64,000 nt of DNA. Source: Granulicella sp. S190. Lineage in GTDB: Bacteria; Acidobacteriota; Terriglobia; Terriglobales; Acidobacteriaceae. Below, piece by piece: positions 1 to 64,000 of the stretch. Below the pieces are notes generated by a model. The model made no database searches, was not told the DNA's origin, and saw nothing but the letters and a program-made list of their open reading frames with translations. The number at the start of each line of letters is the position of its first letter. The stretch's first letter is position 1. The DNA lies in assembly GCF_009766095.1 (NCBI RefSeq), contig NZ_LMUD01000047.1, positions 62,001 to 126,000 of the forward strand. The letters run 5' to 3'. The translations under genes were made by a program, and so were the position numbers.

Positions 1-158
1 TGGCGGAGTACCTTTTTCGGGAGAACAGCTTTCCCAACGGCGCATTGCTGATGACGGGCACGGGCATCGTGCCGGGCGATGAGTTTACGCTCGCGCACGG
101 CGACGTAATCCGTATCGAGATCGCGGGAATCGGTACGCTGATCAACACAGTTGGATAG
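1..158 (+). CDS. FAH-family hydrolase/dehydratase, C-terminal end only
   Basis: Only the last 52 codons are in the window, read in frame from position 3 and ending in TAG at 156-158. The tail contains LMTGTGIVPGDEFTL followed by HGDVIRIEIAGIGTLINTVG, the usual C-terminal strand pattern of fumarylacetoacetate hydrolase (FAH) family enzymes. The family includes 2-keto-3-deoxy sugar acid dehydratases and diketo-acid hydrolases. The gene converges on a semialdehyde dehydrogenase with 5 bp between the stop codons. That neighbour suggests, by inference only, a role in oxidative (Weimberg-type) pentose or sugar-acid breakdown. The catalytic residues lie outside the window, so the substrate cannot be judged. 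Confidence 0.75.
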   Translation, partial: AEYLFRENSFPNGALLMTGTGIVPGDEFTLAHGDVIRIEIAGIGTLINTVG

Positions 159-163
159 CGAAA

Positions 164-1774
164 CTACGCCGGCTCCCGGGTAAAGGCGCTGTCGACCAGC
201 CGCAAGATACCGAGCGGGTTTTCCGGCTGGAGTTCGGAGGGTAGCAGCGTGGACGGAACGTCCTGGAAGCAAACCGGGCGCGCAAACCTCAGAATGGCAC
301 GCGTGCCGACCGAGGAGGATCGGCTGTCGGAGGTCGCCGGGAACGGACCACCGTGAACCATCGCGGGCGAGACCTCGACGCCGGTGGGATAGCTGTTGAA
401 GAGGATGCGGCCCACGCGGGTTTCAAGGATGTGCATGAGCTCGCAAGCGTGTGCGAGATCGTCGGGCGCAGCGTGGATGGTGGCGGTGAGGTGGCCGTGC
501 AGTTGTTGCGCGGCGATGAGCAGGTCCGCAGGCTCGCCATAGTGAATGAGCAGGATAGTCGGACCGAAGATCTCGTGTTCGAGCTCCGGGCGCTTGAAGT
601 AGTCGGCTACTGCTACTGACAGGACGGTGGGTAGAGCGTGTACCGGACCGCCAGTGGAGGTCTCAGGTGGTTGCTCTCCGGCAAAGAGTTGGGCGCGGCT
701 CTCGCTGACGCTCTGCCGAATGACCGAGGTGTAACGCTCCGCGATGCCGGAGGTAAGCATGCCGTGATAGCCGAGCGCGGTGACGCCGGTGCGCAGGGTC
801 TCAAGGAACGATTCGGCTTCGCCCTGGGGAACGAAGATAAGGCCAGGCTTTGTGCAAAACTGCCCGGAGCCAAGGGTGAAGGAGCTTTGGAGATCAGCCG
901 CAAGGTACGCGCCGCGCTCACGCAGGGCCCCGGGAAGGATGAAGAGGGGATTGGCACTGCCCATCTCCGCGTAGCATGGGATGGGTTCGGGGCGGGTGGC
1001 GGCGAGCCTCATCAGCGCTTGTCCGCCGGCAGAGGAGCCGGTAAATCCTACGGCCTTAATGGCCGGCTGTTGCACCAGAGCACTGCCGATTGCTGTGCCC
1101 GCGTCGAAGAGAAGAGCGAAGACGCCAGGCGGCAAGCCGGCCTCCCCTACGGCTTGATGGAGGACGCGGCCGACGAGTTCGCTGGTACCCGGGTGAGCTG
1201 GGTGTGCCTTTACGATGACCGGGCAGCCGGCCGCGAGGGCTGATGCTGTGTCGCCGCCAGCTACTGAGAATGCGAGAGGGAAGTTGCTCGCACCGAAGAC
1301 TGCAACGGGGCCCAGCGCGAGGAGCATCGATCGCAGATCAGCACGCGGGAGCGGTTTACGCTCGAGTAGTGCGCGGTCGATGCGGGCGTCGACCCAGGAG
1401 CCTTCTTCAAGCAAGCTCGCAAACTGCTTGAGCTGACCGGTGGTGCGTACGAGCTCGCCCTGCAGGCGTGGCAGAGGTAGGCCGGTCTCAAGGTTTGCGC
1501 GAGCTACAATCGGCTCGGCATTTGCGGTTAGCCCGTCGGCCATGGCGCGCAGCAGTGCGGCTCGCTGAGTACCAGGCGTCGCCGCGAAGGTGGGTGCCGC
1601 GATGGCTGCGAGGCCTGCTGCGCGGTCGAGGTCGTCAGCGCATGCGGAGTAGAAGGCGGGTTCGAGAACCTCGCCGCTGGCCGGATTGACGGCGTGAAAA
1701 ACTTCTCCGCGATGAGTGGTGCTGCCGTTGTCGATGAGCGAGAGACCTTCTAAAGCGAGCGTTGCCAGATGCAT
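164..1774 (-). CDS. Aldehyde dehydrogenase, ketoglutarate-semialdehyde (2,5-dioxovalerate) type
   Basis: A 536-residue NAD(P)+-dependent aldehyde dehydrogenase. The N-terminal region reads FHAVNPASGE followed by LEPAFY, which is characteristic of 2,5-dioxovalerate (alpha-ketoglutarate semialdehyde) dehydrogenases; these make 2-oxoglutarate at the end of non-phosphorylated pentose and sugar-acid pathways. The general-base glutamate is about residue 270 in EMGSANP, and the catalytic cysteine is about residue 307 in GSGQFCTKPG. Length is normal for this subfamily. It faces the FAH-family gene tail-to-tail, which fits the same pathway. Family assignment is strong; the exact substrate is inferred from the N-terminal signature and context. 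Confidence 0.87.
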   Translation of the reverse strand: MHLATLALEGLSLIDNGSTTHRGEVFHAVNPASGEVLEPAFYSACADDLDRAAGLAAIAAPTFAATPGTQRAALLRAMADGLTANAEPIVARANLETGLPLPRLQGELVRTTGQLKQFASLLEEGSWVDARIDRALLERKPLPRADLRSMLLALGPVAVFGASNFPLAFSVAGGDTASALAAGCPVIVKAHPAHPGTSELVGRVLHQAVGEAGLPPGVFALLFDAGTAIGSALVQQPAIKAVGFTGSSAGGQALMRLAATRPEPIPCYAEMGSANPLFILPGALRERGAYLAADLQSSFTLGSGQFCTKPGLIFVPQGEAESFLETLRTGVTALGYHGMLTSGIAERYTSVIRQSVSESRAQLFAGEQPPETSTGGPVHALPTVLSVAVADYFKRPELEHEIFGPTILLIHYGEPADLLIAAQQLHGHLTATIHAAPDDLAHACELMHILETRVGRILFNSYPTGVEVSPAMVHGGPFPATSDSRSSSVGTRAILRFARPVCFQDVPSTLLPSELQPENPLGILRLVDSAFTREPA

Positions 1775-1907
1775 GGTGAGACCTTTCAGCTATGTGCGCC
1801 GTTCCGACCGCCGAGGGCTGCCGACGGCTGCTCAACCTATTATGCGACTTATCGTTTACGAGGTTGCGACACTGTCGTCGTTCGCTCCTGCGGCTGTGCC
1901 CGGTGCC

Positions 1908-2119
1908 TGGAGCTCAACCACCTTGCACCTCATGATCTTCGGCGCACCTGCGCAAAGCTCTGGCATGTGAATGGCGGCGAACTGGAGCAAATACAGTTTC
2001 TTCTGGGGCACGCCTCCGTCCTGACAACCGAGCGTTACCTCGGTTGCAAGCAGAACTTGGATGAGCCCGTAAGCGACCGCTTTGGAAGCCTGTTTTCGGG
2101 AGGTGTCGATTCGCGATAA
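1908..2119 (+). pseudogene. Tyrosine recombinase (phage-type integrase) C-terminal remnant
   Basis: The + strand frame ending at 2119 encodes LAPHDLRRTCAKL, then LLGHASVLTTERYLG, then a tail near VSDRFGSLF. This is the catalytic C-terminal part of a tyrosine recombinase, with the Arg of HDLRRT, the His of LGHA and the nucleophile Tyr of TTERYLG. The N-terminal core-binding domain and the first catalytic arginine region are missing; sequence upstream of about 1905 in this frame is not recognisably integrase. No intact partner, att site or cargo block is visible beside it. It is best read as the decayed trace of an integrative element between the aldehyde dehydrogenase and oxidoreductase genes. 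Confidence 0.75.
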
Positions 2120-2181
2120 GGCCTGATAACACCCACGTAGCAACAGCGTCTGTTCGACCGCTCCTTTAGGTTCTCGATATC

Positions 2182-3186
2182 TCAGAGATTGGCCTGAATC
2201 TCTTGATGAGGACGAATGGAGATAACGACCTTGCCCTTTGCATGTCCTTCTCCGCGATAACGGATCGCCTCGGCCACCTCGTCTAGCGGGTATTGCCTGT
2301 CGATGACAGGCACGATCCTTCCAGCTTCGAGCAGATCTTTGAGAACAAGCAGGTCCGCTGCGTTGATCTTCGCAATAAAGAAGCGCGTTTTCTTGTTTCC
2401 GATCAACGACAGCAGTGGCTTCAGTGACATCGCCTGGAGCATGCGAGCCAACCCGCCTCCAACCAACACAAAGGTTCCGTTCTCACTGAGCGCACGCCTG
2501 TAGTCGAAAATCGAATGATGGGCGTTTGCACCGAGGATCAGATCGTACCGAAGCCCACTTTGCGTGAAATTGTCTCGTATGTAATCGATCACATGGTCCG
2601 CACCGATAGCTCGCGCTCTGTCCATATTCCTCGTGCTGCAAACGGCAGTGACGTTGGCCCCAAATGATTTAGCAATCTGGATTGCAAACGTACCTACTCC
2701 ACCAGATGCGCCGTCGATCAGAACATTCTGCCCGGGCTGGACCCGGCCATGATCGCGAAGACCCTGAAGAGCCGTAATCGCCGCGACGGGAACCGCTGCC
2801 GCTTGCTCGAATGAGAGATTGATTGGCTTCGGCGCCAGACCGTCTTCCCGAGCACACACATACTCGGCAAAGCCTCCCTGGCCTTTTCCCATGAACGACG
2901 CCCCAAACACGGCATCTCCGGGACGAAATCGCTTTATATCCCGGCCGACTGATTCGATGATCCCGGCATAATCAGCGCCTGCGATCTTGTGTGTTGGTTT
3001 GAGAAGTCTCCCCAGCTTCGGTACGAAAAACAGCGGCCCTCTAATTGCGAAATCGTCGAGTGGGTTGACCGACGAGGCAAACAGCTTGACTAGCACCTCG
3101 GCGTCAGAGGGCTCGGGGGCCGCGACCTGTCTCATCTTTAGCACGGCCAGTGGTAGCCCGTATTCCGTCGTTAGAATGGCTTTCAA
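2182..3186 (-). CDS. NAD(P)-dependent alcohol dehydrogenase / quinone oxidoreductase-like protein (MDR superfamily)
   Basis: A medium-chain dehydrogenase/reductase of about 334 residues. It has an N-terminal GroES-like fold (VLVKLFASSVNPLDD) and a nucleotide-binding fold with DGASGGVGTFAIQIAKSF. The structural-zinc cysteine loop of classical alcohol dehydrogenases is not evident, which favours the zinc-independent quinone-oxidoreductase/reticulon-4-interacting branch. I place the start at TTG 3186-3184 (product begins MKAILTTEYG) because AAGGGGG lies upstream at suitable spacing; a longer frame reaches 3267, but its extra 27 residues do not resemble the family. Likely a soluble reductase of quinones or enals; the substrate is unknown. 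Confidence 0.8.
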   Translation of the reverse strand: MKAILTTEYGLPLAVLKMRQVAAPEPSDAEVLVKLFASSVNPLDDFAIRGPLFFVPKLGRLLKPTHKIAGADYAGIIESVGRDIKRFRPGDAVFGASFMGKGQGGFAEYVCAREDGLAPKPINLSFEQAAAVPVAAITALQGLRDHGRVQPGQNVLIDGASGGVGTFAIQIAKSFGANVTAVCSTRNMDRARAIGADHVIDYIRDNFTQSGLRYDLILGANAHHSIFDYRRALSENGTFVLVGGGLARMLQAMSLKPLLSLIGNKKTRFFIAKINAADLLVLKDLLEAGRIVPVIDRQYPLDEVAEAIRYRGEGHAKGKVVISIRPHQEIQANL

Positions 3187-3398
3187 CGAGCCACGCCCCC
3201 TTCGACATGGGAGAAACGTAGTATAGCCGTGGCTGCCCCTTAGCGCACAGATTCTCCGTTGACGCAAAATTGCTGAGTCACTGATCGAGGATCGAGTAGG
3301 TCATCATAAGTCAGCTTTTCGGCAGACGAAATAAAGGGATCTTTCCCTTTCGACTACGCTCAAGGTCAGGATGACGGCCTTTCTTTGTGTGTACCTTG

Positions 3399-3472
3399 CC
3401 CATGGTGTAGAGGCGGCAGTGCTCGAGGTAAGCGGTCTCGTGGCTGGCGACGAGATGACGAGTCTGCTACCT
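3399..3472 (-). pseudogene. Duplicated 3' end of the DUF2252 gene (remnant)
   Basis: About 70 bp here match the 3' end of the DUF2252 gene at 4167-4240, including an identical 20-bp stretch that begins tagaggcggcagtgctcg and runs on into gaggta. Read on the minus strand, the duplicate ends LEHCRLYTMG where the intact gene ends LEHCRLYAMA and stops; the remnant reads past that point into unrelated sequence. The VOC gene at 3600-4103 lies between the two copies. This could be a decayed tandem paralogue or the scar of an insertion at the gene's 3' end. Confidence 0.7.
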
Positions 3473-3599
3473 TGCAGGCCGATGGACGTGCAAAACATAC
3501 AGTAGAACTCAACCAGCTAAAAGCGAGCGATTCTCTGGACGAATCTCGCGTCGGCTTCCGATCGAGATGACCGTATAATTTGGCCAAACATGGAGGCCG

Positions 3600-4103
3600 T
3601 TGATGAAGATGCAACGCCGTGAAGTGCTTGGGGTGCTTACTGCCGCTGCCGGAGCGGCGCTACTGCCGGGGTCGGGATCTTTTGCAATCGCGGAGCCAAC
3701 GCCCGCCGCGAATTCTCTGCCGAAGGAAAGGGTGACTGGTATCGGCGGCTTCTTCTTTCGCGCGCATGATCCCAATGCGTTGGCGCAGTGGTATCAGGAC
3801 CACCTTGGTGTCTTCGTCACTCCGCAGAGCAAAGACGATCCAGTGTGGAATCAGCAAGCCGGACCGACGAGTTTTACGCCCTTCTCCGAGAAGAGCAGTT
3901 ATTTTGGCGACGTGACGAAGCAGTGGATGATCAACTTTCGCGTGGCCGATCTGGACAAGATGACCGGCCAGCTTGAAGCAGCGGGCATCGCGGTGAAGGT
4001 GGACCCCACGACCTATCCATACGGTCGCTTTGCACGCATTCATGATCCGGAAGGCAACCCGATCGAGCTGTGGCAGCCGCCGAATGCGGTCGCTGTGAAG
4101 TAG
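3600..4103 (+). CDS. Tat-exported VOC-superfamily (glyoxalase/bleomycin-resistance-like) protein
   Basis: A 167-residue protein. The N-terminus MMKMQRREVLGVLTAAAGAA carries a twin-arginine pair followed by a hydrophobic stretch, a probable Tat signal ending near ALPGSG/FAIAEP. The rest is one vicinal-oxygen-chelate domain: GIGGFFFRAHDPNALAQWY at the first strand-helix unit and IHDPEGNPIELWQPP at the C-terminus, where the last metal-ligand Glu normally sits. Exported VOC proteins are common in Acidobacteria; the function is not predictable. It is a single gene with a DUF2252 tail copy upstream and the intact DUF2252 gene converging downstream. Confidence 0.82.
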   Translation: MMKMQRREVLGVLTAAAGAALLPGSGSFAIAEPTPAANSLPKERVTGIGGFFFRAHDPNALAQWYQDHLGVFVTPQSKDDPVWNQQAGPTSFTPFSEKSSYFGDVTKQWMINFRVADLDKMTGQLEAAGIAVKVDPTTYPYGRFARIHDPEGNPIELWQPPNAVAVK

Positions 4104-4162
4104 GGTTCCGGGTTTGGTCAGGTCAGACTTCACGTGCGTAAGGACGTGGCGGGGAGCGAGAT

Positions 4163-5371
4163 TCAGGCCATGGCGTAGAGGCGGCAGTGCTCGAGGTATG
4201 CGGTCTCGTGGTTTGCGATGAGTTCGACGACGCTGCTCCACATCCATCCGGGGGCGTTGAGGGTCTTCGACTGGTTTCGGTTGAGTGCGGTGACCCAGCG
4301 TTTGCGGGTGGCCGCGTCCATCTGGCGGGCATGCGCTTTGCCCACGATGCCGGCGAGGTAGCTGGCGGCGGCGACGGCCTCTTCACGGGTGAGGCGGTCC
4401 ATCTCCAGCTTGAGGTCCTGAGGCATCAGCTCACGCAGGACGACGGGGCGGCCGAGGAACTTCGATGCGAGCATGCGTTCGCCCAGGTAAGGCGACAGGT
4501 TGCTCGCGCCGGTGACGACCCGCTGGGCGAAGTCCTTCGGCATGTCGGCGTTCTTTGCCGCGGGGGCTGCGGCGCGGACGGCCTCCTTGATATCGACCAG
4601 GCAGTACTCCTTGTCTTTCTTTGGGCCGACACCAAGCAGGACGGCGTAGCGAAGACGGCCCAGCGAGCTACAGCCCTTCATCCAGTAGGCGGCGTCGAGC
4701 ACGCGGATCTTCGCGTCGTCGTCGCGATGTTTCAGCGAGGTGATGAGCTTGCGTGAGGCTTCGTTCTCGAAGAGCTTTGCGATCTCCTGCTTCTCTTCGT
4801 CGGAGAGCGCCCAGAAGCGTTCGCCGAGGGGGATGGTCGGCTTGACGTCTTCGATGCGCTCCTGCGCGAGGTGGCGCCACTCGCGATTGTCAGCCTGGCG
4901 CAGAACGACTTCGATGGGGCGCAGCTTCTTTGGATCTTTCTTCACCTTCTTCGCGCGATGCGGAGTCAGCGCGGCCTGATAGCCGAGAACCATCTGCTCC
5001 ATCATGAGGGCGGTGGTGATGCCGGGGAGGTCGGAGCCGCGCGCCGAGGTGGCGAGGGAGAGGCCGAGACGGATCAGATCGTGCGCTGGATTTCCGATGA
5101 CGGTCTGGTCGAGGTCGCGGATCTCGATCTCAACTTTGCCATCGGAGTTGGCGACAGGGCCGAGGTTTCCGAGGTGGCAGTCGCCGCAGATCCAGATGGG
5201 CGGGCCCTGAGGCAGCTTACTGGCGGAGTCGGCCTTGAGCCACTCGTAGAACTGAAGGGTGTTTCCGCGTACATAGGCGTGGGCCGAACGGGCCATCTTG
5301 AGTCGTCGCCGCTCTTCGAGGACAGCCTGACGGTCTGCCGGCTTGATCTCCAGTACTTTTTTTCGCATCAA
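4163..5371 (-). CDS. DUF2252 family protein
   Basis: A 402-residue protein recognisable as DUF2252 by GDCHLGNLGPVAN, IEIRDLDQTVIGNPAHDLIR and the C-terminal AYLAGIVGKAHA-type block. These segments resemble the kinase-like (aminoglycoside phosphotransferase-type) fold, with HLGN comparable to the catalytic loop and DLDQ to the metal-binding Asp motif, but no activity is established. No signal peptide or membrane segment. The start ATG is at 5371-5369. Its 3' terminal 70 bp exist as a second, diverged copy upstream of the VOC gene. Confidence 0.85.
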   Translation of the reverse strand: MMRKKVLEIKPADRQAVLEERRRLKMARSAHAYVRGNTLQFYEWLKADSASKLPQGPPIWICGDCHLGNLGPVANSDGKVEIEIRDLDQTVIGNPAHDLIRLGLSLATSARGSDLPGITTALMMEQMVLGYQAALTPHRAKKVKKDPKKLRPIEVVLRQADNREWRHLAQERIEDVKPTIPLGERFWALSDEEKQEIAKLFENEASRKLITSLKHRDDDAKIRVLDAAYWMKGCSSLGRLRYAVLLGVGPKKDKEYCLVDIKEAVRAAAPAAKNADMPKDFAQRVVTGASNLSPYLGERMLASKFLGRPVVLRELMPQDLKLEMDRLTREEAVAAASYLAGIVGKAHARQMDAATRKRWVTALNRNQSKTLNAPGWMWSSVVELIANHETAYLEHCRLYAMA

Positions 5372-5441
5372 TCAGTATTAGCAGAAAATTCACATTCATA
5401 GTGCGGGTGGGCTGAAGATGCGTCTTCTGTGGATCGCGGAG

Positions 5442-5663
5442 TTAGCTGTCTTTGCGGTAGAGGAGGTCGCGGATCGCCTGTTTGCGGGCCTGGTTCGCTT
5501 CGGTCTGATTCTTGCGTTCGTCGGCGTCCATGCGCTGCTTGGTGACGGGATCGGTTGCTTCCTCGGCGCTGCACTCGGGACAGCGATTGGCGAATCCGGG
5601 CTTATCGGGCTTCAGTTCGAACTCTTCGGAGCAGATGGCGCAGACTTTGATCGGAAAAGGCAT
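5442..5663 (-). CDS. Small zinc-ribbon protein (73 aa)
   Basis: A 73-residue soluble protein. The N-terminal half has two Cys pairs, KVCAICSEEFEL and ANRCPECSAEE, spaced as in a rubredoxin-like or zinc-ribbon knuckle; the C-terminal half is highly charged and probably helical (KNQTEANQARKQAIRDLL). It lies between the tandem SGNH hydrolase and the DUF2252 gene, all on the minus strand. Such proteins often bind zinc for nucleic-acid or protein contacts; the specific role is unknown. The match between zinc-site spacing and length supports a real gene. Confidence 0.7.
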   Translation of the reverse strand: MPFPIKVCAICSEEFELKPDKPGFANRCPECSAEEATDPVTKQRMDADERKNQTEANQARKQAIRDLLYRKDS

Positions 5664-5745
5664 ACTCCATCATTTTATAAGAGTTTCGGGTCGGTCGGGA
5701 GTGTTGGTCCGCGGTCCCGAGCGGGGTAGAGCAGGTATTGAATCG

Positions 5746-7248
5746 CTAGGGTCTAATGCCGGCCTTGATGAGGGCGTCGGCCCAGATCAGATAGCCTGCG
5801 TCGCTTGGATGCAGGGCGTCCGGCATGAGCGAAGGAGGCAGCTTGCCATCGGGCGTAAGGAGCTGGTCTCCAATATCGAGATAACTGATGGACGGGTCTG
5901 TGCCGAAGCGCTGCTTGAGGAGTTGATTGGTCTGCTGGATCTTTGCGCGAAAGGGTGAGTCAGGATTGGGGCCGCGGGGAAAGATTGCCATGAGGATGAT
6001 GTGGGTCTGCGGTGAGCGCTGCGTGATCTCTTGACAGATGGCGCTGATGCCTTCGACGATCTCCTGCGGGGTGCTGGCGCGCGCGTGGCTAGTGGCGGCG
6101 AGGTTGTTGGTTCCGATTGCGAGCACGGCCCACTTTGGATGGAGTCCGTCGAACTCTCCCTGGCGAAGACGCCAGAGCACGTTCTGGGTGCGGTCCCATC
6201 CGAAGCCCATGTTGAGGACCTGCAGGTTGCCGAAGACGTATTGCCAGGAGCTAGAGCCGTGCACCGGACTGCCGGCGGGGAGACCACCCCAGAAGTGAGT
6301 GATCGAGTCGCCGAGGAGAACGACCTGAGGTTGCAGGCGCTTTTGCAGATCGAGCACCGCGTGGTGCCGCGCGTACCAATCGTAGGAGTCCTGTTCGAGG
6401 CGATCGACGGGGATCAGCGCGGTGTCGATATCGGTCATGGAGTCGAGCGTGTGCTGCGGGGCATCTCCCATGAGCTTTGCGAGGGTGGGCTCGATGGCTT
6501 CGGCCACCATGCGCTGGCCGTTGGTGTCGGGGTGCAGGGGACTGCCGGGATGCGGCAGACGCGGGTCGTAAAAGAGGGCTGAGTTGAGCGCGCCGTGGGC
6601 GAAGAAGATGGAGCTGATATCGAGGTAGGTGATGCGAGGGTTGTCGCCGTAGCAGGTGGCCAGGTAGCGGTTGACGGCCTGATCGCGCTGGGTCTTGCTG
6701 TCGGAGACTCCGCTGGGCAGGATGTTGAGGAGGAGAATCTTCGTCTCAGGGAGGTGCCTCTCGATGCTTCCGATGACGGCATCGATGCCGGCTTCGGTCT
6801 GCTCGGCGGTTTGTTTCGCGAGCCCGGTGTTGTTGGTCCCGATGAGGACTACGGTGACTTTGGGATGGAGACCCTCGACCTCGCCGTGGTCGAGCCGCCA
6901 GAGGACGTTGGCGGTGGTGTCTCCGCTGAAGCCGAGGTTGATCGCATGACGCGGCTCGTAGAACTGCTTCCAGAGGGGCTGAAAGTCTTCGTCGGGCGGA
7001 TGGGCCTTGTCGTAGTTGTTGGTGATGGAGTCGCCGATGAGGAGGAGCTGGGTGTCGGGGTGGGTGTGGACGGCTTCGAGGACGGAGTTGTGACGGTCGG
7101 ACCACAATGATTCGCTGAGGCGATCTGCCGGAGCGGTGGCGGGGTTTGGCTGGACTTGCGCAGAGGCGATGACGGGCAGCGCCAAGAGTGCGGCGAGGAG
7201 GGTGGCGGGTCTGAGGATGCGTGAAGCGCGATGGGTCAGGTTTTGCAC
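5746..7248 (-). CDS. Secreted tandem SGNH/GDSL hydrolase
   Basis: A 500-residue protein with a clear signal peptide (hydrophobic stretch ending LPVIASAQ, about residue 31) and two consecutive SGNH-hydrolase domains. Domain 1 has GDSIT at 72-76 (Ser nucleophile), GFSGDTTANVLWRL around 106-119, GTNN at 137-140 and the His of LHPD at about 239. Domain 2 repeats these blocks: GDSIT at 313-317, GFGWDRTQNVLWRL, GTNN, and ALHPSDAGY near the end. Both active sites look complete. The domains resemble the PAF-acetylhydrolase beta-subunit type, found in bacterial esterases and carbohydrate deacetylases. Probably periplasmic or extracellular deacetylation; the substrate is unknown. Confidence 0.87.
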   Translation of the reverse strand: MQNLTHRASRILRPATLLAALLALPVIASAQVQPNPATAPADRLSESLWSDRHNSVLEAVHTHPDTQLLLIGDSITNNYDKAHPPDEDFQPLWKQFYEPRHAINLGFSGDTTANVLWRLDHGEVEGLHPKVTVVLIGTNNTGLAKQTAEQTEAGIDAVIGSIERHLPETKILLLNILPSGVSDSKTQRDQAVNRYLATCYGDNPRITYLDISSIFFAHGALNSALFYDPRLPHPGSPLHPDTNGQRMVAEAIEPTLAKLMGDAPQHTLDSMTDIDTALIPVDRLEQDSYDWYARHHAVLDLQKRLQPQVVLLGDSITHFWGGLPAGSPVHGSSSWQYVFGNLQVLNMGFGWDRTQNVLWRLRQGEFDGLHPKWAVLAIGTNNLAATSHARASTPQEIVEGISAICQEITQRSPQTHIILMAIFPRGPNPDSPFRAKIQQTNQLLKQRFGTDPSISYLDIGDQLLTPDGKLPPSLMPDALHPSDAGYLIWADALIKAGIRP

Positions 7249-7380
7249 CAGATCATTCTAAGACGTGGTGTGCCGGAGGTTTTCTTTCGTGCGATGTCGG
7301 GGAACCTTCGCTTGGGTTGCGACGTAAACTAGTCACGGGGCAGAGTCACAGCCGAGTGACGTACGGCCAAGGAAGAGACG

Positions 7381-9792
7381 GTGCGGAGCCTGAAGACTAT
7401 CTGGGTAGAGGTTCCCGGCTCGCGCCTGCGCTCATGGGTCGTGTGTGGGGCAGCCATTGCTGTTTTGCTTTTGAGTGTGGCTCCAGCGGTGTGTGTGGCT
7501 CAGAGCAGCGAGCATCCTACGATTCTTCCTACGGATCCACCGAAGCGAGAGCTGCCGTCGGAGGAGAAGGTGCCGCTGCTGGATCAGCCTCCGCGGCTTA
7601 CTGACTTTGCCGAGTCGGAAGACATGCAGCCGAACGCTGCGCTGGCGGCGAAGCTTGGCCACGTCACCGATTTCATCCAGAGCGCGCCGTCGGATGGAAA
7701 GCCCGCCACGGAACGGACGGACGTGTGGTTTGGGCGGACGGCGACGGCGGTTGTCTTTGTTTTTGTATGTCGCGACCATCACCCGGAGTCGATTCGCACG
7801 CATCTGGCGCGGCGAGAGAACATCCTGAAGGACGATAACGTTTCGGTTCTGCTTGATTCGTTCGAGGACCATCGTCGCGGGGTTTTGTTCACGGTGAATC
7901 CGAGCGGGGTGCAGGCGGATGCTGCATGGACAGAAAATAACAATCCGGACTACAGCTACGACCAGGTGTGGGACTCGTATGCGCGGGTCACTAAGTCCGG
8001 CTGGGTCGCGATGATCTCCATTCCTTATCGGAGCCTGCGGTTTCGCTCGGGCGTGGGAGGGTGGGGCGTGGTCTTTATGCGAAGCCTTCCGCGCAACAGC
8101 GAGAGCGATAACTGGCCGCGCATTGCTGCGAATGTCTCGGGCGTACTGCCCCAGGAAGGGACGTTGAACGGGATTGAAGGCGTCACGGGGTCGCACAATC
8201 TACAGCTCAACCCCTATGGGCTTATCCAGAACGAGCACACGTTGAATGCGGATAATCCGCTGTTTCCATATTTCAGCTCGCGCAGCTTTGAAGGCACCGC
8301 AGGCGGAGATGCGAAGGCGATCCTCAAGAACAGCATTGTTCTGGATGCGACGATCAACCCGGACTTCAGTCAGGTCGAGTCGGATCAGCCTCAGTTCACG
8401 GTCAATCAACGGTATCCGGTCTTCTTTCCGGAACTGCGTCCCTTCTTTCTAGAGAACGCCAACTATTTTTCGACGCCTATTAACCTGCTCTATACGCGCA
8501 ACATCGTTCATCCCGAGTTTGGCGTGCGCGCTACCGGGAAGGTCGGCCGCACGAACATCGGCTTTCTTGCTATCGATGATAGGCAGCCCGGCGAGGTTTA
8601 TGCGTCCGATGATCCTCTGCGTGGCAAGCATGCGCTGTTTGCGATTGGCCGCATCACGGAGGACTTTGGCAAGGGCTCCAGTCTCGGCGTTATTTACACC
8701 GATGAGGAGTTTGGCGGGGGCTGGAATCGTATTGGAGGAATCGACTTCACGGCACGGTTCAACAGCAACTGGACAGCGCAGGGTCAGGCGGTTGAGAGCT
8801 CTACGAAGACCGTGAGTGATGAGGGCTCGGCTGCGACGTACTCTGCGGGTCCGGCCAGCTATCTTGAATTTACACGCAACGGGCATTCGTTCAACTTCGA
8901 CAATACTTATCAGGACTTCAGCAACGGTTTTGTGAGCCAGGTGGGGTTCATCCAGACGGCGAACATCCACACCGATCAGAACCATACCAGCTACCAGTGG
9001 TATCCGATGCACAGCATCTTTCAGAGCATCGGCGTGGAGACGAACAACAGCCTCGCCTTCGATCATCAGGGCAATCGCGTGTATCACTATACGAACGGCG
9101 ATCCGTTCTTCGCGTTTGCCCGCAAGATCATCGTCGCGCCGCTAGTTGGAGAGAACTCCGATACGCTTACGCCTGTTGAGTATCCTCTGCTCACGAAGAA
9201 TCTAAACCTCACCGAGAACTATGGGGGAATTGTCTTCAGGGGGGCGCCGTACTCCCAATTGAACTTCAACATTGTCTTTACACACGGCGGAAACCCCAAC
9301 TACAACCCACCTGCCGGAGCTATTCCTTTTCTTCTGCACGAGGAGTTTTTGCAGGCTCTTGTCAGCTTCAATCCGCTTCGCAATGTGACGATCGACAACA
9401 CCTACCTGCTGGATAGAAACCACTCTGCGGCGCATGGCACGAGCGTCTTCGAGAATCAGACGCTTCGCACCAAGATCAACTATCAGTTCACCCGCGCCCT
9501 CTCTGCGCGTGTGATCGTCGAGTATGACTCGCTGCTGGTGAATCCGCTGCAGACGTCGCTTCTGCGGACCAAGCAGGTGAGTTCAGAGGCGTTGCTGACG
9601 TGGCTGCCACATCCCGGCACAGCGATTTATATCGGGTATAACAACGATCTTCAGAATCTCGACCGGTCGCTGTGCAACCGGCTGATCGGCGGAAGCTGCG
9701 ATCCTGACAATACGGTCGCTCCCCGGTCGCCGAAGTACCTCAACGATGGACGCCAGTTCTTTGTAAAGGCGTCGTATCTGCTGCGCTTCTAG
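7381..9792 (+). CDS. DUF5916 outer-membrane protein with CBM9-like N-terminal domain
   Basis: An 803-residue protein starting at GTG 7381 with AAGGAAGA well placed upstream. After a signal peptide (hydrophobic core AAIAVLLLSVAPAVCVAQ) comes a CBM9-like beta-sandwich (KLGHVTDFIQ, TDVWFGRTATAVVFVFVC, WVAMISIPYRSLRF). The rest is DUF5916: FELRPFFLE-type motif (FFPELRPFFLENANYF) and repeated aromatic beta-strands, ending LLRF. A terminal aromatic residue is typical of outer-membrane beta-barrels. Such proteins are frequent in Acidobacteria and Bacteroidetes; their substrates are unknown. The last codons form the left arm of a perfect inverted repeat (9771-9810). Confidence 0.82.
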   Translation: MRSLKTIWVEVPGSRLRSWVVCGAAIAVLLLSVAPAVCVAQSSEHPTILPTDPPKRELPSEEKVPLLDQPPRLTDFAESEDMQPNAALAAKLGHVTDFIQSAPSDGKPATERTDVWFGRTATAVVFVFVCRDHHPESIRTHLARRENILKDDNVSVLLDSFEDHRRGVLFTVNPSGVQADAAWTENNNPDYSYDQVWDSYARVTKSGWVAMISIPYRSLRFRSGVGGWGVVFMRSLPRNSESDNWPRIAANVSGVLPQEGTLNGIEGVTGSHNLQLNPYGLIQNEHTLNADNPLFPYFSSRSFEGTAGGDAKAILKNSIVLDATINPDFSQVESDQPQFTVNQRYPVFFPELRPFFLENANYFSTPINLLYTRNIVHPEFGVRATGKVGRTNIGFLAIDDRQPGEVYASDDPLRGKHALFAIGRITEDFGKGSSLGVIYTDEEFGGGWNRIGGIDFTARFNSNWTAQGQAVESSTKTVSDEGSAATYSAGPASYLEFTRNGHSFNFDNTYQDFSNGFVSQVGFIQTANIHTDQNHTSYQWYPMHSIFQSIGVETNNSLAFDHQGNRVYHYTNGDPFFAFARKIIVAPLVGENSDTLTPVEYPLLTKNLNLTENYGGIVFRGAPYSQLNFNIVFTHGGNPNYNPPAGAIPFLLHEEFLQALVSFNPLRNVTIDNTYLLDRNHSAAHGTSVFENQTLRTKINYQFTRALSARVIVEYDSLLVNPLQTSLLRTKQVSSEALLTWLPHPGTAIYIGYNNDLQNLDRSLCNRLIGGSCDPDNTVAPRSPKYLNDGRQFFVKASYLLRF

Positions 9793-9810
9793 AGACGCAG
9801 CAGATACGAC
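9771..9810. terminator. Perfect 15-bp inverted repeat between convergent genes, spanning a stop codon
   Basis: GTCGTATCTGCTGCG at 9771-9785 is the exact reverse complement of CGCAGCAGATACGAC at 9796-9810, with a 10-nt loop containing the TAG stop of the DUF5916 gene. The element sits in the 25-bp gap where that gene meets valS tail-to-tail. It can act as a hairpin in both transcripts. No U-run follows on either side, so it may be a factor-assisted terminator or 3'-end stabiliser rather than a classic intrinsic terminator. Confidence 0.7.
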
Positions 9811-9817
9811 CGTCGCT

Positions 9818-12658
9818 CTATGCGGGTGGCAGGGCGTCGAGAGCGGCTTTGGTCTTGTCGTAGAGGATTTTAGTTTCGGCAGATTGTTTGCGCAGGCCTT
9901 CGATGATGTGGGCGGGAGCCTTGGCGGTAAAGGCTTCGTTGTTGAGTTGCTTGTCCGCCGAGGTGAGACCTTTTTGGTACTTTGCAAGATCTTTGGTGAG
10001 GCGCTCGCGTTCTGCGGGTACGTCGATCTGGCGCTCGTAGAGGACGGCGACGTCAAAGTCTGCGGTGGAGCGGGCGTTGGTGCCGGTGAGAGGTTCGCTG
10101 GCGAACTCCACGGACTGGACGCGGGCCATGCGGGCGAGGACATCCTGATTTGCGTCGGCGAGTGCATTGATGCGGTTGCTCGCGTGGATGGTAATAGCGG
10201 TGGCTTCTTTCTCGGGGACGCCGAGTTCTTTGCGCAGTCCGCGAACGGTAACGATCAGGTCCTGCAGGGTCTTCATTGCGCTGGTTGCAACAGGGTCGGC
10301 GGGGAAGTCGGTGGCTTGTGGGTAGCGGGTGAGCGCGATGGATTTTGCCGGCGGCTTGCCTTCGTAGAGGGCGTGCCAGATCTCTTCGGTGAGGAAGGGC
10401 ATGAAGGGGCTGAGGAGGCGGAGGGCGCTCTCGAAGACGTGGACGAGGGCACCCAACGTGTGACCAGTTGTTGCATGAAACATTGCTTCTTCTGTTTGGC
10501 TAAAAGAAGACCGATCCCGAGAGAATTCCAGGCGGAGTTTGACGAGTTCTAGGTACCAGTCGCAGAACTCGCCCCAGAAGAACTGGTAGATGGCGTTCGC
10601 GGCTTCGTCGAAGCGGTAGTCGGCAAGGGCGCGATCGACTTCGGCGGAGACGGCGCTGAGACGGTCGAAGATCCAGCGAGTTTCGAGTGGGGTATTCGTG
10701 GGGAGTTCGGTGACGGTGTTGGTGTCGCGCATCGTCATCTTGTAGCCCGCGGCCTTCGCATTCTCGATGTTCATGAAGAGGAAGCGGGCGGCGTTCCAGA
10801 TCTTATTGGCGAAGGCGCGGTAGCCTTCGGTGCGGGCTTCCGAGAAGGCGATGTCGGTGCCGGGCGAGGCCATGCTCGCGAGGGTGAAGCGAACGGCGTC
10901 GGTGCCGAAGCGCTCGATGATGTCGATGGGGTTGATGACGTTGCCCTTGGTCTTGGACATCTTCTCGCGGTTGGCATCGCGGACGAGGCCGTGGATATAG
11001 ACCTCTTTGAAGGGGACTGCATCGGCGAGGGTTCGCTTGCTGCCGTCGGGCATGGGGACGTCGAGCATGAAGTGACAGCCGAGCATGATCATGCGGGCAA
11101 CCCAGAAGAAGAGGATGTCGAAGCCGGTGACGAGAAGTTGCGTCGGGTAGAAGGCAGCGAGATCGGGCGTAAGGTCCGGCATGCCGGTGTCGGGGTTTGC
11201 GTTGGGCCAGCCGAAGACGGTGAAGGGAAGCAGCCCGGAGGAGAACCAGGTGTCGAGGACGTCGGTCTCCTGCGTGATGTCGGCGGAGTTACAGGTGGTG
11301 CAGTGCGTGGGTGTCTCGCGAGAGACGGTGATGGCGGCGCAGGCTTTGCAGTGCCACGCGGGGATGCGATGACCCCACCACAGTTGACGCGAGATGCACC
11401 AGTCGTGGATGTTGCGCATCCACTCGTCGTAGGTCTTGCGGTACTGGTCTGGAGTGAACTTGATGTAGCCCTTATCGACGGCTTCGATGGCCTTATCGGC
11501 GAGTGGCTGGATTTTGATGAACCACTGCTGCGAGAGGCGCGGCTCGATGACGACGCCGGTGCGCTGCGAGAGACCGATGGCGTTGGTGTGTTCCTTGATT
11601 TCGACGAGCAGGCCCTGGGCTTCGAGGTCGGCGACGATCTTTTCGCGCGCGGCGTAGCGGTCGAGGCCGTGATACGGAGAACCGGGAAGGAGAACGTGCG
11701 CGGTCTCGTCGAGGATGGTGAGGTTGGGCAGGTTGTGGCGCTGGCCGATGGCGAAGTCGTTGGAGTCGTGCGCGGGGGTGACTTTTACTGCACCGGTGCC
11801 GAACTCCGGTTTTGCCCAGTCGTCGGCGAGGATGGGAATCTCGCGGTCAGGCGTGCCGTTGATTCCGCTGAGGGGCAGCCGTACGAGTTTGCCCTGGAGA
11901 GCGAGGTAGCGCTCGTCGGTGGGGTTTACGGCTACGGCTACGTCGCCGAGCATGGTCTCTGGGCGGGTGGTGGCGATGACGATGCTGCCTGTGCCGTCGG
12001 CTAATGGATAGCGAATGTGGTAGAGCTTGCCGAGGCGCTCTTCGTGCTCGACCTCAAGGTCGGAGACGGCGGTCTGGGCGACGGGATCCCAGTTGACGAT
12101 GTAGGCTCCGCGATAGATGAGACCCTGCTCGTAGAGGCGGATGAAGGCCTCTTTGACGGCGGGGGAGAGCTTATCGTCCATGGTGAAGTACTCGCGGGAC
12201 CAGTCAACGCTCGCGCCGAGGCGCTTCATCTGGTCGAGGATGGCTCCGCCGTAGAGCTCGCGCCAGGCCCAGACCTTTTCGACGAAGGCGTTACGGCCGA
12301 GATCCTGGCGGGTCTTGCCCTCTTCTTTGAGCTGGCGCTCGACCATCATCTGGGTGGCAATGCCGGCGTGGTCGGTGCCGGGAACCCAGAGTGAGGTTTC
12401 GCCGCGCATGCGGTGCCAGCGGGTGAGGATGTCCATCTCCGCCTGGTTGAGCATGTGGCCCATGTGCAGGCGGCCAGTGACGTTGGGCGGCGGCAAAAGG
12501 ATGGTGAACTTCTTTTGTGCGGCGTGCGTAGTTTCGGGTGTAGGAACGTCAAACAGACGTTCCTTGACCCAGTACTCGGCCCAGCGTTGCTCAATAACTG
12601 ACGGATCGTATGCTTTTGGAAGTTCCTGGCTCATCGGTGCTTTAAGGGTAGCATCCAC
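9818..12658 (-). CDS. valS: Valyl-tRNA synthetase
   Basis: A 946-residue class I aminoacyl-tRNA synthetase that charges tRNA-Val. The HIGH-type motif is HMGH at 65-68 in LPPPNVTGRLHMGH, and the KMSKS loop is EKMSKTKGN near residue 565. Between them is the CP1 editing region; after them come the anticodon-binding helical domain and a C-terminal coiled coil (ERERLTKDLAKYQKGL). These features and WVPGTDHAGIATQ identify ValRS rather than Ile- or LeuRS. Length is normal. Start may be Met1 (12658) or Met9 (12634); neither has a strong Shine-Dalgarno. It converges on the DUF5916 gene. Confidence 0.97.
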   Translation of the reverse strand: MDATLKAPMSQELPKAYDPSVIEQRWAEYWVKERLFDVPTPETTHAAQKKFTILLPPPNVTGRLHMGHMLNQAEMDILTRWHRMRGETSLWVPGTDHAGIATQMMVERQLKEEGKTRQDLGRNAFVEKVWAWRELYGGAILDQMKRLGASVDWSREYFTMDDKLSPAVKEAFIRLYEQGLIYRGAYIVNWDPVAQTAVSDLEVEHEERLGKLYHIRYPLADGTGSIVIATTRPETMLGDVAVAVNPTDERYLALQGKLVRLPLSGINGTPDREIPILADDWAKPEFGTGAVKVTPAHDSNDFAIGQRHNLPNLTILDETAHVLLPGSPYHGLDRYAAREKIVADLEAQGLLVEIKEHTNAIGLSQRTGVVIEPRLSQQWFIKIQPLADKAIEAVDKGYIKFTPDQYRKTYDEWMRNIHDWCISRQLWWGHRIPAWHCKACAAITVSRETPTHCTTCNSADITQETDVLDTWFSSGLLPFTVFGWPNANPDTGMPDLTPDLAAFYPTQLLVTGFDILFFWVARMIMLGCHFMLDVPMPDGSKRTLADAVPFKEVYIHGLVRDANREKMSKTKGNVINPIDIIERFGTDAVRFTLASMASPGTDIAFSEARTEGYRAFANKIWNAARFLFMNIENAKAAGYKMTMRDTNTVTELPTNTPLETRWIFDRLSAVSAEVDRALADYRFDEAANAIYQFFWGEFCDWYLELVKLRLEFSRDRSSFSQTEEAMFHATTGHTLGALVHVFESALRLLSPFMPFLTEEIWHALYEGKPPAKSIALTRYPQATDFPADPVATSAMKTLQDLIVTVRGLRKELGVPEKEATAITIHASNRINALADANQDVLARMARVQSVEFASEPLTGTNARSTADFDVAVLYERQIDVPAERERLTKDLAKYQKGLTSADKQLNNEAFTAKAPAHIIEGLRKQSAETKILYDKTKAALDALPPA

Positions 12659-12758
12659 CGGCGTTCCCCGCTGAAGCGGTGGGGTGGCGGGAGGCTGCAG
12701 GAAAAGCGCTTCACTGAAGCTATGCGCCGCCGTACACTAGCCCACGAGGTCTCCCTGC

Positions 12759-13286
12759 ATGCGTCGACTGCTCCTCGCTACTCTTTTGTTCCTTCCTGCG
12801 GCCGTCCCGGCCTTCGCCAGCTCCGCGCAGGATCGCGTGGGGGTTGGGACTGACATCACAATCGCCGACGGAGAGACGGTCGGGGATATCGCGTGCGCGT
12901 TCTGCACAGTGCGCGTTCACGGAGAGGTCCGGGGAGATATCGCCACCTTCTTTGGAACTGTGATGGTGGATTCCGGACGAAACATCTCCGGCGATGTGGC
13001 TTCGCTGGGCGGCGATCTTGTGCTGGGTCAGGATGCCTCGGTCGGAGGCGATGTAGCTATTGCTGCAGGCGAGGTAAAGCTGGCTTCGGGAGCCGCGATT
13101 CGTGGGGAGCAGACGATTCTGCCAGGACGTCTCTGGCTGCTGATTCCGTTTGCGCCGTTGCTGATTGTTGCGGGCGTCATCTGGCTGATTGTCTATATTG
13201 TGCGGCGCAACCGGTACCAGTTTCCGATGTATCCGGGAGGGGTAGGACCGGGAGGAGCAGGCCGGCCGAGAGGGCGCGGGGTTTAG
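12759..13286 (+). CDS. Secreted bactofilin-like (polymer-forming) protein with C-terminal membrane anchor
   Basis: A 175-residue protein. Residues 1-21 form a signal peptide (LLLATLLFLPAAVPAFAS). Residues 30-125 are short repeating strands with G-D spacing (GEVRGDIATFFG, RNISGDVASLGGDLVLG), typical of the beta-helix of bactofilins (polymer-forming cytoskeletal family). A hydrophobic segment (LLIPFAPLLIVAGVIWLIVY) near residues 126-146 and a basic, Gly/Pro-rich tail follow. It carries the motif ACAFCTV, matched by CVFCSV in the next gene. The signal peptide puts the beta-helix outside the cytoplasm, unlike classical bactofilins. The two paralogues lie head-to-tail about 100 bp apart. Confidence 0.75.
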   Translation: MRRLLLATLLFLPAAVPAFASSAQDRVGVGTDITIADGETVGDIACAFCTVRVHGEVRGDIATFFGTVMVDSGRNISGDVASLGGDLVLGQDASVGGDVAIAAGEVKLASGAAIRGEQTILPGRLWLLIPFAPLLIVAGVIWLIVYIVRRNRYQFPMYPGGVGPGGAGRPRGRGV

Positions 13287-13388
13287 CTTTATCCCCTTGA
13301 GGCAGGAGCTGGGACGAAAGAGTTCCGGGAACCTGGCTTGCGATGTCTGCGTATCACCTTCTGCACACTGTGACTTTTTGGGGGAATT

Positions 13389-13919
13389 TTGCCGAACTTT
13401 GCGTTACGCAGCCTCGTGTTTTTGCTCCTTCTGGCCTCGACGGCGCTTGGCCAGTCGCCGGGGAACCGGGCGTATTTTGGCGAAGATATCTACGTCGCCT
13501 CCGGTCAGCAGGTGCACAACGCAACCTGCGTCTTCTGCTCGGTGCAGGTGGAAGGCGACCTGACGGGGCGTGTGTTTGTACTGTTCGGCAGCGTGAATGT
13601 CACCGGGCGAATCGAGAAGGGCGCGACGGTGATCGGGGGTAATGCAGTCATCGATTCGCAGGCGCGTATCGGCGGCGATACGACGGTGCTGGGCGGCAAT
13701 GCGGTGTATGAGTCCGATGACTCGCTCGGCGGAAGCGCGTATGTGCTGGGCGGTCACCTGTCGCATGTGCCGCTGGCGCATGGCGAGGCCAGGGCGCATC
13801 CAAGGCTCTCGCTGAGCCCTGTCCTGTCTTCGATTCTGGGCGTGGTGGCGCTGATATTGTTACTGGCTCTGATTGTGCCGCAAGTACGCCGTCGAACTGT
13901 GGTGAGACAGACCTCCTGA
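13389..13919 (+). CDS. Second secreted bactofilin-like protein with membrane anchor
   Basis: A 176-residue paralogue of the preceding gene. The start is probably TTG at 13389, preceded by GGGGGAA about 4 bases upstream; the resulting N-terminus (ALRSLVFLLLLASTALGQ) is a good signal peptide. The beta-helix region has ATCVFCSVQVEGDLTG and repeated G-G/G-D turns (GGNAVIDSQARIGGDTTVLG). A C-terminal hydrophobic helix (ILGVVALILLLALIVP) and a basic tail (RRRTVVRQTS) follow. Same architecture as its neighbour: exported beta-helix anchored by a C-terminal segment. A bidirectional terminator at 13942 closes the pair. Role unknown; a cell-envelope scaffold is a reasonable inference. Confidence 0.75.
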   Translation: MPNFALRSLVFLLLLASTALGQSPGNRAYFGEDIYVASGQQVHNATCVFCSVQVEGDLTGRVFVLFGSVNVTGRIEKGATVIGGNAVIDSQARIGGDTTVLGGNAVYESDDSLGGSAYVLGGHLSHVPLAHGEARAHPRLSLSPVLSSILGVVALILLLALIVPQVRRRTVVRQTS

Positions 13920-13941
13920 AGCGACTGATTTTCAGGCACTA

Positions 13942-13976
13942 AAAAGAGGATGCGGCTCAGGGCTGCATCCTCTTTT
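13942..13976. terminator. Bidirectional intrinsic terminator
   Basis: AAAAGAGGATGC (13942-13953) pairs with GCATCCTCTTTT (13965-13976), a 12-bp stem around an 11-nt loop, with T-rich sequence following on + and A-rich sequence preceding (a U-tract on the minus transcript). It lies between the convergent bactofilin-like gene and bamD-like gene and can stop both. Confidence 0.85.
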
Positions 13977-14002
13977 TTATTTCTCCGAAGGACTGAGGAG
14001 GG

Positions 14003-15733
14003 TTAGAACGGGTTCAGCTTGTTCAGACCCTTCTTCTTCTTGTGCTTGCTGTCGGACTCGTCGCTCTTGTCGAACCCCGGCTTCTTGTTCTTTCCATTGG
14101 CGGCGCTTGCCTGGGCTGCGGGCTGGGTTCCGGGCTTGATGTCGTTGATGGCGTCGGGAGCGTCTGCTGCCTTCTCCGCTGCCGGAAGCGGCGTCGAGTT
14201 CGTCGGGCCAACTGCCTTCAGGCCGCCGCTATCGGGAACCGTGGTGCCGGAGGCTCCGGAGTTGAGAATCTCCACTCCTCCGATGGTGCTGCCGGAGCGG
14301 GCGGGAGGCGTGGGTGCGGCACCGGAGATGCTCGTGGTGGACGATGTGCCGGACGTCCCGGCACCAGAGGCATCAGCCGCGGGGACATCCGAGAGTGCGA
14401 GAGGCGCAGTCGGAGCTGCCGGAGCAGCGGCAGGCGCGTCTCCTGTGCTCGCGGCATCTGTGGTCGCCGCAGGCTTCGCGGAGAGCGGGGCTCCGGCGGC
14501 TGGAGCGTTAGGGCTCAGCGCGTCGGTGAAGTCGGCCTTGATCTGGTTTACGACGTGCGGCGCGATGGTCGGGGTGGGATCGGCCAGGGTAGGCTCGCCG
14601 TCGCGAGCAGCCATGACGACGTCAGGCTGGTGGAGGATGAGAAGCCGGGCGCGATCCTGCAGACGATATTGTCTCCGGCTGTTTTCGAGCGCGACGCTGG
14701 CGGCGATCTGCTCCGGCGTCGGCTGCGGAATCTTCACGTTCAACGCATCCAGCCGGTCACGGGCATCTTCAACGTGGGGCGAGGCGGAGTGGTCAAGGAC
14801 AACCTTGCTGTAGGCGGCAATGGCCTGGTCGTCATAGATCTTTTCGAGCTTCGCCTTGCCGGCTTCGGGCAGCTTCATCGTGCGGACGAAGCGCGCCTCA
14901 GCCTCATACGCATCGCCCAGGCCAACCAGAACATCGTCCATGTGGCTGTACTGCGGATAGGTGTCGACGACGGTCTGGTAGCGTGCGATGGTCGCGGGAT
15001 AGTTATTGTGCGTGCCGTAGAAGGCGGCGATGTTGGCCTCGCGGGTGGCCATGACCTCCTGCACCTCGCGCAGCCTCTGCTTGGCCTGCGGCACCAGCGT
15101 GGACTCGGGGAACTGCTGCAGCATCAAGCGGTACTCTTCTTCGGCGTGGACGGCCTTCGCGTAGTCGCGGTCGGGCTTGTCCATCTGGCGGAAGTAGATA
15201 TCGCCGACGCGCATCTGGGCTTCGGCGGCTTCGGGGGCGTTGGGGAAGAAGGTGATGAAGTCCTTGTACTCGCTCTCGGCCTGGGTAAGGGCCGCGGTGC
15301 CGCCCTCACGGTACCAGCTATCGCCGATGGCGAGCTTGGCCTTCATCTGATACTGCGAGTCGGGATAGGTATTGAGCAGGGTCTGAAGGTCGAGACGGGC
15401 GACGTCGAAGTGGCCGCGCTTGGTGGCGTCGAGCGCCTTATCGTAGAGCACCTTGTCCGGAAGCTTGGCGTCGGGCATATCGGCCGGCTTCATCGCCTTC
15501 TCTTTGCGCATCTCCTGCTTGGTGTCTTTGGACTGGACGACTTTGTCCTTCTTCTTATCCGGGGTTGCGGAGAGAGTGACGCTCTCGTGCTGCTGACCGT
15601 TGGCGTCGGTGGTGGTCTGGGAGGAGCCGGCTACCTGCGCCATGCTGCTGAGAGAGCCGCCCATCAGGCCGGCGAGAACCATCCCGGCCAATACGCTGGC
15701 CCTGAGAGTTGGGAAAAAAGAACGTTTGTTCAT
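14003..15733 (-). CDS. bamD: BamD-like outer-membrane assembly factor with long disordered tail
   Basis: A 576-residue protein from ATG 15733 (an upstream Met at 15763 is less likely because signal-peptide geometry fits MNKRSFFPTLRASVLAGMVL). The central part is the BamD/YfiO TPR domain: LYDKALDATKRGHFDVARLD, LLNTYPDSQYQMKAKLAIGD, FPNAPEAAEAQMRVGDIYF, LMLQQFPESTLVPQAKQRL. BamD helps BamA insert beta-barrels in the outer membrane. Two oddities stand out. The signal peptide has no lipobox cysteine, so it may not be a lipoprotein. About 190 C-terminal residues are Ala/Pro/Ser/Thr-rich and end in a Lys-rich stretch (KHKKKKGLNKLNPF). Normal BamD is about 250 residues. Confidence 0.8.
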   Translation of the reverse strand: MNKRSFFPTLRASVLAGMVLAGLMGGSLSSMAQVAGSSQTTTDANGQQHESVTLSATPDKKKDKVVQSKDTKQEMRKEKAMKPADMPDAKLPDKVLYDKALDATKRGHFDVARLDLQTLLNTYPDSQYQMKAKLAIGDSWYREGGTAALTQAESEYKDFITFFPNAPEAAEAQMRVGDIYFRQMDKPDRDYAKAVHAEEEYRLMLQQFPESTLVPQAKQRLREVQEVMATREANIAAFYGTHNNYPATIARYQTVVDTYPQYSHMDDVLVGLGDAYEAEARFVRTMKLPEAGKAKLEKIYDDQAIAAYSKVVLDHSASPHVEDARDRLDALNVKIPQPTPEQIAASVALENSRRQYRLQDRARLLILHQPDVVMAARDGEPTLADPTPTIAPHVVNQIKADFTDALSPNAPAAGAPLSAKPAATTDAASTGDAPAAAPAAPTAPLALSDVPAADASGAGTSGTSSTTSISGAAPTPPARSGSTIGGVEILNSGASGTTVPDSGGLKAVGPTNSTPLPAAEKAADAPDAINDIKPGTQPAAQASAANGKNKKPGFDKSDESDSKHKKKKGLNKLNPF

Positions 15734-15818
15734 CCGCTGTAAGACCCCATCCGCCTCGCGCACCAGGGCGCTCAGGCTGTGTTCTATTCTAATCGCTCCT
15801 GCGCTACTTGTGCCGTGC

Positions 15819-16496
15819 CTATGCCACTTGTGCCGTACCGGCTGCGCGGGCCAGCTTGAGAAACTCCTGCGCGTTCAGCTCGGTCTTGCCCGGGCTGAAG
15901 ATGGCTGACCCCGCGACGAGCATATCCGCTCCTGCTTCGACCACCTGAGCGACCGTATCGTGAGCAACGCCGCCATCGACTTCGATGCGAAAGTTGAGTC
16001 CCATCTCCTCGCGCAGCTCGGCCAGGTGGGCGATCTTGTCGAGCGCGAGGGGCAGGAACTTCTGGCCGCCGAAGCCCGGGTTGACGCTCATGACCAGGAC
16101 ATAGTGCAGCATGGGAAGGACTTCGACCAGAGTGTCGACCGGCGTGGCAGGGTTGAGAACGACGCCGGGCATCATGCCGTGATGGACGATCTGCTGAATG
16201 GTGCGGTGGAGGTGACGGCAGACCTCCTGGTGGACGCTCATCATGTCGGCGCCCGCCTCGGCGAAGTCGGGGATGAAGTCGTCGGGGTTCTCGACCATCA
16301 TGTGGCAGTCGAGCGGGAGCCTGGTGACCGGGCGCAGAGCCTTGACGACGGGCGGCCCGAAGGTGATGTTGGGGACGAAGTGACCGTCCATGATGTCGAC
16401 GTGGAGGATGGTCGCGCCGCCACGCTCGGCCAGGGCAACCTCGTCGGCGAGGTGGGCGAAGTCTGCGGCAAGGATGGATGCTGCCAGTTCGATCAC
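15819..16496 (-). CDS. rpe: Ribulose-phosphate 3-epimerase
   Basis: A 225-residue TIM-barrel enzyme that interconverts ribulose 5-phosphate and xylulose 5-phosphate in the pentose-phosphate pathway. Diagnostic segments are SILAADFAHL at the N-terminus, HVDIMDGHFVPNITFGP (metal/catalytic His and Asp), LDCHMMVENPD, MSVNPGFGGQKF, and IEVDGGVAHDT with the second catalytic Asp, then VAGSAIF. Length is normal. The start is GTG at 16496-16494. No signal peptide. It lies downstream of an orphan gene on the same strand with a gap of about 215 bp. Confidence 0.95.
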   Translation of the reverse strand: MIELAASILAADFAHLADEVALAERGGATILHVDIMDGHFVPNITFGPPVVKALRPVTRLPLDCHMMVENPDDFIPDFAEAGADMMSVHQEVCRHLHRTIQQIVHHGMMPGVVLNPATPVDTLVEVLPMLHYVLVMSVNPGFGGQKFLPLALDKIAHLAELREEMGLNFRIEVDGGVAHDTVAQVVEAGADMLVAGSAIFSPGKTELNAQEFLKLARAAGTAQVA

Positions 16497-16712
16497 GGGG
16501 TTCGCTCCTGTGAGGAGTTTACCAGCGTGGGAGGTCAGGGCTGGTTAGCTGATGTCTAGGTTTTTCGGATGTCATCTATTTTCGGAAGCATTACTTGGGG
16601 AGACGTCCATGATGGATATCGCTTTCCGATAACACCATTTGCGGGACAAACAAATTTCCTATGAGTCGCGTCACGCGATCTACGCGTCGAGAAGAGAAAG
16701 CTTGTTCTAGCT

Positions 16713-17402
16713 CTATTGAGTTCGGTCTGACGTGGTAGCAATCCGCGCTATGATGCGCGAGATATTGCCCGACTCTACATCCGATACATCAACACCGTAG
16801 ATTTCTTCGATTTTCTTGAACAAGGCGTTATTCGACTGCTCCGTGTGAAAATCCCAAAGGGTTGACTCATCTGAGACGAAAGCCCAATCTAGTCCGAGAA
16901 CCCGCGAGATGAAGTCATCTGCCAGTTCAGGGTAGTTATCCATCAGCTCGTTTGAAGCAAAGACAATCGGGACCTGTTGACCGGGGCGTGGCAAATCGAG
17001 ACCATCCTGCAGTCGGCTGCGCTTCACCTCCTCAAATTTTGTTGCGAGAGCAGCTCGTGCATCTGAAGGACTGGTTCCGAACCCTGTAAGGCTCCAGTTC
17101 ACTATGTATGCGTAGTATCCCGGTTGATTCTCGAGGCGGCCAACATCGTACTCGGTAAGATTCTGTTTCCTCGCTCGAACCGGATAGTCATTTATCGTCC
17201 AGTCGCTCTTGAGATGCGAGACGCCACGTTTCCACCACGCGTAGAAGCGATTGGGAAGTCGCCCAAACCAAACAGTCGGGAAAACTTTGTCTCCTGCCTT
17301 GTGCCTCATGTAGAGGCCGAGGAAAAGACCCGAGACGATAGAGAAGATCGAAAACCGGTTGAGCACGCGACCTCTAGGAACTGCCAGTGCTGATTGTCCC
17401 AT
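16713..17402 (-). CDS. Orphan hypothetical protein, 229 aa, one N-terminal membrane segment
   Basis: Not recognised. Residues about 15-31 (RFSIFSIVSGLFLGLYM) form one hydrophobic segment, suggesting a membrane-anchored protein with a soluble C-terminal part. A central stretch, YYAYIVNWSLTGFGTSPSDARAAL, loosely recalls the strand-turn-helix of HicB-like proteins (aromatic strand, Gly turn, then a DARAAL helix), but this is weak and I do not assign it. The C-terminal half is acidic and helical. The gene is visibly less GC-rich than its neighbours rpe and the UvrC-like gene, suggesting acquisition by transfer. Flanking gaps (about 215 and 140 bp) carry nothing I can identify. Confidence 0.55.
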   Translation of the reverse strand: MGQSALAVPRGRVLNRFSIFSIVSGLFLGLYMRHKAGDKVFPTVWFGRLPNRFYAWWKRGVSHLKSDWTINDYPVRARKQNLTEYDVGRLENQPGYYAYIVNWSLTGFGTSPSDARAALATKFEEVKRSRLQDGLDLPRPGQQVPIVFASNELMDNYPELADDFISRVLGLDWAFVSDESTLWDFHTEQSNNALFKKIEEIYGVDVSDVESGNISRIIARIATTSDRTQ

Positions 17403-17545
17403 AATGGAGAAAGGAATCTAAGCGCCCAGACGCTAACGTCAACTCATCCATCTTCTTCCGCTTCGAACCCACGGAGTTGTAGTTACCGGATCCTTCCTTG
17501 AAGTCGGTGTTATCTGCAACGACGAGTAGTCAATTGGCTAATCCT

Positions 17546-18925
17546 TTACCGATTCTTCGGCGGCACGGGCACGACTCGTTCCACGTCGGGGCGGCCTTCG
17601 TGGAGGATCTTGGTTTTGATTCCTTTTGCAGCTTCTTTGGCGGCGTCGCGTTGGGTTTCGGCCATGGGTTTGGGGTCGCCGACGACCAAGCGGGCAGCGC
17701 CGCGCAGGATCTTCCGAATAGGCCATGCACCTTTTTCGCCCGTGTCTTCGTTGGGGAAGAAGATCTCGCCGTTGCGCTGCTTTTCGGGGCGATAGTACCA
17801 GCGGCGGAGGAGCGAGAGGTGGTCGCTGAGGAGCGCGAGATCGTTCTCCGGCTCGGCTCTTTTTTCGAGCAGCGAGAGGACGTAAGCGGCGCGGGTCTCG
17901 GGTGAGTTCGAAGCGGTGGGTTCGCCTTCGAGCGGGACGGCCTGCAACATCAGCGGCTGCGCGAAGAGAGAGCTGCCGACGCTGGTCTGCTCGCGCACGG
18001 CCCGGACACCGAGGGTGGAGAGGTGCTCCGGGCCTACGATGCAGCCGCCGTTGAGGAGAAATAACGCGGCGTGATCGGGATGCTCCACGTCGTCTCCTGC
18101 GGCCTGCACGATGATGGCGCGCAGCCTGGGGATAGGGCGCACGATCCAGTCCGCGAGCGTCTGCGCGGCCTTCACCTTTTGCCACTGGGCGTGCAGCGAG
18201 GCGGCCTTTTCAAACTGCATCGCGGAGGAGGCCACCTCGCGCTCGAGGCCGATGGAGATGATCATGCTTTCGCCGCGAGTGTCGAAGAATTTTTTCACTG
18301 ACTCTGCTTCGACTGCATACTCCTCTGGCGTGCAGGCCTGCTTGCACGGCTCGATGCACTTCTTCATCTCGCCGTAGAGACATCCGGGATGCTCAGGATG
18401 CGGAGCGAGGTCTTCATAGCAGCGCCGAAGTTTGAAGAGGTCGAGAACCGCGTCGCAGTAGCGTTCGGCGGAGAGGCGCGAGGGGAAGGGGCCGTACATC
18501 TGGGCGAGGCCGCGCTTCGATAGTTTATTGGTGGAGTAGACCCGTGGGTGCGGGTTCTCCATCGTCATGCGAAGGAAGTATGGCGTGTGAAGCTTGAGGC
18601 GGCGGCGGGCCTCGGTGTATCCGAAGTGCGCGGCCGTCGCCTGGTAGAGGACGAGCGAGGACTCGAAGGCGGAGCCGGTGACGCAGTACTCGATGCGTGC
18701 AACTTTTTCTCGGAGGTTGAGGCGCTTGGACTGCGACTCGGGCGGATCGAGCAGACGCCGCATGCGACGCCGAAGATCGGTGGTCTGGGTGAGGTAGGGG
18801 GAGTCTTCGGCACGCGCGCCACAGAGGGCAAAGACCCCGGGGAGCGCAGGAATGGCACGGAGAATCTCGTCTGCCTGACCTGGGGTGAAGTCTAGTACGT
18901 GTTCGAAATGGAAGCTGGTTGCCAC
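17546..18925 (-). CDS. Reduced UvrC-like protein (degenerate GIY-YIG, UVR region, no RNase H-like domain)
   Basis: A 459-residue protein related to excinuclease subunit C. The N-terminal region aligns with the GIY-YIG domain (LPGVFALCGARAEDSPYLT, TTDLRRRMRRLL), but the second signature element, normally YVGK, is YLTQ. Next come the UvrC blocks MYGPFPSRLSAERYC, LFKLRRCYEDL and CLYGEMKKCIEPC, then a UVR motif (MQFEKAASLHAQWQKVK) for contact with UvrB. The protein ends about 150 residues later, without the RNase H-like second nuclease and HhH domains of full-length UvrC (about 600 residues). It may be a Cho-like single-cut nuclease or a non-catalytic relative. Confidence is high on family and low on activity. 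Confidence 0.8.
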   Translation of the reverse strand: MATSFHFEHVLDFTPGQADEILRAIPALPGVFALCGARAEDSPYLTQTTDLRRRMRRLLDPPESQSKRLNLREKVARIEYCVTGSAFESSLVLYQATAAHFGYTEARRRLKLHTPYFLRMTMENPHPRVYSTNKLSKRGLAQMYGPFPSRLSAERYCDAVLDLFKLRRCYEDLAPHPEHPGCLYGEMKKCIEPCKQACTPEEYAVEAESVKKFFDTRGESMIISIGLEREVASSAMQFEKAASLHAQWQKVKAAQTLADWIVRPIPRLRAIIVQAAGDDVEHPDHAALFLLNGGCIVGPEHLSTLGVRAVREQTSVGSSLFAQPLMLQAVPLEGEPTASNSPETRAAYVLSLLEKRAEPENDLALLSDHLSLLRRWYYRPEKQRNGEIFFPNEDTGEKGAWPIRKILRGAARLVVGDPKPMAETQRDAAKEAAKGIKTKILHEGRPDVERVVPVPPKNR

Positions 18926-18970
18926 AGAAGGAATTGTAGTCGCGCTTATCTGATGATGCGCTACTACTTA

Positions 18971-19007
18971 CGCCCCGGCGATGGTCATGCCTTCGAATGC
19001 GGATGGT
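18971..19007 (-). pseudogene. Duplicated 3' end of tldE (remnant)
   Basis: The sequence matches the last codons of tldE at 19402-19440, including an identical run ccggcgatggtcatgccttc. Read on the minus strand it still encodes the tail EGMTIAGA followed by its own TAA, but a single-base difference upstream shifts the frame relative to the intact gene. The small membrane-protein gene at 19081-19389 lies between this tail and the real tldE. Confidence 0.65.
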
Positions 19008-19080
19008 GGACGTCGCAAAATTGTAATCTTGAACGCGAATATGGGGTTAGGATCGGTGTTAGAAAAGCTTGAGAGCGCAA

Positions 19081-19389
19081 ATGTTCAACGTCGAGCCGCA
19101 AGAACAATGGGATGCCACGGAAGCTGCTGAATTTGAAGAGCACGTTTCCGAACAGCTAAGAACGTCAATTAGACAAGTCTCGTGGGCTGGCATCGCGTTG
19201 CTCTTATGCATCCTGTGCATTGTGCCTTTTCTAGCAGGTCACCAACTCCATCGGTATTGGAACCGAGCGAAATTTCTCCTCGATGTCGCAGAAGCTTTGC
19301 TCATTTGGTTCTGTATCAAAGGTGCATCTGTATGGTCTATCTGGCAGAGCGCACGTGAGGTAAGACGCGAGTCCCGCGACCCTTCCTAG
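19081..19389 (+). CDS. Small two-segment membrane protein
   Basis: From ATG 19081 the product has 102 residues (a TTG at 19069 would add four). The N-terminus is soluble and acidic (EPQEQWDATEAAEFEEHV). Two hydrophobic segments follow, AGIALLLCILCIVPFLAGH and LLDVAEALLIWFCIKGAS, then a charged tail (SAREVRRESRDPS). Family not recognised. Composition is less GC-rich than the flanking genes. It converges on tldE and lies between tldE and a duplicate of the tldE 3' end, so it looks like a recently gained islet. Confidence 0.5.
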   Translation: MFNVEPQEQWDATEAAEFEEHVSEQLRTSIRQVSWAGIALLLCILCIVPFLAGHQLHRYWNRAKFLLDVAEALLIWFCIKGASVWSIWQSAREVRRESRDPS

Positions 19390-19398
19390 GAACAAAAG

Positions 19399-20796
19399 TC
19401 AGGCTCCGGCGATGGTCATGCCTTCGATGCGCATGGTGGGAGCGGCGCTGGCCCCTCGGAAGATGAGGTCGTTGCCGATAGCGACGATGTTCTTATACAT
19501 GTCTTTCAAATTGCCGGCGATGGTGATCTCTTCGACAGGGTAGGCTAGCTCGCCGTTCTCGATCCAGAGGCCACTTGCGCCTTGCGAGTAATCGCCGGTG
19601 ACGAGGTTGACGCCGAAGCCCATGGTCTCGGTGACGTAGAGGCCGCTCTTCACGTCGCCGATGATTTGATCGGGAGTGAGCGTGCCGGCTTCGAGGAAGA
19701 AGTTGCCCGCGCCGATGCCGGGGTTGCCGGCGAGTCCGCGTGAGGCATTGCCGGTGGACTTCATGTTGAGCTTGCGTGCGGTGTAGGTGTTCGAGACGTA
19801 ATTTTTAAGGATGCCGCGTTCGACCAGCACGGTGCGGCGAGTGGGCAGGCCTTCGCCGTCGAAGGGGCGTGTGCCGAAGCCGCCGATGCCGTCGTGAACG
19901 AGGGTGCCGTCGTCGATGACGGTGATGTTTTCGCCGGCGACCTGTTCGCCCAGCATGCCGCTGAAGAAAGAGGCGTTGCGGTAGATGGCGTCGCCGTTGG
20001 CTGCGTCGAAGATGTTGCCGATGATCCCGCGTGCGATCTCGGGCGAGAAGACGACGGGAACCTTTTGCGTCTTGACCTGGCGTGCGCCGAGTCGCTTGAG
20101 GGTGCGGCGCGCAGCCTCGTGGCCGATCTCCTCAGGATTCTCGAGCTTCGTCACAGTGCGCGAGTTCGAGAACCAGTAGTTGCGCTGCATATTGCCCTTT
20201 TCATCGTGGGCGATGGGCGCAGCGGAGAAGCCGCAGTAGCTGCGGCGGTACTCGCCGGTGAAGCCGCGGGAGTTCATCAGGATCTTGTGCGAGGTGGAGG
20301 TGTCGAAGTCGCCGCCGCCGGAGTTCTGGATGCGGGTGTCGTAGGCCATGGCTGCTGCTTCGGCGCGGCGTGCGATCTCGATGCGCTCGGCTGGCGGCAT
20401 CGCGTTGACGTCGTCGAAGTAGAGGTGTTGATCCTCTTCGATCTTGCCGAACTCGTGCGCTTCGGGAAGACCGGCGAAGGGGTCTTCGCTGGTGATCTTC
20501 GCCAGCGTGATGGCTCCCTCGACGAGGCGCGCGATGCTCTCGTTTGAAAAATCGGAGGACGAAGTGCTCGCGGTACGTTGAGCTTTGCCGGAGTTGAGGA
20601 AGACCCGCAGGCCAACAGCACGCGAGCCTGATTCTTTCAGGGTTTCGACTTGTCCCAGACGCACGAGAGTGGAGAACTCGTCTCCCTCGTAGACGACGGC
20701 TTCGGCATCGGTGGCTCCCGCCTTCAGTGCCTTCGAGAGAACCTCGGAGGCGAGTTGTTGCAGGTCAGACGAGACGGTCGATGCTGGCTGGGACAA
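19399..20796 (-). CDS. tldE: Metalloprotease-like TldE/PmbA
   Basis: A 465-residue member of the TldD/PmbA (U62) family. Diagnostic stretches include LGQVETLKESGSRAVGLRVF at the N-terminus, NSRGFTGEYR, FSPEIARGIIGNIF, LVHDGIGGFGTRPFDGEG, and the tail GNDLIFRGASAAPTMRIEGM. TldE forms a heterodimeric protease with TldD that digests unfolded peptides and matures some peptide microcins in enterobacteria; the zinc site is in TldD, and TldE lacks the HExxxH motif. It is the last gene of a minus-strand operon tldD - zinc ribbon - zinc ribbon - tldE, with 25 bp between it and the preceding gene. Confidence 0.93.
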   Translation of the reverse strand: MSQPASTVSSDLQQLASEVLSKALKAGATDAEAVVYEGDEFSTLVRLGQVETLKESGSRAVGLRVFLNSGKAQRTASTSSSDFSNESIARLVEGAITLAKITSEDPFAGLPEAHEFGKIEEDQHLYFDDVNAMPPAERIEIARRAEAAAMAYDTRIQNSGGGDFDTSTSHKILMNSRGFTGEYRRSYCGFSAAPIAHDEKGNMQRNYWFSNSRTVTKLENPEEIGHEAARRTLKRLGARQVKTQKVPVVFSPEIARGIIGNIFDAANGDAIYRNASFFSGMLGEQVAGENITVIDDGTLVHDGIGGFGTRPFDGEGLPTRRTVLVERGILKNYVSNTYTARKLNMKSTGNASRGLAGNPGIGAGNFFLEAGTLTPDQIIGDVKSGLYVTETMGFGVNLVTGDYSQGASGLWIENGELAYPVEEITIAGNLKDMYKNIVAIGNDLIFRGASAAPTMRIEGMTIAGA

Positions 20797-20821
20797 GTTT
20801 CAAACCTCGGTGATTTTGAGT

Positions 20822-21130
20822 CTAACGAACAGGGGTTGCGGAGGGACGCGCCTGACGGCCATCCGTGGCTTTGAGAAAGTAGATGCCGGCGGCGCAGTAC
20901 TCGGAGTCGCTCTTGAGCTTGTGCTCGATGTGCGTGGCGGGGCCGTCTTCGGAGCGGCGTTTGAAGAGCTTCACCGCGCCGCCGCAGCTCATGCAACGGA
21001 ACTCGGTGTCGTTGTCTTCGAGCGCAACCGCAATGGGCTTCACCTTCCAGAACGATTCGTAACCGCCGGCTGCTCTTACGCGGCGACGCTTCACTTCACA
21101 TTCGTAAAACTTTTCACGTTCGGCTGCCAT
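20822..21130 (-). CDS. Zinc-ribbon protein A (102 aa) within the tldD-tldE operon
   Basis: A 102-residue soluble protein beginning MAAEREKFYECEVKRRRVRA. The core FRCMSCGGAVKLF, then HIEHK, then DSEYCAAG gives a Cys-x2-Cys...His...Cys pattern. This resembles the N-terminal zinc-binding segment of CoiA-like proteins (Cys pair, strand, HFAH, then a late Cys); I infer zinc binding from it. It is about 60% identical by eye to the 102-residue gene directly upstream. It lies between that paralogue (104-bp gap) and tldE (25 bp), so it is probably cotranscribed with the protease genes. Function unknown. Confidence 0.75.
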   Translation of the reverse strand: MAAEREKFYECEVKRRRVRAAGGYESFWKVKPIAVALEDNDTEFRCMSCGGAVKLFKRRSEDGPATHIEHKLKSDSEYCAAGIYFLKATDGRQARPSATPVR

Positions 21131-21234
21131 AGGAGACCTCGGAGATACGGGGGTGCGGTTGAGTCGTACGGTTGGATCGTACTTTCAGGTGTCGTGCGCA
21201 CAGAGAAATAAGAGTGTTGCAGAGAGGCAGATCG

Positions 21235-21543
21235 TTACTCTACGGGGTGTGCTGAGGGCTTGGGCTCGCGTCCGTCGGTTGCCTTCTTGAAGAGGATTCC
21301 GTTGGCGCAGTACTCGGAGTCGGCCGGGGACTTGTGTTCCACGTAAGGCACGGTGCCGGCTTTGCCGTTGCGGCCCAGCAGCTTGACTTCGCCGAAGCAG
21401 TCTTTGCAGCGAAACTCGGTATCGCTATCGACGAGTGCGTCGGCGACGGGCTTGACCTTCCAGAACGGCTCGTAGCCTCCGCCGGCTCTCACGCGACGGC
21501 GTTTTACTTCGCACTCGTAGATCTTTTCGCGTTCGGCCGCCAT
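21235..21543 (-). CDS. Zinc-ribbon protein B (102 aa) within the tldD-tldE operon
   Basis: Paralogue of the downstream gene, same length and motif order: MAAEREKIYECEVKRRRVRA at the N-terminus, FRCKDCFGEVKLL, YVEHK and DSEYCANG. The start codon overlaps the tldD stop by one base (TAATG at 21545-21541 on the minus strand), a classic sign of translational coupling with tldD. Conserved positions are concentrated in the basic N-terminal strand and the zinc-site residues, while the loop between the Cys pair and the His differs. Two copies suggest tandem duplication with selection for both, or for different targets. Confidence 0.78.
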   Translation of the reverse strand: MAAEREKIYECEVKRRRVRAGGGYEPFWKVKPVADALVDSDTEFRCKDCFGEVKLLGRNGKAGTVPYVEHKSPADSEYCANGILFKKATDGREPKPSAHPVE

Positions 21544-23003
21544 TATTGTCCCGTTCCCCCGACCGTCATGCGGTCGAGCTTTACTGTGGGCATGCCTACG
21601 CCGACGGGCACGCTCTGCCCAGCCTTGCCGCAGGTGCCGATGCCTTCGTCGAGCGCCAGGTCGTTACCAACCATCGACACATACTTCAATGCTTCAGGAC
21701 CATTGCCGATCAGCGTTGCACCCTTCACCGGCCGCGTCACCTTGCCGTCTTCAATGAGGTAAGCTTCGCTGGCCGAGAAGACGAACTTGCCATTGGTGAT
21801 GTCGACCTGTCCGCCGCCGAAGTTGACAGCGTAGAGGCCGCGCTTAACACTCTTGATGATGTCTTCGGGCATGTCCTCGCCGTTGAGCATGTAGGTGTTG
21901 GTCATGCGCGGCATGGGGATGTGGTGGTAGCTCTCGCGGCGTCCGCTGCCCGTGTTGGGCATGCCCATCAGGCGGGAGTTGAGCTTGTCGGAGAGGAAGC
22001 CTTTGAGGACACCGTTTTCGATCAACACGGTTTCCTGGGTCGCATTGCCCTCGTCATCCATGTTGATGGAGCCGCGGCGACCGGGCATCAGCCCGTTATC
22101 TACGACGGTGACCTTGGGACTCGCGACCTGCTGGCCGATGAGTCCGGCGAAGGCTGAGGTCTTCTTGCGATTGAAGTCGGCTTCGAGTCCGTGGCCAACA
22201 GCTTCGTGCAGCAGAACGCCCGGCCAGCCTGGGCCGAGTACGACGGGCATCTCGCCTGCGGGCGCTTCGATGGCTCCGAGTTGCAGGATCGCGGTACGGG
22301 CGGCCTCGCGAGCGTAGTGCTCAGGCGATTTGTCGCCTTCGAAGAAGTCCATCGTGACGCGGCCACCGCCGCCGCTGGTACCGCGAGCCGTGCCTCCGGA
22401 GCCTCCGTTCGCGCTGCCGTCCTGCGCGATGACGAAGACGTTCAGGCGGGCGAGAGGTTGAGTGTCCGAAGCGAAGGTGCCGTCGGAGGCTGCGACAAGA
22501 ATGCGGCGCAGCTCATCGTTGAAGCCTGCGCGGACCTGAGTGATGCGAGAGTCGTAGGCGCGCGCTGCTTTGTCGGCGCGTTGAATGAGGGCGAGCTTGG
22601 CGGCGATCTCAGCGTCGCTGGTGGCTCCGGCTACGGGATAGAGCGAAGGCGTCTCGGTGTGGCGGAAGCCGCTCATCAGCTCTTTGGCCGGGCCGCTGGC
22701 GATCAAGGCTGCGGTTCGGGCTGCGCGGAGCAGGCGATCGCTCGAAAGATCGTCGGTATAGGCGTAGCCGGTGCGCTCGCCGGAGACCACGCGGATGCCA
22801 CAGCCGACGCTGATTCCCTGGCTTGCAGACTTGACCAGGGACTCGTCGATGCCTAGCGAAGTGGAGGTAACTGACTCAAAATAAAGGTCTGCATAGTCGC
22901 CTCCCGCAGAAAGGGCTTCCCCCAGACAGCGTTCCATCAAGCGTTCGGACAGACCAAGTTTTTCGATGAAGTAGCGTTTGTGGTCGGGTGCGGGTATGGT
23001 CAT
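21543..23003 (-). CDS. tldD: Metalloprotease TldD
   Basis: A 486-residue U62 protease, first gene of the operon. The zinc motif HEAVGHGLEAD near residues 264-274 supplies the two His and the distal Glu ligand that define active TldD. Other family blocks are YADLYFE, GCGIRVVSGERTGYAYTDDL, SINMDDEGNATQETVLIENG and GTCGKAGQSVPVGVG. It acts with TldE as a cytoplasmic heterodimer. The 3' end is coupled to a zinc-ribbon gene by a one-base overlap. A G/S-rich loop near residues 200-215 (GSANGGSGGTARGTSGGGGR) is unusual and may be a flexible surface insertion. Confidence 0.95.
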   Translation of the reverse strand: MTIPAPDHKRYFIEKLGLSERLMERCLGEALSAGGDYADLYFESVTSTSLGIDESLVKSASQGISVGCGIRVVSGERTGYAYTDDLSSDRLLRAARTAALIASGPAKELMSGFRHTETPSLYPVAGATSDAEIAAKLALIQRADKAARAYDSRITQVRAGFNDELRRILVAASDGTFASDTQPLARLNVFVIAQDGSANGGSGGTARGTSGGGGRVTMDFFEGDKSPEHYAREAARTAILQLGAIEAPAGEMPVVLGPGWPGVLLHEAVGHGLEADFNRKKTSAFAGLIGQQVASPKVTVVDNGLMPGRRGSINMDDEGNATQETVLIENGVLKGFLSDKLNSRLMGMPNTGSGRRESYHHIPMPRMTNTYMLNGEDMPEDIIKSVKRGLYAVNFGGGQVDITNGKFVFSASEAYLIEDGKVTRPVKGATLIGNGPEALKYVSMVGNDLALDEGIGTCGKAGQSVPVGVGMPTVKLDRMTVGGTGQ

Positions 23004-23111
23004 CTAGATTGATTCTAGGCTTCGAAGGGAGCCGCGGCAAATAACACTCTTGCGGAGGGGCAGGTGGAATATGCCCTTCGACCACTTTTTTGCCCACAAA
23101 ACAACTCCACT

Positions 23112-24020
23112 TCAGCGCCCGTGCGACGGATCCGGGGAACCGGCTACGTTGAGATCCAGGGGTAGCTTCGGCAGGTCGGGAGCATAGCAGTTATTGTCTG
23201 CAGCGTAGGTTTTGCCGCAGGCTGCGGTAATCTCCTTGCGCCGTGGCGACTGCGCGTACTGCCACACTGTGATGTCGGGAGTTCCGCTATTGCCCAGCGG
23301 CGGAGGCTGCAGGCTGCATCCATTGGCGGGCGGACATGCGTCCTGATAGACCCACATGGCGATCGCATGCAGATGCTGCGCGGCGACCTGTTCGCGAATG
23401 TCCTGCACGGTGGTGATGGTCTTGCCTGGTCCATCGCCCACAGGTTGGCCGCTACCGTAGACCCCGGGAAGATAACCCGAGTGGGCGACGCCTTCGGTCC
23501 ATGCGAGCAGATAGGCGGATTGGTCGGAAGTAAGGCGGCCACCCTCCTCCTGATCGAGAAAGAGAATGGTGCGGTCCGGGAAGTGTTCGCGCTGCGCGGC
23601 GGCTACGGCAGCGGCGGCATCCTTGGCTCCCAATGCTGCCGGTGAGGTGCCGGAGCGCTTTGCCTTCTTGATCTCCGACTCGAGCCGCCCGTTTGCCAGC
23701 GTCAGGAAGCCGAAGCCGTTCTGCCGCAGAGTCTCGCGCTTGCCCAACCAGCTGTTATGACTCTCGCCGGGTGGGTTGTTGAGCCAATATCCTACGAAAG
23801 CGAAGTGTCGTCGCAGCACGGGCAGCACATCGTCGCCCGGGTAGTCATTGCTGTCGAAGCCGATAGAGCTGCCGCTTACCCCGGAGGAGCCAGCGAACTG
23901 ATTCGGAGACGCTATGAGACGCTGTTGCGCGGAGACAGCGATGGTCAGAAGAAGAAGCGTGGAGAGGCCGGAGAGGGAAATTCGCATAGAGGGGCTTCGA
24001 AGGACCAACAGAATCTTCAT
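23112..24020 (-). CDS. Secreted DUF1906-type (glycoside hydrolase-like) protein
   Basis: A 302-residue protein with an N-terminal signal sequence (LSGLSTLLLLTIAVSAQQ). The mature part starts with GFDSNDYPGDDVLPVLRRHF and FVGYWLNNPPG, the hallmark of DUF1906/Rv2525c-like TIM-barrel domains related to GH25 lysozymes. The strand ILFLDQEEGG would hold the acidic residues of the putative active site. The C-terminal part (MWVYQDACPPANGC, ITVWQYAQSP) completes the barrel. Likely acts in the periplasm or outside, possibly on peptidoglycan or glycans; activity is unproven. Start may be Met1 or Met12 (23987); TATAAC lies just before Met1. Confidence 0.78.
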   Translation of the reverse strand: MKILLVLRSPSMRISLSGLSTLLLLTIAVSAQQRLIASPNQFAGSSGVSGSSIGFDSNDYPGDDVLPVLRRHFAFVGYWLNNPPGESHNSWLGKRETLRQNGFGFLTLANGRLESEIKKAKRSGTSPAALGAKDAAAAVAAAQREHFPDRTILFLDQEEGGRLTSDQSAYLLAWTEGVAHSGYLPGVYGSGQPVGDGPGKTITTVQDIREQVAAQHLHAIAMWVYQDACPPANGCSLQPPPLGNSGTPDITVWQYAQSPRRKEITAACGKTYAADNNCYAPDLPKLPLDLNVAGSPDPSHGR

Positions 24021-24076
24021 GGTAGGTTATACAATCCCGTGTGCTAAGTTGCTTATTAGAGCAAGGAGGCGTGGCC

Positions 24077-24610
24077 ATGACGCTCACAAGTGTTGATCCC
24101 AGATATCCCATTGGCGACTTTGAGGTGCCTTCCGTCATCACTCTCGACGACCGCACCGGAGCGATTGCCACACTTGCGGAGCTGCCCGAGCAGCTGCGCA
24201 ACGCAGTCGATGGATTGAGTTCGGCTGAGCTGAGTACACCTTATCGCGAGGGCGGGTGGACGCTGCGGCAGGTAGTGCATCATGTCGCGGACAGCCACAT
24301 GAATGCCACCGTGCGGGTGAAGCTTGCGTTGACCGAGGACTGGCCGAAGGTAAAAGCCTACGACGAGGCCGCCTGGGCAAAGCTGCATGACATGGCGGCG
24401 CCGGTGGAGTGGTCGCTCGAGTTGGTGGAAAGCCTTCATGCCCGCTGGGTGATGTTGCTGCAGTCTCTCGACGAGCAGCAGTGGCAGCGCGGATATGACC
24501 ATCCTGCGGACGGCCGGGTGACGGTGGAGATGGCGACGCTGATCTACGCCTGGCACTCGCGGCATCATGTGGCTCACATCACGCACCTGCGCGCGCAGGA
24601 AGGCTGGTAG
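24077..24610 (+). CDS. DinB/YfiT-family putative metal-dependent hydrolase or thiol transferase
   Basis: A 177-residue protein from ATG 24077, chosen because AAGGAGG sits 7 bases upstream; a longer frame starts at 24041. The fold is a DinB-like four-helix bundle with three metal-ligand His: VVHHVADSHMN and WHSRHHVAHI, matching the YfiT/BstA group (bacillithiol S-transferase and related enzymes). DPRYPIGDFEVP at the N-terminus is characteristic of YfiT. In bacteria lacking bacillithiol the substrate is unknown. A GNAT gene follows in the same reading frame, directly after the TAG stop. Confidence 0.85.
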   Translation: MTLTSVDPRYPIGDFEVPSVITLDDRTGAIATLAELPEQLRNAVDGLSSAELSTPYREGGWTLRQVVHHVADSHMNATVRVKLALTEDWPKVKAYDEAAWAKLHDMAAPVEWSLELVESLHARWVMLLQSLDEQQWQRGYDHPADGRVTVEMATLIYAWHSRHHVAHITHLRAQEGW

Positions 24611-24646
24611 CCTCTGCCTCCTACGCCGACGATCAAAGTTGCAACG

Positions 24647-25045
24647 ATGCCCAGCGAGATCGACCGCTGCTTTCCGGTGATGCATCAGCTTCGTCCCGCG
24701 CTGGTTGCGGAGGAGTTTGTGAGCCGAGTCCAGACGCAGCAGTCCGAGGGCTATCAGCTCGCCTTCCTCGAGTCTGATGGTGCGATCGTGTCGGTCGCTG
24801 GCTTCCGCATGCAAAATCTTCTGTGGAGCGGCAAGACGCTCTATGTGGATGACCTGGTCACCGCTGAGGATGCACGCTCGAAGGGACACGGGGAGTCGAT
24901 GCTTACGTGGCTGATCGCGCTGGCGAAGGAGGCAGGATGCACGACCTTCTCGCTTGACTCGGGGACGCATCGGGACGAGGCGCATGCTTTTTACTTCCGC
25001 CATGGGCTGCGCATCTCCAGCTTTCACTTCAAACTACCCCTATAA
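24647..25045 (+). CDS. GNAT-family N-acetyltransferase, start uncertain
   Basis: A GNAT domain of at least 132 residues: PVMHQLRPALVAEEFVSRV, LAFLESDGAIVSVAGFRM, LYVDDLVTAEDARSKGHGES (strand 4 and acetyl-CoA pyrophosphate loop R-S-K-G-H-G), and AHAFYFRHGL. The ATG at 24647 has no Shine-Dalgarno, and the frame is open upstream to the TAG of the previous gene (24608-24610), encoding TIKVATMPSEIDRC, which fits a GNAT first strand better. The true start may be CTG 24614, or the protein may be translated by coupling or read-through from the YfiT-like gene. The substrate is unknown. Confidence 0.8.
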   Translation: MPSEIDRCFPVMHQLRPALVAEEFVSRVQTQQSEGYQLAFLESDGAIVSVAGFRMQNLLWSGKTLYVDDLVTAEDARSKGHGESMLTWLIALAKEAGCTTFSLDSGTHRDEAHAFYFRHGLRISSFHFKLPL

Positions 25046-25102
25046 ACTGCTTCACCGCTGCGACGAATTCTTGTCGTTCCAAGTGTGCTAACGTTCGGCT
25101 AT

Positions 25103-26704
25103 ATGCCGCCAAGAGTCTCTTCCGCGGAGCCAGTGCAGACGGTCGAACAGATCTCCGCTGCACTCGAATCCTTCTTAGCTGAGTCTCCCCGCGCCGTGGT
25201 GCTCGAAGAGGGCAAGGTCCTCTTCGATATGCGCGAGGCAAAGTACAAGCTCGCGACCGAGCATGGCCGCTGCACGCTTCATCTGTGGGGTGAGGACCGC
25301 AATCTCGTCCGGCGGGTAAGCGGCACGACGCTGCGCAACGGTGTGCTCCGGCTGAGCACGCATCGCTTCGGACAGACGAAGCCCCACACGCTTGAACTTG
25401 TAACCGATCGCGATCGCCGCACCCCGTCGACACGCGAGGCGACGCGAGTGAAGTATCTGCGCGTGCTCGACCGCGTTCTGCTGCGCAGCTTTCCCGATTT
25501 CAAGACCGATGCGTTTCGCACGGCGATGGATCTCGAGAAGAGCTTTGGCCCGGCGTATGCGCGCGGATCGCTGGTGCACGGGCAGAAAGCGTGGGCCGTG
25601 ATTGCGGTCAACGAAGAAGAGACCCAGGCTACCGTCGATGGGATTCTGACGCTGGGAATTCTGTGGCTGCAGCACTGCCGCGAGTCGGGTGATGGGCGCA
25701 GGCTGTACCAGGGGCTCAAGCTGATCGTCCCGCGTGGGATGGCGATGCTGACGCTGTCGCGCATGGCCTGGTTGAACGCGAACGTCGCGCAGTGGGAGCT
25801 GTGGGAGCTGGATCAAAAGAGCGAAGAGTTGACACAGCGCGACGCCGCAGATCACGGCAACCTGACCACTCGCCTGATGCATGCGCCGAATGAGCAGGCC
25901 GCGCAGGAGCGCTTTGCGGAGTCGAGGTTGCGCGTGATGGCCCTGGTGCCGGAGGCGATGCGCGAGGTGGTGGAGCAGCGGCTTCGCAGCGGCACCGAGC
26001 TGGTGTTTCTTCTTCACGGCCTCGAGTTTGCGCGGGTACCCATGGGCTATTCAGAGAACTCCTTCAACAGCGCGCAGGAGATCACCTTTGGTGCTGGCGC
26101 CAACGAGACTCCGCTGACAGAAGAGAATGAGGCCGAGCTGCGAGAGCTGGTGGCACGGCTGTTTGCGCGGCGCGTTGCCGGTGGCGACAAGCGCGATCCG
26201 CTCTATCGCATGCAGCCGGAGCGGTGGCTCGAAAGCGTCCTGCGAAGAGATGTCGTGCCGCTCGATGCGCATCTCGATCCGAAGCATGTTTACACGCAGG
26301 TGCCTGCGTTCGCCGCTGCGGATCGCGGCATGCTCGACCTGCTCGGCGTCACGAACGACGGGCGGCTGGCAGTCATTGAGCTGAAGGCGGACGAGGATCT
26401 GCACCTCGCGCTGCAGGGGCTTGATTACTGGGTGCGCGTGCGCTGGCATCATCTGCAGAATCCGGATCACATGACCGGCCTGGGGGAGTTTCAGCGGCAT
26501 GGATACTTCGGCGGCCTGCGGTTATCGACAGAATCTCCGCGTCTGTATCTTGTGGCTCCTGCGCTGCGGGTTCATCCCGCGACAGAGGTCGTCCTGCGCT
26601 ATCTCTCACCGCGAGTTGAGTGGAGTCTCATCGCTTTGGACGAGCGATGGCGCGCCAAGGTGAAGGCCGTCTGGCGGAAGCGAAGCAGGGAACAGTCTTC
26701 GTGA
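25103..26704 (+). CDS. Predicted PD-(D/E)XK-type nuclease domain protein, 533 aa
   Basis: A large soluble protein from ATG 25103 (GTG 25085 is an alternative). Residues about 400-440 read GMLDLLGVTNDGRLAVIELKADEDLHLALQGLDYW; the pattern D...G.LAVIELK followed by a Gln-containing helix is the PD-(D/E)XK nuclease core as in EndoMS/NucS and related families. The upstream 390 residues (IPRGMAMLTLSRMAWLNAN and others) are not a known domain to me. No methyltransferase or helicase is adjacent, so a restriction role is not supported. Its stop (26702-26704) abuts that of the Dus gene with no gap. Confidence 0.72.
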   Translation: MPPRVSSAEPVQTVEQISAALESFLAESPRAVVLEEGKVLFDMREAKYKLATEHGRCTLHLWGEDRNLVRRVSGTTLRNGVLRLSTHRFGQTKPHTLELVTDRDRRTPSTREATRVKYLRVLDRVLLRSFPDFKTDAFRTAMDLEKSFGPAYARGSLVHGQKAWAVIAVNEEETQATVDGILTLGILWLQHCRESGDGRRLYQGLKLIVPRGMAMLTLSRMAWLNANVAQWELWELDQKSEELTQRDAADHGNLTTRLMHAPNEQAAQERFAESRLRVMALVPEAMREVVEQRLRSGTELVFLLHGLEFARVPMGYSENSFNSAQEITFGAGANETPLTEENEAELRELVARLFARRVAGGDKRDPLYRMQPERWLESVLRRDVVPLDAHLDPKHVYTQVPAFAAADRGMLDLLGVTNDGRLAVIELKADEDLHLALQGLDYWVRVRWHHLQNPDHMTGLGEFQRHGYFGGLRLSTESPRLYLVAPALRVHPATEVVLRYLSPRVEWSLIALDERWRAKVKAVWRKRSREQSS

Positions 26705-28009
26705 CTAGTCGCAGTAGGCGGCGGCTGCGGTAAGAAGCTGCTCGTCCTGCGCGACCATCTCGGGGTGGGCCGGGAGATCGTCTACGCGGTTGGCGAAGAA
26801 GTTCTCAATTGCGCCCAGAACTGCATCGCCGTTCTTCGACTCGAAGATCTGCTTGCGCAGCGCTCCGCCGCCGGGGACACCGTGCGTAAACCAACTCGCA
26901 AACTGCTTCATCTTGCCGACGCAGTCGCGATGGCGCTGCTCGCGTGCCACCTGGCCCGAGGCGGTGATGGCCTCCGCGCGCGCCGCTTCAGCGCGCTCTT
27001 CAATGGCGATCTCATCGACCAGCATCTGGAAGTAAGTACGGATCATGCGGTAACGATCCTGGTCGGTGGGGTGGTCGTAGGTGCCGATGCCGGTGGCCTC
27101 TTTGGTCGCGGTGTACTGCGCGATCTGGCGGAAGATCCACGGGTTCGAGGGCGCAGTGCGGCCGATCATCACGGCGTCGCAGCCGGTCCTGTCGACCATG
27201 GCGGCGGCGTCCTCTGGGGTCCGAATGTCGCCGTTGCCAATCACGGGAATCTTCACCGCGTCTTTGACCGCCGCGATGTACTCCCATCGCGCCTGCCCGG
27301 TGTAGCCATCCTCGCGGGTGCGCGCATGCAGAGCGACGGCGTTCAGACCGCAGTCTTCCGCCATCTTTGCAAGCTCGACGCAGACGATGTGCTTGTCGTT
27401 CCAGCCCATGCGGAACTTCACGGTAAAGGGAATCGTAACGGCGGCGCGAACAGTCTTGAAGATGGTCTCGATCAGCGGCAGATCGCGCAGCAGGCCGGAG
27501 CCTCCGTTGCAGGCGACGACGCGCTTCGCCGGGCAGCCGAGGTTTAGATCGACGAGGTCGAAGCCGGCGTCCTGCACGATGCGTGCCGACTCGGCAAGCG
27601 TCGCAGGGTTCGACCCGAAGAGCTGCGCGGAGATCGGGTGCTCATCGTCGTAGTAGGTCAGGTAGCGCTTGCGCTTGGTCTCGCGCATGCGGGAGAGGCC
27701 GTCGGCGGAGGTGAACTCCGTCATGATGAGGCCGCAGCCCGACTGCTGATTCGACGTGATGCTGTCTACCCCGTCTACGCTTGCAGAAGAATCCGAAACG
27801 CCGTCGGCGGGAGTCGTGAACTGGCTGGCGTTCTTGATAAAGCGGCGGAAGACCGTATCGGTCACTCCGGCCATCGGAGCCAACACTGTTGCAGGAGCGA
27901 TCTTCACGTTGCCGATGGTGAAGCTGGCAGGCACGCGGGAGTGCTCCGGCATCGTGTGCTCCGCCGGGTCGTCCCAACGCTTCTGCTCGAGGGTGTAACG
28001 CTTCTTCAT
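26705..28009 (-). CDS. dusB: tRNA-dihydrouridine synthase (DusB-like)
   Basis: A flavoprotein that reduces uridine to dihydrouridine in tRNA. The barrel core is clear: LAPMAGVTDTVFRRFI, LNLGCPAKRVVACNGGSG with the catalytic Cys, VKFRMGWND, ALHARTREDGYTGQARW, PVIGNGDIRTPEDA and MIGRTAPSNPWIF. At 434 residues it is longer than typical (about 330). Part of the excess is a Ser/Asp-rich insertion of about 27 residues (DGVSDSSASVDGVDSITSNQ) between the first helix and the strand LIMTEFTSADGLSR, and part is a charged C-terminal extension. Start may be 28009 or Met20. rpmE lies upstream, separated by a terminator. Confidence 0.93.
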   Translation of the reverse strand: MKKRYTLEQKRWDDPAEHTMPEHSRVPASFTIGNVKIAPATVLAPMAGVTDTVFRRFIKNASQFTTPADGVSDSSASVDGVDSITSNQQSGCGLIMTEFTSADGLSRMRETKRKRYLTYYDDEHPISAQLFGSNPATLAESARIVQDAGFDLVDLNLGCPAKRVVACNGGSGLLRDLPLIETIFKTVRAAVTIPFTVKFRMGWNDKHIVCVELAKMAEDCGLNAVALHARTREDGYTGQARWEYIAAVKDAVKIPVIGNGDIRTPEDAAAMVDRTGCDAVMIGRTAPSNPWIFRQIAQYTATKEATGIGTYDHPTDQDRYRMIRTYFQMLVDEIAIEERAEAARAEAITASGQVAREQRHRDCVGKMKQFASWFTHGVPGGGALRKQIFESKNGDAVLGAIENFFANRVDDLPAHPEMVAQDEQLLTAAAAYCD

Positions 28010-28068
28010 GGCAACCGAACTCTTACTTCTTGTGCTTCGTCTTTCTTGACCAGTTTAGACAAAACAAA

Positions 28069-28090
28069 GGCCCCCGCGTGTGCGGAGGCC
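28069..28090 (-). terminator. Intrinsic terminator downstream of rpmE
   Basis: On the minus strand GGCCTCCGC pairs with GCGGGGGCC around a 4-nt loop (28069-28077 with 28082-28090; one A/C mismatch), followed by TTTGTTTTGT. It lies 23 bp after the rpmE stop and before the Dus gene. Confidence 0.8.
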
Positions 28091-28113
28091 CCTGAGATGG
28101 TTTAGGCGTCCGC

Positions 28114-28350
28114 TTACTTTGCGGCCGTCTCGGCCTTGCCGGCGTCCGACTTGGCGAACTTGCGGCGGAAGCGCTCGACGCGGCCTGCGGTGTCGATCAG
28201 CTTCTGCTTGCCGGTGAAGAACGGGTGGCAGGCGGAGCAGATTTCGACAACGATGTCGCCCTTATGCGTGGAGCGGGTCTCAAACGTGGTTCCGCAGGCG
28301 CACTTGACGTGGATGTTCTCGTACTTCGGGTGAATACCTTCTTTTGGCAT
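28114..28350 (-). CDS. rpmE: 50S ribosomal protein L31, zinc-binding form
   Basis: A 78-residue protein from ATG 28350, preceded by AAAGGA about 8 bases upstream. The sequence [20 protein letters not shown], then [15 protein letters not shown], is L31. The cysteine set (CAC and CSAC) marks the zinc-containing type rather than the Cys-lacking B type used under zinc limitation. An in-frame Met 24 residues upstream (28422) is not supported by L31 alignments. The C-terminus has a short extension ([12 protein letters not shown]) beyond the usual RVERFRRKF end. Confidence 0.95.
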
Positions 28351-28550
28351 GGTAACTATCCTTTTGACTGAATCTTGTATTTGCCTGCCGGCTCGCGGAT
28401 CGCTTGCAACGGAAGAGTTCACGTCACATCGAAGGGCCTGTCGCGCCGCCGCTTGCGCCTTTTCAGAGCGCTCAAGCAGTTTCCTCAGTTTAACTCAGAT
28501 TCGCACAGGGGGCAATTGGATTCAGATGCTGCCATACTGAAAGAACGGCC

Positions 28551-29306
28551 ATGACTGAAGTTTGCACGATATGCGGTGGAGCAGGCGTCCGAATCCTGCA
28601 GGAGAACGGTCGGCAGTTCGCCAAAGACTGCGTCTGCCGGGTTCAGAAGCGGGCAGAGCGATTGCTCGGCCGCGCCCACATCCCCAAACGCTACGAGCAC
28701 TGCACCATTGAAAACTACGACACTGACCTCCCCTACTCCCATAAGAGCCAGGTCTTGGCGCGACTTACGGCCAGGAAGTTCATCGACGGCTACCCGCTGG
28801 AGACCGGTGGGCGGGGTCTGCTGATCAATGGCTCGATCGGCGTGGGCAAGACGCATCTCGCAGTGGGTATCCTGCAGGCCCTTGTGGCCGAGCGCGGGGC
28901 CACGGGCCTGTTCTTCGACTACCGCGACCTTCTGAAACAGGTTCAAAACAGCTACAACAGCAAGGTCGCAGCGACCGAACTCGAGATCCTGGCACCGGTC
29001 TTCGACGCCGAGGTGCTGGTGCTGGACGAGCTTGGCGCATCGAAGCCCACGGACTGGGTCTGGGATACCGTCGCGCATATCCTCAACACCCGCTACAACG
29101 ATCGCCGAACCACCATTATCACCACCAACTATGCCAACGCCGGCCCGTTGGGAACAGAAGGCAACGGACGCAACGTGATGCGCGAAGAAACCCTCGGCGA
29201 CAGGATCGGCGAACGCATGCGTTCGCGGTTGCAGGAGATGTGCGTGGTGGTGGAGATGCAAGGTGAAGACTTTCGCCAGAAGGTAAAACGCGCCAGCTTC
29301 GCCTAG
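28551..29306 (+). CDS. DnaC/IstB-like AAA+ ATPase with N-terminal zinc finger
   Basis: A 251-residue protein of the DnaC/DnaI helicase-loader and IstB group. The N-terminus has Cys pairs (VCTICGG and DCVC) forming a probable zinc knuckle. The AAA+ core has Walker A GSIGVGKT at 94-101, Walker B VLVLDELG near 155-161 and the sensor segment TTIITTNY; ERMRSRLQEM has an arginine-finger-like position. No transposase (IstA) is adjacent, so a host function in replication restart or helicase loading is more likely than an IS21 element. Divergent from rpmE with about 200 bp between starts. Confidence 0.85.
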   Translation: MTEVCTICGGAGVRILQENGRQFAKDCVCRVQKRAERLLGRAHIPKRYEHCTIENYDTDLPYSHKSQVLARLTARKFIDGYPLETGGRGLLINGSIGVGKTHLAVGILQALVAERGATGLFFDYRDLLKQVQNSYNSKVAATELEILAPVFDAEVLVLDELGASKPTDWVWDTVAHILNTRYNDRRTTIITTNYANAGPLGTEGNGRNVMREETLGDRIGERMRSRLQEMCVVVEMQGEDFRQKVKRASFA

Positions 29307-29377
29307 ATTCAGAGCCAGATAATTCATACAAACGCTGGCGAGCAGAAGCACCCAAACGAGCCGTTAGCCCGCGGATT

Positions 29378-29542
29378 CTAGAGCAGGGTAAAGAGCAGAA
29401 ACAGTCCAGCGGTCAGCGCAGCAAACTGGTAGAGCCTGTCAGCGGCGAGGGGAATCGCAGCGCCCTCCGCATGCGGAAGTTCATTCTGCGCGTCGAGTGA
29501 CGAGTAGTGGAGTTGCGGCGAAAGATCGATTTGCTCAGCCAT
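29378..29542 (-). CDS. Small single-span membrane protein (54 aa)
   Basis: Counting from ATG 29542 (GAGGAAAG lies upstream), the product has 54 residues: a soluble N-terminal part (MAEQIDLSPQLHYSSLDAQN) and one hydrophobic segment at the C-terminus (YQFAALTAGLFLLFTLL), i.e. a tail-anchored layout. A longer frame from 29581 exists but lacks support. No family recognised. It lies in the 500-bp interval between the DnaC-like gene and the DUF2393 gene, on the opposite strand to both. Confidence 0.5.
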   Translation of the reverse strand: MAEQIDLSPQLHYSSLDAQNELPHAEGAAIPLAADRLYQFAALTAGLFLLFTLL

Positions 29543-29806
29543 GATGAGTCTTTCCTCGCTCTGTTTTTGAGTGCCGTCCACCTACAAGCCATCGAGCGAT
29601 ACGGTCGGTACTACAAACACGTTCGACCGATACCCTATAGATGTTTCTTAACGCGATAATGCACCAGGAAGTTCTGCAGTTTTGATGAAAATCTGTCGAA
29701 GGTTTGAAGTCGATCCCGGCGAGGTTCCTTTTTGGTCGCTTCGAGATCAAGGTGACAAAGCAGCAGTTCAGTGCGAGGCGTAGCCCGCGGTATAAAATCT
29801 CCGCTT

Positions 29807-30412
29807 ATGAGCGAAGCGCGGCATCCCCTCGAATCTCCTGTTGATCTCAATGGTTCCTCTCAGGTCACCCCTATCCCGGAGGCTGGCGATGGCAGCAGTC
29901 AGCCCGCGATGTTCGCGAGCAAACCCCCGGAGGGAGGTGGCGTGCCGGTCGCAGCGTGGGGCGTCGCCGGATTAGTGGTTCTGGTTGTAGTTCTCGGCCT
30001 GATCTTTGCGACGCGGCACAAGGGGCAGGCCTCGCCTAATACGATCCAGCCTCTGGCCGCATATGCTGCCGATCTTCACCTTTCGCAGCTCGCCATGAGC
30101 GAGTCGACCAGCCTCTCGGGCGGGAAGTCGACCTTTATCGATGGCCATCTTCAAAATACCGGCGGACAGATCGTCACCGGTATCACCGTTCAGGTCCTCT
30201 TTCGTAACGACGAAGCCATGCCGCCTCAGATAGAGACGTTGCCGCTTTCGCTGATCCGGACCCGTGAACCTTACATCGATACTCAGCCGGTCAGCGCTGC
30301 TTCGCTAAAACCAGGAGATGAGCGAGACTTTCGCCTTATCTTCGAGACGATTCCAACCAACTGGAATACCCAAATGCCCGAGATTCACATCATTAGCGTA
30401 GACACGAAGTAA
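29807..30412 (+). CDS. DUF2393-like single-span membrane protein
   Basis: 201 residues from ATG 29807. A Pro/Ser-rich N-terminal cytoplasmic part is followed by a hydrophobic helix (AAWGVAGLVVLVVVLGLIFA) and an outside domain of beta-strands: LSQLAMSESTSLSGGKSTFI, GHLQNTGGQIVTGITVQVLF and the tail WNTQMPEIHIISVDTK. This is the DUF2393 arrangement. TATAAAAT at 29791-29798 precedes the start by about 10 bases and may be a -10 element. Function is unknown; a bitopic envelope protein. Confidence 0.72.
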   Translation: MSEARHPLESPVDLNGSSQVTPIPEAGDGSSQPAMFASKPPEGGGVPVAAWGVAGLVVLVVVLGLIFATRHKGQASPNTIQPLAAYAADLHLSQLAMSESTSLSGGKSTFIDGHLQNTGGQIVTGITVQVLFRNDEAMPPQIETLPLSLIRTREPYIDTQPVSAASLKPGDERDFRLIFETIPTNWNTQMPEIHIISVDTK

Positions 30413-30632
30413 GGCTGGCGGGTGGCCGGACCACGTAATACTTACTTGGCCATCGGAAGATTTTGCGGGAGTAGGAGGGAATCTCCCGCCTTGGCATCAT
30501 CGGCCAATTTCGATAAGCCCAATCTTATCAATTACCTAATGCGTTTCAATAGTTTGGCACACTACCTGCTCTAAGCAAGTGCATGTTGACGTCTGGAACA
30601 CAGGCGCATCGTCAAGACAGGAGAGTAACCAA

Positions 30633-31541
30633 ATGATGAAATCCGGAACCACTTTCGGCCTCCCAGCTTTACTGTTAGGTAGTGTATTGGGTATCTCAGC
30701 TTTTGCTCAGACCAGCACCCCCGCGACGCCGGCAACAGACCCCGCAGCATCCAGCTCGAACTCGGGTGCTATGAATCCCGACGATAAAGGCACCTACGCC
30801 ACCGGAAAGCCCTTGACCGATCAGTCGAAGGAAGGCTTCTGGGGCCACATGAATCCGTTTGCCCGCAAGAAGTGGGTAAATCGCCAGACTGCTCCAATCA
30901 AGGGTCAGGTCAACGAACTCGATCAGCTCCAGTCCAAGAACGCAAACGATATCAAAGATGTAGACTCCCGTTCGCAGGCAGGTATCAAGAACGCCCTGAA
31001 CTCGGCTAACACTGCCGACCAGCATGCGCAGGATGCTGCAAATCGCGCGAACGCAGCAAATACCTTGGCGGGTAACGCCAGCAGCCGCACCGATGCGCTT
31101 GGTAACACCGTTGGCAATCTGGACCAGTATCAGACGGTCTCCTCCACTTCGGTAAAGTTTGCCTCAGGCCGCACGGCTCTCGGGCCGACCGGCAAGTCCG
31201 ATCTCGACAACCTCGCTACCACCCTGGCAAACGAGAAGGGCTACATCATCGAAGTGCAGGGGTACAGCCGGTCTGGCGTACAGACCTCGCAGGCGATGGC
31301 TGATTCAGTTGTTCGCTACCTCGTCACTGAGCATCAGGTTCCCGTCTATCGCATCTACAAGACTGGTCTCGGCAAGAACACCGAGAAGCCTGCGGATGGT
31401 GAACAGGCAGTCGTGAATGGTGTTCGCGTCACGCTGCTCCACAACAGTCTGGCCACGATGAGTCCCTCCTCTGCGTCGAACTCAGCTTCGCCCCAACCCT
31501 CCCACGCGGGAGTCAGCTCACCACAAGAGGTGAATCAGTAG
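30633..31541 (+). CDS. OmpA-family protein
   Basis: 302 residues from the tandem ATG at 30633 (AGGAGAG about 10 bases upstream). A signal peptide (LPALLLGSVLGISAFAQ) is followed by a Pro/Ala-rich linker, an alpha-helical region rich in Asn/Ala (residues about 95-160, ANRANAANTLAGNASSRTDA, probably coiled coil), then an OmpA-like peptidoglycan-binding domain: VKFASGRTALGPTGKSDLD, VQGYSRSG, YKTGLGKNTEKPADGEQAVV and VNGVRVTLL. It probably sits in the periplasm or outer membrane and binds cell wall. The inverted repeat GATAAG...CTTATC at about 30511-30528 lies in its upstream region. Confidence 0.85.
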   Translation: MMKSGTTFGLPALLLGSVLGISAFAQTSTPATPATDPAASSSNSGAMNPDDKGTYATGKPLTDQSKEGFWGHMNPFARKKWVNRQTAPIKGQVNELDQLQSKNANDIKDVDSRSQAGIKNALNSANTADQHAQDAANRANAANTLAGNASSRTDALGNTVGNLDQYQTVSSTSVKFASGRTALGPTGKSDLDNLATTLANEKGYIIEVQGYSRSGVQTSQAMADSVVRYLVTEHQVPVYRIYKTGLGKNTEKPADGEQAVVNGVRVTLLHNSLATMSPSSASNSASPQPSHAGVSSPQEVNQ

Positions 31542-31654
31542 CCCTCCCCTTCAGGACGGTGCAGCTTCTACGCACCGTCCGCAAGTTTGCCGAGATAGCG
31601 ACCTAGAGCGCACTCGCAAAAACCTCTCCTAACCAGAGAGAACCAAGGCAGATT

Positions 31655-31682
31655 GGCCCCTCAATGAGGGGCCGCTTTTTTT
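31655..31682 (+). terminator. Intrinsic terminator downstream of the OmpA-like gene
   Basis: GGCCCCTC (31655-31662) pairs with GAGGGGCC (31666-31673) around a 3-nt loop and is followed by GC and a run of seven T. It lies about 110 bp past the stop at 31541. Confidence 0.88.
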
Positions 31683-31751
31683 AACGATACTTCGTGGCAC
31701 GCACTAAGAATCCCCAGGACCAACAGGAAGCCATGGCGAAGCGATATACGA

Positions 31752-31798
31752 GTCACAAAGTGACCGCCCCGCGCGTAGCAGGACTGTCCGGCAGGACA
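31752..31798. repeat. REP-like dispersed element, copy 1
   Basis: Begins GTCACAAAGTGACCGC and ends GTCCGGCAGGACA. The first part is an inverted repeat (GTCAC/GTGAC with a 3-nt loop); the last part has GTCC/GGAC arms. The same two ends, with a GC-rich middle, occur at 44478 and 49444. This copy lies between two convergent genes (OmpA-like and kdsA). Confidence 0.8.
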
Positions 31799-31809
31799 AC
31801 CTCTAGTAA

Positions 31810-32646
31810 TTAGCTGACAGCAGTATGCACAGCGAGCAACTGCTCCAACACTGCTTTCAGATTATCCAGATGAAGCGCATTCGCCCCATCGGACTTCGCC
31901 TCAGCAGGGTTGTTGTGCACCTCAAGAAACACTCCGTCGACCCCGGCAGCCACCGCCGCCCGCGTCAACACAGGAATAAACTCCGGCTGGCCACCACTAA
32001 CGCCATTGCCCGCAGAAGGTGTCTGCACCGAGTGCGTGCCATCGAAGACCACCGGCGCGAACCCACGCATCACCGGCAGCGACCGCATATCCACCACCAG
32101 GTTGTTGTATCCGAAGCTCGCTCCCCGCTCCGTAAGCGACACGCGCTCGTTGCCGCTCTCGCGAATCTTCTCGACGGCGTGTCGCATATCCCACGGCGCC
32201 ACGAACTGGCCCTTCTTCACGTTGATCGCACCGCCGGTTTGCTTCGTGGCCTCCGCTGCAGCGATCAGCAGATCCGTCTGGCGGCAGAGAAACGCAGGGA
32301 TCTGCAGCACATCCACCGCTTCTGCCACAGCTTTGCAATCCTCCGCCGTATGGACATCGGTCAACACCGGAAGCCCGGTGCTTTTGCCGATTGCGCGCAG
32401 AATGCGGCAACCCTCCACAAGTCCAGGGCCGCGAAAGCTCTTGATTGAGGTGCGATTCGCCTTGTCGTAGCTGGCCTTGAAGATGTAGGGAACGCCAAGG
32501 TCCGAGGTGATGCGTTGAATCGCATCCGCCAGCATGCGAGCGTGGCTCTCGGACTCGATCACACACGGTCCTGCAATGAGAAATAGCTTGCCCCGGCCTA
32601 CCGGGACCTGATGAGGTGCACTGCCAATATCGAAGGTATGAGTCAC
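31810..32646 (-). CDS. kdsA: 3-deoxy-8-phosphooctulonate (KDO-8-phosphate) synthase
   Basis: A 278-residue enzyme that condenses arabinose 5-phosphate and phosphoenolpyruvate to KDO-8-phosphate for lipopolysaccharide core synthesis. Diagnostic blocks are AGPCVIESESHARML, FKASYDKANRTSIKSFRGPG, VLTDVHTAEDCK, FLCRQTDLL, NVKKGQF, and a C-terminal GVFLEVHNNPAEAKSDG. The TSIKSFRGPG segment separates KDO8P synthase from DAHP synthase relatives. The start is GTG (32646-32644). It lies 52 bp downstream of the DUF1641 gene and could be cotranscribed with it. Confidence 0.95.
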   Translation of the reverse strand: MTHTFDIGSAPHQVPVGRGKLFLIAGPCVIESESHARMLADAIQRITSDLGVPYIFKASYDKANRTSIKSFRGPGLVEGCRILRAIGKSTGLPVLTDVHTAEDCKAVAEAVDVLQIPAFLCRQTDLLIAAAEATKQTGGAINVKKGQFVAPWDMRHAVEKIRESGNERVSLTERGASFGYNNLVVDMRSLPVMRGFAPVVFDGTHSVQTPSAGNGVSGGQPEFIPVLTRAAVAAGVDGVFLEVHNNPAEAKSDGANALHLDNLKAVLEQLLAVHTAVS

Positions 32647-32698
32647 ACCATTATTTGACCATAGCTGCGGCCCTGCGCGGGTGCAGTCGGGCGTCCGC

Positions 32699-33157
32699 CT
32701 AGTTCTTCAGCGACCGGCCCAGCCCCGAAAGAATCAGCGTCATGAACGAGAGCCCTCGTCGGCTGTCCTCGCTGGTGGCGCGTTTCGCAAGCTGAAACAG
32801 GCTCGGAGGTTTCTGCTCCGCCTGATGTTCCTTGGTCGCATGCCCCATCACCTTCGAGAGCTGGTCCAGCAGCTCAGGATCGAGCTCAGTCAGGACCTTC
32901 GCCGCAGTCAGCAGATTGCGGATCGCAGCGATCCCCTCAGGTTGCGCGGCGTACTTCGAGAGCGTGTTGAAGATCGTGTCCTTCGCGCCGATGGCTCCGT
33001 GCAGCAGGCTCAGCAGTCCCTTCCGGTGCGCCTCTTCGAGCACGTCATAGGCGAGCAGCAGCGCCTCAGCATGCTCTTCAGGAGCCTTCTCCAGCTTGCG
33101 GACAAGATCGGCCTTGAAGTCGACTGTGATCGGTTTGAAAGCGATAGGCTTGGCCAT
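32699..33157 (-). CDS. DUF1641 protein, formate dehydrogenase partner
   Basis: 152 residues from ATG 33157 with AGGAG 7 bases upstream; a longer frame to 33262 overlaps the formate dehydrogenase 3' end and is not supported. Helix-rich and soluble, it includes LLAYDVLEEAHRKGLLSLLH, ALVSKYA-type helix (NTLSKYAAQPEGIAAIRNLL), and LSFMTLILSGLGRSL. DUF1641 proteins (Bacillus YrhD) are typically found directly beside a molybdenum formate dehydrogenase (YrhE). Here the gap is 26 bp. A chaperone or assembly role is plausible but unproven. Confidence 0.82.
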   Translation of the reverse strand: MAKPIAFKPITVDFKADLVRKLEKAPEEHAEALLLAYDVLEEAHRKGLLSLLHGAIGAKDTIFNTLSKYAAQPEGIAAIRNLLTAAKVLTELDPELLDQLSKVMGHATKEHQAEQKPPSLFQLAKRATSEDSRRGLSFMTLILSGLGRSLKN

Positions 33158-33183
33158 AAATAGCTCCTGAGAGATCGAATGCG

Positions 33184-36100
33184 TTAGACGGTGATAGAGG
33201 TGATCTGAACCAGCTTGTCGGCAGGTGCTGTTCCTGGCAGGTGGTAGTCCTTGCGTGCCCACTTGCGCTCGATCTCAAGCCCAGGCTGCGGCGTTCGCGT
33301 GCCATAGCGGAAGTTCCTGCGCGGCAGCGGATTCTCGCCCTGCTCCGGCAACACCGTCATGCTCACCGCCGTCTCCTTGAACGCCGGCGTGTGCGTCTGG
33401 CGATCGGTAAAGCTGCTAGTCAGACGGTTCACCGGCTCCTCCACCGAGTTCAAGGTCATGTAGAGCTGCTTGCCCTGCACTCGCTCCGACACCAGCACCT
33501 GCACGCGCGCCTTGCCATGTGGAGAGGTCACCTGCACATAGCGGCCTGTGGTCACGCCGCGCTCGGCAGCCAGCTCCGGCGATACTTCGAGCCAGCTGTT
33601 CGGCGTAATCTCCCGAATGCCCGGCGTCCGGAAGGTCATGCTGCCCTGCTCGAAGTGCTCCAGCAGGCGTCCGTTGTTGAGGTGCAGGTCGTACACCGAG
33701 CTCGTCTCCTCCGACCCCGGAATGTACTCGATCGGGAAGAACCTCGCCTTGTTATCGGGGAAGGGAAATCCCTCGGTGAACAGCAGCGGCGAGTCGGTGC
33801 CATCTGCATGCACGGGCCACTGCTGGCTGTCGAAGCCCTCCAGGCGCGTGTAGCTAACACCCGCAAACAGCGGAGTCAGCCGCGCTATCTCGTCCATGAT
33901 CTCCGACGGATGCGTGTAGTTCCAGTTGCCGCCCAGCCGGTTGGCGATCAGTTGAATGATCTCCCAATCCGCCTTCGCCTCACCCAGCGGCTCCATCGCC
34001 TTATAGATACGCTGAATGCGGCGCTCCGTGCTGGTGAAGGTTCCTTCCTTCTCCAGCGAAGCCGCCGCCGGAAGCACAAGGTCGGCATAGCGGCAGGTCT
34101 CGGAGAAGTTGATGTCCTGCACGATCAGGAACTCGAGCTTCTCGAGCGCGCTGCCGACGAAGTTCGCGTTCGAGTCCGACGTAATCGTATCTTCGCCTTT
34201 GATGTAAAGCGACTTCAACGTCCCGGCCAAAATCGCCTCGATCATCTGGTGATTGTCTTTGCCCGTCGTGGTGGGCAGCGTCACGCCCCAGTCTGCCTCG
34301 AACTTCGCCCTTACCTCAGGGTCGTCCACCTTCTGGTATCCGCTGAAGACATTCGGCATCGAGCCGTAGTCGCTGGCGCCCTGCACATTATTATGTCCAC
34401 GCAAAGGATAAGCTCCCGCGCCCGGCCGCATGTAGTTGCCCGTTACCAGCAGCAGGTTCGAGAGTGCGGTGGCCGTATCCGATCCGCCGCAGTGCTGCGT
34501 CACGCCCATGGCAAACAGGATGCAGGTGCCGTCAGCAGCCGCGATCTCATGCGCCACCGTGGCCAACGTAGCCGCTGGTACACCCGTAATTTTCTCCGCA
34601 TACTCCAACGTGTACGGTTCAAGCGATTTCTTGAACTCGTCGAAGTGATTCACCCACTGGTTGACGAAGTCCATCTTTGCCAGTCCGCTGTCGATGATGT
34701 ACTTCGAAACCGCGCACATCCACACCGAATCGGTGGAAGGGTTCGGCCGGAAGAAGATATCGGCGCGCTCCGCCATCTCATGTTTGCGAATGTCGGCGAC
34801 GATCAGGCGCTGTCCACGATGCTTGTGCGAGCGCTTGATGCGCGTACACAACACCGGATGGTTCTCTGCAGGGTTAGCTCCAACGATGAACACCAGCCCT
34901 GCCTTCTCAATATCCGCGATCGAGCCGGAGTCGCCGCCATAGCCCACCGTGCGCTGCAGCCCCATCGTCGCCGGGTTCTGGCAGTATCGGGCGCAGTTGT
35001 CGATGTTGTTTGTCCCAACCACAGCGCGCGCCAGCTTCTGCATCACGTAGCTCTCTTCATTCGTGCACTTCGACGAGGCAATGAACGCCAGCGCATCCGG
35101 CCCGTGCTCGTTCTTGATGCGCTTGAAGGTGTGCTCGATGATGTCCAGCGCCTCCGTCCACTCGATCTCGCGGAAGGTCTCGCCATCGCGCAGCAGCGGC
35201 TTGGTCAACCTGTCGTCCGAGTTAATATGGCCCCATGCAAACTTGCCCTTGATGCAGGTCGAGATTCCATTCGCTGGGCCACTCCAGGGCTCAACCTTCA
35301 GGATGTGACGCTCCTTGGTCCATACCTCAAAGCTGCATCCCACCGCGCAGTACGTGCACACGGTCTTGGTACGCTTGGTGCGCTCGTTGCGCATCTCGCT
35401 CTCCATCTCGGAGAGCGAAAGGATCGGTCCATATCCAATCGGGGGTTCCACACCCTTCACCACGTCGATCATGTTGTTCAGCGTCGCCGCAGGCAGGTCC
35501 GTCATGTAGCCCGCCTCACCCAGCATCGACTTCTCCATCAGCGCATTGCACGGGCACACCGTGACGCAGTGTCCGCACGAGACGCAGCTCGAGCCTTCAA
35601 TCTGCATTCCGCCATCCCACAACACCCGCGGATTGTCGCTCTCCCAATTAATCGAAAGCGTCTCGTTCACCTGCACGTTCTGGCACGACTCCACGCACCG
35701 CCCGCACAGAATGCACTGGTCCGGATCGTATCGGTAGAACGGGTTCGACATATCCTTCTCATACGGCTTGGGCCTGTACTCACGCGACTGATGCTTCACA
35801 TCCAGCACCGCCGTCGTGTTATGGACCGTGCAGTTCTGGTTATTGTTGTCGCACACCGTGCAGTACAGCATGTGGTTCTGCAGAATCCGGTCGAAGGCCT
35901 CGCGCTGTGCGATATCGACTGTCTCGCCGGCGGTCTCCACCATCATCCCTGCGGCCACCCTGGTCGAGCACGCACGCGCCAGCTCGCCGTTCACCTTCAC
36001 CATGCAGGTGTCGCAGCTCTCGATAGGCCCCATCTGCTTCACATAGCAGACCTGAGGCACCGGCTTCTGCGCGTTCGCTGCGGTGCGCCGGTTCAGCAGA

Positions 36101-36210
36101 TCGATCAGCAGCTCCCCGGAACGGCCAGCAACCTGCAAGCCATCGATAGTCAACTGCGTATTGGGTTCGTGCTCAGCAGGAGTATTCAGCAGCGATTTCG
36201 TAATAGCCAT
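33184..36210 (-). CDS. fdhF: Formate dehydrogenase catalytic subunit (molybdenum, cysteine-type)
   Basis: About 1,008 residues from ATG 36210 (GAGGG just upstream; an upstream Met at 36309 is less likely). Order of cofactor sites: a 2Fe-2S domain (GPIESCDTCMVKVNGELARA), two 4Fe-4S clusters (CILCGRCVESCQNV and CVSCGHCVTVCPC), a 4Fe-4S site of the molybdopterin core (CTYCAVGCSFEV), then the bis-MGD domain. The active-site segment NNIDNCARYCQNPATMG carries Cys where selenocysteine sits in E. coli FdhF. C-terminal MopB domain around NGRLLEHFEQGSMT. It oxidises formate to CO2; the electron acceptor is not shown, as no diaphorase subunit is adjacent. Confidence 0.92.
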   Translation of the reverse strand: MAITKSLLNTPAEHEPNTQLTIDGLQVAGRSGELLIDLLNRRTAANAQKPVPQVCYVKQMGPIESCDTCMVKVNGELARACSTRVAAGMMVETAGETVDIAQREAFDRILQNHMLYCTVCDNNNQNCTVHNTTAVLDVKHQSREYRPKPYEKDMSNPFYRYDPDQCILCGRCVESCQNVQVNETLSINWESDNPRVLWDGGMQIEGSSCVSCGHCVTVCPCNALMEKSMLGEAGYMTDLPAATLNNMIDVVKGVEPPIGYGPILSLSEMESEMRNERTKRTKTVCTYCAVGCSFEVWTKERHILKVEPWSGPANGISTCIKGKFAWGHINSDDRLTKPLLRDGETFREIEWTEALDIIEHTFKRIKNEHGPDALAFIASSKCTNEESYVMQKLARAVVGTNNIDNCARYCQNPATMGLQRTVGYGGDSGSIADIEKAGLVFIVGANPAENHPVLCTRIKRSHKHRGQRLIVADIRKHEMAERADIFFRPNPSTDSVWMCAVSKYIIDSGLAKMDFVNQWVNHFDEFKKSLEPYTLEYAEKITGVPAATLATVAHEIAAADGTCILFAMGVTQHCGGSDTATALSNLLLVTGNYMRPGAGAYPLRGHNNVQGASDYGSMPNVFSGYQKVDDPEVRAKFEADWGVTLPTTTGKDNHQMIEAILAGTLKSLYIKGEDTITSDSNANFVGSALEKLEFLIVQDINFSETCRYADLVLPAAASLEKEGTFTSTERRIQRIYKAMEPLGEAKADWEIIQLIANRLGGNWNYTHPSEIMDEIARLTPLFAGVSYTRLEGFDSQQWPVHADGTDSPLLFTEGFPFPDNKARFFPIEYIPGSEETSSVYDLHLNNGRLLEHFEQGSMTFRTPGIREITPNSWLEVSPELAAERGVTTGRYVQVTSPHGKARVQVLVSERVQGKQLYMTLNSVEEPVNRLTSSFTDRQTHTPAFKETAVSMTVLPEQGENPLPRRNFRYGTRTPQPGLEIERKWARKDYHLPGTAPADKLVQITSITV

Positions 36211-36350
36211 AGGCCCTCTAAGATGCAGTGCAAAGTAGCGGCGTTTTCCTGTCCAACACTCTGCTTCCTTCAACATTACACCCAACATTGTGCGACAAGA
36301 TTGTGACAAAAGGCAGCACCCGCCGCCGCGTTCGAAGAATCAAACTTCTC

Positions 36351-37658
36351 TCAGCGTTGGGAAGCTGCCGAGGCTTCAAGAATCTGTGCCGCCGCCCGCA
36401 GGCCAGATCGCATCGCCGCATGCACTGTCCCCCAGTGTCCCGTCACGTCCGTGTGCTCCCCGGCAAAGAACAGCGTTCCCGACACAGGCTCCGTCATCCG
36501 CATGGACGCATCCAGGCCACCCTTCGCCACATAGCTATAGGAACCACCAGAAAACTCATCGTGCTGCCAGTCATGCGTACAACAGCCCACCAACAGGCTC
36601 GCGAGACGCTCCTGTTGCACATCGAAGATCTTGCCCAGCGCCGCACAAGCCTCGCGGGCGATCTGCTCCGCGCTCATCCCCGCAAGTTCAATGGAACGCG
36701 GACCTCCAACCCAGCCCGTAAGGCTGTTGCTCCTCTCCGGATGCGGCGTCCACCACACCGGCGGCATCTCGGAGAACGAAAACAGGAAGCTCATCTCGCT
36801 CAGACCTGGCTGCGGCTCCAAACTCTCCCAGAAGCGCTCGCGAAAGAGCAGCGTAAACCTCCGAACCTGTCCCATGCGCAGACGGCTGGCCACCTTATCC
36901 ACGGCGCTCACTGGCGGCGAAAATATGACATCGCCGCGTTGCAACACGCCAAGCGGCAACGTCACCACCGCCTTCGCCGCGACGAAGCTGCCCGACGCGG
37001 TCACTACCTCCGCTCGCCCCGGCGACCAGCGAATCTCCTTCACCGGAACTCCCGTCACCACGGTCCCACCGTACTCCTCGATCCGCTGCGAAAGATAAGC
37101 CGGAAGCTGATCGTATCCCCCGCGCAACCGAAAGATGCGGTCGCCCTCGGTCGCATCTTCCGCCTTCTGCTGCGCCCCCAGCGACGCTGCACTTATCTCT
37201 CGATGGTCGGCAGCATTGAAGCCCTCCACGTATCCGATCAGACGTCCGCGATCCTCGACAGGGACTTCCTCGCGTTCGAGATACTCCGCAAAACTGATGT
37301 CGGGCGCTGCAAAGTTCTCCAGCTTCTCCAGCGGATCAAACACTCCGTCCATCTGGCCGCCACAGTCTCGCAGCGTTCCGTCTTCGAAGTAGATCTGCGC
37401 CCCACCGCGCTCGTAGGTCTCAAGTCCGGCCTCCTCGATTAGCGCCCACAACTCCGGTGGTCTCCCGTGGATAAACTCCGCACCCAGCTCAATCGCCTCG
37501 CCGCCCACATGCTGCGTCAGGATGCGGCCGCCGATCCGCTCCTGCGCCTCCACCACCAGCACCTTCATGCCTGCTTCAGCCAGCGCCCGCGCTGCCGTCA
37601 GCCCAGCCATCCCCGCACCCACTACCACTACATCATTCATCTGGTTCATAAGATTCAT
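36351..37658 (-). CDS. Flavin-containing amine oxidase
   Basis: A 435-residue FAD enzyme of the monoamine/polyamine oxidase family. The N-terminus has the dinucleotide-binding motif VVVGAGMAGLTAARALAEAG with VVEAQERIGGRI. The C-terminus has GTLFFAGEHTD and a final helix with AMRSGLRAAAQIL. The middle substrate domain (AEFIHGRPPELWALIEEAG) aligns with NAD(P)/FAD-dependent amine oxidases; no signal peptide. Three close start codons (Met1, Met4, Met7) exist and the ATG at Met7 gives the usual N-terminus. It lies 19 bp downstream of cca, on the same strand, and probably shares its transcript. Substrate unknown. Confidence 0.88.
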   Translation of the reverse strand: MNLMNQMNDVVVVGAGMAGLTAARALAEAGMKVLVVEAQERIGGRILTQHVGGEAIELGAEFIHGRPPELWALIEEAGLETYERGGAQIYFEDGTLRDCGGQMDGVFDPLEKLENFAAPDISFAEYLEREEVPVEDRGRLIGYVEGFNAADHREISAASLGAQQKAEDATEGDRIFRLRGGYDQLPAYLSQRIEEYGGTVVTGVPVKEIRWSPGRAEVVTASGSFVAAKAVVTLPLGVLQRGDVIFSPPVSAVDKVASRLRMGQVRRFTLLFRERFWESLEPQPGLSEMSFLFSFSEMPPVWWTPHPERSNSLTGWVGGPRSIELAGMSAEQIAREACAALGKIFDVQQERLASLLVGCCTHDWQHDEFSGGSYSYVAKGGLDASMRMTEPVSGTLFFAGEHTDVTGHWGTVHAAMRSGLRAAAQILEASAASQR

Positions 37659-37677
37659 GGTTAGATGAGATGCAAAC

Positions 37678-39060
37678 TCAAGCAGGCTCGCCCCACCGCG
37701 CCTTCACCACGGCCAGCCCCTCTTGCGTAGTCGTCACCGCACCCTCCAGTTGCGCATCTTCGGCAACCTCGAGCATCTCCTTGAACTGCGGGCTCGGACG
37801 ATACCCCGCCGCAATCAGATCCCGCCCCGTCACCAGCAGTTTCGGCCGCATCTCTTCCACGGGCACGGCCTCGTACCGCTCCTTCGCAAACTCATACAGC
37901 CGCAGATCTCCATGCGCCGACATGCAGTCCATCCAGTGCAGCCCCAGGTGTTCGTCAAACTTCGGCAGCCGCAGAAACCGCTTTACCGTCGCCTCCCGCA
38001 TCTGCAGAATGTCTCCGAACCGCATGTGATTCTTCACTAGCGCAACAATCTGCTCGGTGTCCTCATTCGAAAACCGCAGCCGCGCCAGCACTGTCTCCGC
38101 AATCCGCACGCCCACCTCAACGTGCCCATCGAAGCGAATCCTGTCGCCCGGCTTCTTCGGATCAGGCGGCCGAAACGTCGCGGGCTTTCCGATATCGTGC
38201 AGCAGCGCGCCCCACGCCAGCGTCGGCGAAGCCCCCGGCCTCAGCTTCTCCAGCAACAGCATCGTGTGCACCCACACATCGCCCTCGGGATGATACTGCG
38301 GCGGCTGCTCAACGCCCTTCATCCGCAAAGCCTCGGGCAGTACATAGGCCAAGAGCCCTGTCGTATCCAGCAGCTCAAACGCCCGCCGCGCATGTCCCTC
38401 AGTCAACATCAGCGTCAGCTCGTCGCGAATCCGCTCCAGGCTCACCTGCGTAATCTCACCGGCAAGCTCACGAATCGCCGCCGTCGTCGCAGCATCGATC
38501 TCGAACTCCAGCCGCGCCGCAAAGCGCACCGCCCGCAGCATCCGCAGCTTGTCCTCGGTGAAACGATCCTTCGCAATCCCGATCGTCCGCACCCGATGCC
38601 TCGTCAGATCCTCACGGCCGCCGACAAAGTCGAGGATCGCCTCTTCGCCCCGTCCAGCCAGCGGATCGAACAGCATTCCATTAATTGTGAAGTCGCGCCG
38701 CTGCACATCCTCTCGCGGATCCGTCGAAAACCGCACCGCATCCGGCCGTCTCCCATCGCTATAGACCCCGTCATGACGAAATGTAGCCACCTCGGTAGCA
38801 ATCTCCGAGCCGTCCTCGCCCAACGAACGAACCAGCACCACGCCGAAGTGCGCGCCCACCGAGTACGTCTTCGCGAACATCCTCATCACCACATCCGGCG
38901 TCGCGCTCGTCGCCACATCGAAGTCCTTCGCCTCAACCCCCAGCAGCAGATCGCGCACGCACCCACCCGCGAAGTAAGCCCCATGCCCCGCCGCACGCAG
39001 CGTCACCACGATCTCTCGCGCTGCGGCGTACCGCGGGTTCTCCTCCCAGGCGTTATTCAT
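37678..39060 (-). CDS. cca: CCA-adding tRNA nucleotidyltransferase with HD domain
   Basis: A 460-residue class II nucleotidyltransferase that adds or repairs the 3' CCA of tRNA. The catalytic head has [20 protein letters not shown] with the Asp-x-Asp metal motif, then [19 protein letters not shown] and GRLEFEIDA-like blocks ([12 protein letters not shown]). Residues about 255-300 carry an HD phosphohydrolase motif (LLHDIGKP), typical of bacterial Cca with phosphatase/phosphodiesterase activity. The start ATG at 39060 lies 20 bp from the divergent tsaD start, with an AGGGGA immediately upstream. The amine-oxidase gene follows. Confidence 0.92.
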
Positions 39061-39068
39061 ACTTCCCC

Positions 39069-39075
39069 TATGATA
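39069..39075. promoter_or_regulatory. Putative shared -10 element of divergent cca and tsaD promoters
   Basis: Only 20 bp separate the cca and tsaD start codons. In this gap, TATGAT (39069-39074) on the + strand ends 6 bp before the tsaD ATG, and its near-mirror TATCAT (39075-39070, minus) ends 9 bp before the cca ATG. This suggests a bidirectional promoter giving almost leaderless transcripts. The -35 regions would lie inside the opposite genes and are not recognisable by eye. Confidence 0.45.
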
Positions 39076-39080
39076 GAGAG

Positions 39081-40283
39081 ATGCGCGAAAGCAGCGGAAC
39101 CGGCCCTGGTACAGGCCTCATTCTCGGCATCGAAAGCTCCTGCGACGAGACCGCAGCCGCCGTCGTCCGCGCAGGTAGCGAAGCCCTCTCGAACGTCGTC
39201 GCCTCGCAGATGTCCCTTCACGCAAACTATGGCGGCGTCGTCCCCGAACTCGCCTCCCGCGAGCATCTTCGCAACATCGTCCCCGTCGTCCGCGAGGCTA
39301 TGTCCCGCGCTAACATAACCTTCGCCGATCTCGACGCCATCGCCGTCACCGAAGGTCCGGGCCTCGCCGGAGCGCTGCTCGTCGGCATCACCTACGCCAA
39401 GGCGCTCACCTTCGGCCTCGGCAAGCCCCTCATCTCCGTCAACCACCTCGAAGGCCACATCCACGCCGTCCTCATGGAGACTCGTCAGCGCAGTGAGATC
39501 CCCATGGAACTCCCATTACTCGCACTCGTAGTCTCCGGTGGCCATACCCATCTCTACCTCGCCACCCACCAGCAGGGAAGCGAGACCTGGACCTACCGCA
39601 ACATCGGCCGCACAGTCGACGATGCCGCCGGAGAGGCCTACGACAAGGTCGCCAAGCTCCTCGGCCTCGGCTACCCTGGCGGCCCCTGGATCGACGCGCT
39701 CGCTCCTCACGGCAACCCCCGCGCCGTGCCCTTCACCTTCGGCCAGATCAAACCCCGCGCCCCCCGCGAAGGCATCACCAGCAAAAAAGCCCCTCCCCCC
39801 GGCGAAGGCCCACACTTCGACTTCTCCTTCAGCGGCATCAAGACCGCGGTCCTGCGCTACGTCCAGACGCACCATCTCCACGACAGCATCGAAGCCCGTC
39901 GCGCCGCCTTCGCTGCGGACCCTACCCTCACACCAAAGTCCGCAGCCTCCGTCACCCTCTGCGACCAGCAGACGCTCGACCTGATCGCCTCCTTCCAGTA
40001 CGCCGTCGTCGGCAACCTGCAGCGTCAGACCTTCGCTGCAGCCGAAGCCTTCGGCGCCCGCAGCATCGTCGTCTCCGGCGGAGTCGCTGCCAACAGTGAG
40101 CTTCGCCGCCGCCTCCAGGCCGAAGCCGACCGCCGCAACCTTCCCATCGCCTTTCCCTCGCTCGCCCTCTCCACCGACAACGCCGCCATGATCGCCGCCG
40201 CCGCGTGGCCAAAGTACGTCGCTCAAAACTTCGCCTCCGAAAACCTGGGAGCCACCCCACAGCTTCGCCTGGGCCAGCAATAG
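39081..40283 (+). CDS. tsaD: tRNA N6-threonylcarbamoyladenosine synthase catalytic subunit
   Basis: A 400-residue ASKHA-fold protein that, with TsaB and TsaE, forms t6A at position 37 of tRNAs reading ANN codons. Motifs: [13 protein letters not shown] at the N-terminus, the metal-binding [45 protein letters not shown], and the late [16 protein letters not shown] with [10 protein letters not shown]. At 400 residues it exceeds the usual 335-345; an insertion around residues 220-290 ([20 protein letters not shown] and [20 protein letters not shown]) accounts for most. Starts 20 bp from divergent cca. Confidence 0.95.
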
Positions 40284-40482
40284 AAGGCGAGCAATAGGAA
40301 GTCAATAGATTGTCCGATTAAATCAGCTTCGCTCCCTTCCGCAGTGCTTGAGCCTTATCCGCGGTCGCCGTAGCATCCGGGGTCGGTCGTTTCGTCGTAA
40401 ATCAGCTAAAATCATCAGGGAAACTCAAGCGAGAGCAGTCTGCACCGCGCCACGCGCCGGCTGCGGCAGGATACTAGAGCAC

Positions 40483-41991
40483 GTGGCAACCATCGAACTC
40501 TTCAACACCCTCGGCGGCAAGATCGAATCGCTCGCCCCCGTAGGCACGCCGGCCCTGCGAATGTACTGCTGCGGCCCCACCGTCTACGACTACGGCCACA
40601 TCGGCAACTTCCGCACCTTCCTTCACGTCGATGTCCTCCGCCGCGTCATCCGTCAGCACGGCATTCCCGTCGAGCACGTCATGAACATCACCGACGTTGA
40701 CGACAAGATCATCCGCAACGCCGCTGCTGCCGGTGTCCCCATCGCACAGTACACCGAGAAGTTCGAGCGCGCCTTCTTTGAAGACCTCGACGCCCTCGGC
40801 ATCCAGCGGCCCGAGCACATCTCCCACGCCACCGCCTGCATCCCCGACATGGTCTCGCTCATCCAGCAGCTCGCCGCGAAAGACATCGCCTACCAGGCCG
40901 AAGACGGCAGCTGGTACTTCCGCATCGCCCGCTTTCCCGAGTACGGCAAGCTCTCTAAAAAAGACTTCGACGGCATCGAAGACGGAGCCCGCGTCGATAT
41001 CGACGAGTACGAGAAGGACGCCGCCCGCGACTTCGCCCTGTGGAAGGCCGTCAAGCCCGGCGAACAGTCCTGGGATACCGCGCTCGGCACAGGCCGTCCC
41101 GGCTGGCACATCGAGTGCTCCGCCATGGCGACAAAATTTCTCGGCGACGATATCGATCTCCATGCTGGCGGAGAAGACCTCATGTTCCCGCACCATGAGA
41201 ACGAGATCGCCCAGTCAGAATCCGCCTCCGGCAAACCCTTCGCCCGTCACTGGATGCACGTCCGCTTCCTGCTCGTCGAAGGCAAGAAGATGTCCAAATC
41301 CGAGGGCAACTTCTACACCCTTCGCGACCTGCTGCTCAAGGGCTACCGCGCCTCCGCCATCCGCTTCCTGCTCATCTCCGTGCCCTACCGCCACCAGATG
41401 AACTTCACCTTCAAGGCGCTTGCAGACGCTACGAATGCCGTTGACCGCCTCAGAACCTTCTACCAACGCATGACGATTCTCGCCGATCTTCTAAAAGGTG
41501 GGTTTGATGACTCTGAAACTGCTACCGATCCGAACATCCTGGGGATTGTCGAGAAGGCACGTGAAGACTACACAGCTGCGCTCAACAATGACCTGAATAC
41601 AGCCGAAGCCAGCGCGGCCATCTTTGAACTCGTTCGAGCCGGTAACGCCGTCGCCGATGCAGGGACACTGCGACCCGGCGTTGCGGTAGAAATTTTGAAG
41701 GTTCTCGACCTCTTCGACGGAGTCTTCGCCGTGCTCGAAGACAGGGACGCCGCCATCACCCGCGCCGCGCTCGCCTGGGCCGAAGCCGAAGGCCGCATTG
41801 ACGAGGCAGCCCCGGAGCTGGTGGCCACCCTCGCCTTCTCCGACGCCGATATCGACGCGCTCGTCGCCGAGCGCACCCAGGCCAAGAAGACTCGCAACTT
41901 CGCCCGTGCCGACGCCATCCGCAACGACCTTCTCGCCAAAGGCATCCTAATCGAAGACTCCAAAGATGGCGTCCGTTGGAAGAGAAAATAA
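40483..41991 (+). CDS. cysS: Cysteinyl-tRNA synthetase
   Basis: 502 residues from GTG 40483, giving the N-terminus VATIELFNTLGGKI; the open frame extends to 40348, but its extra 45 residues do not match CysRS. Catalytic features: zinc ligands in MYCCGPTVYDYGHIGNFRTF with a HIGH-type HIGN, the second zinc Cys in WHIECSAM, HAGGEDLMFPHHENEI, and the KMSKS loop KKMSKSEGN. The C-terminal helical domain binds the anticodon. It heads a tight + strand group cysS - secreted protein - fhs (gaps of 18 and 27 bp). TAAAAT at about 40407 may be its -10. Confidence 0.95.
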   Translation: MATIELFNTLGGKIESLAPVGTPALRMYCCGPTVYDYGHIGNFRTFLHVDVLRRVIRQHGIPVEHVMNITDVDDKIIRNAAAAGVPIAQYTEKFERAFFEDLDALGIQRPEHISHATACIPDMVSLIQQLAAKDIAYQAEDGSWYFRIARFPEYGKLSKKDFDGIEDGARVDIDEYEKDAARDFALWKAVKPGEQSWDTALGTGRPGWHIECSAMATKFLGDDIDLHAGGEDLMFPHHENEIAQSESASGKPFARHWMHVRFLLVEGKKMSKSEGNFYTLRDLLLKGYRASAIRFLLISVPYRHQMNFTFKALADATNAVDRLRTFYQRMTILADLLKGGFDDSETATDPNILGIVEKAREDYTAALNNDLNTAEASAAIFELVRAGNAVADAGTLRPGVAVEILKVLDLFDGVFAVLEDRDAAITRAALAWAEAEGRIDEAAPELVATLAFSDADIDALVAERTQAKKTRNFARADAIRNDLLAKGILIEDSKDGVRWKRK

Positions 41992-42009
41992 GCCGCTGGA
42001 GCGGAACCC

Positions 42010-42783
42010 ATGACCTTCGTATCCCGCACTCTCGCCGCAAGCTTTGTTCTCGCGATACTGTCCCTCTCGGCAACCGCGCAAACACCCACCTCCAACACCA
42101 CCGAGTGGGAGAACGAATCCCTCAAGCTGCGCCTCTTCTACCCCTCCGACCTGGTCAAGGCGGACCCTGAGAAGGTTCTGCACGATGGCCATCTCGCTCT
42201 CTTCAACGTCGAAGATCCAAAGCTGGCCGCAGAGACTCACTGCCTGCGCCCCGCTCTTCTCCTTGAGTTGCCGCAGTCCGGGCCTGCGCAAACCACGGAC
42301 ACCGAACCCACCCCAGACGGTGGCACACACGTCACCATCAAGTCCGCAATCACTGCCTCCATCCTGCTCGCCGAGCTCGACATCGACTGCGTCAACAACG
42401 AGCACGAGAGCAGCAGCACGACCCTGCTCAACGACCTCGCAGAGATCGTCAACAAAGTCCCCGGCATGAAGCCTATCGCGCAACCAGCCTGGTATAACGT
42501 CGGCTGGCAGAAGGTTCACATGGCAGCCTCTCAGGGCCAGCCGCAGGTACCCGCGCAGGCCGCAGCTCAAGCAGACTCACAGCCTGCCGTACCAGCAGTT
42601 CCCATCCCGCAGTCCCTCTACACCATGGGCCTCTCCACCAACTGGAACAGTCATCTTCTCGTCTGGTACTTCTCTTCGAACAACATCGACACCCTCAATC
42701 GCATCACCAAGACAACCGTCCGCTTCGGCCGCGCCGATGCCGCACCACTTTATCCCGTCCAGATGGGCACTGCCGCCCACTAG
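42010..42783 (+). CDS. Secreted hypothetical protein, 257 aa
   Basis: Signal peptide residues 1-23 (RTLAASFVLAILSLSATAQ). The mature protein begins TEWENESLKLRLFYPSDLVK; a related protein lies at 45565-46266 with NITYFYPGRFVPDP at the matching place. Both have a low-complexity Ala/Gln/Pro segment in the middle or tail (here VPAQAAAQADSQPAVPAVPI). C-terminal strands LLVWYFSSNNIDTLNRITKT. Family not recognised; possibly envelope-associated. Position between cysS and fhs suggests cotranscription, but gives no functional clue. Confidence 0.72.
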   Translation: MTFVSRTLAASFVLAILSLSATAQTPTSNTTEWENESLKLRLFYPSDLVKADPEKVLHDGHLALFNVEDPKLAAETHCLRPALLLELPQSGPAQTTDTEPTPDGGTHVTIKSAITASILLAELDIDCVNNEHESSSTTLLNDLAEIVNKVPGMKPIAQPAWYNVGWQKVHMAASQGQPQVPAQAAAQADSQPAVPAVPIPQSLYTMGLSTNWNSHLLVWYFSSNNIDTLNRITKTTVRFGRADAAPLYPVQMGTAAH

Positions 42784-42810
42784 CTCGAACCATCACCACC
42801 GCAGAGGCAC

Positions 42811-44448
42811 ATGAACAAAGATCTCCTTCCCATCGAAGCCATCGTCGCAAAGCTCAACCTGCCCGAAAAGTACGTCGAACGCCTCGGCCGCTACGGCGCC
42901 AAGCTCACGCTCGATCTCCTCGACGACCCCGCCTTCCCCGTGCGCGGCAAGTTCATCCTCGTCACCGCGACCACGCCCACCATCTCCGGCGAAGGCAAGA
43001 CCGTCACCTCCATCGGCCTCGTGCAGGGCCTGGAAAAGATCGGCAAGAAAGCCATCATCACCTCACGCGAACCCTCCCTCGGGCCGGTCTTCGGCATGAA
43101 GGGCGGAGCCGCAGGCGGCGGCCGTTCGCAGGTCGAGCCTGCCGAAAAGATCAACCTCCACTTCCACGGCGACTTCCACGCCATCACCTCCGCGCACAAC
43201 CTCCTCGCCGCCCTCATCGACTCGCATCTCTTCCACGGCAATGAGCTCGACCTCGACCCCGATGCCGTCACCTGGCCGCGTGCGCTCGACATGAACGACC
43301 GCGCCCTTCGTCACATCATCGTGCAGGCAGGCGCCAGCGGCAAACCAAACGCAGCCAAGCGCGACGGAGCCAACCGCCACACCGGCTTCCTCATCACCGC
43401 CGCCAGCGAAATCATGGCCATCATGACTCTCGCCGACAGCCGCGAAGATCTCCGCAAACGTCTCGCCCGCATCGTTATCGGCCAGACCCGCGCAGGCAAG
43501 CCAGTCCTCGCCGAAGACCTCAAGGCCACCGGCCCGATGTTGGCTCTGCTCAGTGAAGCCATCCTGCCTAACCTCGTGCAGACCACCGAAGGCACGCCTG
43601 CCCTGGTCCACTGCGGCCCCTTCGCCAATATCGCCCACGGCACCAGCTCCGTCATATCCCAGCAGATGGGCCTGCGCCTCGCCGACTATGTGGTCAACGA
43701 GACCGGCTTCGCCTCCGACCTCGGCTTCGAAAAATACATGGACATCGTGATGCCGTCCTCCGGCATCAAGCCCTCAGCTGCGGTCCTCGTCACCACGGTC
43801 CAATCGGTTCGCAACCAGGGCGCAGGCGACCTCGAAGCCGGCTTCGAAAATCTCAAAAAGCACATCGCCATCGTGCGCGGCTTCAACCTTCCCGCTATCG
43901 TCGCCATCAACCGCTTCCCCAACGACACCGAGGAAGAACTCAACTTCCTCGAAAAATACTGCGAAGCCCAGGGCGCAGCCTTCGCTCTGTCCGAAGCCTT
44001 CGCCAAAGGTGGTGCCGGTGCCACCGCACTCGCCGAAAAAGTCGTCAGCGTCATCGCCGCCAACCCCAGCGTCACGCCCACCAGCACCTTCGCCCCCAGC
44101 GCCTCGCCGCTCGAGAAGATCACCGCCGTCGCGCAAAAGGTCTACGGCGCAGCCAACGTCGAACTCACCCCGCAGGCCGAAGAAAAGCTTGCCCGCTTCA
44201 CCAAGTGGGGATACGGCGAGCTCCCCGTCTGCATCGCCAAGACCCAGTACTCCCTCACCGACGACCCCAAGCGAATGGGCGCGCCCACCGGCTGGACCCT
44301 CCATATCTCCGATGTCGTTCTCTCCGCGGGAGCAGGTTTTCTCGTCGTCATCTCCGGCAGCATGATGCTGATGCCCGGCCTGCCCAAGACCTCACGCGCC
44401 ATGGGCATCGACGTCGATGCTAACGGCGAGATCACAGGCATGTCGTAG
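42811..44448 (+). CDS. fhs: Formate-tetrahydrofolate ligase
   Basis: A 545-residue ATP-dependent enzyme that condenses formate with tetrahydrofolate to 10-formyl-THF, the entry of formate into C1 metabolism. Motifs: P-loop-like TPTISGEGKTVTSIGL, EPSLGPVFGMKGGAAGGG, INLHFHGDFHAITSAHNLL, NRFPNDTEEELNFLEKYC, and the C-terminal GAGFLVVISGSMMLMPGLPK. Length is normal. Downstream of cysS and the secreted protein. With formate dehydrogenase elsewhere in the window it indicates active formate metabolism. A REP-like element follows the stop at 44478. Confidence 0.95.
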   Translation: MNKDLLPIEAIVAKLNLPEKYVERLGRYGAKLTLDLLDDPAFPVRGKFILVTATTPTISGEGKTVTSIGLVQGLEKIGKKAIITSREPSLGPVFGMKGGAAGGGRSQVEPAEKINLHFHGDFHAITSAHNLLAALIDSHLFHGNELDLDPDAVTWPRALDMNDRALRHIIVQAGASGKPNAAKRDGANRHTGFLITAASEIMAIMTLADSREDLRKRLARIVIGQTRAGKPVLAEDLKATGPMLALLSEAILPNLVQTTEGTPALVHCGPFANIAHGTSSVISQQMGLRLADYVVNETGFASDLGFEKYMDIVMPSSGIKPSAAVLVTTVQSVRNQGAGDLEAGFENLKKHIAIVRGFNLPAIVAINRFPNDTEEELNFLEKYCEAQGAAFALSEAFAKGGAGATALAEKVVSVIAANPSVTPTSTFAPSASPLEKITAVAQKVYGAANVELTPQAEEKLARFTKWGYGELPVCIAKTQYSLTDDPKRMGAPTGWTLHISDVVLSAGAGFLVVISGSMMLMPGLPKTSRAMGIDVDANGEITGMS

Positions 44449-44477
44449 AAGCCCGACTAAAAAGAAAAGGTATAAAA

Positions 44478-44525
44478 GTCACGAAGTGACCGCTGCCCGC
44501 GCAGGGCGCCCGTCCGGCAGGACAT
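44478..44525. repeat. REP-like dispersed element, copy 2
   Basis: Begins GTCACGAAGTGACCGC, has a GC-rich middle (CCCGCGCAGGGCGCC) and ends CGTCCGGCAGGACA. Located between convergent fhs and the EamA-family transporter, close to both 3' ends, as in copy 1. Confidence 0.82.
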
Positions 44526-44532
44526 TATTCAA

Positions 44533-45489
44533 CTAAGCTTCCATCCCCGCAGCGATATCTCCATCCACCACCGTCGCCGCTCCACTCTTCATCTTCGAGC
44601 TGGTCACCAGGAACACCGCCACCAGAATCGCCGCCATTCCCACGTACTCCACCGCAACGAAGCGCTCTTTCAGCAGAATCACTCCAAGAATCACCGCAAT
44701 TACCGGATTCACATACGCATATGTCGCCACCTTCGACACCGCCACGTGATTCAGCAGGTAGACGTACGCGCTATAAGTAAGAATCGATCCAAACGCCACC
44801 AGATAGAGCGTCGAAGCCCAGGCCTGCAGCCCCCACTGCGCCCCGTGGTATCCCCTCGTAGCAACCATCATCACCACATTAAAGACTCCACCAAAGAGCA
44901 TCTCCCACCCCGCCGCTGCAAATCCGCTGATCCGGAATGTAGACCGCCGTGAGATCACAGACGCGCTCGTCCAGCACATCGCGCCGCCCAACGTCACTCC
45001 CGCTGCAACGATCTGCCGTGAGTCGCCACGCAGTCCCTGTCGCAACCCAGGCCACAGCAGAATTACGAGTCCGACAAACCCGATGCAAACGCCAACCCAC
45101 CCCTTCGCTCTCAACCCCTCGCCTCGAGGCAGCACAATCTCGATCAGCGCCGCATACAAGGGAACCACTGCTACCAGCAGCGCCGCCAGCCCCGTCGGCA
45201 GGTACTGCTCCGCCCAGATTACCGACGTATTCCCGCACCCCAGCATCAGCACGCCAATGATCACCAGCCGCCCAAGCTCCTGCCGGCTCGGCCGCATCTT
45301 CATCTTCAGCGCAGCCGACCCAGCCAGCATCAACACGCCCGCCATCAAAAACCGCACACTCCCCAGCACAAACGGAGGCAGCACCTCCACGCCGTACCGC
45401 ATCGCAAGATACGTCGATCCCCAGAAGAGATAGACGCACGCAAACGAGAGCACAATCCTTGTGCGGTCGGGCGAAGTTGGGACAGGCAT
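44533..45489 (-). CDS. EamA-family (DMT superfamily) transporter
   Basis: A 318-residue integral membrane protein with ten hydrophobic segments arranged as two EamA repeats. The first repeat opens with LSFACVYLFWGSTYLAMRYG, and the second with IVAAGVTLGGAMCWTSASV; the repeat ends with AYVNPVIAVILGVILLKERF, a characteristic DMT motif. Such carriers export amino acids, nucleosides or metabolites by proton-coupled antiport; the substrate is not predictable. Divergent from the secreted-protein gene starting at 45565. Confidence 0.87.
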   Translation of the reverse strand: MPVPTSPDRTRIVLSFACVYLFWGSTYLAMRYGVEVLPPFVLGSVRFLMAGVLMLAGSAALKMKMRPSRQELGRLVIIGVLMLGCGNTSVIWAEQYLPTGLAALLVAVVPLYAALIEIVLPRGEGLRAKGWVGVCIGFVGLVILLWPGLRQGLRGDSRQIVAAGVTLGGAMCWTSASVISRRSTFRISGFAAAGWEMLFGGVFNVVMMVATRGYHGAQWGLQAWASTLYLVAFGSILTYSAYVYLLNHVAVSKVATYAYVNPVIAVILGVILLKERFVAVEYVGMAAILVAVFLVTSSKMKSGAATVVDGDIAAGMEA

Positions 45490-45564
45490 TCTTCAATGGT
45501 ATCGCGCCTCCGCTTCGCCTCCGCGTCCCTGCAGGCAAGCCCCTTCCGGTGCTACGATAAGGAG

Positions 45565-46266
45565 ATGGTGCTTCGTCCTGCGGCCTTATTTCTTTCTCTT
45601 CTTGTCTGTGTCTCTGCACTGTCCCAAACGCCCGACCAGACCTCCGCCCCCACTAATCCCAACGCCCCGCGGAGCTTCCACGACGAAGCCCTGAACATCA
45701 CCTACTTCTACCCCGGCCGCTTCGTGCCCGACCCCGCAAGCGTGGCCCAAAACACCCCCACCGCCACCTCCAGCTCTGCCGCGCCCAAGTGTGCCCACTC
45801 CACCTTCTTCGCCAACTCGGTCACCCCGGTCGACACCTCCTCCTTCGTCCTCTCCACCATCGACAACACATGTCCCAACGTCCTCCGCGGCGCCACCACG
45901 CTCGGCCCCTTCATCCGCGAGCAGATCCTCCGTCAACTCAAGCAATACGGCGAGCCGACTGTCACCCAGGAGGCCACCCACTACACCGTCGACGGCCACC
46001 CCGCGGCCATCGTCCTCGCCTCAGTCCCCATGCCCGTGGACGCAGGAAAGATTCCCCGCACCACCTACGCCGCCAAGGCCTGCGTGCTCGGCAACGTCCC
46101 CGTCAAATCGAAGAAGAAGAACCAACCGGAGGATCCCACCCGACACGTTCTCTGCTTCGACTTCACCACCCAGCATAACGACCTCTACCATCTCCTCTTC
46201 GCCTTCAGCATGCAGTTCGACAACGGCACCCCTCAGCCCTTGGTTCCAGGCAGCGTCATTCGCTAG
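45565..46266 (+). CDS. Secreted hypothetical protein, paralogue of the 42010 gene
   Basis: From ATG 45565 (AAGGAG directly before it; a second in-frame GTG is three bases on), about 233 residues. Signal peptide MVLRPAALFLSLLVCVSALS. The mature protein carries LNITYFYPGRFVPDP, the same strand-motif as the 42010 protein, plus conserved Cys residues (CAHSTFF, TCPNVLR, KACVLG and LCFDF), so disulfides are likely. The 69 nt upstream in frame are not signal-like. Family not recognised. Confidence 0.7.
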   Translation: MVLRPAALFLSLLVCVSALSQTPDQTSAPTNPNAPRSFHDEALNITYFYPGRFVPDPASVAQNTPTATSSSAAPKCAHSTFFANSVTPVDTSSFVLSTIDNTCPNVLRGATTLGPFIREQILRQLKQYGEPTVTQEATHYTVDGHPAAIVLASVPMPVDAGKIPRTTYAAKACVLGNVPVKSKKKNQPEDPTRHVLCFDFTTQHNDLYHLLFAFSMQFDNGTPQPLVPGSVIR

Positions 46267-46294
46267 CGCAGCGAAACCCACAGCGATCGCAACT

Positions 46295-48955
46295 CTAATC
46301 CTCGCGTAGCAACGCTAACGGATCGGTCGCCAGCGCGCGCCTCGCCGGAACACATCCCGCCAGCAGGCCAAGCAAGAGCATCGTCACCAATACCCCGCCC
46401 AGCACCACCGGATCCCACGGCGTAGCCTGCGAAACAATAAAGGCGATCACCTTACCCGCCGCCAGTCCCAGCAACAACCCCACCGCCGAGCCGAACGCCA
46501 GCAGCCGGAAGGTGCGCCCTAGAGCCGCCTGGAGCAACTCACTCTTCTGCGCTCCTAGTGCAATGCGAATCCCAAACTCACGCAGCCGCTTGCTCACCGA
46601 ATACGAGGCCATCCCGAAGATTCCCACCACGGACAGCATCGCGCCCATCACTCCCAGTACGCCCAGCGATATCGTCGCCATCCGCGGACCGAACAGGAAC
46701 GCGTCCAGAGCTTTGTAACGTGTCTGGATATAAACCGGCAGTCCTGCGTCGATATTCCGCAACGTACTCCTGATGGCAAGCGTCAGCTGCTCCGGGTCGC
46801 GGCTCGATCTCACCACGAGATACGCAGAATTAGAGGCCGATTGCAGAATGGGGAGAAACATCACCGGCTGAGGATCCTCCGTGAGGCTTCCATACTTTCC
46901 ATCCTCCGCAATCCCCACAACCTGGATACGCGCCCCATCCGGAATCTTGAAGTACGCGCCCATCGCCTTTGCTTCGGAGCCGAAGATCTTTCGCGCAAAC
47001 TGCCGATTCACTATCGCGACGCGGGGCTTATCTTTGTCCTCCTGCCACGTGAACGCTCTTCCAGAGACCAACGCGGTGCCTGCCGCCTGAAAGTATTCAG
47101 GCGAAACCTTGAACATCATCGCGTCGCTTGCAGCATTCGCGGGCCGCAGGTCCGTCGTACTGTCTGCGAATACATTCGAGTCCGGCTGCGCATCACCCAA
47201 CGGCACCTGATCGGCCAAACCCACGGAATCAACCCCCGGAATCGCCGCCAGCGCATCGATCATCCGCTTTTGCATTGGTGGCACTTTGTCGCCCAGGTAG
47301 CCCGCCATATTCAGGTCTGTCTCTACCAGAATAGTGTTCTTCAACTCGAACCCGAAGTTGTTATGCAGCGTGTTCGCCAGCCCGCGCACCGCGACAATGG
47401 AAGAGGTGACGAGCACTGCGCAGATTGCAATCTGCACCAGAAGCAACACATCCTGGAAGGTGACACGCAGTCCGAATCTGCCGCGCTTAGTCTCAACGCT
47501 GCCGCCCTTCACCGCCTCATACGGATCGGTTCGAAGAACCTGCCTCACCGGTACCGCGCCAAACAGCAACCCGCTGGCCAGCGCCAGAAGCAGAGCAACC
47601 GCATACACCTTTGCATCCGGATTCACGGACATATGAAGCGGCCATCGCGAGATCGGCTGCCACACGCTCAACGCTCGCAGCAAAGCTACACTGCCTGCAA
47701 GACCAACCGCCCCGCCGATCAGCGCAATCAGTAAAGCCTCGGCAAATAGCCCACGAAGAATGCGTTTGCGGCTCGACCCAAGCGCAAGCCGCAGAGCGAT
47801 CTCACGCGATCGATCCGCTGCACGTGCGGCAAACAGGCTGCCAAGGTTCGCACACGCAGCCAGCAAAATCAGCCCCGCAAGCAGCATCAGCGCCGTCATA
47901 AACGTCCGCACCGGGCGCCCAATGTAGTCCCCATAAAGTCCCGGCCGCGCCAGTTTAAAACTCATCTTTGGGTCGTCTTTGGGATAAGCCTTCTCAAGAA
48001 CAGCTCCAACCGAGTTCAGATCCGCAATCGCCTGTGCCGGCGTCACGCCCGCCTTCAGGTGTCCCAGCGTCATAAAGACCCAACGGTCTCCACGTGCATT
48101 CATGTCATTGGTATCGAACTGCGGATGATTCACAATCGGCACAAAAAAATCCGGATTGAAGAACATCAGTGTGCCGTGAAACTCGGGCGGCCCGACTCCA
48201 ACAATGGTGTAAGGAAACTTGTTCAGCCGGACCACGCGGCCAATCACGCTCGGATCGCTTTGAAAGTGGCTACGCCAGAAGTCGTACGTCAGCACGATGA
48301 AGGGTGCGCTGTTCGTACCGTGCTCATCAGAGGCATGAAAGAACCGGCCAAGATAAGGCTTCAAACCCAAAGTATCGAAGTAATTTCCTGTAGCCTCATC
48401 GACCCACGCGCGAGAAGGATCGCTGCCCGTATCCAGGCCCGCCTGCGTGACATTGAAAGCTGCCAGGCTCTCAAAGCTGTGGTTGCGGTCCCGCAGATCG
48501 AGATAGTCCGGATAAGACTCGGACATATCGCTGGACAACCGCCACGGACCGTAGAGGCTCTCCGATTGAGGCACATTCAACGGCCGCAGGATAAACGCAT
48601 TCAAAACAGCAAACACAACCGCATTTGCCCCAATCGCCAACGCTAACGTCAGTACGGCGACAATCGCAAAACCGGGCTTCTTGCCCATCCTGCGCAGCGC
48701 GAAGCGAATGTCCTGAAGCAGCCCCTCGCCGAACTGTACGCCGAGCGCCTCTCGGCTCTCTTCTTTCAACCGTTGATAACCGCCGAACTCAATCCGCGCT
48801 CGTCTCTCTGCTTCGGCATGCGGAAGACCGCCACGCTCGAGATCATCGGCGCGAAGTTGAATATGCGACCGTAGCTCCTCTTCGATCTCACGATCGGTCT
48901 CGGCACGACGAAAGAGGTTCGAAGCAAAGGAACGAAGCGAGTCGAAGAGTCTCAT
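46295..48955 (-). CDS. ADOP-type ABC transporter permease (MacB/FtsX family)
   Basis: An 886-residue acidobacterial duplicated orphan permease. The N-terminal prefix (FRRAETDREIEEELRSHIQL) is followed by a MacB-like periplasmic domain and an FtsX permease; the pair occurs twice in tandem. Segments include FALRRMGKKPGFAIVAVLTL, ALRLALGSSRKRILRGLFAE and RLREFGIRIALGAQKSELLQ, with a C-terminal transmembrane stretch. No ATPase gene is adjacent; these permeases are called orphans. It overlaps the PadR gene by 4 bp, the usual genetic arrangement for this family. Its substrate is unknown. Confidence 0.9.
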   Translation of the reverse strand: MRLFDSLRSFASNLFRRAETDREIEEELRSHIQLRADDLERGGLPHAEAERRARIEFGGYQRLKEESREALGVQFGEGLLQDIRFALRRMGKKPGFAIVAVLTLALAIGANAVVFAVLNAFILRPLNVPQSESLYGPWRLSSDMSESYPDYLDLRDRNHSFESLAAFNVTQAGLDTGSDPSRAWVDEATGNYFDTLGLKPYLGRFFHASDEHGTNSAPFIVLTYDFWRSHFQSDPSVIGRVVRLNKFPYTIVGVGPPEFHGTLMFFNPDFFVPIVNHPQFDTNDMNARGDRWVFMTLGHLKAGVTPAQAIADLNSVGAVLEKAYPKDDPKMSFKLARPGLYGDYIGRPVRTFMTALMLLAGLILLAACANLGSLFAARAADRSREIALRLALGSSRKRILRGLFAEALLIALIGGAVGLAGSVALLRALSVWQPISRWPLHMSVNPDAKVYAVALLLALASGLLFGAVPVRQVLRTDPYEAVKGGSVETKRGRFGLRVTFQDVLLLVQIAICAVLVTSSIVAVRGLANTLHNNFGFELKNTILVETDLNMAGYLGDKVPPMQKRMIDALAAIPGVDSVGLADQVPLGDAQPDSNVFADSTTDLRPANAASDAMMFKVSPEYFQAAGTALVSGRAFTWQEDKDKPRVAIVNRQFARKIFGSEAKAMGAYFKIPDGARIQVVGIAEDGKYGSLTEDPQPVMFLPILQSASNSAYLVVRSSRDPEQLTLAIRSTLRNIDAGLPVYIQTRYKALDAFLFGPRMATISLGVLGVMGAMLSVVGIFGMASYSVSKRLREFGIRIALGAQKSELLQAALGRTFRLLAFGSAVGLLLGLAAGKVIAFIVSQATPWDPVVLGGVLVTMLLLGLLAGCVPARRALATDPLALLRED

Positions 48956-49293
48956 ATCTCCTCCGGTTGCGGTGCGAGTGCGCTCGCGATGGCAGTCGAC
49001 AGCCGATTCCAGCTCTCGGTCTCTTCGCGAAGACGTCTCTTGCCCGTTGCAGTCAACTCATAGAACTTGGCCCGGCGATTATTTTCGGAGACACCCCACT
49101 CCGCCTTCAGCAGCCCCTGGCGCAGAAGCCGGAACAGCCCCGGATAGAGCGCTCCCTGTTCAATCAGCAGCGCACCGCCGGAGATCTGCTCAATGCGCAG
49201 AAGAACCCCATATCCATGCAGCGGGCCCAGGGACACAGCCCTGAGAATAAGCAGATCGAGAGTTCCGGGAAGCAGTTGCGCCTGTGTGGTCAC
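48952..49293 (-). CDS. PadR-family transcriptional regulator
   Basis: A 113-residue winged-helix repressor. The N-terminal segment LLPGTLDLLILRAVSLGPLHGYGVLLRI and GALLIEQGALYPGLFRLLRQGLL are standard PadR features, and the wing region reads WGVSENNRRAKFYELTATGKRRL. The C-terminal helix mediates dimerisation. The stop overlaps the ADOP start (ATGA), so regulator and transporter are translationally coupled. Acidobacteria have many such PadR-ADOP pairs; the inducer is unknown. Confidence 0.92.
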   Translation of the reverse strand: MTTQAQLLPGTLDLLILRAVSLGPLHGYGVLLRIEQISGGALLIEQGALYPGLFRLLRQGLLKAEWGVSENNRRAKFYELTATGKRRLREETESWNRLSTAIASALAPQPEEI

Positions 49294-49843
49294 ATTCTCT
49301 CCTAAGCTGATCAGGAGGCTAGACCCGCTTCCCTAAGCTGTCAAGGAGAGTTTTTGCGCAATAACAAAGGCGCTCGCAAAATCATCCACTCTCAGACCAA
49401 CGGGAGGACCAGAAAGCTTCACTCGCGACCACAAGGGACACAAGTCACGAAGTGACCGCACTCCGCGCAGGAGCCCGTCCGGCAGGACAAGTCTTAGACA
49501 GCTTCTAAGGGGTTACTTCAATAAGGTATACTCACCGCCAAAGGCAGAAGACCCATGAAATCGCTGTTCCTTACAGCCCGGAGACCCCGATTCGCAGCTG
49601 CTCTGTGCTGCTCCAGGCGTCACCAGATACCGCGCCGCCACCTCCGCGTCCTGCCCAGCCTCACGCGACCTAGTCTCTTCGCCGGCGACTAAGCTCGAAG
49701 CCCCTCCAGCCGGCGAAGTCCTCGCCATCAGCGCACCCGTTCTCTCTGCAACCACAGAGCACCGTGCCTCTCCTCCGCATAAAGAAGGAAAATCCGGTAA
49801 GAACGGTAAGACCAAACGCACCGCTGCCTAAAGGAGAGACCGC
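49294..49843. other. 550-bp intergenic region with REP element and a possible frameshifted small gene
   Basis: Apart from the REP-like element (49444-49490), the + strand carries coding-like pieces in different frames. ATG 49555 opens MKSLFLTARRPRF but stops about 135 bp later. A separate frame gives TTEHRASPPHKEGKSGKN and KTKRTAA* just before the aminotransferase gene, with no start. This reads like the remains of a small secreted or Lys-rich protein disrupted by frameshifts, but may be chance in GC-rich sequence. The minus-strand frame at 49513-49821 looks like a shadow. Confidence 0.3.
49444..49490. repeat. REP-like dispersed element, copy 3
   Basis: GTCACGAAGTGACCGC followed by CCGCGCAGGAGCCC and GTCCGGCAGGACAA. 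It lies in the 550-bp gap between padR (start at 49293) and the aminotransferase (start at 49844), i.e. a divergent intergenic region, unlike copies 1 and 2. Confidence 0.82.
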
Positions 49844-51277
49844 ATGACCACCCTGACTGAAAAGACCCTCGAAGATCTGAAGCAAAACTCCGCTCAAGGA
49901 GTCACCCACGCCGCTAGCGAAGCCATTCGCTCGAAGCACTACGCCGAGTTCGGCCCCAAGCTGAAGACCGCGCTCCCCGGCCCCAACGCCCAGAAGATCG
50001 TCGCCGCCGACGACCGCCTCATCTCCCCCAGCTACACCCGTAGCTACCCCATGGTGGCCAAATCCGGCCGCGGCATCCGCGTCACCGACGTCGACGGCAA
50101 CGAGTTCATCGACTTCGCCGCCGGCATCGCCGTCAACTCTACCGGCCACTGTCATCCCGAAGTCGTCAAGGCTATTCAAGACCAGGCCGCCGAACTCATC
50201 CACATGTCCGGCACCGACTTCTACTACGAAAACATGACCACACTCGCCGAGCGGCTCTCCGCCATCGCGCCCATGCCCGGCCCGCACAAGTTCTACTACG
50301 GCAACTCTGGCGCCGAGGCCGTCGAGTGCGCCATGAAGCTCGCCCGTTACCACACCGGTCGCCAGAACATCATCAGCTTCTTCGGCGCCTTCCACGGCCG
50401 CACCATGGGCGCGCTCTCGCTCACCGGCTCCAAGCCCCAGCAGAAGCGCCGCTTCGCCCCCTTCGTCCCCGGCGTCCATCACGTCCGGTATCCCTACGCC
50501 TATCGCGGGTGTAGCGGCGGCCCGCAAGCAGAGGAGGCCTTCGCCCTCGGCTGCGCCCGCTACATCGAAGAGAAGCTCTTCAAGACCATCCTCCCGCCCG
50601 AAGAGGTCGCCGCGATCATCCTCGAGCCTATCCAGGGCGAGGGTGGCTACGTCGTAGCGCCCACCAACTTCCTCGAAGAGATTCGCCGCATCTGTGATCG
50701 TCACGGCATCCTCCTCATCGCCGACGAGGTCCAGTCCGGCGCCGCCCGCACCGGCAAGTGGTGGGCTATCGAGCACTCCGGCGTCCAGCCCGACATCGTC
50801 TGCATCGCCAAAGGCATCGCCTCCGGCATGCCTCTCGGCATCTGCATGGCAAAAGCTGAAGTCATGGACTGGGTCCCTGGCTCTCACGCCAGCACCTTCG
50901 GCGGAAACCCGCTCTGCATCGCCGCAGCTCTCGCCACCATGGACATCCTCGAGCGCGAAGGCATGCAGAACGCCGCCACCGTTGGCGAAAAGATGCTCGA
51001 CCGCCTCCGTCCCTGGGTCGCCAAACACCCCATCGTCGGCGACGTGCGCGGACGCGGCCTCATGATCGGCGTCGAACTCGTCAAAGACAAGCAGTCCCGC
51101 ACCCCGGTTGGCCCCATGCGCGACAAGGTCGTTGATCTCGCCTTCGAGCGCGGCCTTCTCATTCTCGGTTGCGGCGAAACTACCATCCGCCTCTGCCCGC
51201 CGCTCATCGTCAACGAGCACGAAGCCAACATCGCCCTCGACATCCTCGAGGAGTGCATTACCTTAGCCGCGAACTAA
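49844..51277 (+). CDS. Class III PLP-dependent aminotransferase (4-aminobutyrate/acetylornithine type)
   Basis: A 477-residue class III aminotransferase. Motifs: DGNEFIDFAAGIAVNSTGHCHPEV, YYGNSGAEAVECAMKLAR, AFHGRTMGALSLTGSK, EPIQGEGGY, LLIADEVQSGAARTGKWWA with the PLP-contacting Asp, and the Schiff-base lysine near residue 323 in IAKGIASG. The sequence resembles GabT-like enzymes that transaminate 4-aminobutyrate or similar omega-amino acids; acetylornithine as substrate cannot be excluded. Good Shine-Dalgarno AAAGGAGAG before the ATG. It converges on the GH30 gene with a terminator hairpin between. Confidence 0.88.
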   Translation: MTTLTEKTLEDLKQNSAQGVTHAASEAIRSKHYAEFGPKLKTALPGPNAQKIVAADDRLISPSYTRSYPMVAKSGRGIRVTDVDGNEFIDFAAGIAVNSTGHCHPEVVKAIQDQAAELIHMSGTDFYYENMTTLAERLSAIAPMPGPHKFYYGNSGAEAVECAMKLARYHTGRQNIISFFGAFHGRTMGALSLTGSKPQQKRRFAPFVPGVHHVRYPYAYRGCSGGPQAEEAFALGCARYIEEKLFKTILPPEEVAAIILEPIQGEGGYVVAPTNFLEEIRRICDRHGILLIADEVQSGAARTGKWWAIEHSGVQPDIVCIAKGIASGMPLGICMAKAEVMDWVPGSHASTFGGNPLCIAAALATMDILEREGMQNAATVGEKMLDRLRPWVAKHPIVGDVRGRGLMIGVELVKDKQSRTPVGPMRDKVVDLAFERGLLILGCGETTIRLCPPLIVNEHEANIALDILEECITLAAN

Positions 51278-51292
51278 GTCAGTTACAAAAAC

Positions 51293-51325
51293 GAAGCGGC
51301 AGCCTCCTGGAGACTGCCGCTTCTT
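51293..51325. terminator. Bidirectional terminator between aminotransferase and GH30 genes
   Basis: GAAGCGGCAG (51293-51302) pairs with CTGCCGCTTC (51314-51323) around an 11-nt loop, followed by TTT on the + strand and by a short T-rich stretch (GTTTTTG) on the minus strand. It serves two converging genes. Confidence 0.82.
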
Positions 51326-51330
51326 TCCGT

Positions 51331-53211
51331 CTACTGCGCATGCAGCGTAAACGCCTGCGCATTCGTTCCATTGCACGCATACTGATCCAGAACCACGTTG
51401 TTGGCCTTGGACGCGCTCGGCACATCGAGACAGCTTCCGCTGTTCCGCGCCACGAACTTCCAGTTGCCATTACCCAGCGAGACTGGCATCCACTGCTGGT
51501 TCGTCCCTTGTGACCACAGGTACGTCTGGATCGGCACGCCATTTCCAGTGGCGCCCGCTCCGCCCGTGATGTCCCACACCTCCTCGTTCGAGGCTCCGCC
51601 CTTCGACACCAGCCGGAAGTACCCGCTGTCGGTCGGCACAAACTGCCACTCCTGGTTCGTCTGGCCGCTCCCACAGGTGTACTGCTGTACCGCCGTTCCA
51701 TTCGTCGTGCCGAAGCTCGCAGCATCGACGCACAGCCCGCTGTTCACGTTGACGATCGTGTAGTACGCCGTCGAAGAGATCGGAATCCCGTTGGTCCCCT
51801 GCCACTTGAAGGTGGCGAAGCTTCCAGCGGTCATCGTGTAGTCCACATTCTGGTTGTTCCAGTTGATCGTGACGGTCGAGGTGTTCGACGAGTCGTTATA
51901 GGCAATCACCGCGATCGTGCCATCCGGGTTGCGGAACGCCACATCAAGAATCCCGCCATTCGCCTGCGAGTTCGTATTGATGTTCAGCGCACCGGGCACC
52001 ACGAACTTGCCGATATGGCCCATCGCATAGTACTCCGGGCTGGGCGTGACTGCGCCAGTGGAAGTGTTGACGTTCACCACCCCCAGGCAGTTCTGGCACA
52101 CGCCCGAGTTCAGCGTCGGCCCATCGCTCTGGTTCAACGCAACGTTCCAGAAGATGATCGACCGTGCTGTATTGCGCGGCGCCCCGATGATTAGCTGCTC
52201 CGCGTCCTGTTGCAGGTTCTGGCTAAAGCTCTGCGCCGAGATCCGCGTGCACTCCGTCATCCACGTATCTTTGTTCGTCGCATTGCGTACCGTAGCCTCG
52301 GCCGTTACAGTGCCTTCGTAGCAATGAAAGGCAGAACCGGCAACATACGATGAGGCAGCCACCTGCTCCGGATAACTGGTGTTGTTCCAGTTATGGTCGT
52401 AGCCGAAGATCTTCACCGCTGAGCTCAAACCCGCACTCTGCAACGCAGGCCCGAGATTCGCATTGATGAACCCAGCTTCGTCCGCCTGCAGCAGCGACTC
52501 CGACGGGTAGACCGAGGTGCTGTTCAAAGGTTCATTCTGCACCGAAAGCGCATAGATAGGGACATTCTGCGCCTGGTACGCCTGCACGTACTTCACAAAA
52601 TACTGCGCCAGCGTATTCGAGTAATCGGTGTGATCGAAGTTTCCTCCATCCACGCTGTCGTTGGTCTTCATCCACGCCGGTGGGCTCCACGGGTTCGACA
52701 TTACGCGCACCGAAGGGTTGATCCCCTGTGCCTGTTTGATCAAAGGGATGATGTGCTGCAGATCGTGGCTGATCGAAAAATTATTCAGGTTCGGGTCAGG
52801 GCTGTTGCCGTTGTCATCGAAGGTGTAATAGCCCGAAGCCGTGAAGTCCGAAGCACCCATCGGGTCGCGTATAAAGTTCAGCCCGATTCCGCTGGTCTGC
52901 GAGAAGAGACTTTGCATCAACGACGTCTGCGCGGAAGAGCTGAGTGAACTGATCACGCTCGCTGCGGAGTCGGTCATCGCCGCGCCAACTCCATCCCACG
53001 TCTGATAGGTCTGCGCATCGTTGACGTTGATCGTGAAGGAGCCGTTGCCGCCCGTGCCAAAGGTGATATTGCTCTGTGGAGCAAGCAGCTTCGACTGGTC
53101 TGCGCTTGTGACAGTGACAGATACCGTCTGTGCGGGAAGCAACCCCGCCTGCAAAACAAATGCCGCGAAGAGAAACCGTGTAGCTGAAAGTAAACCGTTG
53201 CCTTTAGTCAT
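51331..53211 (-). CDS. Secreted GH30-family glycoside hydrolase with ricin-type lectin domain
   Basis: A 626-residue secreted enzyme with a signal peptide (TRFLFAAFVLQAGLLPAQT) and a strong AGGAGGAAG Shine-Dalgarno. The catalytic barrel shows WDGVGAAMTDSAASVI, VMSNPWSPPAWMKTND, the acid/base in ALSVQNEPLN, and the probable nucleophile Glu in TWMTECTRI. The GH30 side beta-domain follows (YYAMGHIGKFV). From about residue 480 there is a CBM13/ricin-B lectin with repeated QxW motifs (NQEWQF, NQQWMP). Family members cleave glucosylceramide, beta-1,6-glucan or xylan; the substrate is unknown. A terminator separates it from the upstream lipoprotein gene. Confidence 0.87.
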   Translation of the reverse strand: MTKGNGLLSATRFLFAAFVLQAGLLPAQTVSVTVTSADQSKLLAPQSNITFGTGGNGSFTINVNDAQTYQTWDGVGAAMTDSAASVISSLSSSAQTSLMQSLFSQTSGIGLNFIRDPMGASDFTASGYYTFDDNGNSPDPNLNNFSISHDLQHIIPLIKQAQGINPSVRVMSNPWSPPAWMKTNDSVDGGNFDHTDYSNTLAQYFVKYVQAYQAQNVPIYALSVQNEPLNSTSVYPSESLLQADEAGFINANLGPALQSAGLSSAVKIFGYDHNWNNTSYPEQVAASSYVAGSAFHCYEGTVTAEATVRNATNKDTWMTECTRISAQSFSQNLQQDAEQLIIGAPRNTARSIIFWNVALNQSDGPTLNSGVCQNCLGVVNVNTSTGAVTPSPEYYAMGHIGKFVVPGALNINTNSQANGGILDVAFRNPDGTIAVIAYNDSSNTSTVTINWNNQNVDYTMTAGSFATFKWQGTNGIPISSTAYYTIVNVNSGLCVDAASFGTTNGTAVQQYTCGSGQTNQEWQFVPTDSGYFRLVSKGGASNEEVWDITGGAGATGNGVPIQTYLWSQGTNQQWMPVSLGNGNWKFVARNSGSCLDVPSASKANNVVLDQYACNGTNAQAFTLHAQ

Positions 53212-53482
53212 TCTTCCTCCTGAATAGCTGCAAAGTTGACGAGCCGTAGTGCGCTAAGCAGAGCGCGGCGTCTGGCAACTCAGAGGATTCAGGAGAAAGA
53301 AACAAAGAAATCAAGCCTAGTGAAGCGTTTGTCTTGAAGGTTGCGTTGTGCCGCTCTTCGTTAGCCAGAGGACAGTAGACGGGAACAGCGATGGTTGTCA
53401 ACCCACAAAAACTTCAGGAGTCAAACCTGCATCTCGCAGGCGGCTTCATCCTCTCTTGCAGAGGCTGATACCGTCTGGCAAA

Positions 53483-53522
53483 AAGAGAAGGCCACGACCC
53501 ATTTGAGATCGTGACCTCTCTT
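53483..53522 (-). terminator. Terminator downstream of the PQQ/Ig lipoprotein gene
   Basis: Read on the minus strand: AAGAGAGGTCACGA (53522-53509) pairs with TCGTGGCCTTCTCTT (53497-53483) with one bulged base and one G-U pair, followed by TTTGCC. It follows the lipoprotein stop at 53573 by about 50 bp. The rest of the 53212-53572 gap holds only the upstream region of the GH30 gene; I see nothing else in it. Confidence 0.65.
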
Positions 53523-53572
53523 ACTTTCGCTACAGCGGACTGGAATGCCAAATCGCCTCGGCGCGAAACCTC

Positions 53573-56179
53573 TTACGGCAGCAAGCCAAACACTGCCACC
53601 CCAGTCTGCGTTCCCACATACACCTTGCCGTTCACTATCATCGGCGTGATGAACTTGTTCCCATTGCCGAATGCATCTCGACCGCCCGTCGCCTGACCGG
53701 TGTTATACAGCTCATGGCTCAGGTCACTGGCGTCATAAGCATGCAGAACTCCACGGCTCCCAAGGCCCGACTCCAGCGTCCACACAATCCCATTCTGCGT
53801 TCCATTCGCCGAGATCCCAGGCGAAGTTCCGGGATACGGAAAGGTGTTCGCCGACTGGCTCGACGGTGTAGTACCCAACTGTGCATTCACCAGCGAAAAC
53901 GCCTTCAGCGAAGCGCTCACTGGCCCGTAGTAGATCGTGCCGTTGAAGTAGGCGGGAGTGGAGAAAACCGTACCACCCAACTGGCCGTTTATCTGCTGGT
54001 AAAGGTTGCTGTCCTGGGGATTGCTCGCCGGATTGAACTTGCCCATATTGTCCCGGTTGGCCAGGTAGATATTTTGGTCCTTGCCCGCGCCCACGATCAG
54101 GTGCTGCACATCTCCATGCGCATCCGTCTGGTCAGGCAGCAGCAGCTCGCCCCCCGACCCTAAGTCGAGATCGCCATTCGACTCCGTCTTCGTGTTGTAC
54201 ATCTCGAAGTAGTCGGCCACTGCCAGCTGCCCGTTGGTCGACAGCTTCAACATTGCGTTGCCGTAGTCACCCTTTGCAGGGAAGCCGTTCGTGTCGAAGG
54301 TCGTGTCGAAGGTACCGTTCGCATCCAGTAAGTAGATATTCCCGCTGCTGTCTGCAGCCAGCCCATCGCCGCTCATCCAGATCGAACCCTCCTGGCCATT
54401 CGGCGTCACATTCAACACCTGCGTCTGTTGCAGTGTCGACTCGCTATATCCCATCACCCATCCCGTATAAAGTCCGTTATCGCAATGGGACGTCCACCCC
54501 ATGTAGATCGCTCCATTGGCCAGCAAGAGAGCCGCACGCTCTGCATACTGCGACGGATCGAAGACCACTATCCCGTTCTGCGTGTTGTCGCCCAGCCCTG
54601 GATAGCTCGCCGTAATCTCCGTCGGACTACCGCTAATCTCCGCGCCCGTCGTTACATCCAGCGCATGCAGCCTCTGGTGATAACTTCCTCCGCCATCCTT
54701 GCTCATCCCCACCGCGAACAGCGTCCCATTCGGCCCTTGTGCGCGGTCGATCACCGGCGTTGAAGTAATTCCGATCTCTGGCGAAATCTGGCCGCACCCG
54801 TGATCGTCGCTCGGCGTCTCGCCGTTCCCGATCACAGAGACCTGCCAAAGCTGAACACCGCTGTCGGCATCGAACGCATACACGCTGCCGTGTTCGGTGG
54901 CCACGTACAACACGTTATGGAGCTGGCCGCCGATCGGCACATTCGCAAGATAGAGCGGCTCCGCATCCACCTTGCCGTCCACTGTATCGAACCCAATCTT
55001 CCCAAACAGTGTCGAGTTCACGTTCGTCAGCGTCAGAATCGTCTCCTTCGCATTCAAACCATCCCGCGCCACATCGTAATGATAGGTAGTCACGTCCGGC
55101 GCCGCTGTCGTCGCAGCAGCCTGCACCGTCAACTCTAGAGTCACCGAATGATCCAGCCCCGCGGACGTCCCCGCGAACACCACCGTCGAGCTGCTCTGTG
55201 CTGCCGTCAACGCTGCCGTCAGCGTCGTACTCTGCGTCACACCCGGAGCCAGCGTCAACGTCGTAGGATTCGCAGTCACTCCACTCGGAAGCCCCGTAAT
55301 CGTGATCGCCACCGTCCCGCTGAACGCATTGACTCCGTTCGCCGTAAGATTCACCGCCATCCCAGCTCCACCGGCCACCAGCGTCAGTGGAGTCGGCGAA
55401 AGCGTCAGCGTGTAATCAGGCTGCGGCCCCGCAATCGTCAGCGCCACGGTAGCCGAGTGGCTCAGCGCCCCCGAAGTCCCAGTCAATGTCAGCGTAGCCG
55501 CGCCCGCAGCCACGCCCGGCGCCGCAACCAGCGTCACATGCTGTGCTGTCCCCGGAGTCAGGCTCAGCGTCGCCGGCTCTGCGGTCACTCCCGTTGGCAG
55601 ACCCGAGATCGCAACCGACACTGCCCCCGCAAACGAGTTCGTCGGAACCGCATTCACACTAATCTGCTGTGTCGCCCCGCCCGACACCAGCGTAAGCGAG
55701 CCCGGCATCACCGCCAGCGAAAAATCAGCTCCCGGAGGATTTGTAGCCGCAGCCACCGTCACCGCGACCGAAGTCGTGTGACTCAGCGTGCTCGAAACCC
55801 CATTAATCACCACTGTCGAAGCCCCCGCCGCCACACCCGCACCGGCGGTCAGGGTAACGCTCTGCGCCGTCCCCGGAGTCAGGCTCAACATCGCCGGCTG
55901 TGCCGTCACGCCCGGCGGCAGGCCGGAAAGATCCACCGTCACCATCCCCGTAAACCCGCCCGACGGTGTAGCCGTCACACTCACCTGCTGTCCCTCACCA
56001 CCAGGGGAGAGCGTCAAACTCGCAGGCGTAGCCGCCAGCGTAAAGTCCCCCACAACCGAAGGCGTACCCACCGTGCTGCCCGTATCCGTGCCGCCGCCCT
56101 TGCTTCCACCGCAAGCGACCAGCCCCACGCAAACCAGCAAACTCACGCACCCCGCCAATGCCTTCTTGCAGAAACTCAT
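53573..56179 (-). CDS. Lipoprotein with three Ig-like repeats and a PQQ-type beta-propeller
   Basis: About 868 residues from ATG 56179 (GGGGGA upstream; a frame to 56248 exists but puts the signal peptide inside). Lipobox: CVSLLVCVGLVACGGSKGGG with the acylated Cys at residue 23. Residues about 50-370 hold three tandem Ig-like domains of about 100 residues, each starting D-F/Y-x-L and containing a GLPxGVTAxP block (GLPPGVTAQP, GLPTGVTAEP, GLPSGVTANP). The remainder resembles a quinoprotein-like propeller (VLYVATEHGSVYAFDADSGV, GTPSQ-type strands). Probably surface-exposed, for adhesion or polymer binding. Enzyme activity is not shown. Confidence 0.8.
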   Translation of the reverse strand: MSFCKKALAGCVSLLVCVGLVACGGSKGGGTDTGSTVGTPSVVGDFTLAATPASLTLSPGGEGQQVSVTATPSGGFTGMVTVDLSGLPPGVTAQPAMLSLTPGTAQSVTLTAGAGVAAGASTVVINGVSSTLSHTTSVAVTVAAATNPPGADFSLAVMPGSLTLVSGGATQQISVNAVPTNSFAGAVSVAISGLPTGVTAEPATLSLTPGTAQHVTLVAAPGVAAGAATLTLTGTSGALSHSATVALTIAGPQPDYTLTLSPTPLTLVAGGAGMAVNLTANGVNAFSGTVAITITGLPSGVTANPTTLTLAPGVTQSTTLTAALTAAQSSSTVVFAGTSAGLDHSVTLELTVQAAATTAAPDVTTYHYDVARDGLNAKETILTLTNVNSTLFGKIGFDTVDGKVDAEPLYLANVPIGGQLHNVLYVATEHGSVYAFDADSGVQLWQVSVIGNGETPSDDHGCGQISPEIGITSTPVIDRAQGPNGTLFAVGMSKDGGGSYHQRLHALDVTTGAEISGSPTEITASYPGLGDNTQNGIVVFDPSQYAERAALLLANGAIYMGWTSHCDNGLYTGWVMGYSESTLQQTQVLNVTPNGQEGSIWMSGDGLAADSSGNIYLLDANGTFDTTFDTNGFPAKGDYGNAMLKLSTNGQLAVADYFEMYNTKTESNGDLDLGSGGELLLPDQTDAHGDVQHLIVGAGKDQNIYLANRDNMGKFNPASNPQDSNLYQQINGQLGGTVFSTPAYFNGTIYYGPVSASLKAFSLVNAQLGTTPSSQSANTFPYPGTSPGISANGTQNGIVWTLESGLGSRGVLHAYDASDLSHELYNTGQATGGRDAFGNGNKFITPMIVNGKVYVGTQTGVAVFGLLP

Positions 56180-56388
56180 CTCGCGTCCCCCGGTTGTTTT
56201 TACAGAAAAAGACAGAGTCTCTGCGTTCCGTGCGCTGTCTGCTCTCAACTTACGTTAAACGTCACCGGTTTTGCTATGGATTCTAAGTTGTAGTCCTCCC
56301 CCAATCGAATCTCTAATCCACGCGCGTCAGCCCCTCGCGCCACACGCAAAGGGGCTGAACGCACCGCTCCATCTATCTTTCCTGCAGC

Positions 56389-57201
56389 TTAGGCGCGTAC
56401 GCCGTACCGCTTGGCCGCATGTTTATGCGAAAGGTTCGGCCCCAGCGCAACCCGCGCCGCATCGAACCTCTCCCAGTCCGCAACCTCTGGCAGCGCCGGA
56501 ATCGTCACCAGCTCGCCGCGATCAAACCCCGCCAGCGAAGCATCCACCATCTCCTCCGAGCTCATCACAATCTGCTCAGGCAGATTCTGATGGCCGCCAA
56601 TCCCCGCCCGGTCCCAGAACTCCGACGCCGTCGCCCCCGGCAACACCGCCTGCACCTGGATCCCCTTACCGCCAACCTCCTTGTGCAGCGACTGCGTCAG
56701 GTTCAACACGTACGCCTTCGTTCCGCTGTACACGCCATTCAGCATCTCCGGAGCCACCGCAACGATCGACGAGATATTGATGATCGCGCCCTTGCCCCTC
56801 GCTAGAAGTCCCGGTACCGCCGCATACGTCAGCCGCGTCAGCGCCGTTACATTCAGCTCAATCATGTTCTCCAGCTCATCGATCTTCGAGTCCACCAGCG
56901 AAGCCGTCCCGCCAAAGCCTGCATTGTTCACCAGCGTCGTAATCGACCCGTCCGACCGCAGACGCTCCTCAATCCTGCGCAGATCGGCCTTGTTCGTCAG
57001 ATCGGCAGCCAGCGCCTCGACCGCACGCCCGGTAGCCGCGCTCAGCGAAGTCGCAAGCTCATTGAGCTTATTGCCATTGCGCGCCACCAGAATCAGGTCG
57101 TAGCCGCGCCGTGCCAAACGATCCGCGTAAACAGCACCGATTCCTGTCGATGCGCCAGTGATAAGTGCAGTGCCTTTGGGGGAAGTAGCTGAAGTTGTCA
57201 T
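56389..57201 (-). CDS. Short-chain dehydrogenase/reductase
   Basis: A 270-residue Rossmann-fold SDR. Cofactor motif TGASTGIGAVYADRLARRG near the N-terminus, NNAGFGGTAS in the middle, and the catalytic Ser and Tyr-x3-Lys in INISSIVAVAPEMLNGVYSGTKAYVL (Ser...Tyr...Lys). The C-terminal region PEQIVMSSEEMVDASLAGF is typical of classical SDRs of the YqjQ type. NAD(P)H specificity and substrate are unknown. It lies on the minus strand like the TetR gene, about 1.3 kb away, with the DUF4160/DUF2442 pair between them. Confidence 0.88.
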   Translation of the reverse strand: MTTSATSPKGTALITGASTGIGAVYADRLARRGYDLILVARNGNKLNELATSLSAATGRAVEALAADLTNKADLRRIEERLRSDGSITTLVNNAGFGGTASLVDSKIDELENMIELNVTALTRLTYAAVPGLLARGKGAIINISSIVAVAPEMLNGVYSGTKAYVLNLTQSLHKEVGGKGIQVQAVLPGATASEFWDRAGIGGHQNLPEQIVMSSEEMVDASLAGFDRGELVTIPALPEVADWERFDAARVALGPNLSHKHAAKRYGVRA

Positions 57202-57335
57202 AAGAAAGTCTCCATACCTGCGAAAGATGTGAACTAAAAATCAGTTCCCTTCAATAGAGTAGACCGGTTGGTTAGTGGATTCAAAAGATTCCGCTTCTTG
57301 TAAACGCATGCCCGTTCTTCGCCCACTCCTCTTGC

Positions 57336-57749
57336 TTATCTCGTGACAACTTTTCTCGGTCGCCCGCCCAGAGACCCGTTGGCGCGAGCTGCCACCGCTT
57401 TGGGCTTGCTTCGGGAGGAGCCTCCCGCTGCACCCAGACGAGCGGCCATCCACTTGCGAGAGCCAAGGAAGCCTTCAAGAAGCGCAGGCAGGTATAGGTC
57501 AGCATCGAGTTTAGGGAAGTGGATGCCGTAGCCGGAGGGCGAGATCTCGATGGTCTCCAGTTGGGATGGCTTCGCATGCTCAAGGCCTTGCGCGTTCTTC
57601 GGCGAGAACATGATATCGAGGTTGGTGTTGAGGCTCAAGATGATGCGATCGGCCTTGCGATCGTAGCGTGCAGCCGTGGCTATAGGAGTGGAGGCTTTGC
57701 GCTCAGCGGTACGACGATTCGCCTTTTCGAGGGCGCTAGGGGTTGCCAT
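57336..57749 (-). CDS. DUF2442 protein with AT-hook-like tail
   Basis: 137 residues from ATG 57749, which has AAGGAG 5 bases upstream; a longer frame to 57845 is not needed. The DUF2442 domain is seen in YDRKADRIILSLNTNLDIMF, SQLETIEISPSGYGIHFP and LDADLYLPALLEGFLG. The C-terminus SKPKAVAARANGSLGGRPRK is basic and contains GGRPRK, an AT-hook-like sequence. It overlaps the upstream DUF4160 gene by 14 bp. DUF4160 with DUF2442 is a recurring pair proposed as toxin-antitoxin-like; this gene would be the DNA-binding partner. Confidence 0.75.
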   Translation of the reverse strand: MATPSALEKANRRTAERKASTPIATAARYDRKADRIILSLNTNLDIMFSPKNAQGLEHAKPSQLETIEISPSGYGIHFPKLDADLYLPALLEGFLGSRKWMAARLGAAGGSSRSKPKAVAARANGSLGGRPRKVVTR

Positions 57750-57984
57750 GAATCTCCTTCCAGGCGGCGCATAGCTCCGCAACGGATTTGGTGAGTGCCG
57801 CGACCATGCGAAAAATCTCGCGGGTGGAAAAGCCGAAGTTCTCACGCAGATCGACTTGGCCTTTCACGCAGTTTAGATAGAACAGCGCTTCATGCTCAGG
57901 TCCGATGACATGAACGTGTGCTGGCCGGTGATCATTCGGGTAGATCACTACTCGAAGGTTGCCAACTCTCAGGACGGTAGGCAC
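57736..57984 (-). CDS. DUF4160 protein
   Basis: 82 residues from GTG 57984. The sequence starts VLRVGNLRVVIYPNDHRPAHVHVIG, with the conserved YxND...HVHV of DUF4160, then LDLRENFGFSTREIF-like text (VDLRENFGFSTREIFRMVAA). No Shine-Dalgarno lies before the start; TATTCT (57996-57991 on the minus strand) ends 6 bp upstream, so the transcript may be leaderless. The next gene, DUF2442, overlaps by 14 bp. This pair could act as a small growth-control or toxin-antitoxin module, but function is unproven. Confidence 0.78.
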   Translation of the reverse strand: MPTVLRVGNLRVVIYPNDHRPAHVHVIGPEHEALFYLNCVKGQVDLRENFGFSTREIFRMVAALTKSVAELCAAWKEIHGNP

Positions 57985-58225
57985 AGCAGGAGAATAGCAT
58001 ATTCCTAAGCGGTTGGGTTAATCCACATCGCATGCGTCGAAAGAAGCGATTCGCGAGTGGCACAAAGGCCCAAACCGGAATCGAGAGGGAACGCACGGCA
58101 GAAGCGGCCACCAACAGGGTGGCGCATCACCCGAGCAGGTAAGGGGGAAACCGAAACGGGTCATGGAACCATAACCGAATCGCGCCATTTATCAAAACGC
58201 TAACCCGGCTAATACTGAGAAAGTT

Positions 58226-58465
58226 ATGGCACGCAGAGCTGCACGCCGCCCAGGGAACATCGGTAGCTTTTGGAGGAAGGACGCCCCGTCGGATCTTCAT
58301 GAGACGATCGCATGGATCTGGATTGGCTGGGCCTCCGCAACCTTGCTGGCATTCGTTGCCATCCATCTCTTCCACGACTGCCAAATCCTCCACACCGTCC
58401 TCAAGCACGAAACAAACCGCCTCAACCAACTCTCCCGCACCCTCAGAATCCTAAGAACCGCGTAG
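58226..58465 (+). CDS. Small single-span membrane protein, tentative
   Basis: 79 residues from ATG 58226, with GAGAAAG a few bases upstream. Basic N-terminus (MARRAARRPGNIGSFWRKDA), then one hydrophobic helix IAWIWIGWASATLLAFVAIH and a charged C-terminus. Family not recognised. The signal is a plausible Shine-Dalgarno and transmembrane helix, both weak. Located between the DUF4160 gene (57984) and the TetR stop (58491). Confidence 0.4.
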   Translation: MARRAARRPGNIGSFWRKDAPSDLHETIAWIWIGWASATLLAFVAIHLFHDCQILHTVLKHETNRLNQLSRTLRILRTA

Positions 58466-58490
58466 ATACTTGGCGTTCCGCCGCACTCGC

Positions 58491-59078
58491 TTACTTCTTC
58501 AGCAGAACATCAAACGCAAAGTGAAGAAAGTTCTCCAGCGGTGCATCACTCTTCTCCGCCTTCATCCGAATCAACGCTCCCTCATAGCTGTTTAACAAAA
58601 ACTCCGCCAGCGCATCCGGCTGCGTGGACTTCGCCAAATCCCCTCGCTCCACCGCCTCGCGCAGCACATCCGCAAGCGTCTTCTGCCAGAACCCGAAGAC
58701 CCCTTTCAGCTCCGACCGCAGCCGCGGGCTATGGTCCGCAACCTCCAGGCTCAGGCTCCCCACCAGGCACCCGCTGATCTTCCCTCGCTGTCCGAACACC
58801 AAGATCAGCTCTTCAAAGTACCGCCGCAGCCGCTTCAAAGGAGCAACCTTCCGATCTCCAAGCACGCGCTCCAACCGCTCCACCTCGCCCTTCGCATAAA
58901 GCTGAAAGACCTCCACGGCAAACTCTTCTTTACTCGGGAAGTAGTGATAGAACGAGCCCTTCGGCACCTTCGCCAGGTCAAGCACCTCCTTGACCCCGGT
59001 CGCGGTATACCCGGTTAAGCGCAGCCGCTCCAACCCCACCGCCAGCAGATGATCGCGAGTTGAAGGAGTATCGTTCAT
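58491..59078 (-). CDS. TetR-family transcriptional regulator
   Basis: A 195-residue TetR/AcrR repressor. The helix-turn-helix is STRDHLLAVGLERLRLTGYT, then GVKEVLDLAKVPKGSFYHYF and PSKEEFAVEV, a clear TetR_N pattern. The ligand domain includes CLVGSLSLEVADHSPRLRS, close to the YxaF/NemR-like branch. A candidate operator, TAGAC-N5-GTCTA, lies 13 bp upstream (59092-59106). The SDR gene at 56389 is a possible target, but no such operator is seen near it. Confidence 0.9.
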   Translation of the reverse strand: MNDTPSTRDHLLAVGLERLRLTGYTATGVKEVLDLAKVPKGSFYHYFPSKEEFAVEVFQLYAKGEVERLERVLGDRKVAPLKRLRRYFEELILVFGQRGKISGCLVGSLSLEVADHSPRLRSELKGVFGFWQKTLADVLREAVERGDLAKSTQPDALAEFLLNSYEGALIRMKAEKSDAPLENFLHFAFDVLLKK

Positions 59079-59091
59079 AAATAATCAATAA

Positions 59092-59106
59092 TAGACTGGT
59101 CGTCTA
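59092..59106. promoter_or_regulatory. Candidate TetR-type operator
   Basis: TAGAC TGGTC GTCTA, a perfect 5-bp inverted repeat with 5-nt centre, ends 13 bp upstream of the TetR gene start in an AT-rich promoter region (TAATCAATAATA). NemR/YxaF-type regulators commonly bind TAGAC-containing palindromes, so autoregulation is a reasonable inference. Confidence 0.55.
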
Positions 59107-59509
59107 GTAGGGTCAACCATCGAGAAAAAGTATGTGCAAAGAGAAAAGTCCTCAATATCCCGGCCATCCCGTATCAAATTCGGCACGAACCAACATTGTG
59201 TCAAGCCCTATCCCACCTAAACCCGCGCCAAACGGCCAGATTCGCCTGGCGCATTCATCCCCTCCAACCACGTAAAATAGAAGGGAGTACCACCTTAAGG
59301 AATGACCGCCTGGTGGTGCTCCGAAAATAACCCCTTTCTTTACAATATTTTGCGGCTAAGTCCCATGTATGGAATATTTTGCGGACACACACTCCCCGCA
59401 AACCAAACAAAAGAATAGACTTCCGTACAAAATATCCCCGACGGGTAAGGGGGGAGGGGTACTGCCCCTCGAGAATCTCAAATCTGCGTCTAAACTGTGG
59501 AATCACCAG
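59107..59509 (+). promoter_or_regulatory. Structured 5' leader/intergenic region upstream of the 59510 gene
   Basis: A 400-bp non-coding stretch with several elements. (1) An 11-bp hairpin stem, GGAGTACCACC (59284-59294) with GGTGGTGCTCC (59312-59322), one G-U pair, 17-nt loop. (2) A direct repeat AATATTTTGCGG at 59344-59355 and 59373-59384. (3) A second hairpin, GAGGGG (59454-59459) with CCCCTC (59465-59470), in a G-rich tract. I recognise no known riboswitch. The long frames on either strand here have no plausible start or codon usage. Confidence 0.5.
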
Positions 59510-60568
59510 ATGGTCCACCTGAGCCGCAGCGCAAAACTCGCAGCAACTCTCCTCGCCGCCACCATCAGCGCGCCACCGTATCTCCACGCTGTGCCGCAGC
59601 ACACCACGGCCCTGCAACCTGATAACTCGGCTCCGCACCGCACCCGCCTCATCCTCAAGGACGGCAGCTATCAGGTCATCATGAGCTACCGCATCGTCGG
59701 CAACGTTGTCCACTACATCAGCGCCGAGCGCGGAGGAGCCGAAGAGGAGATCCCCATCTCCCTCGTAGACCTCGATGCCACCAAACGCTGGGACCGCCAG
59801 CACACCCAGCCAACCCCCGACGCCGACAACCCCCAACCCCCAGCCATCGACCCCGAGCTCCTCAAGGAGGAAGCCGACCGCGCCGCCCTCACCCCCGAGG
59901 TGGCCCCGGATCTCCGCCTCCCCGAGGAGGACAGCACCCTCGCCCTCGACACCTACCGGGGTACCCCCGAGCTGGTCCCCCTCGCCCAGACCGACTCCGA
60001 CCTCAATCGCAACACCGGCCACAATCTTCTGAAAGCCGCCGTCAATCCCCTCAGCGCCAGCCACGAGCTTGTCGAACTCAAAGGCGAGTCGTCGCCCATC
60101 CAACTCCACGTCAAAGACCCCGTCCTGTACCTCCGCATCGGCGACGAGAGCGTCGGCAACACCGCCGGCACACCCCTCACGGTCGACACCCACGGCGCCA
60201 CTAGCCGTGTCCAGAGCGACCCCACCGGGGGCTCCCCCCAAAGCCGCTACGTCATCGTCCGCGCCGACGTCCGCAGGGGGGCACGGGTCATAGCCAGCTT
60301 CCGCATTGGCCTCCTCGGTAGCGGACAGCGTCAGGAAGATGTGGTCGAAACCACCTCGGAGCTTCTACCGGGGGGCCACTGGCTCAAAATAACCCCCAGA
60401 GAACCCCTCGACTTCGGTGAATTTGCCCTCATGGAGGTGATCTCGGACAGAGCCGTCAACCTCGGTGTCTGGGACTTTGGTGTCCACCCCGTTTCCCCTG
60501 AAAACCGCGATGTCCTAAAGCCCGAACCCCGCCGGGGTGTCACGCTCGAGCGCCATAAACCAGATTAA
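59510..60568 (+). CDS. Secreted hypothetical protein, 352 aa
   Basis: From ATG 59510. Signal peptide: MVHLSRSAKLAATLLAATIS, cleavage near HAVPQH. The mature part starts TRLILKDGSYQVIMSYRIVG and includes PISLVDLDATKRW; this short strand pattern recurs in acidobacterial secreted proteins. The middle has charged, Glu-rich stretches; the C-terminal half (RPIQLHVKDPVLYLRIGDES-like, ASFRIGLLGSGQRQED) forms beta-strands. Family not recognised. The long structured leader may regulate it. The stop is 27 bp from the convergent GGDEF gene's stop. Confidence 0.68.
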   Translation: MVHLSRSAKLAATLLAATISAPPYLHAVPQHTTALQPDNSAPHRTRLILKDGSYQVIMSYRIVGNVVHYISAERGGAEEEIPISLVDLDATKRWDRQHTQPTPDADNPQPPAIDPELLKEEADRAALTPEVAPDLRLPEEDSTLALDTYRGTPELVPLAQTDSDLNRNTGHNLLKAAVNPLSASHELVELKGESSPIQLHVKDPVLYLRIGDESVGNTAGTPLTVDTHGATSRVQSDPTGGSPQSRYVIVRADVRRGARVIASFRIGLLGSGQRQEDVVETTSELLPGGHWLKITPREPLDFGEFALMEVISDRAVNLGVWDFGVHPVSPENRDVLKPEPRRGVTLERHKPD

Positions 60569-60594
60569 TCGTGCCTCATAGGCCCCGAAAAAAA

Positions 60595-61818
60595 TCAGCC
60601 ACGGGGAACGGAATCGCGCTCCAGAAACATCCCAGATACAGCCTGCCTTGCACCCGCAGCGGATCGGGCTACGTCTGAACGTTCCATCATGCCTCTGCCC
60701 GCCACCGCAACGTTGTCCCGCGTCACCTTCGCTTCATACATCATCGTGTCGGCCGCACGCAAGATCGTCTGCACCGTACTCCCATCCTCTGGGTACGAAG
60801 CCAACCCAAAGCTCCCCGAGAGGGTCAGCGATAACCCGGCACCCTCCAGAAAGCGCGCCGATCGTAGATCTTCGCATAGCGCCATCGTTGTTCCGCTCGC
60901 CGCTGCCTTGCCCATCCCAGGCAACAGCGCGACAAACTCGTCTCCGCCATATCGAAAGGCCGAGTTGTTGGGGCCTAAGCTACGCTTCATCAGACTGCCA
61001 ACCTCCGCCAGCAGCCGACTACCAATCAAATGGCCGTGAGTATCATTCACCGACTTGAAGTGATCGAGATCGACGAACATCAAACTAAATACCTGTCCCC
61101 GCGCCACCTCTTCTTCCAGCATGGTGTAAAGATGCCGCGCGTTGAAGAGTCCAGTCACATCGTCTGTAATTGTCAACTCTTGAATGAGCGTCATGGACCG
61201 TGCATTCTGAATCGCAATCGCAGCGTAGTCGCACAAAATTCGAAGAAATGAGATGGCGTGCTCCGACTCCAGGTCGAGTTTGCTGTTCAGGAGTTGTATG
61301 ACGCCCAGAGTCTTGTTGCCCGAACGCACCGGCACGCAGGCGATCGATTGGATCTTCAGGTCAGGATGCTTATTGGCAAATGCCGACCAGTGGGGATCGA
61401 GCGCGACATCCGGGACGACCAGTGGATTGCCTGTCGCGGCAACCCAACCTGCCACGCCCTCACCCATCGGCACGCGCAAGCCCTTCAACGTGTCCGCATT
61501 CTCACCCACGGCAATGGCGTAGTACAGTTCGCCTGATTTCTCATCCACCATCAGCAGCGACCAGCGCTCGGGCCCAAAAAACTGTGCCATCTTGTTCATG
61601 ATGGCACCCAGAATCTCCTCTAGTTCAAGACTCGATGTCAGTGCGCGCGCCACATCATGGAACACTCGAAGGTGATCCATTTGGCGACTTTCGATGACTT
61701 CAAACTGCCGTCTGTCTTTCAATCGAGGTCCTTGAAATATGTGCATCTTTTTGCACATATCAGATATCAGCCTCTCATAGCTCTCGTAATATTTCAATAA
61801 AAGCCACCGCCACAACAC
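60595..61818 (-). CDS. GAF-GGDEF diguanylate cyclase
   Basis: A 407-residue protein from GTG 61818 (ATG 61758 or 61746 are alternatives). Residues about 60-215 form a GAF domain (LEEILGAIMNKMAQFFGPER, KIQSIACVPVRSGNKTLGVI), and about 235-390 a GGDEF domain with an intact RYGGDEFVALLP at about residue 290, and LSGSFGLASYPEDG at the second metal site. GGDEF domains with this sequence make cyclic di-GMP from two GTP. The allosteric I-site is not evident (no RxxD five residues before GGDEF: the preceding text is SLGPNNSAFRY). It lies 16 bp after moaA, same strand. Confidence 0.9.
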   Translation of the reverse strand: MLWRWLLLKYYESYERLISDMCKKMHIFQGPRLKDRRQFEVIESRQMDHLRVFHDVARALTSSLELEEILGAIMNKMAQFFGPERWSLLMVDEKSGELYYAIAVGENADTLKGLRVPMGEGVAGWVAATGNPLVVPDVALDPHWSAFANKHPDLKIQSIACVPVRSGNKTLGVIQLLNSKLDLESEHAISFLRILCDYAAIAIQNARSMTLIQELTITDDVTGLFNARHLYTMLEEEVARGQVFSLMFVDLDHFKSVNDTHGHLIGSRLLAEVGSLMKRSLGPNNSAFRYGGDEFVALLPGMGKAAASGTTMALCEDLRSARFLEGAGLSLTLSGSFGLASYPEDGSTVQTILRAADTMMYEAKVTRDNVAVAGRGMMERSDVARSAAGARQAVSGMFLERDSVPRG

Positions 61819-61834
61819 CCCGCTAAATCAAGAC

Positions 61835-62920
61835 TTACCCGCCGATATGGACCATGCTGCGCGACGGCTTCTCAAAACCTGGCTCTCCAATATGATGACG
61901 AGCTTCTTTCCGCATCAGGATCATGCGAATATACGCAGACACCTCCTCATCTGTTCCACCCCGCAGCATCTCTCCATAGAGGTCGTGATCGCTTTGCGAG
62001 AACAAGCAGGTCCGAATCTTTCCGTCCGAGGTCAACCTAACTCGGCTGCAGTGCCCACAGAAGGGGCGTGATACCGGTGCAATGATTCCAATCTCTCCCA
62101 ATCCATCGGAGAAGGTGAATCGCTTCGCTGTCTCACTGGCTGCGTGTGGCGCCAGTTCCACCAACGGACGATAAGCATTCAAACGCTCCACTATCTCATC
62201 CATCGAAACGACCGACTCTCTTTTCCAGCTACGGCCTTCTTCCAGCGGCATCCATTCGATAAATCGGACGATCACGCCCTCTCGTCGCGAGAACTCCGCA
62301 AACTGCTCAATCTGCCCATCGTTGAACCCGCGCAACAGCACGCAATTGACCTTTACTGGCCCCAGCCCTACCGCCTGCGCTTTACGAATCCCTGCAAGTA
62401 CCCTCTCGTGGCTCCGCGGAACCCGAGTAATAGCCGTGAAGGTCTCTGCGTCCACTGCATCCATGCTCACGGTGATGCGGTTCAACCCAGAGTCCTTCAG
62501 GGGTTGAGCCAATCCCTCCAGCAGATGTCCGTTTGTAGTAAGTGCAAGATCAAGAGGCCTGCCGTTACCGTTAGCAAAGGTTCCATCCGGAAGAAATGCC
62601 GTTCGCATCTCCGCCAACTCGCGGACCATCTCGATCAGGCCCGACCGCAGCAGGGGTTCTCCCCCCGTTAGTCTCACCTTTTCGACTCCTAATGAGACGA
62701 ACGCCCTAACCATCCTCAGATAGTCTTCGCTAGCAAGCTCAGTGTACTGAGCGCCTTCGTTCCCAGTGCGGCAGTAAACACACTTATAGTTGCATCGGTC
62801 TGTCACCGAGACACGCAGGTCCGTTATCGCCCGCCCAAACTTGTCTCGTAATCTCTCCGGCACCTGCAAAGCCTGCTCTTCCGGCTCCAGAACCGCGGTT
62901 TCTCTGTGGCTTCTCATCAA
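61835..62920 (-). CDS. moaA: GTP 3',8-cyclase (molybdenum cofactor synthesis)
   Basis: A 361-residue radical SAM enzyme that starts molybdopterin synthesis from GTP, with MoaC. The N-terminal 4Fe-4S/SAM motif is VSVTDRCNYKCVYC; the second cluster is in PFCGHCSRVRLTSDGKIRTC. RLTGGEPLLR supplies the SAM-contact Gly-Gly-Glu. The chain ends HIGG, the Gly-Gly C-terminus required for activity in MoaA. Length is slightly above the usual 330. Followed after 16 bp by the diguanylate cyclase. It is the biosynthetic source of cofactor for the formate dehydrogenase about 25 kb away. Confidence 0.95.
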   Translation of the reverse strand: MMRSHRETAVLEPEEQALQVPERLRDKFGRAITDLRVSVTDRCNYKCVYCRTGNEGAQYTELASEDYLRMVRAFVSLGVEKVRLTGGEPLLRSGLIEMVRELAEMRTAFLPDGTFANGNGRPLDLALTTNGHLLEGLAQPLKDSGLNRITVSMDAVDAETFTAITRVPRSHERVLAGIRKAQAVGLGPVKVNCVLLRGFNDGQIEQFAEFSRREGVIVRFIEWMPLEEGRSWKRESVVSMDEIVERLNAYRPLVELAPHAASETAKRFTFSDGLGEIGIIAPVSRPFCGHCSRVRLTSDGKIRTCLFSQSDHDLYGEMLRGGTDEEVSAYIRMILMRKEARHHIGEPGFEKPSRSMVHIGG

Positions 62921-63241
62921 GAGTCGTACCCGGCCGCCATCTACTCGATTTCCATTTAAGTGAGATGCATCTTCTTACGAAAGCGGATCAGCAGTACAGA
63001 ATTTCAGTTGATGATGATACGACTGTAGACCGAGCTGCACCTAATCGCTAACTTCTTCATCCAAAAGTAGTTCGCTGCTTCCGTAACAAACGAAATTACG
63101 TATGGTTATCGCCCATAGCTCTGCATTAGCTAACTTGTAGGCGGAAAATATCAGCAATTCGAACGTATCAGGCAGACTTTTTACACAGAACTTTCTGCTG
63201 TGAAAGTCATAAAACTCTCTTCTAAATCCTTTTAGAGAAAT
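62921..63241. other. AT-rich intergenic region upstream of moaA
   Basis: A 320-bp stretch visibly richer in A and T than the rest of the window. It should hold the moaA promoter. TCTAAA (63221-63226) and TTTAGA (63231-63236) form a 6-bp inverted repeat with a 4-nt loop just past the stop of the 63242 gene, followed on the minus strand by AGAGAGTTTT, a weak terminator. CACAG...CTGTG (about 63184-63201) is another small hairpin. No gene is seen and I recognise no Moco riboswitch. Confidence 0.45.
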
Positions 63242-63526
63242 TTAGTAGCTCACGAACTCATTGCTTCCACGCTTGAGCCGAACCCCGGCTATCCCAAAGA
63301 TGAGCGCTAAAGTGAAGGTAATTGCGTTCCAATAAACCACCGGATGTGCCCAACCAGGAGACACGGTCAGGTCTTGACCGCTCCACAGAGTCAGCAAAGT
63401 TGACACGATCAGGCTCTGGAAGCAGAGAACTAGAAAGAGTTGGCCGCGGCGACGTCGTTTATCCAGCCGTTCCACCTCATCCGGCGTCAAATTGCGTTCT
63501 TCGATTGGAAGCAGCGTATTCGCCAT
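63242..63526 (-). CDS. Small two-span membrane protein (94 aa)
   Basis: A 94-residue protein. Charged N-terminal segment (EERNLTPDEVERLDKRRRRG), two hydrophobic segments (LFLVLCFQSLIVSTLLTLW and VYWNAITFTLALIFGIAGV) separated by a short loop, and a basic tail (RLKRGSNEFVSY). Family not recognised; the cytoplasmic Arg-rich tract next to the first helix follows the positive-inside rule, supporting a real membrane protein. It is a single gene on the minus strand; the next gene upstream, a zinc-ribbon protein, is about 170 bp away. Confidence 0.6.
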   Translation of the reverse strand: MANTLLPIEERNLTPDEVERLDKRRRRGQLFLVLCFQSLIVSTLLTLWSGQDLTVSPGWAHPVVYWNAITFTLALIFGIAGVRLKRGSNEFVSY

Positions 63527-63695
63527 TTCGTTCTTGGTCTCCGTCTCTCGTTCATTCCCAGTTCAAATCAGACTGACGAGCTTTCGAGTGTCAGTCTACT
63601 TCTGTATTAAATCACAGGCGGCCTGTGCTGACCGTGGCCGCGGAAAAAGTCTTTGATCTGAGCGCCGAAACAGTACTCAGAGACCATCAGGAGCG

Positions 63696-63968
63696 CTAAA
63701 TAAACGCCACAGATTGAATCCCCACCACATCGAAGCGCTTCCGGCACCGGATATTCTTGCAACCCATCGGATCATCACGGCGAACCATATAACTTTGAGC
63801 CTTCGCGAAACGCGCCCGGTCGCGGTCGTCTGCTCCGCGTGGAAGCTGCGCCTTCTTACGACGCACTACCCATTCGATCTGGTACTCCCCTTGCTGCCCG
63901 CAATGGGGACAGGTCATCACGTGGGTCCGCTGCTCCGCCCGCTCATCAAAAAAATCCCGCTCTTCCAT
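63696..63968 (-). CDS. Small protein with two Cys pairs (zinc-ribbon type)
   Basis: About 90 residues from ATG 63968 (the frame continues to 63980). One Cys pair lies in HVMTCPHCGQQGEYQIEWVV and another in MGCKNIRCRKRFDVVG: a classic zinc-ribbon arrangement with a long helical insertion of basic residues between them (DDRDRARFAKAQSYMVRRD). It may be a nucleic-acid or metal-binding accessory protein. Function unknown. Near the window end; upstream sequence to 64000 shows no further gene. Confidence 0.68.
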   Translation of the reverse strand: MEERDFFDERAEQRTHVMTCPHCGQQGEYQIEWVVRRKKAQLPRGADDRDRARFAKAQSYMVRRDDPMGCKNIRCRKRFDVVGIQSVAFI

Positions 63969-64000
63969 CCAGCACCTCATCCGGGTCTTCAGCCGCCAAC

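Follow-up and report, generated by a model that had tools for sequence, protein, structure and literature searches.

Organization of the tldE/uvrC-like locus

The locus of interest lies in a 64-kb stretch of DNA (the window, meaning the whole stretch that was analysed) from a genome of 5.05 Mb in 54 contigs, designated G000 in comparisons with other genomes of the genus. A small membrane-protein gene, referred to here as the islet gene, stands between a tldE-type gene and a UvrC-like gene and has a tldE 3' end on each side, as listed below.

17546-18925, minus strand: UvrC-like gene that follows tldE, 459 aa, GTG start (TIGR00194, E = 5e-24, residues 22-253)
18926-18967, minus strand: spacer and promoter of the UvrC-like gene, with TACAAT at 18933-18938, 7 nt ahead of the GTG start
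18968-19009, minus strand: displaced second tldE 3' end, a 38-bp match plus TAA, outside the tldE translation and with a one-base insertion
19010-19016, no strand: inner junction, where the islet right flank TTTTGCGAC meets the displaced tldE tail; GCGAC occurs again at the spacer end
19081-19389, plus strand: islet gene, encoding a small membrane protein of 102 aa without a Pfam match; five other genus genomes have homologues at this junction
19399-20796, minus strand: tldE/pmbA-type gene (Pfam PmbA_TldD domains 1-3, E down to 1e-81)

All three PmbA/TldD domains are present in tldE, whose coding end ..GGAGCC-TGA closes with the stop codon at 19399-19401. Upon comparison of the window with itself, the working tail of this gene (copy 1, 19403-19439) was found repeated 0.43 kb downstream at 18972-19009, over 38 columns with 92% identity (E = 1e-6), so that the two tails are nearly identical; the far copy ends with a TAA of its own at 18968-18970 and, owing to the one-base insertion, is not frame-perfect. 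The tldE tail aligned to its own downstream gap with a score of 58, against a maximum of 24 in 1000 shuffles of the gap. Both tails are observed directly, and an earlier note on this DNA had placed them correctly.

Only five local repeats of comparable strength with a spacing below 6 kb were detected in the window, namely tandem paralogues at 20882/21295, a pair at 55436/55757, a DUF2252 tail, a 58-bp pair and the tldE tail. The copies of the 58-bp direct repeat (44467-44524 and 49433-49489) are 86% identical and lie 5 kb apart. The region between tldE and tldD (20822-21543) holds two tandem paralogues of about 102 aa, and similar tandem matches are seen beside tldE in many relatives.

The islet gene, which has an ATG start and is convergent with tldE, is the sole open reading frame between the two tldE tails. 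The description of it in the earlier note, as a 102-residue membrane-protein gene of lower GC content, is borne out by a GC fraction of 0.51 (0.62 for tldE and 0.63 for the uvrC-like gene) and by the hydropathy of the protein, which peaks over residues 29-57. A Pfam search with the protein gave no match, and the islet segment has no further copy in its own genome, where just short matches of 16-23 bases were returned.

Matches of the UvrC-like protein to UvrC models are confined to their N-terminal half and fall below the model cut-offs, and its Pfam search was likewise without a match. A TANNNT hexamer, mostly TACAAT, stands 5-8 nt ahead of the uvrC-like start in 39 of 41 genus junctions, whatever lies upstream. 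In leaderless genes such spacing marks a -10 element whose transcripts begin at the start codon or close to it. The uvrC-like gene seems to be leaderless on this pattern, and at junctions where the tldE/uvrC-like gap is 17-28 bp the rest of the promoter would have to lie within the end of tldE. An insertion sparing both genes would then have to hit a few bases or duplicate the tldE tail; given a -10-like element so close to the start in nearly all junctions, there is little room for it.

Variation of the junction across the genus

The tldE/uvrC-like junction was measured in 41 of the 62 genus genomes, the remaining 21 being left out as not retrieved, split over contigs or not collinear. Gap sizes range from 17 to 2289 bp (13 junctions of at most 60 bp, 8 of 61-300 bp and 20 above 300 bp), and the gap is observed to be a hotspot at which genus genomes carry different small genes or none. 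The junction of G007 (L013) appears, by eye, to contain a PIN/VapC-like reading frame, and toxin-antitoxin genes may use the site.

Strains in which tldE directly precedes the UvrC-like gene, which the earlier note had thought worth looking for, do exist. In G031, G025, G208 and G264 tldE is followed by a 43-bp gap and then by the UvrC-like gene, compared with 473 bp in the window, and the window locus has gained sequence that is absent from this islet-free allele. The 43-bp gap reads TAA-GTTGTAGCGCAT..GACTACAAT, with a few differences from the sequence after the far copy of the window, which continues TAA-GTAGTAGCGCATCATCAGATAAG..GACTACAAT much as the sequence does after the sole tldE end of these four relatives. 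Since the far copy runs into the uvrC-like spacer and promoter exactly as in the islet-free relatives, we take it to be a true tldE end and not the relic of a paralogue.

Clean islet carriers are equally a matter of direct observation: G348, G014, G322, G422 and G381 have the islet gene at the same junction and no tail copy, and among the 41 junctions the long tldE tail copy is found only in the window genome. The flank TTTTGCGAC is common to the clean carriers, where it stands directly ahead of TACAAT, and the right end of the window islet, ..AATTTTGCGAC, matches the flank in G014, G322 and G381. The sequence GCGAC occurs both at the end of the islet flank and at the end of the spacer, a match of about 5 bp that could be due to chance.

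A different islet, of the DUF4440 family (family match in G002), occupies this junction in G002 and G377. It ends with a short piece left over from the former tldE end, about 6-12 nt and a stop codon (GGCGCG-TAA-GTTGTAGCGC), followed by the same spacer; the length of the repeated tail is therefore not fixed.

Among G348, G422 and G381 the pN of the islet gene (0.11-0.18) is well below its pS (0.62-0.65), and in pairs with the window genome pS reaches 0.80-0.84, which is near saturation. The islet tree separates G000, G014 and G322 from G348, G422 and G381 with 100/100 support; it does not contradict the species tree and is compatible with vertical descent. As judged from these sequences, the islet gene is a kept gene and is probably older than the tldE tail copy. 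The islet reading frame is interrupted by a stop in G014, and in G322 the match is split over two frames.

The tree built from tldD, tldE and the uvrC-like gene together is ((G422,G381),(G348,(G000,((G377,G002),((G322,G014),(islet-free four)))))), in which the branch parting G348 from G000 and the rest has 84/86 support and seven of nine inner branches are starred; the single-gene trees leave G000 and several other genomes unresolved. The last 300 bp of tldE are 87-92% identical to nine of 11 close genomes, 88% to G422 and 83% to G381. Although tldE offers continuous homology, scanning tldD-tldE and the uvrC-like gene by sliding identity made no donor tract visible, so that homologous exchange on the tldE side is unproved.

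Displaced gene tails elsewhere in the genome

A second arrangement of the same kind, at DUF2252 and a VOC gene, had been pointed out in the earlier note and is real.

4163-5371, minus strand: DUF2252 gene with its working tail at 4168-4237 (Pfam DUF2252, E = 2e-72)
3603-4103, plus strand: VOC/glyoxalase-like gene between the DUF2252 tails (Pfam Glyoxalase, E = 4e-8)
3400-3468, minus strand: displaced DUF2252 tail without a stop codon, a repeat of 4168-4237 (70 bp, 87%)

At the DUF2252 loci of G002, G014, G025 and G031, no VOC gene (tblastn) and no dehydrogenase gene was found within 1.5 kb downstream.

The window genome was surveyed over 2.37 Mb (six contigs or parts of contigs, 47% of the genome) with home-made gene calls from a simple hexamer script. 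Out of 105 short local direct repeats, six join the 3' end of a gene to a copy in non-coding sequence, and one does so for a gene start. In a Smith-Waterman test of 1677 genes, each tail was compared with the 3 kb downstream at a score of at least 42, and gene heads were compared with their upstream sequence as the mirror. The matches numbered six for tail to downstream, one for tail to upstream, none for head to upstream, three for head to downstream (C1:65795 among them) and one for a tail to the downstream sequence of another gene. Two candidates that are counted in the raw numbers were dropped from the tails: C1:28288/29570, one of the raw six, is a tandem paralogue with similar ends, and C42:215170, from the repeat scan, reads as a dispersed intergenic repeat.

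Five non-paralogous displaced tails were retained, belonging to tldE, DUF2252, lepB, a thioredoxin-reductase-like gene (trxR, assigned by eye) and an AraC-type regulator. Duplicated gene tails thus do occur beyond the two first noticed, and every copy lies downstream of its own gene, although five downstream against none in the mirror is a modest result (1 in 32 by sign test). The genes enclosed by the five tail pairs encode a membrane protein, a VOC protein, a secreted protein (signal peptide recognized by eye, no Pfam match), a cadmium-transporter-like protein and a SnoaL-like protein, and the tails are 29-76 bp long with no common sequence.

The lepB tails (76 bp, 92%) match each other at 70 of 76 positions and any relative at best at 67 of 74 aligned positions, which fits duplication within the lineage just as well. 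While lepB is present in 12 of 12 close genomes, the 420 bp read after it differ between most of them, the pairs G014 and G322, G208 and G264, and G025 and G031 being alike; the lepB downstream region (L226-L237) is another accessory-gene hotspot. A second nearby lepB tail match was obtained in the window genome only, with a 140-base query to which remnants that are short or diverged would be invisible. G422 has a single match to the lepB islet protein, a fairly distant one (33%), and weak matches come from G132 and G216. No close orthologue of the AraC-type regulator was found in 11 close genomes (best 39%).

Origin of the displaced tldE end

The second tldE tail is probably a scar, left when an islet-bearing and an islet-free version of the locus recombined imprecisely by homology-assisted illegitimate recombination. 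Two versions of the tldE/uvrC-like locus, with and without the membrane-protein islet, would have recombined out of register, one side being anchored by homology in tldE or the uvrC-like gene. On the other side, the right flank of the islet, ending in GCGAC, would have been joined to the tldE tail of the other allele through a few matching bases. In the product, tldE would be in working order and be followed by the islet and a displaced tldE end, and the next gene would have its promoter intact. We infer the order of these events, which side was foreign, the microhomology at the joint and selective retention of tldE together with the downstream promoter. Genes for Ku and ComEC are present in the window genome and would allow end joining and DNA uptake, as permissive conditions only. 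Several observations weigh against this account: sliding identity shows no donor tract, the two lepB tails are closer to each other than to any relative, the 39 Acidobacteriaceae tldE neighbourhoods contain no non-paralogous displaced tail, and the matching bases at the joint are few enough to be due to chance.

The earlier note had proposed a recurrent gain of accessory genes at gene 3' ends that exploits or produces 3'-end duplications. Recurrence is upheld by the five tails, all downstream, and by the empty mirror; duplication as the route by which the islet was gained is not, as there are five carriers without a tail copy. Because the islet occurs at the same junction without the repeat in those genomes and its tree fits vertical descent, the tail duplication probably did not bring the islet gene in, and the copy looks like a by-product of recombination rather than a tool for gene capture.

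A rather unlikely alternative is an ancient duplication of the tail, in which the ancestor of the clade had tldE, islet, tail copy, spacer and uvrC-like gene in this order, a deletion between the tails gave rise to the islet-free sisters, and the window retains the older state. The position of G000 outside (G377,G002), (G322,G014) and the islet-free four suits it, as do the islets in both outgroup genomes, G422 and G381; the species tree allows the grouping of G000 with G014 and G322 in the islet tree, and deletion between the tails yields exactly the islet-free sequence. However, G322 and G014, with the islet but no tail copy, require a further loss, deletion is poorly served by a 38-bp repeat whose copies differ, and the origin of the tail copy is left unexplained, so that this account departs from recombination out of register in timing only. 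Whether out-of-register recombination took place in the lineage or an older duplication was resolved by deletion in the sisters, the copy is a scar.

It is very unlikely that a circular or integrase-borne element was inserted at gene 3' ends, regenerated each tail and has since lost its integrase. The layout of working tail, cargo and old tail does match that of the circle model put forward for rhs tips in the accessible passages of PMC2935791, and all five copies lie downstream, but translations read by eye revealed no recombinase frame between the tails at the five sites, and the tails vary from 29 to 76 bp around no common core, with one-gene cargo at most sites. At the tldE site itself there is a long copy in G000, a short remnant in G002 and G377 and none in five carriers, which have the tldE islet at the same place. 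An integrase island was rejected on the variation in tail length and the missing recombinase.

Decay of tandem paralogues, by which each far tail would be all that is left of a second gene copy, is the least credible account. The genome does have tandem paralogues whose ends are similar (C1:28288/29570), but the 18971 copy is not the end of a once-full tldE paralogue, a possibility raised earlier and largely refuted by the single match per genome (tldE at E <= 1e-100 is found once in 59 of 62 genus genomes, not at all in three and twice in none), and the far tail stands directly beside the spacer known from the islet-free relatives.

Relation to known systems

Integrative islands at gene 3' ends, such as e14 in icd and the tRNA islands, typically leave a working tail beside the insert and the displaced old tail on its far side. 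The tldE locus differs from them in having no integrase, no fixed core and a one-gene cargo.

Homology-facilitated illegitimate recombination has been invoked for the type VI secretion effector-immunity loci of Vibrio (Kirchberger 2017, PMC5361080). As described in the available passages of that paper, incoming DNA is anchored by a shared part of the gene, one or more genes are added downstream and the old 3' end is pushed further down, much as proposed here. In those loci the working C-terminus changes to that of a new toxin, with immunity genes retained, whereas at tldE the tail sequence is nearly the same and a small, unrelated gene forms the cargo. The displacement of C-terminal tips at rhs loci, with its circle model (Jackson 2009, PMC2935791), likewise gives an intact gene, then cargo, then the dissociated old gene end; in the excerpts consulted, however, the tips are non-homologous, the arrays long and the family specialised, in contrast to the single scars at housekeeping genes reported here. 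Hosts of the Rhs, T6SS and CDI type are polymorphic toxins with an exchangeable C-terminus, a feature absent from tldE as a PmbA/TldD protein. Small variable segments between strains have also been attributed to one-sided homology with illegitimate joining (Touzain 2010, PMC2884548, in part), and these are alike in the proposed mode of joining, although retained copies of gene ends are not described in the passages available.

Going by the accessible parts of these sources, the kind of scar is already known from Rhs and T6SS loci. What is new is its occurrence at ordinary housekeeping genes, where it can be counted against controls; a partial literature search, covering titles and the starts of abstracts, returned no prior description of displaced tails of housekeeping genes.

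Displaced tails as a possible record of gene gain

Little record exists of how single accessory genes come to lie between core genes when no mobile element is involved, since a clean exchange leaves no trace; displaced gene tails are one, and it can be counted against controls. For the window, this is mainly a well-documented case of an ordinary process at an unusual class of host gene. Somewhat speculatively, gene 3' ends might be general landing pads for accessory genes, in that the next gene's promoter would start at the upstream tail or within it and surviving insertions would leave a tail on each side; we regard this wider reading as doubtful. If true, displaced tails would allow small-gene gain or allele exchange at ordinary core genes to be counted across the whole genome, and a preference for 3' over 5' ends would be built into such a record; this bias, should it hold in many genomes, would tell which junctions tolerate new genes and why.

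The same Smith-Waterman test was applied to 78 of 79 loci, 39 of them tldE neighbourhoods of Acidobacteriaceae and 39 from other groups. No non-paralogous displaced tail was found in the 39 Acidobacteriaceae neighbourhoods (564 genes), whose four tail matches comprise three tandem paralogues beside tldE and one local repeat, and the 39 loci from other groups (462 genes) gave one tail match. The rate of displaced tails may be peculiar to the window genome, or simply low. A strong tail-to-downstream match near a gene end (69 bp, score 93) was seen in L318, a contig of Shewanella sp.
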